Shown here: in pieces, positions 1 through 64,000 of the stretch
Layout: every line of letters starts with the position of its first letter
How positions within the stretch are numbered: position 1 is the first letter of the stretch
From: Marinitoga sp. 38H-ov
GTDB taxonomy: Bacteria; Thermotogota; Thermotogae; Petrotogales; Petrotogaceae
DNA: 64,000 bases
Assembly: GCF_011057715.1 (NCBI RefSeq)
Contig: NZ_LNGH01000023.1
Coordinates: 1 to 64,000, forward strand
Direction: 5' to 3'
The notes under the pieces: model-generated
What the model saw: only the letters and a program-made list of their open reading frames with translations
Database searches by the model: none
What the model was told of the DNA's origin: nothing
Program-made: the position numbers and the translations under genes

Positions 1-1
1 A

Positions 2-94
2 AAGTATAACATAGACAATATAAAATATATAGGAGATAATAAAATAACAGTTATCAGGGATAATATAATTTATATTTGTGAGGAAAATAAATGA
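2..94 (+). CDS. C-terminal tail of an unrecognised gene cut by the window start
   Basis: A reading frame is open from base 2 and ends at a TGA that overlaps the ATG of the following permease by four bases (ATGA), the usual arrangement of translationally coupled genes. The visible residues end in IIYICEENK. Thirty residues are too few to name a family. The ATGA coupling suggests it belongs to the same operon as the ABC permease and ATPase. It could also be a chance frame. Confidence 0.4.
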   Translation, partial: KYNIDNIKYIGDNKITVIRDNIIYICEENK

Positions 95-903
95 AAATAA
101 TAAAAAAGTTTTTGTATTTTCTTGCAAGAGACATATTAATATGGAAAAGCTATAAAACACAGGCAGTGTTGGGAATACTGAGTGGATTTCTGGGATTATT
201 ACAATTTGGATTCATGGGAAGGTTTATAGCTCAGGGCAATTACTTTCCCATGATTGAACAGTATGGTGGAAATATACTTGCATATTTCATATCTGGAAGT
301 GTATTCATGAGTTATACCACTCTCTCCCTGACAACATTTAAGAGTGTAATAAGACAGGAGCAGGTAATGGGAACAATAGAATATCTGCTTCTGTCTGAAA
401 CTCCATTATGGGAAGTGTTTATATACACCATATTTTCAAAATTGGTGTTTACAATATTAAACACAGGAATAGTCTTTATATTTTTAATATATACATTTGA
501 TGTGGAAATAAAAATGAATATAATAGCTTCAATAATACTATTAATAATAACAATGATAAGTCTAAGCGGAATAGGGTTATTAAGTGCCGGGTTTATAGTA
601 ATAACCAAAAAAGGGGATCCGGTAAGCTGGGTATATTCATTTCTAACAGGAATGTTTTCAGGAATATATTATCCTGTAGAAATATTACCAAAATGGTTAA
701 GAGGAATATCCTATATACTACCAACAACATATGCAATGGATGGATTAAGAAAAACACTCATAAAAGGATATAGTTTATATCAAATAAAAGAGGATATAAT
801 AATATTAATAATAATGACAATAATAATATTACCAATAGGGATATACTGGTTTAAAAGCAGTTTTGATAAAGCCAGGAAATATGGCACAATATCGCAATAC
901 TAG
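91..903 (+). CDS. ABC-2 type transporter permease
   Basis: Integral membrane protein of 270 residues with about six hydrophobic segments, the size and layout of the ABC-2 (DrrB/NatB-like) permease family. Near the C-terminus (about residues 190-220) it has the family-typical pattern GIYYPVEILPKWL followed by LPTTYAMDGLR. It is followed 11 bases later by its ATPase, so the two form an exporter half-set. The substrate cannot be read from sequence. A shortened, broken copy of this gene lies at 18819-19133, so a second paralogous locus once existed in the same region. The family call is firm; the role in drug, peptide or lipid export is open. Confidence 0.85.
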   Translation: MKIIKKFLYFLARDILIWKSYKTQAVLGILSGFLGLLQFGFMGRFIAQGNYFPMIEQYGGNILAYFISGSVFMSYTTLSLTTFKSVIRQEQVMGTIEYLLLSETPLWEVFIYTIFSKLVFTILNTGIVFIFLIYTFDVEIKMNIIASIILLIITMISLSGIGLLSAGFIVITKKGDPVSWVYSFLTGMFSGIYYPVEILPKWLRGISYILPTTYAMDGLRKTLIKGYSLYQIKEDIIILIIMTIIILPIGIYWFKSSFDKARKYGTISQY

Positions 904-914
904 GAAGTGAAAAA

Positions 915-1637
915 ATGGAAACAATAATAGAAATAAAAAATCTGACAAAAATATACAAAAATGGAATAAAAGCATTAAAAAACATAAATCTTACAATAAA
1001 CAGAGGAGAAAAAATAACAATATTTGGACCCAACGGAGCAGGAAAAACAACATTAATAAAAACAATAGGAATGTTTATAATACCTGATGAAGGAGAAATA
1101 AAAATAAAAGGATATGACATAAAAAAAGAAGTAAAACAAATAAAAAAATTAATATCAATAGCAACATCAAATGAAAGGTCGTTTTACTACAGATTGAGTT
1201 TAGAAGAAAATCTAAACTTCTTTGGAATGTTAAATAACCTAACAGGAAAAGAATTAAAAAAGAAAGTGGAAAAAGGATTAAAAGAGATGGGATTATACGA
1301 AAACAGAAAGATTAAATATATGGAAGCATCAACAGGAATGAAAAGGAGATTAAATTTAGCAAGGGCATTAATAAAAGAAGCGGAAATATATTTATTAGAT
1401 GAACCGACAAATGGGGTGGATATAGAAACGAAAATGAAGATATATGAAATAATGGAAGAATTATCCAAAAATGGAAAAACGATAATATTAGCCAGTCATG
1501 ATGTCAGTGAAATAGAAAAAACAGATAGAATAGTGGTATTAAAAAAAGGGGAAATAACAACAGATAGAAAAACAGAAGAATTACTGGAAAAAACAACAAG
1601 AAAGAATGAAGAGCGGTTACTGGAATTAATAAAATGA
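915..1637 (+). CDS. ABC transporter ATP-binding protein
   Basis: ATPase of 240 residues. The Walker A motif GPNGAGKTT is at about residues 37-45. The signature region reads STGMKRRLNLARAL, the degenerate LSGGQ form seen in NatA/CcmA-like exporters, and is followed by a Walker B LLDEPTNGVD. The H-loop reads ASHDVSEIE. It should energise the permease encoded 11 bases upstream. Codon use is extremely A-rich (runs of ATA and AAA), like the permease and unlike the rpo genes next door. Fragments of a decayed paralogue occur at 19140-19397, including the same ATCATGATG...AGTGAAATAGAAAAA stretch around the H-loop. Confidence 0.9.
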   Translation: METIIEIKNLTKIYKNGIKALKNINLTINRGEKITIFGPNGAGKTTLIKTIGMFIIPDEGEIKIKGYDIKKEVKQIKKLISIATSNERSFYYRLSLEENLNFFGMLNNLTGKELKKKVEKGLKEMGLYENRKIKYMEASTGMKRRLNLARALIKEAEIYLLDEPTNGVDIETKMKIYEIMEELSKNGKTIILASHDVSEIEKTDRIVVLKKGEITTDRKTEELLEKTTRKNEERLLELIK

Positions 1638-1888
1638 ACTTTTGAGACCATATGGTATCCTGTAAAATTTTTCATAATTTCTCTTTTTAGAGTAATTCAA
1701 CCATTAACATAAATTTGTAGTAAAATTCTCTTTTCGTAAATCTAATAAAATTACTCCTTTATTATCTAAACTGATATATTTTTATTATTAAATTTTAGTT
1801 TATAGAAAGCTTTATATTATCAATTTCTTCGATGTTAATGTTTTTATATAATAAATATTTTGAATTTTTTTACTAATCTAATACAAAT
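1638..1888. other. non-coding AT-rich spacer
   Basis: No gene is evident between the ATPase and the rpoC terminator. The only structure noted is a 10-bp palindrome, ACCATATGGT, at 1648-1657, just downstream of the ATPase stop. Confidence 0.5.
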
Positions 1889-1920
1889 AAGGGACCTGCA
1901 AAACAGGTCCCTTGTTATTT
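1889..1920. terminator. shared terminator between ABC pair and rpoC
   Basis: A 10-bp perfect stem, AAGGGACCTG with CAGGTCCCTT, encloses the loop CAAAA and is flanked by T-rich sequence on both strands. It lies 20 bases beyond the rpoC stop and also downstream of the plus-strand ABC pair, so it probably ends transcription from both sides. Confidence 0.75.
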
Positions 1921-1932
1921 TTATATTATTTT

Positions 1933-4900
1933 TTATGATGCAGCGCTTTCTTCTGATTGTGATTCTTCTGTTGGATATGTTGGTAATTCGAATACGGATA
2001 TTTCTGATTCTAAATAATGTTTTAATCCTGTTCCAGCTGGTATTGGCTGCCCAACAATAACGTTTTCTTTTAAACCTAACAAGAAATCTTCTTTACCTTC
2101 TAATGAGGCTTCGGTTAATACTTGAACGGTTTGTTGGAATGAAGCTGCACCTAACCAACCTTCTCTTTCAAGTGATGATTTAGTAATTCTTAATAATTTT
2201 CTTTCAAATCTCGCAGGTTCTTTTGGATTAATTAAATATAATTTCTTTTCTCCCGCTAATCTTAATTCACCATCTTCAGTTTCTAATAATTGTGGTTCAT
2301 TTTTAAATACTTCTATTTCTTTTAATCCTGCATTTATTAATTTATTTAATAGTTCTTCTGTTACTTCATCACCAATTTCACCTAACAACTCTTTACCTTC
2401 ATCAGTTTTTATCGTTATTTTTTCAGCTAATTTTTTACCAATTATATCTTCTCTATTTTGTTCAATCATTTTATTTTCTTCATATATCTTCTTATTAGCC
2501 TTTTCTACTGATTTTAAACTTACTAAATCTTTTGGCATAAATTCTGTATCTCCAGCATATGTTATTTCAACCTTATTAAACATTTGTTTAATAATTATTT
2601 CGAAATGTTTATCATGAATTTCAACACCTTGTTCAGCATAAATTTTCTTAATTTCTTTTAATAAATAATCAAAAGTTACTTCAGCTCCTAATTCCTCTAA
2701 TAATCTTCTAGGTTTAATATTTCCGGAAGTTAACCTGTATCCAGGTATAACTTTATCTCCTTCAGATACTGTTGGTTTAACTTTTGGATCTGCTGTATAA
2801 GTATGTAATTCTCCTTTTAAATCTTCAACTATAATTATTAATCTTCCCTTTTCGTCTCTGTCTATTTTTCTAACAATACCTTTTACTGTTGAAAATTCAG
2901 CTTCAGGACCTTTTAAATTCTTTCTAGCTTCAAATAATTCTTCTGCTCTAGGAAGACCTTGGGTAATATCACCAGTTGTTGCAATACCACCAGTATGGAA
3001 TGTTCTCATTGTTAGCTGTGTACCTGGTTCCCCAATTGATTGTGCAGCAATTATACCTACAGATTCTCCTATATTTACAACTTTATGACTTGATAAATCC
3101 ATTCCATAACATTTTGCACAAACTCCATGTTCTGATTCACAAGTTAATATTGATCTAACATATATAGATGGTCTAACTTCTATTTCAGTAATATTATATC
3201 TTTCTAATTTTCTTGCTGTATCAGCATCTATTTTTTCTTGATAATTTACTAATGTAATTAATTTTCCATTTTCATCTTCTACCTTTAAATTATCTCCTAC
3301 AAAAACAAAGTTAACTGCTTTATATTCTTTTATATCTACTGTCTTTATATTATGTTGTTTTAATGATATTAATACATCTTTATCTATTTCTGTACCTTTT
3401 GAGAATAATAATTCTCCATCAACATAAACATCTTTATTTAATACATTATATATGTATAAATTAATATCATCAATATCTATACTTTTAATTTCTACTACTG
3501 GTATTTTTGTCATATAATTTGCTAAAAATGCAGAATCTTCCTCATCTAACATAACATCTTTAATATATTTTTTACCAGTTTCCGGATGTATAATTATTTC
3601 TTCAGTTTTTGGATCTAATACATCCTTTGCTAATACTCTACCAAATAAATAATCTTCAAGATTCTCTATTTTCAAACCGTCTGCAATTAATTCTCTAGCT
3701 TCAATACCTTTTTCTGTTCCACAATCTGGTTCTGTTACTGTAATAGATTGAGCAACATCTACCAATCTTCTTGTTAAATAACCTGCTGTAGAAGTTCTTA
3801 GAGCTGTATCTGCAGAACCTTTTCTAGCACCATGTGTAGAAATAAAGAATTCTAATTCTGATAAACCATTTCTAAAGTTAGATTTAATAGGTAACTCAAT
3901 AACTTTACCAGATGGATCAGCCATAAGACCTCTCATACCAGCAAGTTGCTTTAATTGGTCAATATTACCTCTAGCTCCAGAATCAACCATCATCCAAACT
4001 GGATTAAATGGATATTTTCTAAATTCTTTACTTGTAACTTCTGTAACTGCATCTATTGTTTTTTCCCATATTTTAACTACTTCTTTATATCTTTCATCAT
4101 CTGTTAAATAACCTTCCTCATAATATTTTTCTATTTCCATTACTTTTTCTTCTGAAGCCTTTATAATCTCTAATCTTTCTTTAGGTTCAACAATATCTCT
4201 TACAGATATAGTTAATCCAGAAATTGTAGCATAGTGGAATCCTAGATGTTTTATATCATCTAATAAATCCGCTGTTCTATCTATTCCATGATATTTAAAT
4301 GTATCAAATATTAAGTTTTTAATTTCTTTCTTTTTATATATTTTATTAAAGTCAGGATTAAATCTTCCAATTGGATCAGGTATTATTTCCTTAAATATTA
4401 ATCTACCAACTGTTGTTTTAATCAATTTATTATCTAAATATAATCCTATAGGTTCATGTAAATTTAATACTGGTTTTGACCACTTTAATTCTCCATCTTC
4501 AACTATAACTTCATGTTTTACTATTTTTTCATATTCATGAATATAAAATGCTTGAAACTCATCAGAAAAAACATATTTTATTTTATCATTTTTTTCTAAT
4601 AAATCCTTTGGAGAAGATGGTAATTCTTTTGAATTAAAATACTCTTGATCAACTGTAGTTAAATAATATACACCTGCTATCATATCTTTACCTGGCATGG
4701 ATATAGGTTTTCCATTTGCAGGCGATATAATATTATATCTTGATAACATTAAGAATTTTGCTTCAGCTTGAGCTATATTTGATAATGGAACATGAACAGC
4801 CATTTGGTCACCATCAAAATCAGCGTTAAATGGTGGACATACCAATGGATGTAATTGAATAGAGTGCCCTTCAATTAATCTTGGAATAAATGCTTGAATA

Positions 4901-6663
4901 GAAATTCTATGTAATGTAGGAGCCCTATTTAATAATACAGGATGTCCTTTAATAACTTCTTCAAGCATTTCCCAAGCTTCTGGCATTTCTTTCTCAATAA
5001 TTGTTTTCTTTAATTTTCTTGCATTTTTACTTGACGCATTAGAATCTTTTAATAGTTTATTTAGAACAAAAGGTTTAAATAATTCCATAGCCATTTTCTT
5101 TGGCAATCCACATTCATGGATTTTTAAATCCGGACCAACTGTAATAACGGCCCTTCCTGAATAGTCAACACGTTTTCCAAGTAGATTCCTTCTAAATCTA
5201 CCTTTTTTACCTTTAATTAAATCAGTTAATGATCTTAAAGGTCTTCCGCTCCTATCAGTCATTGCTTTTCCAACACGACCATTATATATTAATGAGTCTA
5301 CTGCTTGTTGCAATATTCTTTTTTCATTTCTAATTATTATTTCAGGAGCCTCTATTTCAAATAATTTTAATAATCTATTATTCCTATTTATTACTCTTCT
5401 ATATAAATCATTTAAGTCAGTAGCAGCAAATCTACCACCATCAATTTGAATTAAAGGTCTAATATCAGGTGGAACAACTGGTAATGCCTCAATAATCATC
5501 CATTCAGGTTTATTTCCAGATTTTATGAAATCTTTTACTACCTTTAATCTCTTTAATAATTTTAATGCTTTAGCACTTTTTTTATCCAGTTTTGCTAATT
5601 CAGCTTCTATTTCAATTTTTAAATCATGTAAATCGATTGCTTTTAATAATTTTTTTATTGCTTCTCCACCATAATCAGCTGTAATTTCATCATCATATAA
5701 TTCCTTATATGCTTCATATTCTTCTTGTAACAATGTGCTTCCTACACCTTTTCCAATTTCTTTCTCAACTTCAGGATCTATATTTGTAATTACTAGTATA
5801 GGAGTATCTCTTTCTATATCTCTTTCAATTTCTATAGCAGATGGGTAGAATTGTTCAAAAATTAAATATTCACTTGCTGTTAAAATTTCATCTTCGTATA
5901 AGAAAGTATCTGCTAATTGTGTGCCCTCTTCTACTTCATCACCATTTTCAACAAATAAAGTAGCTCCTTCAAATAAAGGCCACTTTTCTTCAACTCCACT
6001 TTCATCCTTAATCTTAACCCATATAATTTCATGCTTTGCATTCGAATATTCAGTCTCAATACTTACAACACCACTTCTTTTAGCTGTTGGTTTTTCTTTT
6101 ACATGAAGAACCTTTACAGCTTGTTCTACTTCAAAATCCATTTTTTCTTTAAAAATTTCATATTCTGTATTGTGAAGCATATCTCCATAATCGAATAAAT
6201 CAGAATCTTTCGGATCGGTAATCAACCAAATTTTTTCAACAACCCTTTTTGATCCGTAGTAAATTATGTTTTCTAATTCTTTCACTGGTATATTTAATAA
6301 TATAGACAAAATAGATGGAGATGACTTCAAGAACCAAATATGAACAACAGGAGCTGCTAATTCAATGTGCCCCATTTTTCTTCTTCGTGATTCTTTAGAC
6401 TCTACTTTAACTCCGCATCTTTCACAGACTGTACCCTCATATTTTTTCCCTTTATACCTTCCACAAGTACATTCATAATCCTTAACAGGCCCAAAGATTT
6501 TTTCACAGAACAAACCATCTCTTTCTGGTTTAAATGTTCTGTGATTAATAGTTTCTGGTTTTTTTACTTCTCCACTTGACCATTCTCTTATTCTTTCTGG
6601 AGAAGCAATACCAACTTTAATTTTTGCAATTTTTCTTTTGAAAGATGATGTCATTTTACCCAT
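1933..6663 (-). CDS. rpoC: DNA-directed RNA polymerase subunit beta'
   Basis: Catalytic subunit of RNA polymerase, 1576 residues. The first zinc site (CTCGRYKG...CERCG) is near residues 65-90. The Mg-binding loop [14 protein letters not shown] is at about 612-625. The second zinc site, [11 protein letters not shown], is near 1174-1187. The protein is longer than the roughly 1400 residues of E. coli because of an insertion near the N-terminus (roughly residues 165-370, rich in E, D and K), which matches the long RpoC known from Thermotogota. The start is the first ATG, with AAGGAGGG seven bases upstream. It follows rpoB by 23 bases and is the last gene of the super-operon, ending at the hairpin at 1889. 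Confidence 0.98.
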
Positions 6664-6686
6664 ACTTTACCCTCCTTGAGGGGATT

Positions 6687-9600
6687 TTATAATTTATCTA
6701 CATCTAATTCATTACCGTCCTCATCAAACAAACGAACATCTAACATTAAACCTTGTAATTCTTTAACTAAAACTTTGAAACTTTCAGGAATACCTGGATC
6801 AGGAAGATTTTTACCATTTAATATAGCTTTATATACTTCATTTCTTCCTTTAATGTCATCTGATTTGTATGTCAACATTTCTGTTAATGTATGTGCCGCA
6901 CCATATGCTTCTAATGCCCATACTTCCATTTCACCAAATCTTTGACCACCGAAATGTGCTTTACCTCCAAGTGGTTGTTGATGAATTAATGAATATGGAC
7001 CTGTAGAACGAGCATGCATTTTATCCTTAGCAATATGAACCAATCTTAACATATACATATACCCAATTGCTATTGGATAATCAAAAGGTTCTCCAGTTCT
7101 ACCATCTCTTAAAGTTATTTTACCGCTTTCAACTTCAGCTGAATCTCCTAAATCTAATCCATATTCTTTACGAACTTTATCTAATTCATCCATTCTATTA
7201 TTTTTTCTTGCTTCATATAATGCTTTCATTATTTCCTTTTCCTTAGCACCATCAAATATAGGAGTAGCAAAATGTCTTCCCGTTAATTTAGCTAACCAAC
7301 CTAAATGCATTTCTAAAACTTGCCCCAAGTTCATACGTGAAGGAACTCCCAAAGGACTTAGTATCATCTCAATAGGTTTACCGTTAGGTAAAAATGGCAT
7401 ATCTTCTTTTCTTAAAATATTTGATACAACACCCTTATTACCATGTCTTCCGGCAAGTTTATCTCCAACATTCAATGTCTTTTTAGATGCTATATAAACC
7501 TTTACATATTGATTAACTCCTGTTTCTAAATCAGGAATATCTTTTCTTGTATAAACTTTAACATCAATTACTCTACCTTCAATACCATGTGGTAATGTTA
7601 ATGATGTGTCTTTGACATCTTTACCTCTATCTCCAAAAACAGATCTAATTAATTTTTCTTCTGGAGAAGTTTCAGATTCACCTCTAGGAGTAACTTTACC
7701 AACTAAAATATCTCCTGATGTAACATAGGCACCAACTCTTACAATACCATGTTCATCAAGATTTCTTAATGATTCTTTTTTTACATTTGGTATGTCCGCT
7801 GTTATTTCTTCAGGACCTAATTGTGTATCCATAGCTTTTGTTTCATATACTTCTATATGTAAAGATGTAAATGAGTCTCTTTCTAATAATTCTTCATTAA
7901 CCAAAATAGCGTCTTCAAAATTATATCCTTCCCAAGGCATGAATGCCACAAGAATATTTTTTCCTAATGCCAATTCTCCCATATCAATAGCAGGACCATC
8001 TGCAATTGGAGCATTTTTTTCAACAATCTCATTCATTTCAACTATTGGTCTTTGATTAATAGTTGTATCTTGGTTTGATCTAATAAATTTCCATAATGTA
8101 TATTTATCTTGAACAGGTTTTCCATATTTATCTAAAATTTCATTTCCTTTTTCATCAATTCTATTAATAATAATTGTTTTTGCGTCAACATATGAAACTC
8201 TTCCCTTATGTTTCGCTTTTATAACATATCCTGAATCTCTTGCCGCAAGCCATTCAACTCCTGTACCTACAAAAGGTGCTTCTGTTATCATCAAAGGAAC
8301 AGCTTGTCTTTGCATGTTTGATCCCATCAAAGCACGGTTAGCGTCATCATGTTCTAAGAATGGAATTAATGACGTAGAAACACTAACAATTTGTTTTGGT
8401 GTAACAGCTATAAACTCTACATCTCTCTTATGAACATATGTAACCTTTCCACCATGTCTAATTTCTACATATTCTGATTTTATTTCACCATTTTCATCTA
8501 CATCAACTGAAGCAGGAGCTATTATTTTTTCTTCTTCCTGATCAGCAGTTAACCAATATACCCCTTTATCATACAATACTTTTCCATCTTTTACTTTATA
8601 ATATGGAGTTTCTAAGAAACCAAATTCATCAACTCTAGCTAAAATAGCTAAAGATGTAATCAAACCAATATTAGCTCCTTCCGGAGTTTCAATTGGACAC
8701 ATTCTTCCATAATGTGAATGGTGAACATCACGAACTTCGAATTTCGCGTGCTCTCTTTTTAAACCACCAGGTCCAATAGCTGATAATCTTCTTTTATGAG
8801 TTAACTCTGATAACGGATTAACTTGATCCATAAATTGGGATAATTGACTAGTTGCAAAAAACTGATTTATTGTTGTCATTATAGCTCTAGAATTTACTAA
8901 TGTGTTAGGATTTAATTTTTGAATATTTGGAATAATACTTAATTTTTCACTCATAATAGGTAACATTTTCGAGAAAGATCTTTCAAATTCAATTTGCATC
9001 AATTCGCCAACAGATCTTACTCTTTTATTACCCAAATGATCCCTTGTATCAAGTAACTCAGGATTTTCTTTCATTTCTAGCAAATGTCTAGAAGCTAATA
9101 TTAAATCTAATTTTGTTAATATCCTTTCATCTTTATTTGGATATTCTATATCTTCTCCTTTTTCTATTTCTCTTCCTTCTACTTCTTTTAAGTATTTTTT
9201 GTATACATCTTCCATTCTATTTACAATCTTTTTTCTACCAATCATTGAGAAATCAAAGGTATTAGGATTAAAATAAAGATTATTTATATAATCCGTTGCA
9301 ATATTCACCCTTGGAATTTCTCCAGGTCTTAATTTTTTAAATAATTCTTTATATGCATCTTCTGGAGTTAAAATCGAATCTTCTGATTCGTATGTTCTTT
9401 TAAACAAGTCTAAAGTATTTTGCGCAACTATATGAGCAACGGTTATTTCAGAAATTCCTAATTCTAATAGCTCATCAACTATTTTTTCTGTTATTCTTAA
9501 TCCTCTATATGTTTTTGATTCCTTATGCAAATCCGAAGATTCAGGAATTTTAATATCCGATAATATTGTCACATTTTTTTCCAAATATTCTGTAATATTG

Positions 9601-10295
9601 TAATTCAAATTAATTTTTTTCGGATATAAGTCTAAAATAGCTAAATCACTATCAAACCCTAATGCCCTTAAAAATAAAAAATAATTAAACTTTCTTTTTC
9701 TATCTATTCTAATTTGTAAAAAATCTTTTCCAGGATTTGGATTGTAAATAATTTCTAACCATGCACCTTTAACAGGTAAAAAATGAGCAACAAAGTATGG
9801 TTTAGTTTGCTTTACACTTTTTTGCTCTTCACTAACAAAATAAACACCTGGAGATCTAACTAATTGATTTACTACAACTCTCTCAGCACCATTAATAATA
9901 AAAGTACTTCTATCTGTTATTTTTGGTATATTACCAAAAAATAACGAATCACTGGGTTCAATTATCTCCCCAGTACTGTGATCTGTTATTCTAATTCTTG
10001 ATTTTAAAGGAACTGTGTAGGATAAACCCTTTTCTTTACATTCCATTTCTTCAAATGTTGGTTCTTCTGTCCATACATCTATAAACTCTAAAGATATTTT
10101 GTTTTTCCTTTTCCCTTTTAATTCAACTGTTATTGGCGAGTATTTATCCAATACCTCTTTAACTCCATACTTTACAAACCAATCAAACGAATCCAGTTGA
10201 ATTTCTAACAAATCATGGAAAAGGGACATATCTTCTTTAACCTTACCAAAAAAATGCCTTTCTCTTTTTCCCACCTTCAAAACTCGGGTGTTCAC
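6687..10295 (-). CDS. rpoB: DNA-directed RNA polymerase subunit beta
   Basis: Second large RNA polymerase subunit, 1202 residues. Landmarks include RSPGVYF near 150, the rifampicin-pocket stretch [20 protein letters not shown] followed by [10 protein letters not shown] near 485-515, [15 protein letters not shown] near 530, and [12 protein letters not shown] near 945. The start is GTG, with GAGGTGATTCTTT just upstream. It sits 110 bases after rplL, with a hairpin in the gap, and 23 bases before rpoC. The rifampicin-pocket residues look like the wild-type pattern, so no resistance change is obvious. Confidence 0.98.
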
Positions 10296-10339
10296 AAAGA
10301 ATCACCTCGTCTTCCTAATTTTTTATTAGCAAAACAATA

Positions 10340-10365
10340 CCGCACCAGACTATAGTCTGATGCGG
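10340..10365 (-). other. rplL-rpoB intergenic hairpin
   Basis: An imperfect inverted repeat (arms CCGCACCAGAC and GTCTGATGCGG, with one G-U pair and loop TATA) sits between rplL and rpoB. On the minus strand it is followed by TATTGTTTTGC, a poor T-tract. This placement is classic for a partial attenuator or RNase processing site that lowers rpoBC expression relative to the ribosomal proteins. Which of the two cannot be read from sequence. Confidence 0.65.
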
Positions 10366-10405
10366 ATCAATTATATCATATAAAAGTTTAATTTTCTTTA
10401 AGAAA

Positions 10406-10789
10406 TTACTTCAATTCTACTGCTGCGCCAGCTTCTTCTAATTTTTTCTTTAATTCTTCTGCTTCAGCTTTTGAAGCGCCTTCTTTAATTACTGCTTCTG
10501 GAGTTCCTGCTTTTTCAACTAAATCCTTAGCTTCTTTTAAACCTAATCCTGTAATTTCTCTAACTACTTTAATTACATTGATTTTTTTATCTCCGAAGCT
10601 TTTTAATACTACATTGAATGAATCTTTTTCTTCTTCAGCTGGAGCTGCTGCACCTGCAACTGGAGCTGCTGCTACTGCAACTGGAGCTGCTGCTGATACA
10701 CCAAATTCTTCTTCTAAAGCTTTTACTAACTCTGCTAATTCTGCTACTGTCATTTCTTTAATTGCTTGAATTAATTCTTCTCTTGTCAT
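10406..10789 (-). CDS. rplL: 50S ribosomal protein L7/L12
   Basis: Stalk protein of 127 residues. It has an N-terminal dimerisation helix ([21 protein letters not shown]), an Ala/Pro-rich hinge (about 35-52, repeated AAAPVA) and a C-terminal factor-binding domain containing [15 protein letters not shown]. It follows rplJ by 30 bases, as in nearly all bacteria, and recruits translation GTPases to the ribosome. The start ATG is preceded by CAGGAGGTGT. Confidence 0.97.
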
Positions 10790-10819
10790 TCTAATACACC
10801 TCCTGAAAATATTTAAGTT

Positions 10820-11368
10820 TTATTGTTTTTCTTTTTCTTCTCTTATAGCATTTAATGCGTATAAGAATTTTCTTAACACTCCACCTAATGCACCTACTAA
10901 ACCAGAAATTGGAGCATTTAAGCCACCAACCAACATAGCAAGCAATTGTTCTTTTGATGGTAATTTTGAAAGTTCTACTGCTTCTTCAGCTGTAAAGATT
11001 TTGCCTTCTAATATACCTGCTTTAATAACTGGGAATTCTAACTTATTCTTTTTCTTGAATTCCACTAATACTTTTAATGCTTCAATAGGATCTGCTTCTT
11101 TTGTATAAAATAATGCAGTATTTCCTTCAAGATACTTTTCATAATCTTCCAAGTTTAATCCAGCATTTTTAATAGCTGTTTTAATTAAAGCATTTCTTGT
11201 AATCTTGAAATAAACCTTATCTTCAAACTTCTTGTACAACTCACTTCTTAAAGCATTTGAATGAGCAACTGACATACCTTTGAAATCTAAAAACATAATA
11301 ATTGAAGATTCTTTAAAAACACTTTCCAATTCCTTTAACAACTCAGCTTTTTGAGCTCTCGTTAACAC
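10820..11368 (-). CDS. rplJ: 50S ribosomal protein L10
   Basis: L10, 182 residues, anchors L12 dimers to 23S rRNA. The N-terminal RNA-binding region includes [11 protein letters not shown] and [10 protein letters not shown], and the C-terminal helix that carries L12 ends in [15 protein letters not shown]. The start is GTG, placed directly after GAGGAGGTG. A 170-base gap upstream carries the L10 leader structure, which implies autogenous control of rplJ and rplL by the L10-L12 complex. Confidence 0.96.
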
Positions 11369-11393
11369 CGACTCACACCTCCTCTAACAAAAT

Positions 11394-11505
11394 CTGCGGT
11401 CCCGAGGACCGCAGAAGACCTAAAACAAGATATTGTTTTATCTCCAGCGTACCTCGGCAGGCGGGTATACACCACATTAATTATTACCTGCTGTCTTCAG
11501 TACAT
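11394..11505 (-). promoter_or_regulatory. L10 ribosomal protein leader with attenuator hairpin
   Basis: The rplA-rplJ gap carries conserved-looking, GC-richer sequence. Read on the minus strand it has GAAGACAGCAGGTAATAATT near its 5' end, then a CCTGCCGAGGT block, then a strong hairpin (arms CTGCGGTCC and GGACCGCAG, loop of three, 11394-11414) followed by ATTTTGTT. This is the known arrangement of the L10 leader, where bound L10-L12 favours the attenuator and lowers rplJL expression. The call rests on position and pattern; a covariance-model search was not run. Confidence 0.8.
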
Positions 11506-11538
11506 ATTTATTTTCTCGGTTATTATAACTAATATTTA

Positions 11539-12240
11539 TTACTTTTCAGTTAAAAATTCAGAAACGTTTAATTTCATTCCAGGACCCATAGTTGGAGCTA
11601 AAGCTACTTTTCTAATAAATTTACCTTTTGCTCCTGAAGGTCTTAATTTTTCAATTTGTTGTAAAGCTTCAACGATATTTTCTTTTAATTTTGAGATTTC
11701 AAAAGATTTTTTACCTACAGCAACATGTAAGTTACCTGTTTTGTCATTTCTTACCTCAATTTTACCTGCTTTAAATTCTTTAACAGCATCTGCTACATCA
11801 TTAGTAACTGTTCCTGATTTTGGAGAAGGCATTAATCCTCTAGGACCTAAAACCTTACCTAATCTTCCAATTTCTCTCATCATATCAGGTGTTGCTATAG
11901 CTATATCGAAATCTGTCCAACCACCTTGAATTTTTTGAATTAATTCATCTGAACCTGCGTAATCTGCTCCAGCATCTAAAGCTTCTTTAACTTTTTCGCC
12001 TTTAGCGAAAACTAAAACTCTTACCGTTTTACCAGTTCCATGTGGTAATGTAATATTACCTCTTACTTGTTGATCATTTTTTCTTGGATCTATTCCTAAA
12101 ACAAAATGTAATTCAACACTTTCATCAAATTTAGCATTAGCTATTTTTGGTAACAATTCTAATGCTTCATCTAAAGTATAGAATTTCTCTCTATCAATTA
12201 ATTTTCTTGCTTCTATATATCTTTTACCGTGTTTAGACAT
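11539..12240 (-). CDS. rplA: 50S ribosomal protein L1
   Basis: L1, 233 residues, forms the mobile L1 stalk of 23S rRNA and assists tRNA exit. Characteristic stretches are [16 protein letters not shown] at the N-terminus, [21 protein letters not shown] near 130 and [11 protein letters not shown] near 170. It is 14 bases downstream of rplK. Length and order match the bacterial standard. Confidence 0.97.
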
Positions 12241-12254
12241 TCACATACACCCCC

Positions 12255-12683
12255 TTAACCTTCTACTACTTCTATGCCCATGTTTCTTGCTGTACCTTTT
12301 ATAATCTCCATAGCTGCTTCAATTGTTCTAGCATTAAGGTCGGGCATTTTTATTTCTGCAATTTCTTTAACTTGAGACAATGTAATCTTTCCAACAATTT
12401 CTCTTCCAGGATTTGTAGCACCTTTTTTAAGTCCAGCTGCTTGTAAAATCAAGAAAGAAGCTGGGGGGGTTTTTAATTCAAATGTAAATGATCTGTCTTC
12501 AAAAACCGTAATTTCAACTGGGATAATCATTCCAGCTTTATCAGCTGTTGCAGCATTAAACTTTTTACAGAATTCCATCAAATTAACTCCATGTTGTCCC
12601 AATGCAGGACCAACTGGTGGAGCTGGTGTCGCTTTACCTGCTGGCAATTGCAATTTAACAATTCTTGCGATTTTTTTTGCCAT
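12255..12683 (-). CDS. rplK: 50S ribosomal protein L11
   Basis: L11, 142 residues, binds the GTPase-associated region of 23S rRNA together with L10. The proline-rich N-terminal switch ([21 protein letters not shown], about 15-35) and the C-terminal RNA-binding segment ([14 protein letters not shown]) are complete. It lies between nusG and rplA in the usual order. Confidence 0.97.
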
Positions 12684-12737
12684 ATTATTCCCTCCTTTGT
12701 GGTATTAGCGGAGTTATCCTCCCACTATATGAAAAAA

Positions 12738-13793
12738 TTAATCTATTTTTTCAATTTCAGTTAAACCTAATTCAACTTCAGTTTCTCTTCCAAACATATT
12801 TATTGTAACTTTAACTGTTTGTTTATGCAAATCAATATAAGTTATTTTACCTGTAAAGTATTCAAAAGGACCACTTACAATTCTTACATGTTCACCCAAT
12901 TCATAATCTGCTCTTATCTTACTTTCTTTTACTTCATAACTTTCTTCACCAGTTAATCTTAGTAACGCTTTAACTTCTTTAGTTTTTAATCGAACAGGAG
13001 TACCCCCTATGTTTATAAAATTAATTACATACGGTATATTTTTAACCATTTCTTGGGTCTCTTTATTTAATATCATTTCAATAAACATATAGCCAGGAAA
13101 TAATCTAGATATCTTCGTTTTTAATATTATTATTTCTTTTCTAGTAGCAAAATCTCTAATTTCAACCTTGCCAGAAGATTTAGCTTTATATTGTTTTTTA
13201 TTACCTAGTATTTGACCCTTTTCTACATATGTTCCTTTTCTAAAAGCATTAGAGTCAAAATTCTCTCTAAATATAAGATAAACATCTTTTCCTTCATTAT
13301 GTTGTATAACAACTCTTTTTAATTTTTCTATAGAAATAATAACACCATCTAAATCAGCTTCATATCCAGGTTCTTTTGCTAAAGGAATTCCAACATGTAT
13401 TGTGGAATTAACCTTTAATCCCCCTATGATTTTAGCACTTTCTGGAATTAAAAAAGTTTTTGTAAACTTTTTATCCTTTGTTTCAACTATTATTTTTCTA
13501 TAATTTTTAACTTCGACAATTGTTCCTGTATTTTTAACCAAAACTGCAGGTTCTTCAGCTAACAAATCACCTTTTTTAACATTTTCACCATTTTTTATAT
13601 AAACATGAGCATCTTCAGAAACTACAACTCTTTCTAATTTTTTATTTGTCAAATCTATTTCACTTTCTTCTGGTATTAATATTTTCCCAAACATCTTTTC
13701 TTTTTCATATAATCTAGCTTTTTCTTCTATCAATTCTTTTACTTTATATTCCATACCAGAAAAAGTTTGTAAAATATACCATTTTTTTTGCAT
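12738..13793 (-). CDS. nusG: transcription elongation factor NusG with inserted domain
   Basis: NusG couples RNA polymerase to ribosomes or Rho. Its 351 residues are nearly double the usual 180 because about 180 residues are inserted into the N-terminal NGN domain. The NGN fold begins with KKWYILQTFSGMEYKV at residue 3, is interrupted at about 48, and resumes with ISRLFPGYMFIEM near 228. The KOW domain (GEHVRIVSGPFEYFTG) is near 300. Such a domain II insertion is known from Thermotoga NusG and is one of the best phylum markers in this window. It is followed by rplK and preceded by secE, as expected. Confidence 0.97.
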   Translation of the reverse strand: MQKKWYILQTFSGMEYKVKELIEEKARLYEKEKMFGKILIPEESEIDLTNKKLERVVVSEDAHVYIKNGENVKKGDLLAEEPAVLVKNTGTIVEVKNYRKIIVETKDKKFTKTFLIPESAKIIGGLKVNSTIHVGIPLAKEPGYEADLDGVIISIEKLKRVVIQHNEGKDVYLIFRENFDSNAFRKGTYVEKGQILGNKKQYKAKSSGKVEIRDFATRKEIIILKTKISRLFPGYMFIEMILNKETQEMVKNIPYVINFINIGGTPVRLKTKEVKALLRLTGEESYEVKESKIRADYELGEHVRIVSGPFEYFTGKITYIDLHKQTVKVTINMFGRETEVELGLTEIEKID

Positions 13794-13815
13794 ATTTATT
13801 CACCTGCTTTATAAA

Positions 13816-14043
13816 TCATTGACTTGCTCCAGCACCTAATCCACTTTTAATACCTAATAGAGGGTATATAACTTTTGAAAATAAGTTTAATAATCCATAA
13901 TCAGCGATAAATAAATATAACGAAACAAATATCAATATTGCTAATACAATCAATGTAGAATTTACAGCTTCCTTCCTATTAGGCCATTTTACTTTTTTTC
14001 CTTCTTGTATTACAGAACTTAAAAACACCCAAAATTTTGACAT
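13816..14043 (-). CDS. secE: preprotein translocase subunit SecE
   Basis: Single-span SecE of 75 residues. The amphipathic N-terminal part carries the family pattern EGKKVKWPNRKEAVNST, and one membrane helix follows (LIVLAILIFVSLYLFIADYG). It holds the SecY channel together. It sits between rpmG and nusG, the near-universal location. The start ATG follows GGGGGTG. Confidence 0.95.
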   Translation of the reverse strand: MSKFWVFLSSVIQEGKKVKWPNRKEAVNSTLIVLAILIFVSLYLFIADYGLLNLFSKVIYPLLGIKSGLGAGASQ

Positions 14044-14072
14044 TAAAAAAACACCCCCAAAATTTAATCACT

Positions 14073-14092
14073 ACCCCCTATATTAAGGGGGT
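14073..14092 (-). other. hairpin between rpmG and secE
   Basis: Six-base GC arms (ACCCCC and GGGGGT) enclose an eight-base loop in the rpmG-secE gap. There is no T-tract after it on the minus strand, so it is more likely an mRNA processing or stabilising element than a terminator. Confidence 0.4.
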
Positions 14093-14117
14093 TGTTTTCG
14101 TTTTAGAAAATTTACTA

Positions 14118-14282
14118 TTATATTTTTGATTCAACATGTAATGTATGTTTATTACAATGTGGACAATATTTTTTTAATTCTAACTTGTTTTTAGCTGTTC
14201 TTTTTCTTTCTTTGTAATAATTTCTTCTATTACATTCAGAACATTTTAAAGATACTGTTAAAACAGGACTTTTAGCTGCCAT
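14118..14282 (-). CDS. rpmG: 50S ribosomal protein L33
   Basis: L33, 54 residues, starting [18 protein letters not shown] longer frame in the same register runs back through both tRNAs and is spurious; the ATG at 14282 has TGAGGTG upstream. Two CxxC pairs (CSEC and CPHC) form a zinc ribbon, so this is the zinc-binding paralogue type. It lies between the tRNA pair and secE and is probably processed from the same transcript as the tRNAs. Confidence 0.95.
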
Positions 14283-14316
14283 TATATTCACCTCACATAC
14301 ATTATAATTAATAAAA

Positions 14317-14403
14317 TGGTGGTGAGGGAAGGATTTGAACCTTCGAAGGCAATCCGCCAGCGGATTTACAGTCCGCCCCCTTTGGCCACTCGGGCACCTC
14401 ACC
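14317..14403 (-). tRNA. tRNA-Tyr (GTA)
   Basis: An 87-base tRNA. Acceptor arms are GGTGAGG and CCTCACC, then discriminator A and an encoded CCA. The anticodon loop is CTGTAAA with anticodon GTA. A long variable arm is present, as expected for class II bacterial tRNA-Tyr, and the T-loop reads TTCAAAT. It lies 13 bases downstream of tRNA-Thr. Confidence 0.95.
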
Positions 14404-14416
14404 ACCGATAATTTAC

Positions 14417-14492
14417 TGGAGCCGACGAAGGGACTTGAACCCCCAACCTGCTGATTACAAGTCAGCCGCTCTGCCAATTGAGCTACGTCGGC
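14417..14492 (-). tRNA. tRNA-Thr (TGT)
   Basis: A 76-base tRNA including an encoded CCA. The acceptor arms GCCGACG and CGTCGGC pair perfectly. The anticodon stem-loop reads CTGACTTGTAATCAG with anticodon TGT, and the T-loop is GTTCAAGTC. It is the first gene of the tRNA-rpmG-secE-nusG transcript. Confidence 0.95.
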
Positions 14493-14508
14493 AACTCATC
14501 CGGGGATT

Positions 14509-14537
14509 ATTATACCAGATAAATTCCTTTCTGTCAA
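14509..14537 (-). promoter_or_regulatory. perfect consensus sigma-70 promoter for the tRNA/ribosomal/rpo operon
   Basis: On the minus strand the sequence is TTGACA, a 17-base spacer ending in TGG, then TATAAT. This is the full -35 and -10 consensus with an extended -10 TG. The start of transcription would fall a few bases before tRNA-Thr. No other hexamer pair in the window matches this well, consistent with the need for very strong expression. Confidence 0.9.
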
Positions 14538-14835
14538 TTACCTTATGATTAAGAAGTTATTAATCATTTGAAACAATATATAACTATTGAATAAATACAT
14601 AAATATATATTAAAAATCACTTTAAATAAAAGTTTCAAATTCTTTCATGAATAAAATTTCATAATATACTGACGCATACTCACGCATACTTATGCATACT
14701 CACGCATACTCCATATAATAACTTTTAACCGTGAAAAATTTATCATACTCAATAGAAACAATAAAATATCATGTTTTTCTTTTTTTGTAACTTTAAGTAT
14801 AATAATAACGGAATTAAAACAAGGAGGGAAAAGAT
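14538..14835. other. divergent intergenic region upstream of the arginine deiminase operon
   Basis: This is the rest of a 343-base gap holding no gene. Besides the minus-strand promoter at 14509-14537 it contains the 10-bp tandem repeat at 14671-14710 and a TATAAT (14798-14803) that could be the arcA -10 box. No convincing -35 accompanies that box. Confidence 0.6.
14671..14710. repeat. four-unit 10-bp tandem repeat, possible operator array
   Basis: Four direct units of exactly ten bases: GACGCATACT, CACGCATACT, TATGCATACT, CACGCATACT. The core GCATACT is invariant. The array begins about 165 bases before arcA and ends about 90 bases upstream of its candidate -10 box. A spacing of one helical turn would place each unit on the same DNA face, as expected for cooperative binding of a regulator. 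No protein is identified. Confidence 0.7.
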
Positions 14836-16038
14836 ATGTGTATTAATGTATATTCAGAAGTTAAGGATTTAAAAAGAGTTTTACTACATAGACCAGGTTT
14901 AGAATTAGAAAATATGGAACCAGATTTATTAGAAGAATTATTATTCGAAGATATACCTTACTTAAAAAAAGCTCAACAAGAACACGATTATTTCGCAGAA
15001 GTATTAAGAACAAATGGTGTTCACGTAGAATATGTAACTGACTTATTAGCTACTGCTTTAAGTGAAAAAAATGTAAGAGAACATTTTGTTGATGAATATT
15101 TAAACTTAAGCGAAGTGAAAAATGAATACATTTTAGAAGCATTAAAGGATTATTTATTAAGTTTTGATACAAAAGGTATGATCAACAAAATCGTTGGCGG
15201 CGTTAGAATAAATGAATTTAATCTAAAAAAAGAAAATTTCTCTACAAAGGTAAGATTAAATAAACAATTCTATTTATTACCACTTCCTAATTTATACTTC
15301 CAAAGAGATCCTGTCGCATTTGTTGGTAATGGTATAGTAATAAATAAAATGATGACAAAAGCAAGAAGAAGAGAATCATTATTCATGAAATATGTAATTA
15401 ATTATAATAGAGATTATAAAGATACACCTATATATTATGATATGACAGAACATTTTGCTATTGAAGGTGGGGATATTTTAGTATTAACCAATAAAGTTTT
15501 AGCTATAGGAATTTCTCAAAGAACTGAACCTGAGGCTGTAGAAAAATTAGCTAAAAAGATTTTCTTCGATTCTAATGAAAGTTTTGATACAATACTAGCA
15601 ATTAATATACCTAAAAAAAGAGCATATATGCATCTTGATACTATATTTACAATGGTAGATGAAGATAAATTCTTAGCTCATTCAAAATTAGAATCAAGTT
15701 TATTGGTATATGTAATAAAGAAAGGTAATAATGAATTAGAAGTTATTGAAGAAAAATCTTCTTTAGAAAATATATTAAGAAAATACTTGAATAATGAAAA
15801 TATTAAGATTTTAAAATGCGGCGGAGATGATGAAATTGCTGCAAAAAGGGAACAATGGAATGATGGATCAAACGTATTAGCAATAAAACCTGGAGTTGTT
15901 ATTGCATACGATAGAAATTACGTAACAAATGAACTTTTAAGAGAAAATGGTATTAATGTTATTGAAATACCTTCAAGTGAACTTTCAAGAGGTCGTGGCG
16001 GACCAAGATGTATGTCTATGCCTATGAATAGAGGATAA
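14836..16038 (+). CDS. arcA: arginine deiminase
   Basis: Cytosolic enzyme of 400 residues that hydrolyses arginine to citrulline and ammonia, the first step of the ATP-yielding arginine deiminase pathway. Family landmarks are MCINVYSEVKDLKRVLLHRPG at the start, LYFQRDPVAFVGNG near 155, EGGDILVL near 209, the catalytic His in YMHLDTIF near 265 and the catalytic Cys in GGPRCMSMP near 392. GGAGGG precedes the ATG. The antiporter gene follows after 20 bases. Ornithine carbamoyltransferase and carbamate kinase are not in the window, so the pathway must be completed elsewhere. Confidence 0.95.
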   Translation: MCINVYSEVKDLKRVLLHRPGLELENMEPDLLEELLFEDIPYLKKAQQEHDYFAEVLRTNGVHVEYVTDLLATALSEKNVREHFVDEYLNLSEVKNEYILEALKDYLLSFDTKGMINKIVGGVRINEFNLKKENFSTKVRLNKQFYLLPLPNLYFQRDPVAFVGNGIVINKMMTKARRRESLFMKYVINYNRDYKDTPIYYDMTEHFAIEGGDILVLTNKVLAIGISQRTEPEAVEKLAKKIFFDSNESFDTILAINIPKKRAYMHLDTIFTMVDEDKFLAHSKLESSLLVYVIKKGNNELEVIEEKSSLENILRKYLNNENIKILKCGGDDEIAAKREQWNDGSNVLAIKPGVVIAYDRNYVTNELLRENGINVIEIPSSELSRGRGGPRCMSMPMNRG

Positions 16039-16058
16039 TATAAAAGGGAGGGATAGTT

Positions 16059-17468
16059 ATGGGAAATAACAAGGTTTTAGGTCTTTTTGCTTTAACAACT
16101 ATTGTTATCGGATCAATGATAGGAGCCGGAATATTTAATTCTCCAGCTGATTTAGGAAGCGTTGCAAATCCCGGACCTATCTTAATAGGTTGGTTAATAA
16201 CAGGTTTTGGCGTTTTCTCGCTAGCTATGGTATTCCAATTTTTATCAAATAAAAAACCAGAACTTGAAGGCGGAATCTATTCATATGCGAAGGAACAATT
16301 TGGTGAGTTCATAGGATTCAATTCTGCTTGGGGTTACTGGTGGTCAGCATTACTTGGAAATATTGCTTTTTTTGCTGTAATCATGAAGATATTAAGCGGA
16401 TATTTCCCTGTTTTAGAAGAAAATAAAATTATAGCTTTGATATTCTCCAGTATCATATTATGGGTTTATCACTTTTTAATTGTTAGCGGTATTAGGACAG
16501 CCGGTGTAACAAATGCTATATTAACTATTTTAAAATTAATTCCGTTATTTTTAGTTGCTATATTATCTCTTTTTGCTTTTAATCCAGATTTAATAAAAGA
16601 TGTATTCTTTTCAACAAAATTAGCGGCAACTGGAGAAACATCATCTATATTTAATCAAATTAATAATAGTTTTGGAACAATGCTATGGGCATTTATTGGT
16701 ATTGAAGGTGCTGTTGTTTTATCTAATAAGGCAAAATCTCAAAAAGATGTTGGAAAAGCTACAGTTATTGGATTTTTAATTACTTTAGTAGTATATATAG
16801 CGGTTTCTGTTCTTACAATGGGTGTTGTTCCACCTAGTGAATTAGTAAGTTCAACATCACCTCTTGGAACAGTTTTGAGTAAAATAATTGGAAAACCGGG
16901 CCAATATATATTAGATTTTGGATTTTTATTCTCAGTTTTCGGTGCATTATTAAGTTGGTTATTGTTAACTGCAGAAATACCATATATTGCAGCTTCTAAA
17001 GACAATGTTTTCCCAAAAAGATTTTCAGAACAAAATGAACATGCAACTCCAGTATTTTCTTTAACTATTACAAATATTATTACACAAATTTTCTTATTAT
17101 CATTATTATCTGATACTTTACAAAATGTTTATAATACTATTTTTTATATTGCTACTACAACAATATTATTACCTTACTTTTTCTCAGCAGTATTTGGAGT
17201 TAGAGTAGCAAATGATGAAAATAATGGATTATATAAGTTTTTTGCATGGATATCTGTGATTTATACAGCGTGGGTTATATATGCAGTTGGATGGATTTAT
17301 ATAATAACAGCATTAGTTATATATTCATTTGGAATTTTTGCCTACCCTATAGCCAAAAAAGAAAAAGGTGAATCTTTAACAAATACAAACAAAATAACTT
17401 ATGGAATAATGTGGGCAATTTCAATTGTGGTAATTGTATTAGTCGCAACAGGAAAATTAGTTGTATAA
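16059..17468 (+). CDS. arcD: APC-family amino acid antiporter, probably arginine/ornithine
   Basis: Membrane protein of 469 residues with about twelve hydrophobic segments. The N-terminus has the APC-superfamily pattern TTIVIGSMIGAGIFNSPADL (about 13-32), and a later conserved stretch reads TMLWAFIGIEGAVVLSNKA (about 205-225). This matches the basic amino acid/polyamine antiporter branch that exchanges arginine for ornithine. Its position 20 bases after arcA, with its own AGGGAGGG Shine-Dalgarno, supports that substrate. Specificity is inferred from context, not shown by residues. Confidence 0.85.
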   Translation: MGNNKVLGLFALTTIVIGSMIGAGIFNSPADLGSVANPGPILIGWLITGFGVFSLAMVFQFLSNKKPELEGGIYSYAKEQFGEFIGFNSAWGYWWSALLGNIAFFAVIMKILSGYFPVLEENKIIALIFSSIILWVYHFLIVSGIRTAGVTNAILTILKLIPLFLVAILSLFAFNPDLIKDVFFSTKLAATGETSSIFNQINNSFGTMLWAFIGIEGAVVLSNKAKSQKDVGKATVIGFLITLVVYIAVSVLTMGVVPPSELVSSTSPLGTVLSKIIGKPGQYILDFGFLFSVFGALLSWLLLTAEIPYIAASKDNVFPKRFSEQNEHATPVFSLTITNIITQIFLLSLLSDTLQNVYNTIFYIATTTILLPYFFSAVFGVRVANDENNGLYKFFAWISVIYTAWVIYAVGWIYIITALVIYSFGIFAYPIAKKEKGESLTNTNKITYGIMWAISIVVIVLVATGKLVV

Positions 17469-17594
17469 CAAACACTTTTTGTGCAAAATGTAATATAAAA
17501 AGATTTACATTGAGATTTAAAACATATGAAAAATTACTCCTTTTATTATAATATTTCTTTAGTCTAATTTTACTGAAAAAAATACTGGAATTAA

Positions 17595-17626
17595 TCAAAT
17601 GAGGCGCAAGCCTCATTTGATTTTTA
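17595..17626 (+). terminator. rho-independent terminator of the arc operon
   Basis: An 11-bp stem (TCAAATGAGGC with GCCTCATTTGA) has loop GCAA and is followed by TTTTTA. It lies 127 bases after the arcD stop, the first good terminator downstream. The GAGGC/GCCTC core recurs in the terminator at 19389. Confidence 0.8.
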
Positions 17627-17957
17627 TATATTATATAGTTGTTAAAGATGAGAAAATTCAGTATATATGTCTCAGGATGAGCTGCAAAATACATATTGTT
17701 AACTTTTGACAAAATATATTTCCATATATTTAAACTGAATTATAATCTTACAACATTTTTTATTAATTTCATAAAAGAACTTAATGTTCATTGTCATCAA
17801 AATTAAGAAAAAAATAATAAAATATATCACATAGTATAATAATTATATAATTTTATTAAATTTAAGAAAAAAATTTACAATTTATTTACTTTAATGTTGT
17901 TGATTGATTTTTTTTTTGCTAAAATTATTGCGAAGTGAAAATTATAACAATTAGCTT

Positions 17958-17981
17958 TTTCTGGTACCAGAAATTTTTTTT
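17958..17981. other. 16-bp perfect palindrome followed by T-run
   Basis: The sequence TTTCTGGTACCAGAAA is its own reverse complement and is followed by eight Ts. As RNA it could fold with loop GTAC as a small terminator; as DNA it could be a repressor dyad. It lies just upstream of the decayed operon that begins near 17996. Confidence 0.5.
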
Positions 17982-17995
17982 AATCTTAAGAAAAA

Positions 17996-18094
17996 AGAGG
18001 TGGTTATATAGATCCAGTGATGGAAATATATTTTGTCATAGGAATTTGTATAGCAAATGGATGTTATGTAGATTACTGTTTATATTTTTTCTAA
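17996..18094 (+). pseudogene. small cysteine-containing peptide gene with lost or weak start
   Basis: A GAGGTGG Shine-Dalgarno is followed at the ideal distance by ATA (18008), not ATG, in a frame that continues with an in-frame ATG at 18020 and ends at TAA 18092. From that ATG it encodes 24 residues including FVIGICIANGCYVDYC. A peptide with three Cys upstream of decayed transporter genes recalls small exported or modified peptides with dedicated ABC exporters. The reading frame is short and could be chance. No family is recognised. Confidence 0.3.
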
Positions 18095-18360
18095 GTATTT
18101 TACCTTCAAAATGAATATCGATAATTCAGAAAAGGCTCATAATCAGAAAATAAAAGATTTTCAAATTTTAAAAATGATAAAGAATTAAAATACAAATCTG
18201 TAATATAAAGATTTTTTAGAGTTGTATTATATTTAAATAGTAACAAATATAATATCTGGTATTATGGAACCAAAAACTTGTGGAGTAAGAATATACTTGT
18301 ATTTTAGATTAGCGTATAGGTTTAGATTGTAATATTGATATTTAATTAAACAATATAAAT

Positions 18361-18810
18361 ATTAATAAAAATTATTGGATTACATTATATAAACGATAAA
18401 AATGAATTTGCAGTACCTATTTTATTAATATTACTTTCAGATATAGCTTTTAATATAGAATACAGGGAAGGGATATATCTCACACATATATTAAATACAG
18501 GTAACAAAGAAAATTTGTTATACAAATATTAAGAACAATAGTATATATTTCTCTTTCAATTTTAGTATCAACATTCATACCTGGAAAGCTTTTTATAGGT
18601 AATATAATAACAATAGGATTAATTTTTATAAATTTCAAAATAACATTTGGTTATTATATATATCATCCTGAACTAGAAAAATTATTAAAAATGATAATGA
18701 TAGAAAATTTTCATGATGGATGGAAATTTTCAATATTTTTGATTATATTATTCACACTACTTTCTTATACAAATATAAAAAGAGTCAAAACATATAATGT
18801 TGCTTTTTAG
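18361..18810 (+). pseudogene. decayed membrane protein, probable ABC-type permease
   Basis: Two adjoining frames give clearly hydrophobic protein. The first reads FAVPILLILLSDIAFNIEY and stops at 18530-18532. The second, shifted, continues from 18532 with VYISLSILVSTFIPGKLF and then FSIFLIILFTLLSY, ending at TAG 18808. A single indel near 18530 would join them. No start codon with a ribosome site is evident upstream. The remnant stands directly before the decayed permease copy, so it was probably the first permease of a three-gene exporter operon. Confidence 0.55.
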
Positions 18811-18818
18811 GTGAAACT

Positions 18819-19133
18819 ATGAAAACAAAAAAATTCATATATTTTCTGGTAAGAGATATATTAATATGGAAAAGTTATAAAACACAGGCAGTGTTGGGAA
18901 TACTCAGTGGATTTTTGTTTATTACAATTTAGATTTATAGGAAGGTTAATATATAAAATACTTTCAAAAATGATATTTACAATAATAAACACAGGAATAG
19001 TATTTATATTTTTAATATACACATTTAATGTAGAAATAAAAACGAATATAATGCTTCAATATCGATAATAAAATGTAAGTTTGAGTAGAATAATGTTATT
19101 AAGATTCATAACAATAACCAAAAATGGATAATC
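18819..19133 (+). pseudogene. truncated copy of the ABC-2 permease at 91-903
   Basis: From the ATG the DNA closely follows the start of the intact permease gene (shared stretch AAAACACAGGCAGTGTTGGG), then drifts out of frame at GGATTTTTG where bases are missing. Roughly 200 bases are deleted (intact 228-424), and it resumes with ACACAGGAATAGT and related sequence up to an ATAACCAAAAA segment that matches intact positions 600-610. Stops occur in all useful frames, so this is a non-functional paralogue. Confidence 0.85.
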
Positions 19134-19139
19134 AAATAG

Positions 19140-19397
19140 CGCAGATATCATTTACAAATTGAATTTAAAGAAAAATCAAAACTTTTTTGAAATGTTAAGT
19201 AACGGAAAAAATTAAGAGTTAAGGTTATACGAAACAATAAAATCAAATATTGGAAGCATAAGCCGGACTAAAATAGAAGAATTTTTAAAAAAAGAAAAAT
19301 CAATAATATTGTCAAATCATGATGCAAGTGAAATAGAAAAACAATATAGTCACTAGAAAACACAAGGAAAAATGAAGAAAAATCACTTAAAAAATGA
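19140..19397 (+). pseudogene. fragmented copy of the ABC ATPase at 915-1637
   Basis: Short blocks match the intact ATPase gene in the same order: around intact 1190-1230 (TTTGAAATGTTAAGTAAC versus TTTGGAATGTTAAATAAC), 1285-1335 (GGTTATACGAAA and TGGAAGCAT), 1450-1525 (the H-loop region, AATCATGATG then AGTGAAATAGAAAAA) and the last 45 bases through the stop. The Walker A and signature regions are missing. It directly follows the permease remnant, as in the intact pair. Confidence 0.8.
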
Positions 19398-19417
19398 GGC
19401 GATATGCCTCATTTTTT
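19389..19417 (+). terminator. terminator after the decayed ABC locus
   Basis: The stem AAAAAATGAGGC with GCCTCATTTTTT has loop GATAT and ends in a T-run. It overlaps the last codons of the ATPase remnant. It is still intact although the genes before it are ruined, so it has probably outlived the operon it served. Confidence 0.85.
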
Positions 19418-19627
19418 AACTTTAATATAGTATAATTTAGTTTTATATGAGAAGATTTGGATCCCTTTGTTAATATAAATTATTTATTCAAAAAAATATA
19501 TCAAAATTACTATTAAATTCTATAAATACTCATGATTCGTGATAGAGTTTGCTTATAAATCATCAGGAATTTTCAGAAGATTTTGTGTTATAATGTTATG
19601 TTAAAATCTTTTAAAGGGGTGAGTATT

Positions 19628-21355
19628 TTGAAAAAAGGTTTTATATATTTACTTTTTATTTTAATTGCAACATTAGCCTATTCTTTTCCAAATGATTTAA
19701 TTTTACTATTTGGAAATCCACATTCGCATACGTCTTTCTCAGACGGAGAACCAGGAACTACTCCGCAAGATGCATATAAACATGCAAGAGATTTAGCTAA
19801 TCTTGATTTTATGGCTGTAACAGATCATGCATATTATTTTGAAGCAAAATTTAACGGAAGAGATAAGTTTGTAGTTATGAAAGAAATGGCAAATCAAGAA
19901 ACTACAGACAAATATTCTGCAATTGCTGGATTTGAATGGACCGCTGGAGTTGGACATATAAATGTTTTTGATGCATCAAAATGGACTAGTAGAAATGTGA
20001 AAACTACAATTGAAGAGTTCTATGAATGGTTAATAGATGAAAAACCAGTCGCTCAATTTAATCATCCCATTTCAATTTTTGGAACATTTAAAGACTTTGA
20101 ATATTATCCTGAAGTTGACAATTATATTAATATGATAGAAGTTGGAAATGGTAGTTGGAGTAAAAATGATACTATAAATGATGAGATGTTTTCTAATTAT
20201 ATCTTAGCATTAAAAAAAGGATGGCATGTTGGAGCTACTGTTGGTCAAGATAATCATGTTGCAAATTGGGGTACAGGTAATGATTCTAGAACTGCTGTAT
20301 GGGTTAAAGAAAATCGCAAGGATTCTATTTTAGATGGTTTTAAAAATAGAAAAACATATGGAACAGAAGATAAAAATGCAAGATTATGGATTGAAACTCA
20401 AGACATTTCAATGGGTGATATATATTATTATAATTCATTACCAGAAAAAATTAAATTAAAAGTATATTATAATGATCCAGATAACGAAAAAATTAAAACA
20501 TTAAGTATTTATACACCAAATAATGTTTATACCTATAATAATTTAAGCAGTAATTTAGAAAAAGAATATGAAATACCTGTAGATTCTGCCTATTTCTTTG
20601 TGTTTGTAAGAATTGATCAATACGACGGAAATAATATTGTATCGTCATCTATGTGGTATGAACCAAAAAATAGAATTAGATTATACGAAATACCAGAAAT
20701 AAAATTATATAAAAATTCAGAAAATAACTTTAATTTTTACTTATATAACTTATCAGATAAAATAGAAAAATCAAATATAAAAGTATATGTTGATGATAAT
20801 CTATCTTATGAAAAATACCTAGAATTTCAAAAATATGAGAAAAAAATGGTTAATGCTATTATTAAAACTAAAAATAATTCTAACTCAAATATAAAAATAT
20901 ATATAAATGACTTGTTATGGAAAAACATTAATGTTGCTTTAGAAGAAAAAATAAATATTGGCGTTATAAACATTAATCCTGGTTTTTTAAAGGATAAATA
21001 TATTATATCTGATAAATTAACTAATGATTTAAACGCTGCTATAGTAACATCTAGTTTTTTAAGAGAAAATTATAATGAAATCATAGAGTTATCAAAAAAT
21101 ATGAAAGTTGGTATTGTTATTGATGAAATAAATGATAATTTAATAAGTATAATTCCAAATAATTATGAAATTTCCAAAGAAAAAACAAATAACATAACAT
21201 TAAATAAAATATACTATAATGAATGCTTTAAAGTATTATACAAAGGAAAAGAAAGAGGATTTATTATAAATAAAAATATAATTATATTCCCTGGAAATCC
21301 ATTAGAAAAAGAAAGCAATGAAGCTTTTATAAAAAGATTACTTAGTATAAAATAA
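19628..21355 (+). CDS. exported PHP-fold metallohydrolase-like protein
   Basis: I place the start at TTG 19628 because AAAGGGGTGAG lies directly upstream and the resulting N-terminus, KKGFIYLLFILIATLAYS, is a good signal peptide; an upstream ATG in frame would spoil it. The mature protein starts with a PHP-type metal centre: NPHSHTSFSDGEPG near 31-44, AVTDHAYYF near 63-71, NHP near 145 and VGQDNH near 210. These are the features of CehA/McbA-like metallohydrolases. The last 250 residues carry no motif I recognise. It is monocistronic, ends at a hairpin, and presumably acts in the periplasm-like space. The substrate is unknown. Confidence 0.75.
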   Translation: MKKGFIYLLFILIATLAYSFPNDLILLFGNPHSHTSFSDGEPGTTPQDAYKHARDLANLDFMAVTDHAYYFEAKFNGRDKFVVMKEMANQETTDKYSAIAGFEWTAGVGHINVFDASKWTSRNVKTTIEEFYEWLIDEKPVAQFNHPISIFGTFKDFEYYPEVDNYINMIEVGNGSWSKNDTINDEMFSNYILALKKGWHVGATVGQDNHVANWGTGNDSRTAVWVKENRKDSILDGFKNRKTYGTEDKNARLWIETQDISMGDIYYYNSLPEKIKLKVYYNDPDNEKIKTLSIYTPNNVYTYNNLSSNLEKEYEIPVDSAYFFVFVRIDQYDGNNIVSSSMWYEPKNRIRLYEIPEIKLYKNSENNFNFYLYNLSDKIEKSNIKVYVDDNLSYEKYLEFQKYEKKMVNAIIKTKNNSNSNIKIYINDLLWKNINVALEEKINIGVININPGFLKDKYIISDKLTNDLNAAIVTSSFLRENYNEIIELSKNMKVGIVIDEINDNLISIIPNNYEISKEKTNNITLNKIYYNECFKVLYKGKERGFIINKNIIIFPGNPLEKESNEAFIKRLLSIK

Positions 21356-21383
21356 AATGGCTCCTTATGGGGCCATTTTATTT
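21354..21383 (+). terminator. terminator of the PHP-protein gene
   Basis: An 11-bp stem (AAAATGGCTCC with GGGGCCATTTT, one G-U pair) has loop TTAT and is followed by ATTTTAT. It starts at the stop codon. Confidence 0.8.
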
Positions 21384-21502
21384 TATAACTAATTATACAA
21401 ATATATGACTTATTATCTATATTAATTGTCATTTTATCAAAAAGTATTTGCAAAAAAAATTATATATTCATATAATAAAAGTATATAGAAAGGAGGAGTT
21501 AT

Positions 21503-22195
21503 ATGAGAGAATATTGGTACCTAATTCCTTTAATAAGCGTAATACTTATTATTAGTGTTTTAAATTATAATATAAAAGAAAATGTTATAATCCCAAATAA
21601 AATTGAAGATTTAAATGGTATATCAAAAATTGAAATTAATGGTATAAATATAAAAATTAAATTTGATCCAAATTCAGATAAATTATTTTTTTCTAATAAA
21701 ATTAATATGAAAACTATAAATGACAAATTAATTTTATATAATAATGAAAATAAAAAAGAAAATGAAATTATTATTGGGTCAAAAAATTATTTTAATAATA
21801 TAATTATAAAAGGAACAAATATAGAAATAGAAGGTGATATAAAATCTAAGAATTTTTATATTTCTGGAGTTAATATAATAATGAAAAAAAACGTTCATTT
21901 TCAAGGAGATTATTTAATATTTGATGGAACTAATTTATTAATAAGAGGTATGTATGATTTATTTGAATTTAGTTCTTCGGGAATCACAACAACAATTGAT
22001 TTTAATATAAAAAGATGTGAAAATATTCAATTAGAAAGTATATCCATAAACGGTGATATTATATACGAAGATGTATGGGATGGAATAAGAAATATTAGTA
22101 TTGATGGAATATCAAAAAACATAATAATAAAAGTAAAAAAAGAAAATAGCGGGATAATAAAAAGCAATAATACTATAAAAATTATTAAATATTAG
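21503..22195 (+). CDS. membrane-anchored protein of unknown function, adhesin-like repeat fold
   Basis: It has 230 residues: one N-terminal membrane anchor (YWYLIPLISVILIISVL) and then an outward domain rich in alternating hydrophobic/polar beta strands (repeated patterns like NIIIKGTNIEIEGDIKSKN). This looks like the right-handed beta folds of DUF4097 or 'GIN' head-domain proteins, which often accompany sensor and transporter genes. I cannot name the family with certainty. GAAAGGAGG precedes the ATG. It is the first gene of the operon that leads to the LytS/LytT pair and ABC exporter. Confidence 0.55.
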   Translation: MREYWYLIPLISVILIISVLNYNIKENVIIPNKIEDLNGISKIEINGINIKIKFDPNSDKLFFSNKINMKTINDKLILYNNENKKENEIIIGSKNYFNNIIIKGTNIEIEGDIKSKNFYISGVNIIMKKNVHFQGDYLIFDGTNLLIRGMYDLFEFSSSGITTTIDFNIKRCENIQLESISINGDIIYEDVWDGIRNISIDGISKNIIIKVKKENSGIIKSNNTIKIIKY

Positions 22196-22205
22196 GAGGG
22201 ATAAT

Positions 22206-22859
22206 ATGAAATTATTTAAAAAAATGTTCGTAATATCATTTTTATTTTTTACAATTTCTATATTTTCAATTAATTTTGGAGGTGGAGGATATTCTTTTAA
22301 CTTTATTCCAAAGGATCAGGTTAAAATGATAAATCCATTAAACGAATATATAAATTTCAACGAGATAATACTACATGGGGGCAATGGTATTGTGGTAATG
22401 CCAGATGACTCTTACATTGGCGGAGAGGGATATTCAGGCGAAATTATAAATGGAGATTATAAACTAATATTATCCCAAGGATATTTTACTATTGGAAAGC
22501 ATTTTAATATATTTAAGATCCTAGGTATTAATATTGGACTTGGTATAGGCGGTGGTGAAACAATTATTAATAAAAAAGTAGAAACTGGTAGAAATAGTAA
22601 ATCAATAAATGATTTTGTAAATAACATTAATTCAGTTCCATATGTGATACAATTAAAAAGAGAGGAATTATCTATATCTCCTAGAGCTAGATTATATTTT
22701 AATTTAATAGATTTTATCAGCTTTTTTGCGGAAGGTAGATTCACCTATAATTACTCTCCTGAAAATTGGAAAATTGAAGGAGAATATATAATAACCGATA
22801 ATATACCAAATTACAATTATTATTATTCTTTTGGGGCAGGTATTGCTTGGGGGTTCTAA
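22206..22859 (+). CDS. exported glycine-rich protein, possible small outer-membrane beta-barrel
   Basis: It has 217 residues with a clear signal peptide (FKKMFVISFLFFTISIFS). The mature part is rich in Gly and aromatic residues in amphipathic strands (for example INIGLGIGGGET, ISPRARLYFNLIDFISFF) and ends in YSFGAGIAWGF. A C-terminal Phe preceded by alternating aromatics is typical of outer-membrane beta-barrels. Thermotogota have an outer toga, so such a location is plausible. It starts 11 bases after the previous gene with GGAGGG. Function unknown. Confidence 0.6.
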   Translation: MKLFKKMFVISFLFFTISIFSINFGGGGYSFNFIPKDQVKMINPLNEYINFNEIILHGGNGIVVMPDDSYIGGEGYSGEIINGDYKLILSQGYFTIGKHFNIFKILGINIGLGIGGGETIINKKVETGRNSKSINDFVNNINSVPYVIQLKREELSISPRARLYFNLIDFISFFAEGRFTYNYSPENWKIEGEYIITDNIPNYNYYYSFGAGIAWGF

Positions 22860-23407
22860 TGAAAAAAAATTTTTTAATAATTATTCTTTTTATTTCTGTA
22901 TTATTATTGGGGAATAATGAAAGATTAAAAGAATATATATATAATTTTAATAACTATACAATAAATGAAATAAATGATTTATTGTATACATTTAAAAATA
23001 TTGACTTAAATAATGATTTAAAAATAATTCATGGTAGTCTTTTAATAAAGAAATCAATTCATGAATGGTTTCTACCATTGAAATATTACTATATTTATTC
23101 GGGAATGTTAGAAATGAAAGAGGTTGTTAATAATGATTTTGACAACCTCTTATATCGATATATAAGAGGGAAAACTGTTTTTGATATAATTGAGTATGAT
23201 ATATCAAAAGAAATATTTATTAATGATTTTGAATATATTTATATTAGGGTAGATAAAGATTTTAAAGACAATTTCGATTTTGGTGAGGTGCTATTTAAAT
23301 TAGCAAAAGTATATGAGAAAAAGAATAAAAAAAGAATGGAGAATTTGCTGAATGAATTAAAAAACTATAAAAATTCATTTTATTACGGGTTGATTTATGA
23401 TGAATAA
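22859..23407 (+). CDS. small exported or membrane-anchored protein of unknown function
   Basis: The start is the ATG overlapping the previous stop by one base (TAATG); an upstream in-frame TTG is less likely. It has 182 residues, beginning with a signal or anchor segment (KKNFLIIILFISVLLLG), followed by a helical, charged, Tyr/Asn-rich region with no motif I recognise. Tight coupling to both neighbours (1-base overlap before, 11-base overlap after) suggests it works with the sensor kinase or the barrel-like protein. Confidence 0.6.
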   Translation: MKKNFLIIILFISVLLLGNNERLKEYIYNFNNYTINEINDLLYTFKNIDLNNDLKIIHGSLLIKKSIHEWFLPLKYYYIYSGMLEMKEVVNNDFDNLLYRYIRGKTVFDIIEYDISKEIFINDFEYIYIRVDKDFKDNFDFGEVLFKLAKVYEKKNKKRMENLLNELKNYKNSFYYGLIYDE

Positions 23408-24386
23408 AATATTTATTATTACTCAAATTTTTGCTTTAATTATATTAGCATTTATATATATCTTTTCACCGTATTTTAATCTTGTATACGGTATATTAAT
23501 AGCTGAAGTTTTTACTATTTCCATTGGCTTTATATATTACTTATTAATAAGAATATTAGAGCTATTTATTAAAATAGAAGTTATATTCTTTAGTAGAGTA
23601 ATTAAAATAATAATTTTTATTATTAGCTTTTTTTCCGGAATTATAATTTCAGAATATTTTATGTCAAATATTTTAGCCTTTAATTTATTCCCCTCATATA
23701 AGTATTTATTTGTTATAAGCATTATTATTCTTTTTTTCTTTGTATTTTTTAATATTATAATTTATATAAAATTAAATAATGAAATAAGAAAAAACGAAAG
23801 ATTAAAAAATGAAAAACTTAAAGCAGAATTAAATGCATTGCGTTCAAAATTAAATCCACATTTTTTATTTAACACCTTAAATACTTTATTAGAAATTAGT
23901 CAAGAGTCTCCTGAATGTGTTGAAAAAATAATAATTAATCTTTCTGATATATATAGAAAAATTTTATATACTTCTTCTAATGATATGATATCCTTAGAAG
24001 AAGAATTAGAACTTATAAAAAAATATCTTGAAATAGAAAAAATTAGATTAGGAAAAAGACTTGATTACGAATTTAATATAGATAACAATTTATTGAATTA
24101 TAGAATACCTCCATTAATTTTAGAACCATTAGTTGAAAATTCCGTAATACATGGTATTTCAAAGAAAAAAGATGGAGGTAAAATAACCATATCTTTTTAT
24201 AAGAAAAATAATGAAATAATTTTTGAAATTTCCGATGAAGGAATAGGAAAAATTGAAGATCTGAACTTCGGGTTTGGACTTTCTAGTATAAAAAATAGAC
24301 TAGATTTAATTTTTAATAATTCCGAATTGATATTTAAACAAAATATACCTTCAGGAATAAAAGCCGAAATTATTATCAGGGGATGA
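23397..24386 (+). CDS. sensor histidine kinase, LytS/YehU type
   Basis: It has 329 residues. Several membrane helices fill the first 125. They are followed by a short coiled coil (NEIRKNERLKNEKLKAELNAL), then the His_kinase (LytS family) motif LNPHFLFNTLNTL with the phospho-acceptor His near 154, and an HATPase domain with PLVENSVIHG near 243 and DEGIG and GFGLSSIKNRL later. It has no extracellular sensor domain beyond the membrane segments, so it may sense the envelope or the neighbouring ABC exporter. Its response regulator starts four bases after its stop. Confidence 0.9.
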   Translation: MMNKIFIITQIFALIILAFIYIFSPYFNLVYGILIAEVFTISIGFIYYLLIRILELFIKIEVIFFSRVIKIIIFIISFFSGIIISEYFMSNILAFNLFPSYKYLFVISIIILFFFVFFNIIIYIKLNNEIRKNERLKNEKLKAELNALRSKLNPHFLFNTLNTLLEISQESPECVEKIIINLSDIYRKILYTSSNDMISLEEELELIKKYLEIEKIRLGKRLDYEFNIDNNLLNYRIPPLILEPLVENSVIHGISKKKDGGKITISFYKKNNEIIFEISDEGIGKIEDLNFGFGLSSIKNRLDLIFNNSELIFKQNIPSGIKAEIIIRG

Positions 24387-24390
24387 TTAT

Positions 24391-25107
24391 ATGATAAATT
24401 GTGTTATTATTGAGGATGAAGAGCATTCTTTAAATAGATTAAAAAAACTATTAAATAATTTTGACTATATTAACATAGTCGGAGAAGCTAATAACGGAGA
24501 ATTAGCCATAAAAATAATAGAAGAGAAGCGCCCAAATTTAATATTTCTTGATATTAATTTACCAGAAAAAAATGGATTTGAAATATTAAAAGAAATTTCA
24601 TATGAACCTTTAGTTATTTTTATCACTGCATATCAAGAATATGCAATTAAAGCATTTGAAGAAAATGCCGTTGATTATTTACTAAAACCCTATGATTTAA
24701 AAAGATTAAAAATAGCAATTGAACGATCATTAGAAAGAAAAAATATAATTAACAGAAAATTATTAGATGAATTATTTTATATGAGAAAATTTTCAGTTAA
24801 AAATGGTGATATTATTTCTATAATTTCAGAAAAAGATATTTACTATTTTAAAGCAGAAGATAAATATGTTTTTTTATGCACGAAAGATGCGGAATACTAT
24901 TATGACAATACTTTAAAAAATTTAGAAAAATTATTAGATCCCGAAAAATTCATAAGAATTCATAGGGGATATATTGTATCAGTTGATCATATAAAAAAAT
25001 TCAAAAAAATTTTTACTCGCGATTATATTTTAGAATTAGATAATGGGATAGAACTAAAAATCGGCAGAAATTATTTACATTTTATAAAAGAAAAATTCAA
25101 ATTTTAA
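24391..25107 (+). CDS. LytTR-family response regulator
   Basis: It has 238 residues. The receiver domain has acidic residues EDEEH at 8-12, the phospho-acceptor Asp in LIFLDINLPEKNG near 53, and Lys in LLKPYD near 102. The C-terminal LytTR DNA-binding domain (about 135-238) includes FIRIHRGYIVSVDHIKKF. LytTR proteins bind paired imperfect direct repeats upstream of their targets. It pairs with the kinase encoded immediately before and probably controls the downstream ABC genes. Confidence 0.92.
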   Translation: MINCVIIEDEEHSLNRLKKLLNNFDYINIVGEANNGELAIKIIEEKRPNLIFLDINLPEKNGFEILKEISYEPLVIFITAYQEYAIKAFEENAVDYLLKPYDLKRLKIAIERSLERKNIINRKLLDELFYMRKFSVKNGDIISIISEKDIYYFKAEDKYVFLCTKDAEYYYDNTLKNLEKLLDPEKFIRIHRGYIVSVDHIKKFKKIFTRDYILELDNGIELKIGRNYLHFIKEKFKF

Positions 25108-25119
25108 AGGAGGAATTTT

Positions 25120-25872
25120 ATGATTAAAGCTATCAATTTAGTAAAAAAATTTGGTGATTTTACTGCAGTAGGTAATATAAACTTAAATATTAAAAATGGA
25201 GAAATTTATGGTTTTTTAGGACCTAACGGAGCTGGAAAAACTACCACCATAAGAATGCTTACTGGAACTTTAAAACCAACTTCTGGAGAAATTGAAATAT
25301 TAGGACTAAATATGAAAACTGATGAATTAAAAATCAAAGCAAATATTGGTGTTGTTCCAGATGAACCAAAATTATATGAAAACTTGAAAGGATCAGAATT
25401 TATTGAATTTATTATGGATATATATAATGTTGATAAAAATGAAACAAAAATCCGTCTTAACGAGATATGCGAAGCTTTTGAAATAGATTATCTCGATTCA
25501 TTCATAGGAGATTATTCCCATGGAATGAAACAAAAACTTATGGTAGCATCTGTTTTAATGAGAAAACCAAAAGTTATATTCTTGGATGAACCAACTGTCG
25601 GGCTTGATGCAAAATCCGCAAAAATATTAAAAATGTTGTTGGAAAAATATTCTAATGAAGGTGCTACAATATTTCTAACCACACATATTTTAGAAATCGC
25701 TGAAAAGATGTGTAATAGAATTGGTATTATCTCTAACGGAAAATTAATTGCTGAAGGTACTTTAGAAGAATTAAAATTGCTATCTAAAACCAATGAAAAA
25801 AAATCTCTCGAAGATTTATTTTTAGAATTAACCGATGCTGGAGAATTAGATGATATTATAAAAGAACTTTAG
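25120..25872 (+). CDS. ABC transporter ATP-binding protein
   Basis: ATPase of 250 residues with Walker A GPNGAGKTTT near 35, signature YSHGMKQKLMVAS near 130 and Walker B FLDEPTVGLD. It is of the CcmA/NatA exporter type. AAAGGAGG precedes its ATG, 12 bases after the LytTR gene, and the permease starts 10 bases later, so regulator and transporter are one unit. Such LytTR-ABC units are often involved in peptide or antibiotic resistance, but no evidence here fixes the substrate. Confidence 0.92.
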   Translation: MIKAINLVKKFGDFTAVGNINLNIKNGEIYGFLGPNGAGKTTTIRMLTGTLKPTSGEIEILGLNMKTDELKIKANIGVVPDEPKLYENLKGSEFIEFIMDIYNVDKNETKIRLNEICEAFEIDYLDSFIGDYSHGMKQKLMVASVLMRKPKVIFLDEPTVGLDAKSAKILKMLLEKYSNEGATIFLTTHILEIAEKMCNRIGIISNGKLIAEGTLEELKLLSKTNEKKSLEDLFLELTDAGELDDIIKEL

Positions 25873-25882
25873 GGGGGATTAT

Positions 25883-27481
25883 ATGAAAAATAAAATTTGG
25901 ATAATTTTAAAATACTCTTATCAAAATAAAGTTAGACCAACTAAGAAAAAAGATGGCACATATAAAAAATCAAATCCCCTTAATGCCCTAGCTGCTTATT
26001 TAATCCCAGCTATTATATTTGGTGCTTCTATATCACCATTTATATACCTTTTATTTAAAGATTTAAATATACCTTTCACTCAATTAGGTATTGATTTGCC
26101 ATGGTCTATATTAGATATTGTTTTTTCAATGTGGTTTTTAATTATGGGATTTATATTTTTTCTTAATTATTCTCCAGCTATTGTTGCAAATTTATACGAA
26201 AGTGATATAACCCAAATATTATTATCAATGCCTTTAAAACGTTCTGACATTTATATTTCTAGTGCTATTGATAGCTTAGTTATGGCAGGTCTTCCTTTAG
26301 GAATGATGATCCCTATTTTTGTAATATATGGAATAATTACAAAAACTAACATAATTTTAACATCCATTGCAGGGATTCTTTTTATTTTATTATTATTATT
26401 AATATCTAATTTAGGCGGAGTTTTATTTTCTAAATTTTTAACAAAAACCTCAGCAAAGCGAATGACAATGGTGACGTATTTTATAAGTATATTTTTATAT
26501 GTAGGAATAACTAATATAATACCCAGATTATTTGAAAGCGATAATCAAATCCAATTGATAGATTCTCTTAAAAATTTATCTTCATTATTACTAAATTATA
26601 TTTGGCCTCATACTTGGGTTATTTTAACAATGAAAGGTAATATTTTATCATTGTTTATTTTGATATTAATCAACTTATTATTATTATATACTGTTTATAA
26701 AATTTCAAACTCTTTAGAATTAAGTATATCTAGAAAAAAAGGAAAAAAGAAAAATTTTGAAATTAAATCATCAAAATTCCCTTCAATAAAAAAGGATTTT
26801 AAATTATTATTTAGAGATTCCCAAACATTTTTCCTTATATTGTATCCTGTTTTTTTACCTTTAATTTTTATTTTTACAAATTCAGATGCTGAATTAATTA
26901 GTTTTGTTTTTGTTATGATTGCATCTATATACGCTGCTATGATTTCTATTTTTTCTATTTCATACGAAGGGAAAATATGGCCTATTCCAAAACTATTTCC
27001 TATTTCCATTGGAAATATGATATTTTCTAAAATAATTGTACCAATAATCATTTTTTCATCTGAATATATAGGATTAAATATTTTAATTTATTTATTAAAA
27101 AAAGGAAATTGGATTAATTTAATATCAATAATTCCCGTTATTATTTTAATAATTTATTCTTCAATTTTAGGAGTTAGTATGTATTTAAAAAACCCTAAAA
27201 GAGATTTATCACAAAAAAATATTATTAAAGGTAAAGAAGTTATGTACTTAGAAGGAATTATTCTAGGATTTAGTTTCGGTATATTTATACCTGGAAATTT
27301 ATATATGTTTTCTTTAATAAATAAAGATTTAAAGATGAAATTTATTGATTTCCTACTTGATTCTGAAATTATATATCATCTTTTAGGTGCTGTATTACCT
27401 ATATCACTTATTATATTTTTAATATATTTGATATCTAAAGAAATTAATAAAGTAAAAGATAGAATGTTGAAATGGGAATGA
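25883..27481 (+). CDS. large ABC transporter permease
   Basis: Membrane protein of 532 residues with roughly twelve hydrophobic segments in two halves, divided by a basic cytoplasmic stretch (SISRKKGKKKNFEIKSSKF, about 275-295). It resembles the double-length permeases that pair with one NatA-like ATPase. GGGGGG precedes the ATG, 10 bases after the ATPase. It is the last gene before the terminator at 27562 and so the end of the operon beginning at 21503. Confidence 0.85.
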   Translation: MKNKIWIILKYSYQNKVRPTKKKDGTYKKSNPLNALAAYLIPAIIFGASISPFIYLLFKDLNIPFTQLGIDLPWSILDIVFSMWFLIMGFIFFLNYSPAIVANLYESDITQILLSMPLKRSDIYISSAIDSLVMAGLPLGMMIPIFVIYGIITKTNIILTSIAGILFILLLLLISNLGGVLFSKFLTKTSAKRMTMVTYFISIFLYVGITNIIPRLFESDNQIQLIDSLKNLSSLLLNYIWPHTWVILTMKGNILSLFILILINLLLLYTVYKISNSLELSISRKKGKKKNFEIKSSKFPSIKKDFKLLFRDSQTFFLILYPVFLPLIFIFTNSDAELISFVFVMIASIYAAMISIFSISYEGKIWPIPKLFPISIGNMIFSKIIVPIIIFSSEYIGLNILIYLLKKGNWINLISIIPVIILIIYSSILGVSMYLKNPKRDLSQKNIIKGKEVMYLEGIILGFSFGIFIPGNLYMFSLINKDLKMKFIDFLLDSEIIYHLLGAVLPISLIIFLIYLISKEINKVKDRMLKWE

Positions 27482-27561
27482 AATATATTTCTAAGTATTT
27501 TTTAAGTTACAAATTATATAATAATATCACAACCCCTTAATATAGATAAATAAATTATTCA

Positions 27562-27585
27562 GCTCCCATTGGGAGCATTTTTTTA
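27562..27585 (+). terminator. terminator of the LytS/LytT-ABC operon
   Basis: The perfect stem GCTCCC/GGGAGC has loop ATT and is followed by ATTTTTTT. It lies 80 bases after the permease stop and separates this operon from the MoxR operon. Confidence 0.85.
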
Positions 27586-27626
27586 TGTTATAATTAAAAA
27601 GAGATTTGTATAGAAAGGAGAATATT

Positions 27627-28559
27627 ATGATTACATCAGAATTATCAAAAAAAATTATTAATAATGTAAGTACTGTTATTAAAGGAAAGGAAAAGGAAAT
27701 TAAATTAGTTTTAGCAACTTTCTATTCTAATGGACATGTTTTGCTCGAAGATGTTCCTGGTACAGGAAAAACTATGCTTGCTAGAGCATTATCTAAATCC
27801 TTTAATTTAAATTTTAAGAGAGTTCAATTCACTCCTGATTTATTACCTAATGATTTAATTGGTTTATATATTTTTGATAAAAATAAGAATGATTTTGTTT
27901 TAAAAAGGGGGCCTATATTCACTAATATACTTTTAGGAGATGAAATAAACAGAGCAACTCCAAGAACACAATCTGCGTTATTAGAATCATTAGCAGAAAA
28001 TCAAGTTTCTATAGATGGTATAACCCATAGTTTAGATACTAACTTCTTTGTTATTGCAACACAAAATCCAATTGAATATGAAGGGACTTTTCCTTTACCT
28101 GAAGCTCAATTAGATAGATTTATGATTAAATTATCTTTAGGATATCCTGATATTGAAAATGAAATAAATATGCTTAACTCACAGGAGGACGAACATCCTA
28201 TAAATAACATAAAAAGTGTTTCTAATTATGATGAAATAAAAAAGATTAAAGATGAAATAAAAAAGATTCATGTATCAGATGAAATAAAAAAATATATTGT
28301 TGATATAGTAAATAAAACAAGAAATCATAAAGATATTAAAGTTGGAGCAAGTCCTAGAGGCTCTATTGCTTTAATGCAATTATCAAAAAGCATCGCAGCA
28401 ATAGAAAATAGAGATTTTGTAATTCCAGATGATATAAAAAATATTGCAAAATATGTTTTAGCACATAGGATAATTTTAAAAGCTGAAGCTAAAATAAAAA
28501 AAGTATCTACTTATAAATTAATTGATGAAATTTTAGATGAAATTAAAGTTATAAAGTAG
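27627..28559 (+). CDS. MoxR-family AAA+ ATPase
   Basis: Start ATG 27627 is chosen because AAAGGAG lies seven bases upstream; an earlier in-frame TTG at 27606 lies before that site. It has 310 residues, with Walker A EDVPGTGKTMLARAL near 39-53, Walker B GDEINRATPRTQSALLE near 110-126, and the family stretch ATQNPIEYEGTFPLPEAQLD. MoxR ATPases act as chaperone-like machines, usually with a VWA or DUF58 partner; the DUF58 gene follows after eight bases. Confidence 0.93.
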   Translation: MITSELSKKIINNVSTVIKGKEKEIKLVLATFYSNGHVLLEDVPGTGKTMLARALSKSFNLNFKRVQFTPDLLPNDLIGLYIFDKNKNDFVLKRGPIFTNILLGDEINRATPRTQSALLESLAENQVSIDGITHSLDTNFFVIATQNPIEYEGTFPLPEAQLDRFMIKLSLGYPDIENEINMLNSQEDEHPINNIKSVSNYDEIKKIKDEIKKIHVSDEIKKYIVDIVNKTRNHKDIKVGASPRGSIALMQLSKSIAAIENRDFVIPDDIKNIAKYVLAHRIILKAEAKIKKVSTYKLIDEILDEIKVIK

Positions 28560-28567
28560 AGGATATT

Positions 28568-29812
28568 ATGAAATATAATATAAAAGGTTTATTATTAATG
28601 ACTTTAACTGCTACATTATTAAATATTTTTTATTTTAGCAATTATACAATATTGCTAATTGTTTTTGTCGGATTAGGATGGTATGAATTCTTTAAAAAGA
28701 AAAAAGTATTCAATAACCTTGAGATTTTATATGATTTGGAATATGAAAAATGTTTTATTGAAGAAGAAATTGAATATAGGATTTATTTAAAAAATAATTC
28801 TAATGAAGATATCATTATTACTGTTTCTCCATCTAATTTATTAAGTAGATTAAAGCCACAATTTCAAAAAGTTAAAATAAAAGCAAAAGAACAAAAGAAA
28901 ATAAAATTTATTACTTCTTTTGGTACAAGGGGATTAAAAAAAATAGGTTTTATTAGTATAAAATATAATACTCCTCTTGGTTTTGAATTTTGGAGAACAA
29001 TAAAGGTAGATAAAAATATTGAAGTTTTACCAGAATTTATATATTCTGAATTTAACAAGGAAAGCTTAAAAAAACTTTTACCAGGAGATAAATCTAATAT
29101 ACGAGTATTAGAGGATGTTACATATGTTGAAAATATTGATGAATATAATAATGAACCAATAAATAGAATTAATTGGAAAATTTCAGCTAAATATGATAAA
29201 TTAATGGTAAAAAAATACTCTCATACTTCTACAGGAAAAATTTATATGTTTGTAGATTTAAATCTACCTTCCGGAATCCCTAAAAATAATATTTTTTGGA
29301 AAAGTGAAAGAAAAATATATGAAGAATATGCTTTAAAAGCAACTGCTAGTATTATTAAATATGAAATAGAAAAGCATGAAGAAGTTAATTTAGTCATTAT
29401 CGGAAAGGAAATAATAAGCCATTCATCAAATGATTGGATTGATTATTTTGATATTCTATCAAAAGTAGAAGGAACTAATGACCCTAATAATAGTTTAGAA
29501 GATATCATTGTTGATAATATACCATATTTCACATATGAAGATACTGTAATTATTATTTCCATTCATTTAACAGATAATATTATATCTGACTTAATAAAAT
29601 TAAGATCTAAAACTTCAAAAGTTATTGTTTTAATTATGCCATATGGTTTTAGAATTGAAAATGAAGGAAAGTTAGACATAAAAGAGCATAATATGTTTAG
29701 GATGGAAACTATAGATTTAGAGAAAAAAGCAGTTTTACTAGAGGAAAATTATATTATCGTTAGATTAGTATCTCCTAATAACTCTTTAACTGAAATTTTT
29801 GAAACTATATAA
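28568..29812 (+). CDS. DUF58 domain protein
   Basis: It has 414 residues. Two N-terminal hydrophobic helices (about 5-40) are followed by an extracytoplasmic-like beta domain, then the DUF58 core with NRINWKISAKYDKLMVKKY near 200, a degenerate von Willebrand A fold with FVDLNLP shortly after. In other bacteria MoxR, DUF58 and a transglutaminase-like membrane protein form one operon, as here. The biochemical role of DUF58 is not settled; links to envelope stress and protein maturation are inferred from context in other species. Confidence 0.85.
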   Translation: MKYNIKGLLLMTLTATLLNIFYFSNYTILLIVFVGLGWYEFFKKKKVFNNLEILYDLEYEKCFIEEEIEYRIYLKNNSNEDIIITVSPSNLLSRLKPQFQKVKIKAKEQKKIKFITSFGTRGLKKIGFISIKYNTPLGFEFWRTIKVDKNIEVLPEFIYSEFNKESLKKLLPGDKSNIRVLEDVTYVENIDEYNNEPINRINWKISAKYDKLMVKKYSHTSTGKIYMFVDLNLPSGIPKNNIFWKSERKIYEEYALKATASIIKYEIEKHEEVNLVIIGKEIISHSSNDWIDYFDILSKVEGTNDPNNSLEDIIVDNIPYFTYEDTVIIISIHLTDNIISDLIKLRSKTSKVIVLIMPYGFRIENEGKLDIKEHNMFRMETIDLEKKAVLLEENYIIVRLVSPNNSLTEIFETI

Positions 29813-29830
29813 TAAAAAATAGGTGATATT

Positions 29831-31159
29831 ATGAAAAAAGAAAGATTTGGGTATATAATTTCTTTATTCTTAACCTTTATTCCATTTAATCATGATGGGA
29901 TAATTATTTTTATTTTAGGAATTTTATTCTCATTTTTGTTTATACGAATGCGTAAATTTGGAATGCCTTATTATATTGCTTTTTTATCTTTAGCCGGCAT
30001 ATATATATTGACGTTTTTTCTATTAAATATTTTTGGATCAAAAAATTTATTTTATAGCTTCAATTTAATTGCTATAGTTATTCTTTCATACTTTTTGCCT
30101 TTTGAATCAAAAGATGTTATCAAGTATACTTTTCTTTTTTTAATTTCTATTGCTTTGTTAAAAAATCTAACAAATCCAATATTTCCAATTATTACTTTTA
30201 TGATTTCTTTAAAAGAAATATTTTCTGAACAAAAAAATAAAAAAATAATTATTTTTATTTTTTCTTTTTTTATAATATTTAGTATATGGAATTTTAATTA
30301 CTATTATAATCCCTTTACAGAAATTAATAGTAAAAATGAAAAAAATATTGAAAGCAATTATATAAATGATTCTAATAATGAGATTACTATATCAAAATTA
30401 TCTAAAGAATCAAAAAGAAACTTTGTTGGAAATATAACTATAATGAAAAATAAGAGTATAACAAAAAATATAGATACTATTATATTTTTTTATATTTTTA
30501 TTGGAGCCATAATAGCTTTTATATCTGCTTTTTATACATGGAATTTATATACAAAAAATGAAAAAAAGAAAATAATTGTATCCATAATAATATTTTTCTT
30601 ATCTTTGGGTATAATGGGTTCAAGCATTGCATATTTGAGCAGAGGTAGAGATCCTATTTCAGAGCATAAACTAGGAAATATAAATATTGATAGTAAAAAT
30701 GATTTTTCTAATAACAAAATAATATCTTTTTTTAGTGAAGGTATTAAAAACCCCAAAAACGTTTTTATAAAAATACATAGTGAAATAATTTTTGCTATTA
30801 TTTCAATTTTACTAGTAGTTGCTCTAATTATATATATTTATAAATTCCATAACAAACAAAAAAAAGAAGAAAATAATATAGAGGATTTTAGTATGGATAA
30901 TCACAATAACGAAAATATACCCTTTTTAATAGATGAAGGATATAAATATATTCGAAAAAGATTTTTCAACTCCTATCCACATTTAACCCCATATGAATTG
31001 TTAAATAATATAAACTATCCAAATGAATTTGAACTTTTAACAAATCTTTTCGTCATTAAGGAATATGGAGAAAAAAATTTTTCTTACACAAAAAAAGAAA
31101 TAAAAAATATTATTGAAGAATGTATTAGATTTTTTGAAAAAAATGATTTTAAAAATTAA
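29831..31159 (+). CDS. multi-pass membrane protein, third member of the MoxR-DUF58 operon
   Basis: It has 442 residues: about six N-terminal membrane helices up to residue 160, a polar Asn/Ser/Lys-rich loop (about 165-215), further helices to about 345, and a C-terminal cytoplasmic helical domain with DEGYKYIRKRFFNSYPHLTPYELL. That layout resembles TgpA-like proteins with a DUF4129 tail, but I find no transglutaminase Cys-His-Asp core between the membrane parts. It is probably a reduced version of that partner. Very A/T-rich codons; starts with GGTGATATT upstream. Confidence 0.6.
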   Translation: MKKERFGYIISLFLTFIPFNHDGIIIFILGILFSFLFIRMRKFGMPYYIAFLSLAGIYILTFFLLNIFGSKNLFYSFNLIAIVILSYFLPFESKDVIKYTFLFLISIALLKNLTNPIFPIITFMISLKEIFSEQKNKKIIIFIFSFFIIFSIWNFNYYYNPFTEINSKNEKNIESNYINDSNNEITISKLSKESKRNFVGNITIMKNKSITKNIDTIIFFYIFIGAIIAFISAFYTWNLYTKNEKKKIIVSIIIFFLSLGIMGSSIAYLSRGRDPISEHKLGNINIDSKNDFSNNKIISFFSEGIKNPKNVFIKIHSEIIFAIISILLVVALIIYIYKFHNKQKKEENNIEDFSMDNHNNENIPFLIDEGYKYIRKRFFNSYPHLTPYELLNNINYPNEFELLTNLFVIKEYGEKNFSYTKKEIKNIIEECIRFFEKNDFKN

Positions 31160-31251
31160 ATATTTCAATAAATTTAAGTTAATATTTCTTTCTGCTTTAA
31201 AAATGTATTGATTAATATAAATGAAAAGATATATATTATATAACATAATAG

Positions 31252-31264
31252 TTCGGATACCGAA
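31252..31264. promoter_or_regulatory. small dyad upstream of the 46-residue gene
   Basis: TTCGG-ATA-CCGAA is a perfect 5-bp inverted repeat, conspicuous in the AT-rich surroundings, located 57 bases before the small gene at 31321. A TATAAT lies at 31282-31287. It could be an operator; no regulator is identified. Confidence 0.4.
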
Positions 31265-31320
31265 TTGTATAAAATAAAATATATAATAAATATGAAATCA
31301 TTATACGGGGAGGGAGAAAT

Positions 31321-31461
31321 ATGAAAATCATTTCAAGATTTTTAAATAAAAAATTAGGCTATATGGAAAATAAGTCTTCAGAAAATGAAATAGATAAGTT
31401 AGTTGAAAATTTCAAAGAAGAAGCTTTAGAAATATATATGAATAATAGCATTAACTTATAA
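31321..31461 (+). CDS. small hypothetical protein, 46 residues
   Basis: A short frame begins with ATG, directly after a strong GGGGAGGGAG ribosome site, and ends at TAA just before a terminator. The protein starts KIISRFLNKKLGYMENK and continues with a charged helical stretch (NEIDKLVENFKEEALEIYM). There is no signal peptide or membrane segment. The ribosome site, correct spacing and immediate terminator make it a likely real gene. It has no recognisable family. Confidence 0.6.
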   Translation: MKIISRFLNKKLGYMENKSSENEIDKLVENFKEEALEIYMNNSINL

Positions 31462-31462
31462 T

Positions 31463-31488
31463 AAGAGAGCCCTTAAATGGGCTCTTTT
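31463..31488. terminator. convergent terminator between the small gene and the DUF190 gene
   Basis: AGAGCCC and GGGCTCT flank the loop TTAAAT, with T-rich sequence following on the plus strand. It overlaps the last codons of the minus-strand DUF190 gene, so it may serve both directions. Confidence 0.7.
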
Positions 31489-31793
31489 GTTATTCTTATT
31501 GCATTTATATCCCAATATACAGCCAAACCATCAAAATTACATTTTTTTATTTCTTCAATTAAATTTAAAATTTTTTCCTTTTCATCAATAACTTCAATAA
31601 TAATAGGTAAATCTTCACTTAATGTAAAAAAATCTACCCTATGAACATGATGTTTTTCTCCAAACCCCATTATTCCTTTTAATACCGTTACTCCTTTAAT
31701 TCCTTTATCATAACATAATTTCATTATATACTTATAAACTGGTTCATGGCCACAGTGATCATTTTCCCCTAAATAGATCCTTAAAAAATTCAT
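31473..31793 (-). CDS. DUF190 domain protein
   Basis: A 106-residue protein of the DUF190 family, recognised by the N-terminal MNFLRIYLGENDHCGHEPVY and the stretch GIKGVTVLKGIMGFGEKHHVH. The fold is PII-like (ferredoxin-like), and these genes often sit with crcB. Here it overlaps the crcB stop by four bases, so a role in controlling fluoride efflux or in a related small-molecule signal is plausible but unproven. Confidence 0.85.
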   Translation of the reverse strand: MNFLRIYLGENDHCGHEPVYKYIMKLCYDKGIKGVTVLKGIMGFGEKHHVHRVDFFTLSEDLPIIIEVIDEKEKILNLIEEIKKCNFDGLAVYWDINAIRITKEPI

Positions 31794-32167
31794 GTTCCCA
31801 TCCTCCCTAAAGAGTATCCCAAAAACGAAAATAGTAATCCAAGTATTATACTTAAAGATAAATACAATAAAGAATATAAACTAAACGATTCTTCACTTAA
31901 AATTATAGTTTCATACATAAAGGTTGAAAATGTTGTAAAAGAGCCAATAAAACCCGTTGCAAAAAATAACATAAAACTTTTTGGTATTTCTAACTTATAT
32001 ACACTCAATGACATTAAAAAACTCAAAATAAATGCCCCTAAAATATTAACGAATAATGTCCCATACGGCATATTCCCTATAGAAAATAATGTATTTATAT
32101 ATTTAGATAATAAATATCTTAATATTGCTCCACAAAAGCCTCCTAAACCTATATATATTAAAGACAT
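31790..32167 (-). CDS. crcB: fluoride ion channel CrcB/Fluc
   Basis: Small four-helix membrane protein, 125 residues, that exports fluoride. The start is the ATG at 32167, because an earlier in-frame ATG overlaps the GGAGG ribosome site itself. Family motifs are GLGGFCGAILRYLLSK at the N-terminus, GTLFVNILGAF near 40 and the pore motif GSFTTFSTFMYE near 78. Only one crcB copy is seen, consistent with a homodimeric channel. No fluoride riboswitch fits into the short gap upstream; the gap holds only the hup terminator. Confidence 0.92.
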   Translation of the reverse strand: MSLIYIGLGGFCGAILRYLLSKYINTLFSIGNMPYGTLFVNILGAFILSFLMSLSVYKLEIPKSFMLFFATGFIGSFTTFSTFMYETIILSEESFSLYSLLYLSLSIILGLLFSFLGYSLGRMGT

Positions 32168-32180
32168 AAATACCTCCATA

Positions 32181-32213
32181 AATTTAAACGGAGCCTTTGG
32201 CCCCGTTTAAATT
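32181..32213 (-). terminator. terminator after hup
   Basis: Eleven-base arms (AATTTAAACGG and CCGTTTAAATT) enclose a smaller GCC/GGC hairpin. It overlaps the stop of hup by two bases and lies 14 bases before the crcB start. Partial readthrough could feed crcB. Confidence 0.7.
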
Positions 32214-32484
32214 ATTTTACTTTTTCTTTTAATTCTTTACCTGCTTTAAATTTAGGTACTTTTCCACCAGGAATTTCAATAGCTTCTTTAGTTTGTGGAT
32301 TAACACCTTTTCTTGGTTTTCTTTCTACTACTTCAAAAGTTCCAAAACCAACAATCTTAACACTTTCTCCTTTTTCTAAAGCACCTGAAACTACTTCAAC
32401 AAAAGAATCAACAAATAAAGCTGCTTCTTTCTTTGTAACATTAACTTTTTCAGCTAATGCACTAACTAATTCTTTTTTATTCAT
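32212..32484 (-). CDS. hup: DNA-binding protein HU
   Basis: Histone-like protein, 90 residues, starting MNKKELVSALAEKVNVTKKEA at ATG 32484, with AGGGGGTG upstream; a longer frame starting before the ribosome site is spurious. The DNA-binding beta arm has the family pattern VKIVGFGTFEVVERKPRKG, then NPQTKEAIEIPGGKVPKFKAGK. It has its own promoter at 32527-32555 and is expected to be abundant. Confidence 0.96.
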   Translation of the reverse strand: MNKKELVSALAEKVNVTKKEAALFVDSFVEVVSGALEKGESVKIVGFGTFEVVERKPRKGVNPQTKEAIEIPGGKVPKFKAGKELKEKVK

Positions 32485-32526
32485 ACATGCACCCCCTAAG
32501 TATTGATATAAACGCATTTCAAAGGA

Positions 32527-32555
32527 ATTTTACCACATTTTTTTATTAAAATCAA
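32527..32555 (-). promoter_or_regulatory. hup promoter
   Basis: On the minus strand TTGATT, 17 bases, TAAAAT, with TGG just before the -10 (extended -10). It lies 43 bases upstream of the HU start codon. Confidence 0.75.
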
Positions 32556-32725
32556 GCAGTAATGTAAATTTTAAGAAGTTTTATTTGAGGTTTTTCTTTT
32601 ATTTTTTTTATAATCTATAATAATATTGAATTTCTTTAAAAAAATACTAAAAATCATGTCACTTTTTAGAAACCACTCATGACTGGAATTGTAATATTTC
32701 TTTTGGTACAATATATTTGTCGGTT

Positions 32726-32802
32726 GGGGACGTGGTGCAGTTGGTTAGCATGCCGGTCTGTCACACCGGTGGCCGCGGGTTCGAGTCCCGTCGTCCCCGC
32801 CA
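32726..32802 (+). tRNA. tRNA-Asp (GTC)
   Basis: A 77-base tRNA with acceptor arms GGGGACG and CGTCCCC, discriminator G and an encoded CCA. The anticodon loop CTGTCAC has anticodon GTC, and the T-loop reads GTTCGAGTC. A TACAAT at 32707-32712 is a likely -10 box. It stands alone and ends at its own terminator. Confidence 0.95.
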
Positions 32803-32805
32803 GAG

Positions 32806-32834
32806 AAATCCCGGATTAATCCGGGATTTTTTTT
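32806..32834 (+). terminator. terminator of tRNA-Asp
   Basis: The stem AAATCCCGGAT with ATCCGGGATTT encloses a two-base TA centre (effective loop TTAA) and ends in eight Ts. It starts three bases after the tRNA. Confidence 0.88.
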
Positions 32835-33123
32835 AGTTATTTAAATATTACTTGATTAAAAAAAAAACATATTCAATTTTTATAATTTTGATTTAAACTG
32901 CATATTTTCTATTTATTTACTTATAATAACTATCTTAATAGTAACTAGGATTATTTCTTTTTAAAGTTTCAAATTCTACAGATATAATTTTTCATTTCTT
33001 TTTTTAACTTATATATATAGAAATCTATACTTTTTTCAATATATTTATATTATTCTTCCTAACTCTTAATATTTGTTTTATCTACTTAATATCAATTATA
33101 TTAATTTTTTATTATATAAAAAA
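32835..33123. other. non-coding AT-rich spacer
   Basis: Nearly 290 bases between two terminators. I see no gene, ribosome site or repeat in it; it is simply very AT-rich. Confidence 0.5.
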
Positions 33124-33141
33124 CCCCGGCAATTGCCGGGG
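33124..33141 (-). terminator. terminator of the porin-like toga protein gene
   Basis: The perfect palindrome CCCCGGCAATTGCCGGGG is followed on the minus strand by TTTTTTATA. The stop codon of the gene is 15 bases upstream. It is one of the most GC-rich hairpins in the window, fitting a highly expressed gene. Confidence 0.9.
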
Positions 33142-33155
33142 TTAATTGTTTTTTA

Positions 33156-34724
33156 TTAGAAGCTTACTGAACCTTTTACGTAACCGTACCAGTGAATAGC
33201 TGAAGTCATTCCATAATTATCTTCTGTTCCAAAGTGGAATCCTGCTGTTACATTATCTGTATATGCATATGTTAAATCAGCTGTATATACTAATTCTCCT
33301 GGTTTCATAAATTCTTCATCAAAGTATGAACCATCTGAATCTGAATCTTTACCGCTAAAGTTTCTTACAACAAATGTAGCTGTAACTTTATCCATTGGTT
33401 TTAATTCAACTGTAGCCTTATAACCTAAATCAGTTGCATCCATTGTTGTTTCAGCATCTAAAATGTACCATGCATCAAACATAACTGATACCATATCTGC
33501 TTCATAACCAGCATTTGCATGTGCATTTACAACATATTCATCAGCAACTTTATCTAATGCTACTGATAATAATGTAACATCATAACCTGCTGAAATAGCA
33601 TCCATTGTTGTTGAACCTGAAACTTTTGCTTTTAATGTAAATGGTGTTGCTAATTCTGTACCATCTGTTTTTGTAACTGTTAAATATTCTAAGTTAAATA
33701 AATCATGAACTTTGTTTGCATAAGTAACAGCATATGTGTATGAAATATCTCCTGGTAATGGTAATGTAATTGTATCTGTTAATTTTACATTACCTGCTAC
33801 ACCAAAGTCAGCTGATAAATCAGCACCAAAAGTAACTTTTGTTGCATCAGATATTGGTTTAACAAATTCAGGTAACATAGCTGATTTTGCATAATCAAAT
33901 GTCATATGAGGTGTTACAGTAAACATACCAGCTTCATAATCTTTTTTGTAACCAGCATCTAACATATATGCTAATGAACCAGCATGTGAAGCTACTACTA
34001 AATCAGCTGTTAAACCTTCAACTGCATCTTTTCCTGTTGTTTCAAATGCTACTGCAAATCCTGTTTTTGTTGCTGGACCAGTTACAGCTAATCTTGTTGA
34101 ATCTGCTGACCATGCTGCTGCTGTCATATTAACATCAAACATTGAAACTGTTAAATCTTTTTTACCAGCTAATAAGTCACCATTTAAGAATAATGTGTCA
34201 CCTGTTGCATGTGCTGTTACATCATAATCTGAAGTTAAATCAACATATAAGAAATCTAATCCTAAATCTTTTAATGTTACTAATGCGTGTCTGTCTCCAA
34301 CTTTTGGTAATTGTGCATTTCCATCATCATCATAAGTGTTGTAAACTATATATTTTGAATAATCTAAAATACCTGAATTATTGAAAACTGCTTTTAACAT
34401 ATCATCTTCATAAGTAATGCTACTTAGTGAAAATGCTGGGATTGTATCTTTAGCTACACCAACTAAATCTCCACTTAAAACAACTGTTAACATACCTGAA
34501 TTACCGCCACCAAATGTTGCTGAATAACCTTGATAGAAAGCAGTTGTTACTTTTAATGAATTATCAAATTTTAAATCTAATCCGTTTTCATCAAAACCAA
34601 TTTCAAAACTTACAGAACCTTCAAATACTGGATTTGTAACTGATAATGTTGCAGGAACTTCTGTAGCTGCAAAAGCAGATACCATAAGAGCTAAAGCCAT
34701 AACTAAAGCTAGAACTTTCTTCAT
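33156..34724 (-). CDS. porin-like outer sheath (toga) beta-barrel protein, Omp-beta type
   Basis: It has 522 residues with a signal peptide (KKVLALVMALALMVSAFA, cleavage after AFA). The mature part consists of long amphipathic beta strands rich in Thr, Val, Ala and Tyr and ends in WYGYVKGSVSF, a C-terminal strand closing in Phe as in outer-membrane barrels. Codons are much more restricted than in neighbours, suggesting high expression, and it has a near-consensus promoter and a very strong terminator. Its upstream neighbour is the SLH/coiled-coil toga anchor. The same gene pair is known from Thermotoga (Omp-alpha and Omp-beta). Confidence 0.75.
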   Translation of the reverse strand: MKKVLALVMALALMVSAFAATEVPATLSVTNPVFEGSVSFEIGFDENGLDLKFDNSLKVTTAFYQGYSATFGGGNSGMLTVVLSGDLVGVAKDTIPAFSLSSITYEDDMLKAVFNNSGILDYSKYIVYNTYDDDGNAQLPKVGDRHALVTLKDLGLDFLYVDLTSDYDVTAHATGDTLFLNGDLLAGKKDLTVSMFDVNMTAAAWSADSTRLAVTGPATKTGFAVAFETTGKDAVEGLTADLVVASHAGSLAYMLDAGYKKDYEAGMFTVTPHMTFDYAKSAMLPEFVKPISDATKVTFGADLSADFGVAGNVKLTDTITLPLPGDISYTYAVTYANKVHDLFNLEYLTVTKTDGTELATPFTLKAKVSGSTTMDAISAGYDVTLLSVALDKVADEYVVNAHANAGYEADMVSVMFDAWYILDAETTMDATDLGYKATVELKPMDKVTATFVVRNFSGKDSDSDGSYFDEEFMKPGELVYTADLTYAYTDNVTAGFHFGTEDNYGMTSAIHWYGYVKGSVSF

Positions 34725-34771
34725 GCAAACAACCTCCTTAATAATAATTTAATTTGTAATAAACTGTAATT

Positions 34772-34800
34772 ATTCTATCATATTTGTAAATAAAAGTCAA
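34772..34800 (-). promoter_or_regulatory. strong promoter of the porin-like gene
   Basis: On the minus strand TTGACT, 17 bases, TAGAAT; ten of twelve consensus positions. It lies 48 bases upstream of the start codon, between the two toga genes, so the barrel gene can be made in excess over its anchor. Confidence 0.85.
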
Positions 34801-34841
34801 GACATTTTAACCTTAAATTAATTAATCCATCGACAAATTAA

Positions 34842-35771
34842 TTATTTAACTACAAATGGAACAACTAAAGCTACTCCTGCTAATACTATTCCTACTAATG
34901 ATAAAATATTAGCTCTGTTTATTTTTTCTTCATTAGCCATAACTTTTCCTTTTAATTCTTCATTTGATTTTGTTAATGTAATTAAAACATTTTGATTAGC
35001 TGTAACTGCAGATTCAATAGCACCTAATTTCATTTCTGAATTTTCAATTGAATCTGATAATGTTGATAATTTTTCAAATTTATCAGTTAAATCTAATACG
35101 TTATATTTTAATTCTAAGAAATTTTTAGAAATTGATGTTTTAAATGTTGAATAATCTTCTTGTAATGCATAAATATCATCTTGCATAGCTAATGTATCTT
35201 CTAAAATCATATCTGCATTATTAAATGCTCTATATGCAACTTTAGTAATAGTTTCTAATTCATTCATTGTTTTTGATAAATCTTTAGATAACATATCAAC
35301 AGTTTCCATATCTGCTTTTTTAGATAACATATCTTTTAACATAGCATGTTCTTCAACATTCTTACCAGATACATAATCTAAATCAGCTTTAACAGTATCT
35401 AATTCTTCCCATAAACCATCAATATTTTCAACATTAACTGCAACATCATCTTTTAACATCATTAAATCATTTTCTAAATTTCCTAATTTTGTATTTAACA
35501 TTTTCATTACTTCTTCTACTCTCATAATATCTTCTGATTTTGCTAATACAGGATCATTTTCAACAAATGTTAATGTGTCAGATAATAATACAGCAATTTC
35601 TGCTTTTGTTAAAACAACATCAGGATTAAAATTATCTTCCATCGGTATTATACCTCTGTTAGCTAAATCCATTACATAATCATATGCCCAATGATCTGCT
35701 GGAACATCTTTAAAAGCAAATGTAAATGCTCCAAATAAAACCAATACCAATACTAATAACGTTTTTTTCAT
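34842..35771 (-). CDS. toga anchor protein with SLH domain and long coiled coil, Omp-alpha type
   Basis: It has 309 residues: a signal peptide (KKTLLVLVLVLFGAFTFA), a single SLH domain (VPADHWAYDYVMDLANRGI, about 22-75), then about 200 residues of heptad-rich coiled coil (about 85-280), and a C-terminal membrane helix (LSLVGIVLAGVALVVPFVVK). This is the architecture of Thermotoga Omp-alpha, which spans the wide periplasm, with the SLH domain on the cell-wall side and the C-terminal helix in the toga. A TATAAT at 35828-35833 (minus) may be its -10 box. Confidence 0.85.
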   Translation of the reverse strand: MKKTLLVLVLVLFGAFTFAFKDVPADHWAYDYVMDLANRGIIPMEDNFNPDVVLTKAEIAVLLSDTLTFVENDPVLAKSEDIMRVEEVMKMLNTKLGNLENDLMMLKDDVAVNVENIDGLWEELDTVKADLDYVSGKNVEEHAMLKDMLSKKADMETVDMLSKDLSKTMNELETITKVAYRAFNNADMILEDTLAMQDDIYALQEDYSTFKTSISKNFLELKYNVLDLTDKFEKLSTLSDSIENSEMKLGAIESAVTANQNVLITLTKSNEELKGKVMANEEKINRANILSLVGIVLAGVALVVPFVVK

Positions 35772-35853
35772 ACACTCTACCCCCTCTTTTGAATTTTGAA
35801 TTTTTGTTTTTAAAACTTACTAATTTAATTATACTATAAAATTTGAAGAATTT

Positions 35854-37044
35854 TTAATTAGTTTTTAGTTTAAAAAATCTTCTTTTTCCAATTCTTAAGA
35901 TTTCATCACCATTAATCACTAATAATTGGAAAGGATCATTAATTTTCTCATCATTTAATTTAACTGCTCCTTGATTAATAAGTCTTTTTGCTTCACTTTT
36001 ACTAGAAACTGAATTTGTTTTTAATAATAAATCAACCGCTGAAATGCTTTTTTCTACTAAAATTTCATCCATTTCATCTGGAATATCTTTTTTTTGGAAT
36101 ACTTTAATAAATTCATTTTGAGCATAATTCGCTTTTTCTTCACCATGAAAAAATCTCACAATTTCAAAAGCTAAAACCATTTTAATATCTCTTGGATTAA
36201 TAGAATTGTTTTTCATTTTTTCTTCGTATTCTAAAATTCTTTCTTCAGGTATATCGGTTGCTAATCTCATATACTTTAATATTAAAGTATCAGGAATAGA
36301 CATAACCTTTCCATACATATCAAATGGTTCATCTTCAAAAGCTATATAATTATCATATGATTTACTCATTTTCAAATTACCATCTGTACCTTCAATTATT
36401 GGCATAGTTAAAACTATTTGTGGTTTTTGACCATAAGCTTCCTGCATTTTTCTACCAACTAAAAGATTGAATAATTGATCTGTACCTCCAATTTCCACAT
36501 CTGCTTCAATCATTACAGAATCATATGCTTGAGCTAATGGATACATAAATTCAGATATACTAATAGGCTCATTATTTGCTAATCTTTTAGCAAAATCATC
36601 TCTTTCTAACATCCTAGCGACTGTATAATTAGAGGATAATTTAATTACATCATAAAATGTTAATTTATCTAACCACTCACTATTATATCTAATTTCAGTT
36701 TTTTCTGGATCCAAAATCTTAAATGCTTGTTTTTTATATGACTCAGCATTTTTTTCAACTTCTTCTTTAGTAAGCATGGGTCTCGTTTTAGAACGACCAG
36801 AAGGATCACCAATTCTCGCAGTGAAATCTCCAATAATTAACACTACTTGGTGACCTAAATCTTGAAACTCTCTTAACTTTTTTAAAACAACAGCATGCCC
36901 TAAATGCAAATCAGGCCTTGAAGGATCTACTCCCAATTTAACTCTTAAGATTTTTTTTGATTTCAATCGCTCTTTTAAATCCTCATCTGTAATAAAATCT
37001 ATTGTATTTCTTTTAATAATATCAGATTGTTTTTCAAAATCCAC
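35854..37044 (-). CDS. tyrS: tyrosine--tRNA ligase
   Basis: Class I aminoacyl-tRNA synthetase of 396 residues that charges tRNA-Tyr (a cognate tRNA gene is at 14317). The signature LHLGHAVVL is near 46-54, GTDQLFNLL near 185, and the KMSKS loop near 227. The C-terminal S4-like RNA-binding domain (SKSEAKRLINQGAVKLND) is present. The HLGH form and overall length place it with the TyrZ-type enzymes. It follows secG by seven bases. Confidence 0.95.
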   Translation of the reverse strand: MDFEKQSDIIKRNTIDFITDEDLKERLKSKKILRVKLGVDPSRPDLHLGHAVVLKKLREFQDLGHQVVLIIGDFTARIGDPSGRSKTRPMLTKEEVEKNAESYKKQAFKILDPEKTEIRYNSEWLDKLTFYDVIKLSSNYTVARMLERDDFAKRLANNEPISISEFMYPLAQAYDSVMIEADVEIGGTDQLFNLLVGRKMQEAYGQKPQIVLTMPIIEGTDGNLKMSKSYDNYIAFEDEPFDMYGKVMSIPDTLILKYMRLATDIPEERILEYEEKMKNNSINPRDIKMVLAFEIVRFFHGEEKANYAQNEFIKVFQKKDIPDEMDEILVEKSISAVDLLLKTNSVSSKSEAKRLINQGAVKLNDEKINDPFQLLVINGDEILRIGKRRFFKLKTN

Positions 37045-37051
37045 TATTTAT

Positions 37052-37291
37052 TCACCTCGCAAGAAGTGCTGCTACTACAAAACAAGAAATCATAAATAAT
37101 ATACCTGCCCATAATGCCATTTTTGCAGCAGGATCAAAACCTTTTTCTCTCCCAAACATTGTATGAGAAGCTCCAGAACCGAAAGCACCACCTAATTCAG
37201 CATTTTTTTGCATTCTTTGTAATGCAAAATAAATTAACGCAATAGATAAAACCAAATGAACTAAAACAGCTAGTATGGTTAATATTGACAC
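37052..37291 (-). CDS. secG: preprotein translocase subunit SecG
   Basis: Two-helix membrane protein of 79 residues. GTG 37291 is chosen as the start because AAAGGAGG lies nine bases upstream; a longer frame includes that site. Helix one is TILAVLVHLVLSIALIYFAL, then a Gly-rich loop (AELGGAFGSGASHTMFGREKG, the family signature), and helix two near the end. It assists SecYE translocation. It is probably co-transcribed with tyrS. Confidence 0.93.
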   Translation of the reverse strand: MSILTILAVLVHLVLSIALIYFALQRMQKNAELGGAFGSGASHTMFGREKGFDPAAKMALWAGILFMISCFVVAALLAR

Positions 37292-37472
37292 TTCGACTTC
37301 CTCCTTTACAATAATATTGTATCTCAAAAAATATTATACACTAAATCAAATAATAATTCAAGTAAAAATAAGATACTATTTGTTTTATGAAGTTAATTTA
37401 TGTGAAATAGATTTTAAACATATCATTGTTAAAATTGGAATGATATTAAAAAAAGAACAGGGAGGTGTTTAT

Positions 37473-37667
37473 ATGCCTATATATAGATATACTTGCGAAA
37501 ATTGCAATCACGAATTCACAGTAATGCACGGCATGAATGAAGAACCCGAAATTTTATGCGAAAAATGCGGAGAAAAAGCAAAAAGAAGCATAGGAAAAAT
37601 TGGTATATCATTTAAGGGTAGTGGATATTATATAACAGATTCAAAATCATCAGATAATAAAAAATAA
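37473..37667 (+). CDS. FmdB-type zinc ribbon protein
   Basis: Small protein of 64 residues starting MPIYRYTCENCNHEFTV, with two CxxC pairs (CENC and CEKC) and a GSGYYITD tail, as in the FmdB family of putative regulatory proteins. The start is fixed by GGGAGGTG upstream; the frame extends further upstream without support. It is a lone plus-strand gene between minus-strand genes and has its own terminator. The family's exact role is unknown. Confidence 0.9.
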   Translation: MPIYRYTCENCNHEFTVMHGMNEEPEILCEKCGEKAKRSIGKIGISFKGSGYYITDSKSSDNKK

Positions 37668-37687
37668 GGCAGCTCATACGCTGCCTT
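37666..37687. terminator. terminator shared by the FmdB gene and the S1-protein gene
   Basis: Arms AAGGCAGC and GCTGCCTT, loop TCATAC. T-rich sequence follows on the plus strand (TTTAT) and on the minus strand (TTATTTTTTATT), so it is likely bidirectional. Confidence 0.75.
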
Positions 37688-37710
37688 TATCCCCCACTAA
37701 TTATTAAATA

Positions 37711-38082
37711 TTATCTTTTCCCCTTGCCACCTCTTTTCTTATCGAGTCTTCTTGAGTATTCAGATAATTTTCTGTCGCTGTCCTTTAAAAATTTTGTAAG
37801 TTTCTTTTCGAATTCATCATCTTTCTTTTCTTCTTGTTGTTGCATGTCTTCTGTTTTTAAGGAAAGTTCTACTTTTCCATCCTTTGTTTTCCCAATAATC
37901 TTACCTTCGAGTTCTTGACCTACTTTCAAAAAATCTGAAATGTTTTTTACATAGTCATTTGAAATCTTAGAAATATGAATGAATCCCTCTTCTCCAGATT
38001 CAAGTGTAACAAATGCTCCGAATTTTTTGATGTCTTTAACAGTTACCTTAACAGTTTCGCCAAATGCCATACTTTTAGCCAC
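37711..38082 (-). CDS. S1 RNA-binding domain protein
   Basis: Start GTG 38082 is chosen because ATGGAGGTAG lies just before it; an in-frame ATG overlaps the ribosome site. It has 123 residues, with one S1 domain (about 10-75; FGAFVTLESGEEGFIHIS is the characteristic strand and loop) followed by a charged Lys/Arg/Asp tail ending in KKRGGKGKR. Similar to YugI/GSP13-type general stress proteins that bind RNA or ribosomes. It is downstream of rpmE with a hairpin between. Confidence 0.85.
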   Translation of the reverse strand: MAKSMAFGETVKVTVKDIKKFGAFVTLESGEEGFIHISKISNDYVKNISDFLKVGQELEGKIIGKTKDGKVELSLKTEDMQQQEEKKDDEFEKKLTKFLKDSDRKLSEYSRRLDKKRGGKGKR

Positions 38083-38120
38083 AAGTACTACCTCCATAAA
38101 ATAATTTATATATAACAATA

Positions 38121-38138
38121 TGGGAGGTTAACCTCCCA
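38121..38138 (-). terminator. hairpin after rpmE
   Basis: TGGGAGGTTAACCTCCCA is a perfect 18-bp palindrome just after the rpmE stop and is followed on the minus strand by TATTGTTATAT. The T-tract is imperfect; termination may be partial, with the rest reading into the S1 gene. Confidence 0.65.
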
Positions 38139-38139
38139 C

Positions 38140-38355
38140 TTATGAGTTAAGAAATTTTGCGTATTTGTTTTTGAACTTTTGAACTCTTCCTTCTGTATCA
38201 ATAATTTGAGAACTTGTTTCTCCCAAGAAGAATGGATGACATTTAGAACATACATCAACACGGAAGTTATCTTCTGTACTATACATTTGATGTTCAGCAC
38301 CACATGCACATTTAACAGTGATAAGTTTCATTTCAGGGTGTATTCCTTTTTTCAT
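38140..38355 (-). CDS. rpmE: 50S ribosomal protein L31
   Basis: L31, 71 residues, starting [19 protein letters not shown]. The start at 38355 is favoured by GAGGTG nine bases before it; an ATG nine bases earlier is too close. Four cysteines (KCACG and VCSKCHPFF) give the zinc-binding form. Features match the bacterial family in length and motifs. Confidence 0.95.
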
Positions 38356-38460
38356 GCATTTCACCTCTATATTATAATTTTTTTGTCTGAAAAATTATAA
38401 CATATTCTCTTTTCATAGTCAAGGAATAATTTATATTTTAATGAACAATTATATTAAATT

Positions 38461-39225
38461 TTAATTTAAAGTTATTATTAAGATTTCGGGCGGAGCAAGA
38501 AATCTTATATTAAACCAAGCACCTAACCCTCTATTGATATACATTATTTTATTATCCTTAAAATTAATTTTACCTTTTAAATAAAAAGAATATTTTTTAA
38601 TAAAAAATTTTGTAATAAACGGAATATACACTTGCCCACCATGAGTATGACCCGCTAAAATCAAATTCGCTTGATCAAATACTTCCTTATTATAAAATAT
38701 TGTATCTGGAATATGTTCGAGAACTATTGTGTAATTAGATTCAGTTGTGTCAACATAACTTATTTTTTTATATATTGGAAGCCCTATTAATTTTATTGAA
38801 AAATTATCAAAAAATACGTTTATTGTGTTATCATTTATTACATGAATATTATTTTTATTATAAACATTATTTACTAATTCTATATTATAATAATCCCAAT
38901 TACCATATACCGTATATACTGGTGCTATTTCACTTAATTTTTTAAAAAATTTATTTAAATCATTTTTATCTGTATTTTTAATTATTGAATCTCCTGTATA
39001 CAATATAATATCAGGTTTTTCTTCTTTTATTTTATCTAATATTTTTTCATGAAAAAATATATATTTATACATATGCAAATCAGTAATATGCACAATTTTT
39101 ATTTTTAAATCTAAATTCGGAACATCTATATGTAAATCCGTTTTTTTTACAGAAAAAGGTTCTATAAAAAATGAATATATCAGAATAAATATTAATACAT
39201 AAAATAAATATCGAATTTTTCTCAT
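38461..39225 (-). CDS. membrane-anchored metallophosphoesterase (YkuE-like)
   Basis: It has 254 residues: one N-terminal anchor (RYLFYVLIFILIYSFF), then a calcineurin-like phosphoesterase domain with HITDLHMYKY near 47, LYTGDSI near 75, a YGNWDYY motif near 107 (Trp in place of the usual GNHD His) and LAGHTHGGQVYIPF near 195. The GNWD variant occurs in some members of this branch, so activity is not excluded. Possible substrates are phospholipids or UDP-sugar lipids, but nothing here decides that. It stands alone, without a clear operon partner. Confidence 0.85.
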   Translation of the reverse strand: MRKIRYLFYVLIFILIYSFFIEPFSVKKTDLHIDVPNLDLKIKIVHITDLHMYKYIFFHEKILDKIKEEKPDIILYTGDSIIKNTDKNDLNKFFKKLSEIAPVYTVYGNWDYYNIELVNNVYNKNNIHVINDNTINVFFDNFSIKLIGLPIYKKISYVDTTESNYTIVLEHIPDTIFYNKEVFDQANLILAGHTHGGQVYIPFITKFFIKKYSFYLKGKINFKDNKIMYINRGLGAWFNIRFLAPPEILIITLN

Positions 39226-39378
39226 ATATAACCTTCCTATACCTTTAGATTTTTTATTAATTATACATAATCTTTGACATTCTACTTAAATAAATACTTA
39301 ATATAAAAAATAACATTTATTATTTTATGTTAAAAATGATAAAATATAATTACACAAATATTAAAAAGGGGGATTATT

Positions 39379-40452
39379 ATGGAAACAATTGCTATATTAA
39401 ATTTAAATGGAGAAAGAATAGAAATAAATACCCATACTGTTTTTCCAGTAATATTATCTGATATAATGTATGAGGGTGATTTAGAATTAATGATGGCTGA
39501 CTTAAAATCTAAAGAAAAACTAATATCAGAAGCTAGTAAAATTAAAAAAATTTCCGAATTTCTTCCTGGAATATTATCTAACTTTGTCACTAAACCTTTT
39601 ATATTTTCTGAATTTATATCATATTTAAACGAATTCGATCTAAAACCTTCAGACTTTAATCACGCCACATTAAATGAATTATATGATATTATATTAGATT
39701 ATGCAGATCATCACAATTTTGATGAACTTAAGAAAATTGTTAAATTCATGATTGAAATTGACCCAAATTATACTCCAGCATATGAAATACTAGGATCGGT
39801 TTTAATTGAAGAAGGTAATTTTTTAGAAGGTAAAAAATATTTAGAATTAGCTGTTAAACAAGACCCATGGAATATTGCTGCATTGTCAGAATTAGGAGAC
39901 ACATATTTTAATTTAGGAGAATACGAAAAAGCAGCTGAAGTATGGTTAAAAGAAGTTGAATTAATGCCGGAAAATACAGTTACTTATTTCATGATTGCTG
40001 ATGCATTTAGACAAAGTGGAAATTTCAAAAATGCAGCAAGAATTTTAGAAAAATTTTTGCATAAATATCCAAAAAGCGTTTTAGCTAAATATGAATTAAT
40101 GGATATTTACTATAAACTTGAAAGAAATATTGAAGCTGATGAATTAAAAGAAGAAATTTCGAATTCACAGCCAGAATATATAAGCGATTTAGAAATTTGG
40201 TCTAAAATAATGTTCCAAAATGGTAAATACGATAAAGTTGAAAAATTTATAAATAAATTCTTGAACAAAAATAATAATTATGAACATTTTAAAATATTAC
40301 TAACTGTACCTCTTATTAAATCAGGCAAAGTTGAAGAAGCAAAAAATATAATCAATGAATTAAAAGATAAATATTCCTGGTATTATTTCGGTATAAAAAA
40401 TATAATTGAAGAATATTTAAATGATGAGGAAAAATCTTTTTTCATGGATTAA
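39379..40452 (+). CDS. TPR-repeat protein of unknown function
   Basis: It has 357 residues. The first 110 form a domain with no recognised motif; from about 125 onward there are consecutive tetratricopeptide helices (for example PAYEILGSVLIEEGNFLEG, AALSELGDTYFNLGEYEKA, TYFMIADAFRQSGNFKNAA). No signal peptide or membrane segment, so a cytosolic scaffold. GGGGGA precedes the ATG. The following prepilin-peptidase-like gene begins around its stop, so both may be co-transcribed. Confidence 0.8.
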   Translation: METIAILNLNGERIEINTHTVFPVILSDIMYEGDLELMMADLKSKEKLISEASKIKKISEFLPGILSNFVTKPFIFSEFISYLNEFDLKPSDFNHATLNELYDIILDYADHHNFDELKKIVKFMIEIDPNYTPAYEILGSVLIEEGNFLEGKKYLELAVKQDPWNIAALSELGDTYFNLGEYEKAAEVWLKEVELMPENTVTYFMIADAFRQSGNFKNAARILEKFLHKYPKSVLAKYELMDIYYKLERNIEADELKEEISNSQPEYISDLEIWSKIMFQNGKYDKVEKFINKFLNKNNNYEHFKILLTVPLIKSGKVEEAKNIINELKDKYSWYYFGIKNIIEEYLNDEEKSFFMD

Positions 40453-40471
40453 TGAAGATATATATATTATA

Positions 40472-40930
40472 ATGAAATCTTTTAAACTAAATAAAAAAAT
40501 ACTACTCCCAATCATGATGGGAGTAGTATTTGTTATATTATATGGAAATTTCAATATTTTAATTTTTTTAATAAGTCTCATTGCCTTTTTTGATTTTAAT
40601 ACATTATATATACCAGATATTTTAAATTATTCACTAATCATTTTTGGGCTTATAAACTCAAACTTTATTAATATGATTATTAGTATAATTATTTTTTTTA
40701 TTTTATTACCCTATTCCAAAAAGGACAAATTAGGATTCGGCGATATTAAATTAATATTTGGACTAACATTATATTATGGATATTATATCTTTTATATTAT
40801 AATATTTTCTGTAATTTTATCCTTAATATTTTCAAAAAAAGAAAAAATTCCTTTAGGCTTTTATTTATATTGGGGAGTCGTTATTGAAAATATTTGGTTT
40901 TTCAATTTCAAGCCATTCTCCTTCTTTTAA
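40472..40930 (+). CDS. short A24 prepilin peptidase-like membrane protein
   Basis: I place the start at ATG 40472, giving 152 residues; an in-frame ATG at 40421 lies within the TPR gene. Neither has a clear ribosome site, so the start is uncertain. About five membrane helices are present. The two aspartates of aspartic prepilin peptidases appear to be there: FNTLYIPDILNYS near 50 and the GxGD-type motif LGFGDIKLIFGL near 90. It lacks the N-terminal zinc/methylase part of full PilD, like the short archaeal and TadV forms. No pilus gene is nearby. Its end overlaps the convergent rsuA-type gene by 66 bases. Confidence 0.7.
   Translation: MKSFKLNKKILLPIMMGVVFVILYGNFNILIFLISLIAFFDFNTLYIPDILNYSLIIFGLINSNFINMIISIIIFFILLPYSKKDKLGFGDIKLIFGLTLYYGYYIFYIIIFSVILSLIFSKKEKIPLGFYLYWGVVIENIWFFNFKPFSFF
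40497..40531. other. 13-bp inverted repeat inside the prepilin peptidase reading frame
   Basis: AAATACTACTCCC at 40497-40509 and GGGAGTAGTATTT at 40519-40531 pair perfectly over 13 bp around a nine-base loop. The sequence lies 45 bases past the TPR gene stop, the position expected of a terminator, yet it is within the next coding frame and lacks a long T-run (GTTATATT follows). Confidence 0.75.
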
Positions 40931-41560
40931 ATCTCCTAATAATATATTCCCTATAGCTATTCTTTTTAAATCCTTTACAGTTAAACCGACTGCTTTCATC
41001 ATTCTTTTAATTTGATGATATTTACCTTCGGATATTTTTATTGTTATTATATTATTCTCAACCTTTTCTACAATGGCAGGTTTTGTAATAAAATCCTTTA
41101 AATCTATTCCTTCTTCTAATCTTTTTATTTTATCTTTTGTTATATCTCCCTCCACCATAACTTCATATGTTTTATATATATTTTTATTAGGTGAAATTAT
41201 CCTATGAATAAGTTCTCCATCATTAGTTAAAAATAACAATCCATGTGCATCCTTATCTAGTCTCCCAGCTATAGATAATTCATCTTTAAATTTATGATCT
41301 ATTAATTGCAATACATATTTATCTCTTGAATCATATGTAGATGATAAATAACCTATTGGTTTATTTATTATTATATATACTAATTTATGACCCTCTATTT
41401 TTTGATTATTATATTCTATAATATCATTATCAGATACTTTATAATCAACTTTTTTTATAATATTGCCATTAACCTTAATCAGTCCTTTTTTTATCAATTT
41501 TTTTACTTCGCTTCTTGATCCAATTTTAGCATTTACTAAAAATTTATCTAATCTATCCAT
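40865..41560 (-). CDS. pseudouridine synthase of the RsuA/RluB family
   Basis: It has 231 residues. An N-terminal S4 domain (MDRLDKFLVNAKIGSRSEVK, about 1-60) precedes the catalytic domain with the active-site Asp in AGRLDKDAHGLLFLTNDG near 100 and KISEGKYHQIKRMMKAVG near 175. It isomerises a uridine in rRNA; whether in 16S (RsuA) or 23S (RluB/F) cannot be told. It starts in a one-base overlap (TAATG) with the ABC ATPase stop. The 3' end overlaps the convergent prepilin peptidase. Confidence 0.9.
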   Translation of the reverse strand: MDRLDKFLVNAKIGSRSEVKKLIKKGLIKVNGNIIKKVDYKVSDNDIIEYNNQKIEGHKLVYIIINKPIGYLSSTYDSRDKYVLQLIDHKFKDELSIAGRLDKDAHGLLFLTNDGELIHRIISPNKNIYKTYEVMVEGDITKDKIKRLEEGIDLKDFITKPAIVEKVENNIITIKISEGKYHQIKRMMKAVGLTVKDLKRIAIGNILLGDLKEGEWLEIEKPNIFNNDSPI

Positions 41561-42486
41561 TAAAATCTCCCTTTAATTACATATGAATATACATCTTCTA
41601 AAGATATCTTCATAATTCTATATTTACACTTAATATTATTTGATAATAAAATGTTGGAAAATTCGTTACTTGACAGCGGGGTTTCAATTATAGCAGTGTT
41701 TGAAGAAATAATTTTTACACCACTAATATTTTCATTATTTTTTAAATTGTCTATTTTTTCAAGATCTTCTGAACTTTCCAATTCTAATTCAAATATAGAT
41801 AATTTATCTTCAAATTTTTTCATAATATTTATCATTTTATCTTGAATAATTATTTTTCCGTTTACTAAAACTGCTATTTCAGAAGCAATTTGTTCAACTT
41901 CCCACATATAATGCGAAGATATTAAAATAGTCTTATTATTCTTTAAATTTTGTTCCAATATATATTCTCTAATAAATCTAGAAGTTTCAACATCAATAGC
42001 TATTGTTGGTTCATCTAATAACAATAATTTAGGATCTTTAATCAAAGATCTTGCTATATTTAATTTTTGTTTATTCCCTGAGGACAAATTTTTTGTTAAC
42101 CTATTTTTATATTGAGATAATCCAAAATCTTCTAATAAGCTTAACGCTCTTTTTTTTAAGTCAGTCTTAACATTACTAATCTTTCCAAAAAGAATAAGAT
42201 TCTCATATGGTGTCAATTCATCCTCTAATACAGTATAATCAGAAACCAAACTAATAAAATTTCTTACCTTATTTTTTTCTTTTACTACATCAAACCCAAA
42301 TGATTTTACCTCTCCCGATGAAGGTAAAATTAAGGTTGATACAATTTTCATTAAAGTAGATTTTCCAGCTCCATTTGGCCCTAATAACCCTACTATTTTA
42401 CCTTCTTCTATTTCAAAATCAACATTATCTAATGCTACTACATCACCAAATTTTCTTGTAACGTTTTTTATTTCAATTGCTTTCAT
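41560..42486 (-). CDS. ABC transporter ATP-binding protein without an adjacent permease
   Basis: Start ATG 42486, preceded by GAGGTG, is preferred over an upstream frame start within smpB. It has 308 residues, with Walker A GPNGAGKSTLM near 37, signature NLSSGNKQKLNIARSL near 135, Walker B LLLDEPTIAID, and a C-terminal 80-residue extension as found in exporter ATPases of the DrrA/NatA type. No permease gene is next to it: the neighbours are smpB and a pseudouridine synthase. The permease must be encoded elsewhere. Confidence 0.9.
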   Translation of the reverse strand: MKAIEIKNVTRKFGDVVALDNVDFEIEEGKIVGLLGPNGAGKSTLMKIVSTLILPSSGEVKSFGFDVVKEKNKVRNFISLVSDYTVLEDELTPYENLILFGKISNVKTDLKKRALSLLEDFGLSQYKNRLTKNLSSGNKQKLNIARSLIKDPKLLLLDEPTIAIDVETSRFIREYILEQNLKNNKTILISSHYMWEVEQIASEIAVLVNGKIIIQDKMINIMKKFEDKLSIFELELESSEDLEKIDNLKNNENISGVKIISSNTAIIETPLSSNEFSNILLSNNIKCKYRIMKISLEDVYSYVIKGRF

Positions 42487-42494
42487 AATACACC

Positions 42495-42944
42495 TCACAT
42501 ATCGTACTTGATACTTTTCCTTAACCTTCTTTCCATATCTCTTTTAGCAATATCTTCCCTTTTATCATATAGTTTTTTCCCTTTTACTAAAGCAATTTCT
42601 ACTTTAACCAATCCTTTTTCATTAAAATACATTTTTAATGGAATAATTGTTAAACCTTTTTCTTTTACCTTTTGATCTAATTTTAATATTTCATATTTGT
42701 GCATTAGCAATCTTCTTGGTCTTTCCGGATCATGATTAAATAAAGAAGCATTCTTATATTGACTAATATGGGCATTATATAAAAAAATTTCTCCTTTTTC
42801 AATTTTACAAAATGCATCTTTAAGATTAACTCTTCCTTCTCTTAAAGATTTTACTTCAGAACCTTTTAATTCAATTCCTGCCTCATATTTTTCTAAAATA
42901 TGATATTGATATGTTGCTTGCTTATTATTAGTAATTATTTTCAT
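42495..42944 (-). CDS. smpB: SsrA-binding protein SmpB
   Basis: It has 149 residues and binds tmRNA to rescue stalled ribosomes. Landmarks are [21 protein letters not shown] near 14-34, NAHISQYKN near 58, and the basic C-terminal tail [20 protein letters not shown]. The gene overlaps the disA stop by four bases and is part of the clpC-radA-disA operon. The tmRNA gene itself is not in the window. Confidence 0.96.
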
Positions 42945-44032
42945 TTATCTTCACCCGCTTCAAAAGATATTTTTTCTGAAAATTCATTTTTTCTTCTTAT
43001 AGCTCTGTTAATTCTTTCAGCACGTTTTTTACCTATCCCGGGGACATTTATTAATTCTTCAATATTAGCTTTCATAAGAGTATCTAAATTTTTAAATGTC
43101 TCTACAACATTTCGTACAATTATTGAAGGAATTCTAGTTGAATATAGTAATCTAAACCCTCTTGGGGAAACAAAATATTCTTCTAAATCATTTTCTGTTT
43201 CTATATCATATCCTAATTTCTCTGATATTAATTTCATATTTAAAAAATCTTCTGTTTTTAATCCATCAAATAAACTTAAAGCGTCTTGCGGATATTGAAA
43301 ATCCAATAAGTTTTTTGAATAATCCATTATTAATGCTCCTAAATATTTAGGAGTTACTCTATTAATTTCATTTATCTCTAATCTTGAACTCTCTGCAGCT
43401 TCTCCTAATTCTAATAGATATTTTTCTGCCTTTTCTGCCACCTTTAATGTCATAAATCCTTTTGATATAGCGTCTACTACATTATATAATATAACCCTAT
43501 TTTCCATTTCTGCAATATTGATTTCTGATAATAAATCAAAAAATGTTTGTCTATATCTTTGAGCTACAGAAATTTCTTGGTTTAACCTTGGGAAAATTAT
43601 TGTTTCGGGATATAATACTCTGCTATAATTTCCTTGATATATAGAAACTTGATTCCTTCTTTTCGATACAGCGATAAGCACTTCATTTGTTTGTTTTGCC
43701 ATCCTTTCACCTGTTCTATGACGCATACCAGTTTGAAAACTTGGTATGCTACTTGAAGGGTTTAATTGAGTATTCGCATACAATATTTTTGTAGCGTCTT
43801 TATTCAAAACAATAGCGCCATCCATTTTAGCTAATTCATATAATCTTTCTGGTTCAAAATCTATATCAATAATAAACCCCAGCTGTATTAATCCATTATT
43901 TAAATGTTCTTCTGCTTTATCTGTTAAAAAAATTAATGCTCCTAAGTTTGCAGAAATTATTAAATCTATACCATTTCTAAGTTTTTTCCCTGGAGCTAAT
44001 AAGCTCAGTATATCAGAAAAAATATCTTTCAT
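42941..44032 (-). CDS. disA: DNA integrity scanning protein DisA, diadenylate cyclase
   Basis: The start is ATG 44032, with TGGAGTGATTTGT before it; an earlier frame start lies inside radA's end. It has 363 residues. The DAC domain has AKMDGAIVL near 66, and [14 protein letters not shown] near 100-113 (DGA and RHRT catalytic motifs), making c-di-AMP from two ATP. A linker and a C-terminal helix-hairpin-helix domain ([17 protein letters not shown]) bind branched DNA. The clpC-radA-disA order is the same as in Bacillus, where DisA links c-di-AMP to DNA damage. Confidence 0.96.
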
Positions 44033-44045
44033 ACAAATCACTCCA

Positions 44046-45386
44046 TTATGCAAAAAATTTATTCAATAAATCATTTAAATTTGATATAGAAATAATATTT
44101 TTATATTTCACCTTATAATCAGGAATTACAACTTTTTCTATTCCTAATTTATTTGAAAATTCTATCCTTTTTTCTAAATCTCTAATATTTCTAATATTAC
44201 CATCAAGACCAATTTCACCAAAAACAACTATTGAGTTGCTAGTAGATATGTCAAAAAGAGAAGAAAGTAAAGCATATGCAATCGCTAAATCACTTGAAGT
44301 ATCTGATATTTTAAATCCTCCTGAAGTACTTAAAAATATGTCTTTAGATTCTATAGGCAATCTCAATCTTTTACTTAATACTGCTATTATCATAAGCAAT
44401 CTATCTAATGGAGCACCTGAAGTTACCCTTCTTGGATTACCATAAACTGGCTTACTAACCAATGCTTGAATTTCTATTGGAATTAATTTACTTCCTTCTT
44501 TTACAATAGTCAATACATTACCTGATGCATTCTTATAATCTTTTAAAAAATACTGCGTATATTCAGTTATAGGATTTAACCCTTTTTGCGTCATTTCAAA
44601 CATCAATATTTCATCTGTAGGTCCATATCTGTTTTTTAATATTCTTAACATTCTAAGACCAGATGTTTTTTCAAGTTCAAATTGCAAAACTGCGTCTACC
44701 ATATGTTCTAAAATTTTTGGCCCAGCTATCAATCCACCTTTAGTTACATGCCCTACTATTATTAAAGTAATTCCTCTCTTTTTACAATATTCCGATAAAA
44801 ATCTAGTTACCTCTTTTACTTGCAAAATACTACCAGCATACGATGAAAAATTATCGGATTTTAATGTTTGGATAGAATCAATCAATAATATATCTGGTTT
44901 ATTTTCTAAATTTTCCATTAAAGCTATCAATTTGTCCAAAGAATTCTCAAAAACTAAACCAATATTTTTCTTATTACTTTTTAATCCTATTCTATTAAAT
45001 CTTTGAAACACTTGTTCAGCTGATTCTTCGCCTGAGACATAAATCACACTTTTTTTCTCAGCAATATTAGAAGATAATTGAGTTAAAAATGTACTTTTAC
45101 CAATACCTGGTTCTCCAGCAAGCAAGTACACAGCGCTTTCTACTAAACCACCATTTAATATTTCATTTAATTCTTTAAATCCTGTATCAATTCTAACAGG
45201 TTCTTTTATTTCATCATTTAAAAATAAGATTTCAGATGGTTTCACATTTATATTATTATCAGAAATATCCGCGGTGTATTCCACCGCGGTATTCCATTCA
45301 TTACATGAAGGACATTTTGCAAACCACTTTGTACTTTCATATCCACAATCTGAACAAACAAAATAATTTTGATTCTTTTTAGCCAT
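44046..45386 (-). CDS. radA: DNA repair protein RadA
   Basis: It has 446 residues. An N-terminal zinc finger (CSDCGYESTKWFAKCPSC, about 9-27) precedes a RecA-like core with Walker A GEPGIGKST near 92, the RadA motif KNRYGPTDE near 250, and a C-terminal Lon-protease-like domain (about 300-446). It is a branch-migration helicase in recombination. It starts in a one-base overlap with the clpC stop. A GC-rich hairpin lies in its 5' coding part at 45269-45289. Confidence 0.96.
   Translation of the reverse strand: MAKKNQNYFVCSDCGYESTKWFAKCPSCNEWNTAVEYTADISDNNINVKPSEILFLNDEIKEPVRIDTGFKELNEILNGGLVESAVYLLAGEPGIGKSTFLTQLSSNIAEKKSVIYVSGEESAEQVFQRFNRIGLKSNKKNIGLVFENSLDKLIALMENLENKPDILLIDSIQTLKSDNFSSYAGSILQVKEVTRFLSEYCKKRGITLIIVGHVTKGGLIAGPKILEHMVDAVLQFELEKTSGLRMLRILKNRYGPTDEILMFEMTQKGLNPITEYTQYFLKDYKNASGNVLTIVKEGSKLIPIEIQALVSKPVYGNPRRVTSGAPLDRLLMIIAVLSKRLRLPIESKDIFLSTSGGFKISDTSSDLAIAYALLSSLFDISTSNSIVVFGEIGLDGNIRNIRDLEKRIEFSNKLGIEKVVIPDYKVKYKNIISISNLNDLLNKFFA
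45269..45289. other. GC-rich inverted repeat in the radA coding region
   Basis: CCGCGGTG and CACCGCGG form a perfect 8-bp stem around a five-base loop (TATTC), within codons for residues about 33-39 of RadA. All surrounding codons are AT-rich. Such a stem is unusual in this genome and could be a translational or mRNA-stability element. Confidence 0.6.
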
Positions 45387-47878
45387 TATAACACCTTCTG
45401 CTTAGACGCACTTCTTCCTTTTTTAAAGTGTATTTTGTTATTTTTAACTTCTATAATAACCTTATCTCCCTCTTTAAATCTTCCTTTTAATATCTCTTCA
45501 GCTAAAGGATCTTCCAAATATTTTTGAATAGCTCTTTTCAAAGGTCTTGCGCCAAAGATCGGATCAAATCCTTTTTCTATAAGGAAATCTACTGCTTCAT
45601 TCTTAATTTTTATATGTAAATCTTTTTCTTTCAATCTTTTTTCTAAATCAGTTAATTGTATTTTTATAATCTCTTTCATATCTTTTTTAGTTAACGGATG
45701 GAAAACAACTGTTTCATCAAGTCTATTTAAAAATTCAGGTTTAAATGCTTTTTTTACTTCTTCCATAACCGATTGTTTTATCTCTTTATATTTACTTTCT
45801 TCCGTCTCCTCATCTACAAATCCCATAAATCTCTTTGTCTTATTAATAACTTCACTACCCAAATTACTTGTCATAATAATAATAGAATTTCTAAAATCAA
45901 CTACTCTTCCCTGTGAATCTGTCAATCTGCCATCATCCATTATTTGAAGTAAAATATTATATACATCAGGATGTGCTTTTTCAATTTCATCAAGCAATAT
46001 TACAGAATATGGCCTTCTTCTTACAGCCTCAGTTAATTGTCCTCCTTCATCATATCCCACATATCCTGGAGGAGCTCCAACTAATCTAGAAACATTGAAT
46101 TTTTCCATATATTCTGACATATCAATTCTAACTAAGGCTTTTTCATCTCCAAATAAGTATTCGGCTATGGTTTTTGCAAGTTCTGTTTTTCCTACACCTG
46201 TTGGACCTAAAAACAAAAATACACCTGTTGGCCTTCTTGGATCTTTTATTCCACTTCTAGCGCGCCTTATTGCTTTGGCTACAGCATTAATTGCATCATC
46301 TTGACCAATAACTCTTTCATGTAAAACCGCTTCAAGATTAAGCAATCTTTCCATTTCTGACATTTCTAATTTTTTCAATGGAACCCCTGTCCAATCTGAT
46401 ACAACCTCTGATATATGTTCTTCAGTAATTTCAATTATCTCTTTTTCTGCATTTTCTCTCCATTCAAAATATTTTTTTGAATATTTTTCTTTCAATTTAT
46501 TTATTTCAGATTTTAATTCTTCTACTTTGGTATAATCATTATTTTTTATCATATTGTCCTTTTGTTTTTCCAATCCTTCTATTTTATTCAATAATTTTTT
46601 TAAATTATCTGGTAAAGTCAAAGCTTTTAATCTTGCTCTAGCTCCAGATTCATCTATTAAGTCAACTGCTTTATCAGGTAAGAATCTATCTGTTATATAT
46701 CTTAATGATAGGTTAACAGAAGCTTCTATAGCTTCATTTGTATATTTAACGTTATGATGTTCTTCATATTTATTTTTTATACCTTTTAATATAGCTATAG
46801 CTTCTTCATATGATGGTTCATTTACATATATTTTTTGAAATCTTCTTTCTAAAGCAGGATCTTTTTCAATAAATTTTCTATATTCAGATGGAGTTGTAGC
46901 TCCAATTATTGTAATATCACCACTAGCTAATGCCGGTTTTAAAACATTAGCCGCATCCATTGATGAACCTTCAGCTGCTCCAGCTTCTACTATCATATGC
47001 ATCTCATCTATAAATAATATAATGTCTTTATTTTTCTCCAATACTTGCATTAATTTTTTCATTCTTTTTTCAAATTCACCACGATATTTAGTACCCGCTA
47101 CTAATGAAGTTAAATCCAGGGAAAATATACATTTATCCTTTAACACCTCAGGCACATCACCTTTAATAATTCTTTCTGCTAGACCTTCTACAATAGCACT
47201 TTTTCCAACTCCAGCTTCTCCTATTAATACAGGATTATTTTTCTTTCTTCTGGATAATATTTCCATAACTCTTCTTATTTCAACATCTCTTCCTATAACT
47301 AGATCTAATTCATTTTTAGCTGCTTTTTCTGTCAAATCTACTCCATAACCCTCTAATTGTTTTAGCGCATTTTGTTTTTGTCTTACTCTTTCTTCATCTT
47401 CTTCTTTAAAAGTTTCAATTTCAGAAGAAGATTCTCCTTTATTTAACATTAAATCTGAAAGTTTTTTTCTCATTTCAACAAGATTTATTCCCAATCTTCT
47501 TAAAACGTGAGCCGCTATACCTTCACCTTCTCTACAAATACCAAGCAATAGATGTTCGGCATCTATTTGTGATGTTCCTAAAATTTCTGATTCATCGTAT
47601 GCTAATTCAATAATTCTTTTAGCTCTTGGTGTTGGTTGTGGTGATGCTCCAACAATATTATGAGAAGCATTTACTCCAACTATATTAGTAATTTCAGTTT
47701 TTATTTTCCCATATGTTAGGTTATAATAAGAAAAAATTTGGGATAAGTATCTACCGTTTACCTTTAAAAGACCTAATAATAAATGCTCAGTTCCAACATA
47801 TGGATGACCCATATATCTCGCTTCATTTTGCGCTTCTATAAATACCTTAGCTGCTCTATCTGTAAAGTTATCAAACAT
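45386..47878 (-). CDS. clpC: ATP-dependent Clp protease ATP-binding subunit ClpC
   Basis: It has 830 residues. Two N-terminal Clp repeats (about 1-145: FTDRAAKVFIEAQNEARYMG) precede AAA module 1 with Walker A GEAGVGKSAIVEG near 220, a central coiled M-domain with UVR-like motif (about 420-470), and AAA module 2 with GPTGVGKTELAKT near 560. It unfolds substrates for ClpP, which is not in this window. It has its own promoter and heads the radA-disA-smpB operon. No CtsR-type or CIRCE operator was seen upstream. Confidence 0.96.
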   Translation of the reverse strand: MFDNFTDRAAKVFIEAQNEARYMGHPYVGTEHLLLGLLKVNGRYLSQIFSYYNLTYGKIKTEITNIVGVNASHNIVGASPQPTPRAKRIIELAYDESEILGTSQIDAEHLLLGICREGEGIAAHVLRRLGINLVEMRKKLSDLMLNKGESSSEIETFKEEDEERVRQKQNALKQLEGYGVDLTEKAAKNELDLVIGRDVEIRRVMEILSRRKKNNPVLIGEAGVGKSAIVEGLAERIIKGDVPEVLKDKCIFSLDLTSLVAGTKYRGEFEKRMKKLMQVLEKNKDIILFIDEMHMIVEAGAAEGSSMDAANVLKPALASGDITIIGATTPSEYRKFIEKDPALERRFQKIYVNEPSYEEAIAILKGIKNKYEEHHNVKYTNEAIEASVNLSLRYITDRFLPDKAVDLIDESGARARLKALTLPDNLKKLLNKIEGLEKQKDNMIKNNDYTKVEELKSEINKLKEKYSKKYFEWRENAEKEIIEITEEHISEVVSDWTGVPLKKLEMSEMERLLNLEAVLHERVIGQDDAINAVAKAIRRARSGIKDPRRPTGVFLFLGPTGVGKTELAKTIAEYLFGDEKALVRIDMSEYMEKFNVSRLVGAPPGYVGYDEGGQLTEAVRRRPYSVILLDEIEKAHPDVYNILLQIMDDGRLTDSQGRVVDFRNSIIIMTSNLGSEVINKTKRFMGFVDEETEESKYKEIKQSVMEEVKKAFKPEFLNRLDETVVFHPLTKKDMKEIIKIQLTDLEKRLKEKDLHIKIKNEAVDFLIEKGFDPIFGARPLKRAIQKYLEDPLAEEILKGRFKEGDKVIIEVKNNKIHFKKGRSASKQKVL

Positions 47879-47902
47879 ATTATCACCTCCATGTACATAA
47901 TT

Positions 47903-47912
47903 ATTTTAACAC
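47903..47912 (-). promoter_or_regulatory. clpC extended -10 promoter element
   Basis: On the minus strand TGTGTTAAAAT gives a TAAAAT -10 with an upstream TG (extended -10). The -35, TTCTTA at 17 bases, is poor. It lies 25 bases before the clpC start codon. Confidence 0.5.
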
Positions 47913-48075
47913 ATTTTCATTAAATTAAGAAGATTTTTTTTAAAAATAAACTCGAAATTTATCACAGAATAAAGCCAACTAAAAAAATATTTTTAAAAAA
48001 TTAAAATACTTTTCAAGAGAACTTTAAAGAAAAGGAGTTTAATTAGGAGGAAACTATCTAATTGGAGGCGGTCTT

Positions 48076-49341
48076 ATGTCAGAATTTATTGTATTATTAA
48101 TTACCATTATTGCTTACTATTTTATTATTTTTGCCAGAAGGGTTAAAAAATCCATTATAACTTTCTTTTTTGGAATTTTATTATTCATATTAAAACCTGT
48201 AGAAGGACTTGAATTTGATAATATTGGAAGAATAGTTAGTTTTGAAACTTTAGGTATCCTACTTGGCATGATGATCATTGTAGAAATACTAAAAGAAAGT
48301 GGGTTCTTTACATTTGCAGCGATAAACGCTATAAAAATTAGTCGTTATAAATTTTGGATAGTATTAATACTGCTAATGCTTCTAGTTACATTATTCTCCG
48401 CCTTTTTAGATAATTTAATAACTATAATGTTAATGGCTCCTATAATATTCCTATTAGCTGATACATTAGAAATAAATCCTGCCCCTTTAATGTTATTAAC
48501 AATTGCTATAGATAATATTGGTGGTATGAGTACGTTAATTGGTAGTCCTTTAAATATAGTTTTAGGATCCATTGGAAATCTGGATTTTGCAAAATTTCTT
48601 AATGTAATGTTTCCTATTACAGCGTTATCATTTATATCCGTATTATTAATATTCAAATTCTCTAACAAATTCGATATTAAAGACTTTAATGAAAAATTAA
48701 AAACATTATCAGATATAGATCCTGAAAAAGCTATTGAAAATAAATCTCTTATGTATAAAGGAGTTATTGTATTTGCATTTGTCCTTGCTGGATTTATGTT
48801 ACATTCAATAATAAATATCGATTTAGCATTAATTGCTTTGGCTGGTGCATTAATATTAATGCTATTAACTCAAAAGGATTTTGAAAGTATGTCTAAAGAT
48901 CTTGATTGGGATACAATGTTTTTCTATGGAGGATTATTTACAATAGCTTTTTCATTAGAAGAAATTGGTGTTACTCAGGTTATTGCCAACTTATTTAATC
49001 CATTACTAGGAACTCCAATGATCTTAATGTTAGTAATAATGTGGTTATCTGCTTTTATTATCCCATTTTTAAGTGCAGTTCCTGGAACTTTAATTTTAGC
49101 TCCAGTTGTTAAATTATTGATTATGAACGGTGCACCATTTGAATTATGGTACGCATATGCGATAGGGGCAAATATAGGAACAAATTTAACTCCTTTAGGC
49201 GCAGTTCAAAATATTGTTGGAGTTTCTTTATTAGAAAAAAATTATAATAAAACAATTACATTTTCTGAATATATGAAAAATTCATTTATTATGGTTTTAA
49301 TTCCATTAATATTAGGTTCATTCTATATTCTATTTATTTAA
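48076..49341 (+). CDS. ArsB/NhaD/SLC13-type ion transporter
   Basis: Membrane protein of 421 residues with about eleven hydrophobic segments in two repeats. The stretches DNLITIMLMAPIIFLL near 110, MSTLIGSPLNIVLGSI near 155-170 and GANIGTNLTPLGAVQNIVG near 365 match the ion transporter superfamily (ArsB, NhaD, CitM, P-protein). No ArsR or arsenic genes are near it, and the substrate could be sodium, arsenite, a dicarboxylate or another ion. Two Shine-Dalgarno-like sequences precede it (AGGAGG and GGAGG); the nearer one serves the ATG. Confidence 0.75.
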   Translation: MSEFIVLLITIIAYYFIIFARRVKKSIITFFFGILLFILKPVEGLEFDNIGRIVSFETLGILLGMMIIVEILKESGFFTFAAINAIKISRYKFWIVLILLMLLVTLFSAFLDNLITIMLMAPIIFLLADTLEINPAPLMLLTIAIDNIGGMSTLIGSPLNIVLGSIGNLDFAKFLNVMFPITALSFISVLLIFKFSNKFDIKDFNEKLKTLSDIDPEKAIENKSLMYKGVIVFAFVLAGFMLHSIINIDLALIALAGALILMLLTQKDFESMSKDLDWDTMFFYGGLFTIAFSLEEIGVTQVIANLFNPLLGTPMILMLVIMWLSAFIIPFLSAVPGTLILAPVVKLLIMNGAPFELWYAYAIGANIGTNLTPLGAVQNIVGVSLLEKNYNKTITFSEYMKNSFIMVLIPLILGSFYILFI

Positions 49342-49354
49342 TGGAGATGATAAT

Positions 49355-49900
49355 ATGACTATTTTTGAGAAAAAAATTAATAATATAACTTTTAAAATAG
49401 TCGTTGGAGATATTACACAAGAAGATACTGATGCAATTGTAAACGCAGCTAATTCATATTTATCACATGGTGGCGGAGTAGCTGCTGCTATTGTAAAAGC
49501 TGGTGGATATAATATACAAAAAGAAAGTGATGATTATATCAAAAAAAATGGTATAATAAAACCAGGAGAAGTTGCTATAACAACTGGAGGAAATTTAAAA
49601 GCCAAATATATTATCCATGCTGTTGGACCTGTTTGGCATGGCGGATTTGAAAATGAAGAAAATATATTGTACAATGCCATTTTTAACTCTTTAAAAAAAG
49701 CCGATAATATAAATTTAAATTCAATTTCTTTCCCTGCTATTAGCTCGGGTATATTTGGTTATCCATTTGATAACGCCTGTAAAATATATTTTAAAGCCGT
49801 AAAAGATTTCTCTAAAATATCTAAAAACATAAAAGAAATAAGATTTTGTTTAATAGATAAAAATAAAGCTAATAGGTTTAAAGAAATTATAGGAGGATAA
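49355..49900 (+). CDS. macrodomain protein (ADP-ribose processing)
   Basis: Stand-alone macrodomain of 181 residues. Binding-loop residues are visible: GDITQEDTDAIVNAANSYLS near 19-38, then HGGGVAAAIVKAGG near 39-52, and SFPAISSGIFGYP near 125. This resembles the MacroD/YmdB class that hydrolyses ADP-ribosyl adducts or O-acetyl-ADP-ribose. It lies 14 bases after the ion transporter and one base before the membrane protein gene, so it is in an operon with them; the functional link is unknown. Confidence 0.9.
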   Translation: MTIFEKKINNITFKIVVGDITQEDTDAIVNAANSYLSHGGGVAAAIVKAGGYNIQKESDDYIKKNGIIKPGEVAITTGGNLKAKYIIHAVGPVWHGGFENEENILYNAIFNSLKKADNINLNSISFPAISSGIFGYPFDNACKIYFKAVKDFSKISKNIKEIRFCLIDKNKANRFKEIIGG

Positions 49901-49901
49901 T

Positions 49902-50465
49902 ATGGCCACGTTGAAAATACATAATAATGAAAAAAAAAGAAAGAAGATTATTTTAAAAAAGGAAGATGAAAAACATTCTCATGAAGAGAACATAAATCAC
50001 ATAATATCAGGAAATGCAGGAATTGGTTGGTTAAAAATTGTATTTTCTAGCTTTAATTTTTTAATATCATTAATATTATTATCTTTTTTCTTTATTATCA
50101 ACTTTCAAAAAACTTTAATTCAAAGTATGATTGGAGATCAATTTTCTTTTAATGTACTAAATATTATTATACTCACATCACTTTTTTTTATTTATAGTAT
50201 AATAGAACAATTAAATGCTATTTATTATCTTAAAGGAAATTATAAAATTACTAAATATACTGCTATTTTAAAATTGTTTATTTCATTAATTATGATATTT
50301 ACAATAATATTCATTATCTTTAAAAGTGGTATTCAATGGTTTGGAATTTCATTATTCGGAAATACTTCTTTAGGAAAAAATCAACTTTTTTATATCCCAA
50401 GTATTATTTACTTAACTTATTCAATTTTCTTATCTTTATTATCTTACTATGATTTATTAAAATAA
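49902..50465 (+). CDS. hypothetical membrane protein
   Basis: It has 187 residues. A strongly charged N-terminal tail (about 1-35, rich in Lys, Glu and His) is followed by four membrane helices (for example NFLISLILLSFFFIINF near 48 and FISLIMIFTIIFIIFK near 125). No family recognised. It is coupled to the macrodomain gene by a one-base gap with an AGGAGG site. The operon ends at the terminator that follows its stop. Confidence 0.65.
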   Translation: MATLKIHNNEKKRKKIILKKEDEKHSHEENINHIISGNAGIGWLKIVFSSFNFLISLILLSFFFIINFQKTLIQSMIGDQFSFNVLNIIILTSLFFIYSIIEQLNAIYYLKGNYKITKYTAILKLFISLIMIFTIIFIIFKSGIQWFGISLFGNTSLGKNQLFYIPSIIYLTYSIFLSLLSYYDLLK

Positions 50466-50490
50466 TGGAGCCAAGCTCCATATTATTTTT
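50464..50490 (+). terminator. terminator of the ion transporter-macrodomain operon
   Basis: ATGGAGC and GCTCCAT pair around CAA, with a T-rich tail (TTATTTTTAAT). It starts at the stop codon of the membrane protein gene. Confidence 0.8.
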
Positions 50491-50546
50491 AATAACAATG
50501 TTAATAATTATAATTATATATTAATAATATATTTGGAGGTGAAATG

Positions 50547-51890
50547 ATGGAAAAATATAATATTGTTATAATAGGTGGAGTAGCTGCTGGAACAAGTGCT
50601 GCTGCAAGTGCAAAAAGAATAAATAATAGCTTAAACATAGCTATTTTTCAAAAAGAACCTTATATTTCATATGGAGGTTGTGGTCTACCTTATGTAATTA
50701 GTGGCGATGTTGAATCCCCAGAGTCAGTTATTGCTCTAACTCCTGAATTATTTAAAGAAAAAAAAGGTGCTGATGTTTTTGTAAATAACGAAGTATATGA
50801 TATTGATTTTTCAAATAAAATAGTATATGTAAAAAATAATTCAGAAGAAAAAAAGATACAATATGATAAGTTAGTTATTTCTACAGGTGCTTCTCCTATA
50901 ATTCCAAACTTTAAAGCATGGGGAGAAAACGGTATATTTAAATTAAGAAATCCTGATGATGCAAAAAATATATTAAATTTTATTAAATCACATAACCCAA
51001 AAAAAGCTGTTATAATAGGCGGTGGATTTATTGGTATAGAAACCGCTGAAGCATTAAAAAAACATAATATGGATATTACTATAATAGAAGGAACAGATCA
51101 TTTACTTGGAAACATAGAACCAGAAATACACGAAGAGTTTATTAATGCTTTGAAAGAGAAAGGTATAAATGTTGTATTTAATACTTTCGCTAAAGATATA
51201 ACAAAAGAAAATAATTCATTTAAAGTTATTACAGATAATAATACTTTTGAAGCTGATATGGTTATTGTTTCTATAGGCGTAAGGCCTAATACTGAATTTT
51301 TAAAGAATAAAGGATTAAATATGGCAAGAAATGGAGCTATTATTGTTAACGACAAAATGGAAACAAATATCAATGATGTTTATTCAGCTGGAGATTGTGC
51401 TACTGTAAATCATTATATTACTAAAGAAAATGTATATATACCGCTTGGAACTACTGCTAATAAACAAGGCAGAATAGCTGGTAAAAATATTGCTGGAGAA
51501 AACGATTCTTTTGTTGGAGTGGTTGGATCTTTAATTACAAAATTTGAAGATATTGAATATGCAAAAACCGGTTTAACTTTAAAAGAAGCTATTGAAAAGG
51601 GATTTAACGCAGATTCCGTATATATAAAATCAGGTAGCAGAGCTCATTATTATAAAGGGTCAAAAAAAATAAAAATGAAATTAATATTTGAGAAAAAAAC
51701 TGGTAGAATTTTGGGCGGCCAATTTATTGGCGGTGAAATTCACCCTAGATTAAATACTATTACTTCTTTGATATATAACAACGGAACAGTAGAAATGTTG
51801 AGAAATATGGATTTAGCATACTCTCCTCCATTTTCTCCAGTTTGGGATATAGATTTAGTAGCAGCTACTCAAGCTATTAAAAAATTATAA
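50547..51890 (+). CDS. CoA-disulfide reductase / NADH oxidase-like flavoprotein
   Basis: It has 447 residues counted from the second of two adjacent ATGs (better spaced from GGAGGTG). FAD-binding GGVAAGTSAAASAKR is at about 10-24, the redox-active Cys in YISYGGCGLPY near 45, NAD-binding VIIGGGFIGIETAEAL near 155, second FAD motif YSAGDCATV near 280 and a C-terminal dimerisation domain. The single Cys43-type centre defines the CoADR/Nox branch. In anaerobes these enzymes reduce CoA disulfide, oxygen or sulfur with NAD(P)H. Which of these is used here is not decidable from sequence. Confidence 0.9.
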   Translation: MEKYNIVIIGGVAAGTSAAASAKRINNSLNIAIFQKEPYISYGGCGLPYVISGDVESPESVIALTPELFKEKKGADVFVNNEVYDIDFSNKIVYVKNNSEEKKIQYDKLVISTGASPIIPNFKAWGENGIFKLRNPDDAKNILNFIKSHNPKKAVIIGGGFIGIETAEALKKHNMDITIIEGTDHLLGNIEPEIHEEFINALKEKGINVVFNTFAKDITKENNSFKVITDNNTFEADMVIVSIGVRPNTEFLKNKGLNMARNGAIIVNDKMETNINDVYSAGDCATVNHYITKENVYIPLGTTANKQGRIAGKNIAGENDSFVGVVGSLITKFEDIEYAKTGLTLKEAIEKGFNADSVYIKSGSRAHYYKGSKKIKMKLIFEKKTGRILGGQFIGGEIHPRLNTITSLIYNNGTVEMLRNMDLAYSPPFSPVWDIDLVAATQAIKKL

Positions 51891-51919
51891 TGGGGTTCTT
51901 AAGAACCTCATTATTTTTA
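51889..51919 (+). terminator. terminator of the flavoprotein gene
   Basis: A 10-bp-plus stem (AATGGGGTTC with GAACCTCATT, one G-U pair) with loop TTAA, followed by ATTTTTAT. It overlaps the stop codon. Confidence 0.8.
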
Positions 51920-51982
51920 TTTAAACTTATACATAATTTTAAATAAATGTGATATAGTTATGTAGTCAAAGGAGGTCTTCAC

Positions 51983-54900
51983 ATGAAAATTTCTGATTTT
52001 TTACTTTCAAAATTAGGTTTTGACCCTTTTAATCTTCAAGGAGATATAGAATTAAACAATTTTCTAATTTTAAGACTACATAACCCAATTAATGAAAAAG
52101 AAGAAAGAGATATAAAGAAATTTTTTTCGAGATTAATGAAAATGCCTGTTAAAATTGAATTATCTTCTCATAACAATATTGAATACTTATTGGATAACTG
52201 GATAAATTTAATTAATGGTAGCGACGAAGAAAATTATCTAAGATTTTTAATGCCAGATATTTTAAATAATGAATTAATCTTTAGAGTTTCAAATAAATTT
52301 GCTTTGGAAAGAATGAAAAAAAATAAAAAAGTAATAGAAAATATTTTAGAAAGAAGTTTAGGATTTATACCTAATTATGAATTTATTTTTGATGAAACTC
52401 TTAATATTGATTACTCTGATAATTCTTCAGAGAATGAAACATATATTAATGAAACATATATTATCGATGAGCCAGATAATAATAATAATAATAATAATAC
52501 TTTAACTAATGATAAAAACAATAATGATAGTAAAATTATTTTAGGGAATCCAATTAACAAAGTTTCCATCCCTTTAAATAAATTAAATGAATTTATGTAT
52601 CAAACTCCAAAAGTTGTAGTTGAAGGGACAGTTTTTTATAAAGAATTTAATGATAGAGCCATTATTTTAATAATGTATATAACTGATAATAATGATTCAA
52701 TTACAATTAAAATATTTAAAAATAATGCAGAAATGATTAACAGCAAAATAAAAGAAGGAGATTATATAAAAATTGAAGGTAAAGTAAGTTATGATGAATA
52801 TCAACGAGAATATGTTATTATACCTGATAATATTATGAAAATAGACAAAGTTGACAGAATCGATGATGCTGCGGAAAAAAGAGTTGAATTACATGCTCAT
52901 TCGAAATTCAGTGCTTTAGACTCTGTATTAGATGTTGACGAATTAGTAAAGACTGCTTCAAAATGGGGTCATAAAGCAATTGCTATTACAGATCATGAAG
53001 TAGTTCAGTCAATTCCTACATTTTATAGCTCTGCCAAAAAAAATAACATTAAACCTATTTTTGGTTGTGAAATAAATATAGTTAATAATAAGATTTCAAT
53101 AATAAATAATTTTACTGAAGATATAGATTTTAATTCAAATTTTGTTGTTTTTGACTTTGAAACAACTGGTTTTGATCCAAATATAGAGGAAATAATAGAA
53201 TTTGGTGCTGTTAAAATCGAAAATGGAGAAATTACCGATGTATTTCATAAGCTAGTTAAACCTAAAAAAAACGTTCCACAAAAAATACAAGAAATAACTG
53301 GTATTACTAATGAAATGCTTATTGACGCCCCCTCAATTGATGAAGTTTTACCTGAATTCATAAAATTTATTGAAAATTCAGTTTTAGTTGCTCATAATGC
53401 TAATTTTGATTACAGGTTTTTAAGAAGATGGACAAAAGATGTAATGAATATAGAAATAAAAATACCATATATTGACACATTAGCTATGGCTAGAGCCCTA
53501 TTAAATCTAAGAGGCGGCCATTCTCTTGATAAAGTTGTTAAAGCTCTTGGTTTAGGGAATTTCGAACATCATAGAGCCCATGAAGACGCTAAAGTAACGG
53601 CTTATGCATTTTTAAAATTGTTGGACAAAGCTAAAGGAAGAGGAATTAAAAACATTAATGGCTTAATAAATCTAGAAAAAATGATAGACTTTAAAAAATT
53701 AAGAAAATATCATGCCACTGTTTTAGTAAAAAATAGAACTGGTTTAAAAAATTTGTATAAGCTAATTTCTAAAGCTCATACCGAATATTTCTATAGAGAT
53801 ACTACAGTATTATTAAGTGAATTGCTCGAAAATAGGGAAGGATTATTAATTGGTAGCGGGTGCTCTAAAAATATTATATTTGAAGAATACTCAAAAGGGG
53901 CATCTGATGATGAAATTGATACATTAATTAGTTTATTTGATTATATTGAAATACAGCCTTTAGACAGTGTAGAACATCCTGGAGTAGATAAGGATAAGAT
54001 TAAAGAATTTTTTAAATATTTGTATAAATCAGCAAGCAAATTCAATATACCCATTGTTATGACTAGTAATGCTCATTATTTAAATATTGAAGATAAAAAA
54101 GCACGAGATGCTTTGATTATTGGTTCTGCAACTAAAGGTCAAAAGAAAACTGTATATAATTCTAATAAATACTTTAGAACTACAAATGAAATGTTAGATG
54201 CTGCATATGAAATTTTTGAAGATAAGAATATAGCAAAAGAAATAGTTATAGAAAACACAAATAAAATAGCTGATTTAATAGAAGAAATACAACCTTTAGA
54301 AGGAAAATTACATCCTCCAATAATAGACGGTGCTGATGAAACCGTTAGAGAATTAAGCTGGAAAACTGCAAAAGAAATATATGGTGATCCACTACCTGAA
54401 ATTGTTAGAGCAAGAATAGAAAGAGAGTTAAACTCTATTATTAATCATGGATATGCAGTTTTATATTTAATGGCTCAAAAAATTGTTAAAAAATCTAATG
54501 ATGATGGATATTTGGTAGGTTCAAGGGGTTCTGTTGGTTCTTCTTTAGTTGCCACTATGATGGGAATAACAGAGGTAAATCCACTACCTCCACATTATAT
54601 ATGCCCTGATTGTAAATATAGCGAATTTATAACAGATGGCTCATTTGATTCAGGATATGATTTACCTGATAAAAAATGCCCCAAATGTGGAACAGAATTA
54701 TATAAAAATGGTCAAGATATACCTTTTGAAACATTTATGGGATTTGAAGGAGATAAAGTTCCTGATATTGATTTGAATTTTTCTGGTGAATATCAATCTA
54801 GAGCTCATAAATTTATTGAAGAACTTTTTGGTGCGGATCATGTTTTTAGAGCTGGAACTATTTCTACAGTTGCCGAAAAAACAGCATATGGATATGTAAG

Positions 54901-56194
54901 GAAATACTCAGAAGAAATTGGAGAAGAATTAAAAACTCCAGAGGTTATTAGATTAGCAAAAAAGATAGAAGGTTCAAGGAGAACCACAGGGCAACATCCT
55001 GGAGGATTAATGATCGTCCCTAAAACAATGGATGTGTATGATTTCACACCTGTTCAGTTCCCTGCTAATGATAAAAAAGCAAATACAATGACTACACATT
55101 TTGATTATCACGTAATTCATGACGACTTAGTTAAGTTAGACGCACTTGGACACGATGACCCTACATTTTTAAAAATGTTAAGTGATTTAACAGGAATTGA
55201 ATACAAAAACATAAAAATGGATGATAAAGATACTATGTCTATTTTTTCATCTTCTAAAGTTTTAGGAGTTGACTTAACCTCTGATTTAAAAACAACAGTT
55301 GGAACACTTGGAATCCCAGAATTCGGAACACAATTTGTAAGGGGAATGCTTGAAGAAACTAAACCTAAAACATTTGCTGCATTAGTTAGAATTTCTGGAT
55401 TATCACATGGTACTGATGTGTGGTTAAACAATGCAAGAGATTTAATTGTATCAAAACAAGCAACTGTTGATGAAGTAATTGCATGTCGTGACGATATTAT
55501 GAATTATTTAATTCAAAAAGGATTAGATAAAAAACACTCATTTTTTATCATGGAAAAAGTAAGAAAAGGAAAAGGACTTTCTGATGAAGATGAAGAAGAA
55601 ATGAAAAAAAATAACGTTCCAAATTGGTTTATTAATTCTTGTAAAAAAATAAAATATCTTTTCCCAAAAGCACATGCTGCAGCTTATGTTAGTATGGCAT
55701 TTAGAATTGCTTATTTCAAAGTTCATTATCCTTTAGCCTTTTATGCTACATATTTCTCTGTAAAAGGTGATGAATTTAATACAGAAATTATTCTAAAAGG
55801 CAAAAATGCTATTAGATCTAGAATATTTGAATTAAAATCATTAAAATCTTTAGATGTCAAAGAAAAAAATGAACTTACTGTTTTAGAAATAGCCTATGAA
55901 ATGATATTACGAGGATTTGGTTTTTTACCTCCGGATATATATAAATCCGATGCTAAGAATTTTATTATTGAAGGAAAAAATCTAAGAATACCTTTTATTA
56001 AAGTTCCTAATTTAGGAGAAAAAGCTGCAATTAGTATTCTTGAGGCTAGAAAAGAAAAAGAATTTTTATCAATCGAAGATTTATTAAATAGAACTGGAAT
56101 TAATAAAACTACAATTGAAACATTTAGAAAATTAGGAATGTTAAAAGGTCTTCCAGAAAAAAATCAAGTTAACTTATTTGAAGGTTTAATATAA
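51983..56194 (+). CDS. polC: DNA polymerase III alpha subunit, PolC type
   Basis: Gram-positive-type replicative polymerase of 1403 residues with proofreading. In order: N-terminal domains and an OB fold (about 205-300), PHP domain starting ELHAHSKFSALDSV near 309, DEDD exonuclease starting NFVVFDFETTGFD near 386, PHP continuation, a four-Cys zinc site (CPDCKYSEF and KKCPKCGTE, about 873-905), the catalytic region with VPDIDLNFSGEYQ near 925, and C-terminal helix-hairpin-helix-like parts. A run of seven Asn (AAT repeats near 52480) marks a low-complexity linker at about 165-185. It is preceded by AAAGGAGG and is alone in its transcript. Confidence 0.96.
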   Translation: MKISDFLLSKLGFDPFNLQGDIELNNFLILRLHNPINEKEERDIKKFFSRLMKMPVKIELSSHNNIEYLLDNWINLINGSDEENYLRFLMPDILNNELIFRVSNKFALERMKKNKKVIENILERSLGFIPNYEFIFDETLNIDYSDNSSENETYINETYIIDEPDNNNNNNNTLTNDKNNNDSKIILGNPINKVSIPLNKLNEFMYQTPKVVVEGTVFYKEFNDRAIILIMYITDNNDSITIKIFKNNAEMINSKIKEGDYIKIEGKVSYDEYQREYVIIPDNIMKIDKVDRIDDAAEKRVELHAHSKFSALDSVLDVDELVKTASKWGHKAIAITDHEVVQSIPTFYSSAKKNNIKPIFGCEINIVNNKISIINNFTEDIDFNSNFVVFDFETTGFDPNIEEIIEFGAVKIENGEITDVFHKLVKPKKNVPQKIQEITGITNEMLIDAPSIDEVLPEFIKFIENSVLVAHNANFDYRFLRRWTKDVMNIEIKIPYIDTLAMARALLNLRGGHSLDKVVKALGLGNFEHHRAHEDAKVTAYAFLKLLDKAKGRGIKNINGLINLEKMIDFKKLRKYHATVLVKNRTGLKNLYKLISKAHTEYFYRDTTVLLSELLENREGLLIGSGCSKNIIFEEYSKGASDDEIDTLISLFDYIEIQPLDSVEHPGVDKDKIKEFFKYLYKSASKFNIPIVMTSNAHYLNIEDKKARDALIIGSATKGQKKTVYNSNKYFRTTNEMLDAAYEIFEDKNIAKEIVIENTNKIADLIEEIQPLEGKLHPPIIDGADETVRELSWKTAKEIYGDPLPEIVRARIERELNSIINHGYAVLYLMAQKIVKKSNDDGYLVGSRGSVGSSLVATMMGITEVNPLPPHYICPDCKYSEFITDGSFDSGYDLPDKKCPKCGTELYKNGQDIPFETFMGFEGDKVPDIDLNFSGEYQSRAHKFIEELFGADHVFRAGTISTVAEKTAYGYVRKYSEEIGEELKTPEVIRLAKKIEGSRRTTGQHPGGLMIVPKTMDVYDFTPVQFPANDKKANTMTTHFDYHVIHDDLVKLDALGHDDPTFLKMLSDLTGIEYKNIKMDDKDTMSIFSSSKVLGVDLTSDLKTTVGTLGIPEFGTQFVRGMLEETKPKTFAALVRISGLSHGTDVWLNNARDLIVSKQATVDEVIACRDDIMNYLIQKGLDKKHSFFIMEKVRKGKGLSDEDEEEMKKNNVPNWFINSCKKIKYLFPKAHAAAYVSMAFRIAYFKVHYPLAFYATYFSVKGDEFNTEIILKGKNAIRSRIFELKSLKSLDVKEKNELTVLEIAYEMILRGFGFLPPDIYKSDAKNFIIEGKNLRIPFIKVPNLGEKAAISILEARKEKEFLSIEDLLNRTGINKTTIETFRKLGMLKGLPEKNQVNLFEGLI

Positions 56195-56196
56195 TT

Positions 56197-56228
56197 AGAA
56201 ATCCAGCGCAAAGCTGGATTTCTTTTTT
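56197..56228 (+). terminator. polC terminator
   Basis: An 11-bp stem (AGAAATCCAGC with GCTGGATTTCT) encloses GCAAA and ends in seven Ts, three bases after the polC stop. On the other strand it lies 20 bases beyond the fabD stop and could also end the fab operon, though its minus-strand T-tract is weak. Confidence 0.88.
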
Positions 56229-56246
56229 TGGCTGTCTTGTGTTTTT

Positions 56247-57134
56247 TTATATATTTAAAATACTTTTTGGATTTAAATCTTTATATATTCTTTTTACTAA
56301 ACCAGTCAACACTTTACCAGGACCTATTTCATAAACCGCTGTAACTCCTAATTCTTTCATTTTATTAACACTATCTACCCATTTTACAGTACCTGTTATT
56401 TGATTAATTATATTTTCTTTAATTTTTTCAGGAGTTTCACATATATCCCCTGTATAATTTTGAATAATTTTGTATTTTGGATTTTTAAATTTTATGTCCT
56501 TTAATTCTTCTGCCATTTTTTCCTGTGCGGGTTTAACTAATTTTGAATGAAAAGGACCACTTACATTTAATTCAACAACTTTTTTTGCTCCCTTTTCTTT
56601 TAATAATTCTAATGCTTTAACAACTTCTTTCTTATCACCACTAATAACTATTTGATCTAATGCATTATGATTAGCTATATTAATATTTTCAAATTTATCT
56701 ATAACTTCTCTTACTTTTTCTATATCTAAACCTATTACAGCTCCCATGCCTCCTAAACCTGGAGGACATGCTTCGCTCATATATTTTCCTCTTAATCTAA
56801 CTAATTTTACTCCTTCTTCAAATTTAATTACATCAGATGCTACTAACGCAGTCCATTCACCTAAAGAATGTCCTGCAACTATTTCTGGGTATATGTTTAA
56901 TTTTTCTGTTGCATATAAATACATTATATATGAAATAGTTAATAATGCAGGTTGAGCATTTTCTGTTAAAGTTAATAATTTTTCGTCATCACCATAAATA
57001 ATTGATTTTAAATCAACATTTATCGAATCAGATGCTTTATTTAAATATTCATTATACTCAGGATATTTATCCAATATTTCTTTACCCATTCCTAAAGTTT
57101 GAGAACCTTGTCCAGGAAAAACAAAAGATATCAT
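56247..57134 (-). CDS. fabD: malonyl-CoA:ACP transacylase
   Basis: It has 295 residues and moves malonyl from CoA to acyl carrier protein. Features are FVFPGQGSQTLGMG at 4-17, the catalytic Ser in VAGHSLGEWTALVAS near 90, and the His in NVSGPFHSKL near 195. It overlaps the fabK stop by four bases and is the last gene of the fab operon. No acpP or fabG gene is in the operon. Confidence 0.95.
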   Translation of the reverse strand: MISFVFPGQGSQTLGMGKEILDKYPEYNEYLNKASDSINVDLKSIIYGDDEKLLTLTENAQPALLTISYIMYLYATEKLNIYPEIVAGHSLGEWTALVASDVIKFEEGVKLVRLRGKYMSEACPPGLGGMGAVIGLDIEKVREVIDKFENINIANHNALDQIVISGDKKEVVKALELLKEKGAKKVVELNVSGPFHSKLVKPAQEKMAEELKDIKFKNPKYKIIQNYTGDICETPEKIKENIINQITGTVKWVDSVNKMKELGVTAVYEIGPGKVLTGLVKRIYKDLNPKSILNI

Positions 57135-58033
57135 TTTAACACCTCTTTTCCAAATTCTTCAATTATTTCTTTTACACTTTTAATTTCATTTATTAAGCCC
57201 GCGCTTTGTCCTGCCATAAAAGAACCATTTTCTAAATCTCCATATAAAAATGCTTTTTTTAAACTCCCTACTAACATTTCTTCAGCTTCTTCTGGAGAGT
57301 TTAATTCTAAACTTTTTATTTTTTTAGCAAATTTTGTTTTTATTACTCTTGCAGGATGACCAATTGTAGCTCCAGTGACTATTGCATCTCTAATTCCCGC
57401 CTTTAAAATAAGATTTTTATAGTTTTCATGTGCTTCACACTCATATGTTGCTATAAATCTCGTTCCCATTTGAATTCCTTCAGCTCCCAATTCAAAAGCA
57501 GCTTTCATACCTCTTATATCTGCTATTCCACCTGCAGCAATTACTGGAACTTTTAAAACATCAACCAACTTAGGTATTAATACCATTGTCGATACATCAC
57601 CAATATGACCTCCACATTCCATACCTTCACCTATAATTGCATCAACACCTATTTTTTCAAGTCTTATTGCCAAATTTTCAGAAGATACTACAGCTAATAC
57701 TTTTATATCTTTTTCTTTTAAAGATTTAATATATTTACCAGGATTACCTGCTCCAAATATAACTATAGGAACATTTTCTCTTTTTACTATTTCAACTAAT
57801 TCATCGGCATATGGATTTACTAATATAATATTTACAGCAAACGGCTTATCTGTTAATTCTTTTATAGCTTTTATAGCATTTTTTAATATATCTGGGGTCA
57901 TACTTCCGGCACCAATAGTCCCTAATCCTCCAGCTTCTGAAACAGCTGCTGCTAATTTAGCAGTACCAACCCATGCCATTCCACCCTCTAATATTGGATA
58001 TTTTATTCCAAGTAATCTGGTTATTCTATTCAT
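57131..58033 (-). CDS. fabK: enoyl-ACP reductase II (FabK), flavin-dependent
   Basis: It has 300 residues, TIM-barrel FMN protein of the FabK/nitronate monooxygenase family. The N-terminus ITRLLGIKYPILEGGMAWVG and the central GEGMECGGHIGD (with the conserved His) match FabK; AAGGIADIRGMKAAFELGA is the phosphate-binding part. The location in a fatty-acid operon makes enoyl reduction much more likely than nitronate oxidation. It overlaps fabH-like by eight bases and fabD by four. Confidence 0.92.
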   Translation of the reverse strand: MNRITRLLGIKYPILEGGMAWVGTAKLAAAVSEAGGLGTIGAGSMTPDILKNAIKAIKELTDKPFAVNIILVNPYADELVEIVKRENVPIVIFGAGNPGKYIKSLKEKDIKVLAVVSSENLAIRLEKIGVDAIIGEGMECGGHIGDVSTMVLIPKLVDVLKVPVIAAGGIADIRGMKAAFELGAEGIQMGTRFIATYECEAHENYKNLILKAGIRDAIVTGATIGHPARVIKTKFAKKIKSLELNSPEEAEEMLVGSLKKAFLYGDLENGSFMAGQSAGLINEIKSVKEIIEEFGKEVLK

Positions 58034-58907
58034 TATTGCACCTCCAGGTAATACCTGATGTTGTCATTCCTCCACCTACAGATATTAATAAATATTTTTT
58101 TAGATCGATTTTTTTATTACCAAATGTTTTATACATTGTTAATGGAATACTTGCTGCTCCTGTATTTCCATAATCTTCTATAATATCTAAAAATTCTACA
58201 TCATTAAAACTACTCTTAACACTTTCTAAAATTCTCTTATTAGCTTGATGCGGAATGATAATTTTATCATTATAATCATTTAAATAATCTCTTATCATCT
58301 TTTTCATATTACTAACAGCAAATTTATAGACTCTTTTTCCATCCATTATTATCTTTTTATCTTCATTTATATTTAACGCATCTAAATACTCACTATCATA
58401 TATTACTCTATGATCACATATAATATCATCTTTATTTTCCAATATCAATGCTACTGCCGCATCAGAAAATAATATCGATGTATTTATATCGTTTTTATCT
58501 ACAAGATCAGATAATTTCTCTGATATTACTATTAATATTTTATTTGCTATTTTTTCTCTAAACATAACATCGGCTATATGCATTGATGTTACAAAACCTA
58601 CAAAACCATTTGATACATCAATACCATATCTTAGTTTGTTTATATTTAGCTTTTCATACATTCTAACGTAGTAAGGAACATAATGCGCTCCAATTGAAGA
58701 TACAAATAGTATTGTATCAACATCTTTTAAATCTAATTTTTCAGCAGCTTTTACCCCCATTTGAAATACATCTATATTAGAAATATATCTATTTTTTATT
58801 CCTGTTCTTTTTAAAATCCATTCTTCTGAAACATTAAATCTTTTTGCTAATGTTTCATTATCCAAAATATATTCAGGAATATATGCATTTATTTGAGTAA
58901 TATACAT
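58026..58907 (-). CDS. fabH: KASIII (FabH)-like protein lacking the catalytic cysteine
   Basis: Beta-ketoacyl-ACP synthase III homologue, 293 residues, slightly short. The fold markers NETLAKRFNVSEEWILKRTG (about 17-36) are normal. At the active site, E. coli FabH has DVAAACAGF with the nucleophile Cys; here the aligned stretch is DVSNGFVGF (97-105), so Phe102 replaces Cys. The other two catalytic residues remain: His220 in PHQANKR and Asn248 in YGNTGAAS. Without Cys it cannot form the acyl-enzyme, so a decarboxylase-type role supplying the primer, or a structural role, is more likely than condensation. The DNA codons confirm TTT at that position. Confidence 0.85.
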   Translation of the reverse strand: MYITQINAYIPEYILDNETLAKRFNVSEEWILKRTGIKNRYISNIDVFQMGVKAAEKLDLKDVDTILFVSSIGAHYVPYYVRMYEKLNINKLRYGIDVSNGFVGFVTSMHIADVMFREKIANKILIVISEKLSDLVDKNDINTSILFSDAAVALILENKDDIICDHRVIYDSEYLDALNINEDKKIIMDGKRVYKFAVSNMKKMIRDYLNDYNDKIIIPHQANKRILESVKSSFNDVEFLDIIEDYGNTGAASIPLTMYKTFGNKKIDLKKYLLISVGGGMTTSGITWRCNNE

Positions 58908-58908
58908 T

Positions 58909-59328
58909 TTATCCCCTCTTTATTCCAACCATTAATTCTGCACTTGCAACTAATTTATCTTCCACTTTAGCTATTCCATTTACCTTATACATCCCCATTT
59001 TTTCTTGCAGAATCTCTACTTCATATATTAGTTTATCTCCAGGTCTAACTTCTTTTTTAAATCTTGCTTTGTCTATCCCTAAAAATAATGGAATAGATCC
59101 TTCTTTTATATCTTTCATCAAAAGTATTCCTGCAGTTTGTGCTAATCCTTCTATTATTAATACTCCTGGCATAATTGGATAATCAGGAAAATGACCTTTA
59201 AAATGAGGTTCATTTATACTGACATTTTTATATGCAATTATTTTTTTTTCTTGAATATCAATTACACCTTCTACTAATAAAAATGGATATCTATGAGGTA
59301 ATATCCTCATTATTTCATCTATTCCCAT
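58909..59328 (-). CDS. fabZ: 3-hydroxyacyl-ACP dehydratase
   Basis: It has 139 residues with a hot-dog fold. HRYPFLLVEGVI near 12 and FPDYPIMPGVLIIEGLAQ near 48 contain the catalytic His and Glu. It dehydrates 3-hydroxyacyl-ACP in elongation. GGGGTGAT precedes the start, which lies ten bases inside the end of degV. It is followed one base later by the KASIII-like gene. Confidence 0.95.
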   Translation of the reverse strand: MGIDEIMRILPHRYPFLLVEGVIDIQEKKIIAYKNVSINEPHFKGHFPDYPIMPGVLIIEGLAQTAGILLMKDIKEGSIPLFLGIDKARFKKEVRPGDKLIYEVEILQEKMGMYKVNGIAKVEDKLVASAELMVGIKRG

Positions 59329-60158
59329 TGTGTTATCACCCCTATTGCATCTGGACCTAAATGTGTTCCAATTACCGGATCTAATAATGCATAAATATTT
59401 TCGTTAATTCCTCTATTTTTTAATTCTTCAATTATCATAGTTCCATATTTTAAATTACCCGTATGAATAATTGCTGTTCTTTTTAATTTTAATGAATCTA
59501 TTCTTTCTAATGATGAATTTATTAATTCTTTTATCATTTTATTATATCCTCTAACGCTTTTTAAAGGAACTATTTCTCCTTCTATTAGAGACAACAATGG
59601 TTTCATATTTAATAATCCGCCCATTAAAGCTTTTGCTTTCCCTATTCTTCCACCTTTATACAAGTAATCTAAGTTAGTAACTGAAAACATTATTTTTATT
59701 GTATTATAAAAATTTTTTGCATATTCTATTAGTTGTTCTAATGAATAATTATTACTCTCAATTTTTTCTTTTAATTCTAATAATAAAAATCCCAATCCAA
59801 AGCTAGTTAATTTTGAATCAACTACAAATATTCTTTTTTCATCTACCATTGTAGAAGCTAATCTTGCTGAATTCAAAGTTCCACTTAATTTTTCAGATAT
59901 TGTTACAGTTATTAAATAATCATATCTTTTTAACATATCTCTATATACATCTTCAAAATCTTTTACAGATGGTTGGGAAGTTAAAGGTATATATGATCCT
60001 ACTTTTAATTCTTCATAAAATGTTGTAGGGCAAATATCAATAGCTCTTATATGATTCCCTTCTCTTAAAATATATAATGAAGCAACTCCTATATCATTTT
60101 TTTCTAAAAATTCTGTTGATAAATTACATGTATTATCTGTTACTAAACCTATTTTCAT
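59319..60158 (-). CDS. DegV family fatty-acid-binding protein
   Basis: It has 279 residues. KIGLVTDNTCNLSTEFLEKN at the N-terminus and TSQPSVKDFEDVYRD near 58, then SGTLNSARLAS near 88 and DLDYLYKGGRIGKAKAL-like stretch near 155 (NLDYLYKGGRIGKAKALMG) are DegV signatures. DegV/FakB proteins hold a fatty acid for phosphorylation by FakA. Its position between fabF and fabZ, with overlap into fabZ, points to a role in sensing or recycling fatty acids. No FakA is in the window. Confidence 0.9.
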   Translation of the reverse strand: MKIGLVTDNTCNLSTEFLEKNDIGVASLYILREGNHIRAIDICPTTFYEELKVGSYIPLTSQPSVKDFEDVYRDMLKRYDYLITVTISEKLSGTLNSARLASTMVDEKRIFVVDSKLTSFGLGFLLLELKEKIESNNYSLEQLIEYAKNFYNTIKIMFSVTNLDYLYKGGRIGKAKALMGGLLNMKPLLSLIEGEIVPLKSVRGYNKMIKELINSSLERIDSLKLKRTAIIHTGNLKYGTMIIEELKNRGINENIYALLDPVIGTHLGPDAIGVITQWE

Positions 60159-60170
60159 ATTATCATCTCC

Positions 60171-61400
60171 TTATATACCCCTATACACAATAGAAACATT
60201 ATGTCCTCCAAATCCAAAAGAATTTTTTATAGCATATTCTGCTTTATATTCTATTGTTTCTCTTGGAATATTTAAATCATTTAACTCATCATCAATATTT
60301 TCTAGATTTGGCATACCGTGAATAAAGCCTTCTTTCATTTGCAGAATCATACCTACAAATTCTATCGCTGCTGCTGCACCTAATCCGTGTCCAAATAATG
60401 TTTTTGAACCTTGAATGTATATTTTTTTTGCATGTTCTCCAAGTGCTGATCTTAATGCTCTTGTTTCTGCAACATCTCCAGCTGGCGTTGAAGTTGCGTG
60501 ACAATTCGCTAAATCAATTTTTTCTGGAGAGATATTTGCATCTTTTAAAGCAATTTGAATTGCTCTAGCAGCACCTTTTCCTTCTTCATCTGGAGCACTA
60601 ATGTGATAAGCATCGCCAGTCATACCAAATCCTTCAATATATCCATATATATTTGCATCTCTTTTTTTTGCATGTTCTTCCGATTCTAAAATTATTACCC
60701 CTGAACCCTCACCCATCACAAAACCATCTCTATCTTTATCAAATGGTCTTGATGCACCTTTTGGATCATCATTCCTAGTTGATAATGCTCTCATATTTGC
60801 AAACGCTGCTATTGGCATTGGATCAATTGTAGCTTCTGCTCCACCAACTATTGCTACATCTATATATCCATGTCTTATTAACATACTTCCAATTGCTATA
60901 GCATGTAAAGAAGAAGCACATGCACTTACTGTATTAAAATTTGGACCTTTTAATCCAAATTCTATAGAAACAACACCTGAGGCCATATCTGATATCATCA
61001 TAGGAATTAAAAAAGGACTAACAACTTTAGGACCTTTTTTTTCCATTTTTTCAAATTCTTGGTATAATGTTTTAAATCCTCCTATACCTGATGCAACAAT
61101 TACAGCAGCATTTTCTTTCCATTCACCATCACCCAATTTACTATCTTCTAACGCTTCTTTAGTTGCAGCTATGGCAAATTGCAAAAATCTATCATACCTT
61201 TTTGCAGTTTTTTTATCCATATATAATGTTGGATCAAAATCCTTTACTTCTGCTGCAATTTTAACCTTATGATCATTTGTATCAAATTGTGTAATATAAT
61301 CTATTCCTATTTTCATTTTTCTCAAACTTTCTTTAAATTCCTCTTTTGACTTAGCTATTGAATTAATTGTACCTAAACCAGTTACTACTACTTTATTCAT
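60171..61400 (-). CDS. fabF: beta-ketoacyl-ACP synthase II
   Basis: It has 409 residues, thiolase fold. The catalytic triad is present: Cys in VSACASSLHAI near 163, His in CHATSTPAGD near 300 and His in LFGHGLGAAAA near 335. It performs elongation. It is the first gene of the operon, with AGAAGGAGG upstream and a dyad-bearing promoter region at 61466. Since the KASIII-like protein lacks Cys, FabF may be the only condensing enzyme encoded here. Confidence 0.96.
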   Translation of the reverse strand: MNKVVVTGLGTINSIAKSKEEFKESLRKMKIGIDYITQFDTNDHKVKIAAEVKDFDPTLYMDKKTAKRYDRFLQFAIAATKEALEDSKLGDGEWKENAAVIVASGIGGFKTLYQEFEKMEKKGPKVVSPFLIPMMISDMASGVVSIEFGLKGPNFNTVSACASSLHAIAIGSMLIRHGYIDVAIVGGAEATIDPMPIAAFANMRALSTRNDDPKGASRPFDKDRDGFVMGEGSGVIILESEEHAKKRDANIYGYIEGFGMTGDAYHISAPDEEGKGAARAIQIALKDANISPEKIDLANCHATSTPAGDVAETRALRSALGEHAKKIYIQGSKTLFGHGLGAAAAIEFVGMILQMKEGFIHGMPNLENIDDELNDLNIPRETIEYKAEYAIKNSFGFGGHNVSIVYRGI

Positions 61401-61465
61401 TTTATTACCTCCTTCTATTATTTATTTCTCCATATTAAATAATAAGCAACAATGTGCCAATTAAT

Positions 61466-61491
61466 TATTATAGAACATTTGTTCTATAATA
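61466..61491. promoter_or_regulatory. inverted repeat on the fab operon promoter
   Basis: Arms TATTATAGAAC and GTTCTATAATA (11 bp, perfect) around ATTT, 66 bases upstream of fabF. On the minus strand the arm contains TATAAT, a likely -10 box, so a bound protein would block the promoter. The centre GAAC-N4-GTTC equals the core of the Gram-positive LexA box. The divergent PilZ gene lies on the other side. Confidence 0.7.
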
Positions 61492-61577
61492 GTATATTAA
61501 TTATACTTTTATTAAAGTTACTATGATTTAGTAAGTATAATTATTAGACTAATTTAAATATTTTTTTACCTAAAATT

Positions 61578-61588
61578 TATGTTATAAT
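61578..61588 (+). promoter_or_regulatory. extended -10 promoter of the PilZ-PelD-like operon
   Basis: TTATGTTATAAT has a consensus TATAAT at 61583-61588 with TG one base before. No good -35 is present. The distance to the PilZ start codon is 33 bases, with GGGAGAG as ribosome site. Confidence 0.55.
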
Positions 61589-61620
61589 ATAAAAAAATAT
61601 GTTTTTTTGGGAGAGATCTT

Positions 61621-62289
61621 ATGGAAGAGAAAAACAATATCTATATAGAAAAAGTAAAAGTAAATACTATATTATATAATGGAGATTTAGTCGATATAGA
61701 ATTACCTCAACAACACATTATAGGTAATAGTAGAGTATTAGAACTGGATTTCAAAAAAAAATATGCTAAAATTCTTCCTCCGATATATAAAAATCAGAGA
61801 ATAAAATTACATAATAATGAAAAAATTAATATTAGGGTATATAATAAAGGTTCTAATGTTATGATAAAATCTTATATTTTAGACATCTCAAAGGATCATA
61901 TACTAATATACTTACCTGCATATTGTTATAAAATACAAAAAAGAATTTTTTTTAGAATTCCTATTATTAGGAATGGAATATTATTTGATGAAGAAAATAA
62001 TAAATTAATACCTTTTGAAACTAGGGATTTTAGTGCAGGTGGGATTCAAATTGCAGTAAAAGAGGTTTTGGATAATAAAGAATATTTATTAAAATCACTA
62101 GCTTTAGATGAAGATTTTATACTAAATGAAATTAAAACACAAGTTGTTCGATATATTGATGAAAATATATTTGGAGAAAAACTATATGGTTTAAAGTTTT
62201 TAAACCTTGATTATGAATTAGAAAAAAATATTGTAAGGTATGTTAATTTATATACTATAAAAGCCAAACATCCAAATCAGGGGGAGTAA
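61621..62289 (+). CDS. PilZ-domain c-di-GMP receptor (YcgR-like)
   Basis: It has 222 residues: an N-terminal YcgR-N-like beta domain (about 1-100), then PilZ with the RxxxR-type motif in KRIFFRIPIIR near 104-114 and the DxSxxG motif in RDFSAGGIQIAV near 135. These bind c-di-GMP. It has no membrane segment. It is followed after one base by the PelD-like gene, so c-di-GMP control of the same process is likely. A flagellar-brake role is also possible for this architecture. Confidence 0.85.
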   Translation: MEEKNNIYIEKVKVNTILYNGDLVDIELPQQHIIGNSRVLELDFKKKYAKILPPIYKNQRIKLHNNEKINIRVYNKGSNVMIKSYILDISKDHILIYLPAYCYKIQKRIFFRIPIIRNGILFDEENNKLIPFETRDFSAGGIQIAVKEVLDNKEYLLKSLALDEDFILNEIKTQVVRYIDENIFGEKLYGLKFLNLDYELEKNIVRYVNLYTIKAKHPNQGE

Positions 62290-62290
62290 T

Positions 62291-63502
62291 ATGAATCAGA
62301 GTAAAATATTTGGATTTATTGAAATTTCACTTGTAAACTTTCTATTATTTTTTATAGATATTACCCTTAGATATTTTGGATATGTTTTAATTAATCCAAA
62401 TCCATATTTTCTTTTCACATTATTTGTTTCAATAAGGTATGGAATAAATCTTTCATTATATTCTACAGTTACAGGAACATTATTTACTTTTTTGTCAATT
62501 TATTTATACAACAAAGAGATTTTTTTTAATATTATTATTACTTGGGAAGTTCTTAAAATACCCTTATTTATGTTATCTTTCGGCGTTATTGTTGGTTTTT
62601 TTAGAGATATGTATGTTCAACAAATTAATACATTAAATGATAAATTAGAATTACTAAAACATAAAATAGAATTGTTAGAAGAAGATATTAGAAAGTATAA
62701 AAATGTTACAGATGATTTGGAACAAAAATTGGTTTTAGAAAAAAAAGGTGTGTCTTTATTAGTTGATAGATTAAAAGAAATTGAATATGATAGTAGTGAA
62801 GACATCTTTAATGAAGCAATAGACTTAATATCAGAATTTATTGGTGCAAAAACTGTATCTATTTACACATTAAGCAAAAATGACTTTCTGAGATTAAAAG
62901 TAAGAAAAGGTGAACAATTTTTGCCAAACTCATTTGATTTAAATAAATCTGTTGTTTTAGGATTAGCTAAAGAATTTGGAAGTTCTAATATTAATGTATT
63001 ATTTTTAACTGAAACAGAATATGAATTTGAATATGAACCTGCTATTGCTGTTGCTATAAAAGATAAAGATACAATCTTAGGTTTTATTATTGTAGAAATT
63101 ATAGAACCAGAAAAAATCAATAAAAATACTGAAATATATTTAAAAATATTATCTGACTGGTTAAGTACATTATTATATGCATCTTTAGAATTATCAGAAA
63201 AAAACAAGGATATTGATATTATTGAAAAATTTTCAGATGTTTTAGAAAAAATTGAAGAAAGACGAAAAAGATTTAAAATTCCTTATTCAGTTATAATAGC
63301 TAAAAGTAATAAATATATCCCTGTTGAAAATTTAAAATCATTTATAAGAGATACTGATTATATATTTTTTGACAAAAACACTTTTGAATTTAGGATTATA
63401 TTAACTTCTAGTAGTGACATAGGATTAAAAAGGGTTTTAGAGAAAATTAATAATTACGATCAAGATATTAAAATTTTGGAGGCATATACAAAATATGCAT
63501 AA
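62291..63502 (+). CDS. PelD-like membrane c-di-GMP receptor
   Basis: It has 403 residues. About four membrane helices in the first 108 (with the PelD-like stretch LFVSIRYGINLSLYS), a coiled coil (about 115-155), a GAF domain (about 160-290) and a degenerate GGDEF domain (about 300-403). In the latter, RDTD (353-356) preserves the RxxD inhibitory site, but the GGDEF position reads KNTFEF. This matches PelD, which binds c-di-GMP through RxxD without making it. Coupled to the PilZ gene before it and overlapping the PelE-like gene by eight bases. Confidence 0.75.
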   Translation: MNQSKIFGFIEISLVNFLLFFIDITLRYFGYVLINPNPYFLFTLFVSIRYGINLSLYSTVTGTLFTFLSIYLYNKEIFFNIIITWEVLKIPLFMLSFGVIVGFFRDMYVQQINTLNDKLELLKHKIELLEEDIRKYKNVTDDLEQKLVLEKKGVSLLVDRLKEIEYDSSEDIFNEAIDLISEFIGAKTVSIYTLSKNDFLRLKVRKGEQFLPNSFDLNKSVVLGLAKEFGSSNINVLFLTETEYEFEYEPAIAVAIKDKDTILGFIIVEIIEPEKINKNTEIYLKILSDWLSTLLYASLELSEKNKDIDIIEKFSDVLEKIEERRKRFKIPYSVIIAKSNKYIPVENLKSFIRDTDYIFFDKNTFEFRIILTSSSDIGLKRVLEKINNYDQDIKILEAYTKYA

Positions 63503-64000
63503 AAGAAAATTTTTTGAGATCTTATCATTTATTGATTTTATTATTGGTACTTTAAGTATATTTTTTATATTATTTAACTTATATATAATTGGTTATATAT
63601 TTATATTATTATATTTAATTATATTTTTAATTATTACTTTATTTGAAAAAAAAGAATTGAAATTTATTATCATAAAAATAAGCATAGCTATTTTTCTATT
63701 TCCTTATTATCCTTTAATTTTATTTTTCCATTATAGAAAAATATCTCCAATATATAATCCTATTGACTTTGAAGAAGCCAAATTAGATATTCATGGAAAT
63801 ATATCTTTTTCATCAATAGATTTAGCACCATTTTATATTATTTTAAAATATGGTGATCCCAAGCAGCGTAAATACGTAATAAGAATGTTATATAACTCTA
63901 TAATCCAAGAAATTATAGAGTTTGTTGATGGCATTCAACTAATAAGAAGTGCTATTAATAATGACTCACATCCCGATGTAGTTCTTTATGCATCAGATGC
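63495..64000 (+). CDS. PelE-like protein, N-terminal part
   Basis: An ATG at 63495 (eight bases inside the previous gene, TTGGAGG upstream) opens a frame that continues to the window end, 168 residues. It has two or three membrane helices within about 1-85, then a soluble stretch with FYIILKYGDPKQRKYVIRML and, at the cut end, SHPDVVLYASDA. PelE proteins have exactly such a membrane pair followed by a helical repeat domain with a motif of this kind. Family assignment depends mostly on position after a PelD-like gene. Confidence 0.65.
   Translation, partial: MHKRKFFEILSFIDFIIGTLSIFFILFNLYIIGYIFILLYLIIFLIITLFEKKELKFIIIKISIAIFLFPYYPLILFFHYRKISPIYNPIDFEEAKLDIHGNISFSSIDLAPFYIILKYGDPKQRKYVIRMLYNSIIQEIIEFVDGIQLIRSAINNDSHPDVVLYASD

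Follow-up and report, generated by a model that had tools for sequence, protein, structure and literature searches.

A FabH ortholog with phenylalanine in place of the catalytic cysteine in the fab operon of Marinitoga sp. 38H-ov: a possible malonyl-ACP decarboxylase

The window considered here is a 64,000-nt stretch of Marinitoga sp. 38H-ov DNA (contig NZ_LNGH01000023.1, positions 1 to 64,000). It contains a reverse-strand fatty acid synthesis operon running from 61400 down to 56247 in the order fabF-degV-fabZ-fabH(Phe)-fabK-fabD, with neighboring genes overlapping or separated by gaps of 1–12 bp. Apart from its fabH gene the operon is normal, as the first-pass annotation had it. The features are:

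60171–61400, reverse strand: fabF (KAS II), with a normal Cys (SACASS), the sole ketoacyl-synt (PF00109) protein of the genome
59319–60158, reverse strand: gene for a DegV/FakB-like fatty-acid-binding protein
58909–59328, reverse strand: fabZ dehydratase
58026–58907, reverse strand: Phe-type FabH (KASIII), in which Phe102 replaces the catalytic Cys and His220 and Asn248 are retained
58596–58613, reverse strand: codons of the nucleophile motif, residues 99–104 (S-N-G-F102-V-G), the TTT of Phe102 being at 58602–58604
57131–58033, reverse strand: fabK-type enoyl-ACP reductase (at 431.9 bits, slightly short of the 453.1 required by NCBIfam)
56247–57134, reverse strand: fabD malonyl-CoA:ACP transacylase, the last gene of the operon
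56197–56223, no strand assigned: terminator-like hairpin in the interval between fabD and a convergent polC-like gene (a consensus match only)

The convergent gene (51983–56194) encodes a PolC-like DNA polymerase whose N-terminal part has a low-complexity tract rich in Asn. A DegV/FakB-like gene lies between fabF and fabZ in many related fab operons; the protein encoded here scores 165.7 bits, far short of the 350 required for FakB1. The fab operon of families f8, f10, and f11 also includes a gene for a small membrane protein like the biotin transporter BioY, recognized by eye (L183:7764–8273, L185:7856–8359, L189:5520–6023, and L138:6821–7360).

The fabH(Phe) ORF is uninterrupted from its ATG start and encodes 293 amino acids. 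Among Pfam families its product matches only those of KASIII (ACP_syn_III and ACP_syn_III_C), and HMMER aligned it along its length with solved FabHs, placing the nucleophile stretch without gaps opposite "fdisaacsgf". In an alignment including E. coli FabH (reference sequence checked against PDB 1hn9), C112 corresponds to F102, H244 to H220, and N274 to N248, in agreement with the residues originally proposed from the sequence. An AlphaFold2 model built with 47 homologs has the FabH fold (pLDDT 93.9) and superposes on FabH crystal structures with Z of 35–37. The protein thus has the KASIII fold and the full-length homology expected of a FabH, but of the Cys-His-Asn triad only His and Asn are present, with Phe for Cys, and its scores fall below the curated cut-offs (181.7 of 249 bits for TIGR00747 and 167.5 of 292.1 for PRK09352). 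With a defining feature missing, the Phe type ought not to be classed as a working FabH.

Phe-type FabHs were found in 12 genomes: seven of one genus, one of a sister genus, and four from two further families. Within the genus, all seven genes have 293 codons, with TTT at position 102. The G004 protein is 80% identical to that of 38H-ov, and the sister-genus protein (G007) 59%; that of G041, from another family, is 44% identical, with the nucleophile stretch DIMDGFNGF; and those of G043, G049, and G053, from one further family, are 28–33% identical, with D-I-x-G-G-F. His and Asn are invariant in all 12, down to ~30% identity. By comparison, Cys is at the nucleophile position in each of 94 Cys-type FabHs, 14 from the same phylum (Thermotogota) and 80 from other phyla. 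In contig scans outside the phylum, the protein query gave no match, and the loci listed for the alignment query, at least 80, all have Cys, though Phe-types may exist elsewhere. The replacement is conserved, as a comparison of KASIII homologs had been expected to decide, but lineage-specific. Purifying selection on the gene is strong, with a mean dN/dS of 0.12 in the genus; its dN relative to two congeners (0.13–0.19) is near those of fabD and degV (0.14–0.16 each). A sequencing error, already considered unlikely in the first-pass annotation, is refuted by the identical codon in seven genomes, and the presence of Phe in 12 of 12 genomes, the low dN/dS, and the location of the gene inside a fab operon all argue the same way.

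The nucleophile is not the only residue to have changed. Six positions set all Phe-types apart from nearly all Cys-types (in E. coli numbering, V78F, A90Y, C112F, S276G, F304V, and F308M/I), and a further normally fixed residue, G158, is Ser or Ala. Several of these changes are at the catalytic center, since S276 is two residues from Asn274 and docking work places Phe304 on the wall of the FabH active-site tunnel (PMC6897290). The combined exchange of Cys and Phe for Phe and Val looks volume-conserving, judging from the residues involved. The position of E. coli Arg151, the residue that stacks on the CoA adenine, is Ile, Val, or Pro in all 12 Phe-types and Arg or Lys in nearly all Cys-types; the loss is not specific to Phe-types, however, because Cys-type FabHs in family f5 are without this Arg as well. 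W32, R36, and N247 are invariant in Phe-types, and of the ACP contacts, K214 is Lys or Arg throughout and R249 is kept in ten, the other two having Lys. This is the pattern that would be expected for intake of an ACP-bound substrate with no need for acetyl-CoA. On the evidence of these alignments, the defining FabH residue has been lost throughout the lineage, in a real and conserved change that retained the decarboxylation residues and was accompanied by other changes in the active site.

Across 103 genomes of the phylum, FabK matches were found in all, Phe-FabH in 12, and another FabH-level match in 18, of which the 14 inspected all have Cys. In the other 73, remote KASIII paralogs are all that is present, or there are none. 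No YiiD_C domain was found in any of the 103, and Thermotoga maritima, one of the control genomes, had neither a PF08541 nor a YiiD_C match. Sixteen FabH-less operons were read, and in 15, of which one is truncated where its contig stops, the slot is empty, with fabK following fabZ, or fabF where fabZ is out of line; in the other (G026), fabZ is on the opposite strand beside fabK. The same operon slot thus occurs in three states across the phylum: with Cys-FabH, with Phe-FabH, and empty. Of 12 remote KASIII matches inspected in FabH-less relatives, 11 are of the PRK06840 or NASCANGAL/FTQ type, and only the one from G039 has a C-H-N triad. The NASCANGAL proteins (L194, L196, L201, and L203, in f3, f10, and f11) are a second KASIII paralog family, named here for the sequence at the nucleophile; they have FTQ where FabH has PHQ, so that the catalytic His is apparently replaced.

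In a tree of FabF, FabK, FabD, and FabZ, 22 operons group together with 100/100 support: those with Phe-FabH and, with a single exception, those without FabH. The group includes no Cys-FabH operon, and the Phe-types occur at three places within it, interleaved with empty slots. A quick KASIII tree put the Phe-types on one branch (support 66), while a more careful one without columns 102 and 277 gave two Phe groups, with a single clade not rejected (p-AU 0.48). The simplest reading is a Phe-FabH in the ancestor followed by repeated loss. Transfer or two origins of the Phe are also possible, because a single Phe clade is neither recovered nor rejected by the KASIII tree. The Kosmotoga fab operon, which includes FabH, is reported to be a separate acquisition (PMC5674127), and the order FabH-FabK-FabD-ACP in G023 is the one reported for Kosmotoga.

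The 38H-ov genome (2.26 Mb, 99.96% complete) encodes one PF00109 ketosynthase, two acyl carrier proteins (one of them at C9:52945–53166), and one carboxyltransferase. The ketosynthase is FabF, so that, as had been supposed, a normal enzyme is available for the first condensation. The search for a second, Cys-bearing FabH gave none of the C-H-N kind. The one candidate (contig C2 of the genome, L001:735–1748) was rejected, as it scores 474 bits against PRK06840 (cut-off 315) and has His for Asn. It keeps Cys and His, lies between a thiolase gene and one like those for acyl-CoA:acetate CoA-transferases, and belongs to a type widespread in the phylum. With a single PF00109 ketosynthase and the other KASIII of this C-H-H type, condensation in fatty acid synthesis falls to FabF. 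A domain search of the genome also found no YiiD_C (MadA/MadB-type) decarboxylase, and nothing else in it is a candidate initiator of a known kind. Another contig (G000:C44:7418–8689) carries the gene of a further, distant FabK-like protein, with a gene for a second acyl carrier protein immediately after it; G011 and G010 have a comparable pair behind their fab operons.

Several known systems resemble the Phe-type protein in part. It is like FabH in fold, length, the His-Asn pair, the PHQAN and GNTxAAS motifs, and its slot between fabZ and fabK, but differs in having Phe for Cys and no Arg151, as well as F304V and the other changes. The KSQ and KSS domains of type I polyketide synthases, which decarboxylate to make a starter, have likewise lost the active Cys and kept the other two catalytic residues. 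They belong to the KAS I/II type (C-H-H), carry Gln or Ser, and are found in loading modules of multienzymes, whereas the Phe-type is a free-standing KASIII with Phe at this position, encoded in a housekeeping fatty acid operon, and has no match to PF00109. MadA and MadB (YiiD_C) prime synthesis without FabH by converting malonyl-ACP to acetyl-ACP, the very reaction proposed here, but they have an unrelated hot-dog fold with a catalytic Asn, and the Phe-type has no YiiD_C domain. PqsB, like the Phe-type, is a KASIII-family protein without the catalytic Cys. It works only as a heterodimer with PqsC, for which there is no corresponding partner gene in the operon, and it has lost all three triad residues (PMC4807248), unlike the Phe-types. 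Most likely, then, the Phe-type works in the manner of a KSQ-type decarboxylase with no membership in that family.

The chances appear about even that the protein is such a malonyl-ACP decarboxylase, forming acetyl-ACP that primes FabF. The fuller proposal, that Cys-to-Phe and co-adapted neighboring changes turned a FabH in situ into a dedicated decarboxylase priming housekeeping synthesis through FabF, in a phylum without YiiD_C decarboxylases and mostly without FabH, is more tentative and somewhat less probable. In such a scheme a FabH ortholog in the usual fabH slot would have become a decarboxylase through loss of its acyl-accepting cysteine. His220 and Asn248 would polarize the malonyl thioester carbonyl and stabilize the enolate after loss of CO2, as in FabH, and Phe102 and the compensating F304V-type change would occupy the acetyl-Cys space, with Phe102 perhaps imitating the acylated enzyme permanently. 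With that place filled there would be no acyl-enzyme to attack, so the enolate would be protonated, giving acetyl-ACP, from which FabF may then take the acetyl group and condense it with malonyl-ACP.

A decarboxylase is preferred for three reasons from the literature: in FabH itself, His244 and Asn274 stabilize the enolate left after CO2 departs from malonyl-ACP (PMC10054515); E. coli FabH without acetyl-CoA decarboxylates malonyl-CoA, with a hysteresis that acetyl-CoA relieves (PMC9979976); and ketosynthases with Cys changed to Ser or Gln keep decarboxylation while condensation is reduced or lost (PMC12843615, citing Witkowski 1999). The invariance of His and Asn also favors it, since simple loss of function would free both, as in PqsB. 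So do the purifying selection, the six changes shared by all Phe-types, the replacement of Arg151 alongside retained ACP contacts, and the lack of another known type of initiator in the genome. No characterized precedent for Phe at a ketosynthase nucleophile, or for a Cys-to-Phe KASIII, was found in the open literature. The known decarboxylating ketosynthases have Gln or Ser there, and the bulk of Phe102 could block the malonyl site, which would count against a decarboxylase, as do the changes at the usually fixed G158 and F304 and the lack of specificity of the Arg151 loss. The estimate is held near even because the FabH-less relatives imply that FabF or some other starter can act unaided. 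The original suggestion that this operon starts fatty acid synthesis by decarboxylation is consistent with the single normal FabF and the lack of a second Cys-FabH or a YiiD_C protein, but the part giving the Phe protein the role of initiator is weakened: as many relatives have the same operon without any FabH, FabH-independent initiation is possible in the phylum, there is no proven need for the Phe protein, and it may be a helper in initiation, not its only agent.

The leading alternative is a pseudo-FabH without catalytic activity. It would bind ACP or malonyl-ACP and act as a sensor, a scaffold, or a regulator of the fab enzymes, or form part of a mixed dimer, and FabF alone would start synthesis by a side reaction. 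Elongation synthases can indeed supply acetyl-ACP through side reactions (PMC13372179), most of the phylum lacks FabH, close relatives lack Phe-FabH, and the Phe-types of f1 and f6 are on a long branch. We nevertheless consider this less likely than a decarboxylase, given that the Phe-types keep the two residues that a non-catalytic partner such as PqsB has lost and that the genome has no partner KASIII of the C-H-N kind. Less probable again is some other Cys-independent reaction: a non-covalent acyl transfer or condensation, in which a malonyl-ACP enolate activated by His220 and Asn248 would attack a non-covalently bound donor (for example acyl-ACP), or a thioester would be hydrolyzed. Conservation of the fold, the His-Asn pair, and most ACP and pantetheine residues would suit it, as would the remodeling of the active site at several positions, but a CoA donor is hard to reconcile with the missing Arg151, and we know of no characterized KASIII that condenses without Cys. 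A decaying gene, caught before loss because FabH is no longer needed, would fit the many empty slots interleaved with Phe-FabH on the operon tree, yet seems improbable for a gene with such a low dN/dS, full length in all 12 genomes of four genus or family groups, and an invariant His and Asn. Least credible is a normal condensing FabH with another nucleophile, or a sequencing error, for which no favorable point was found: no other conserved Cys or Ser takes the place of the lost Cys, the protein's Cys residues near 168 and 290 being absent from the f8 relatives.

The Phe-type FabH bears on the question of how fatty acid synthesis starts in bacteria without a canonical FabH, and the three states of a single operon slot make that question tractable with one purified, probably thermostable, protein. 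It also illustrates how automatic "FabH" labels can mask loss of the defining reaction. If the protein is a decarboxylase, it would represent a new way to begin fatty acid synthesis: the polyketide KSQ starter would have a free-standing counterpart derived from KASIII, and acetyl-ACP priming would have evolved by a second route beside MadA/MadB.
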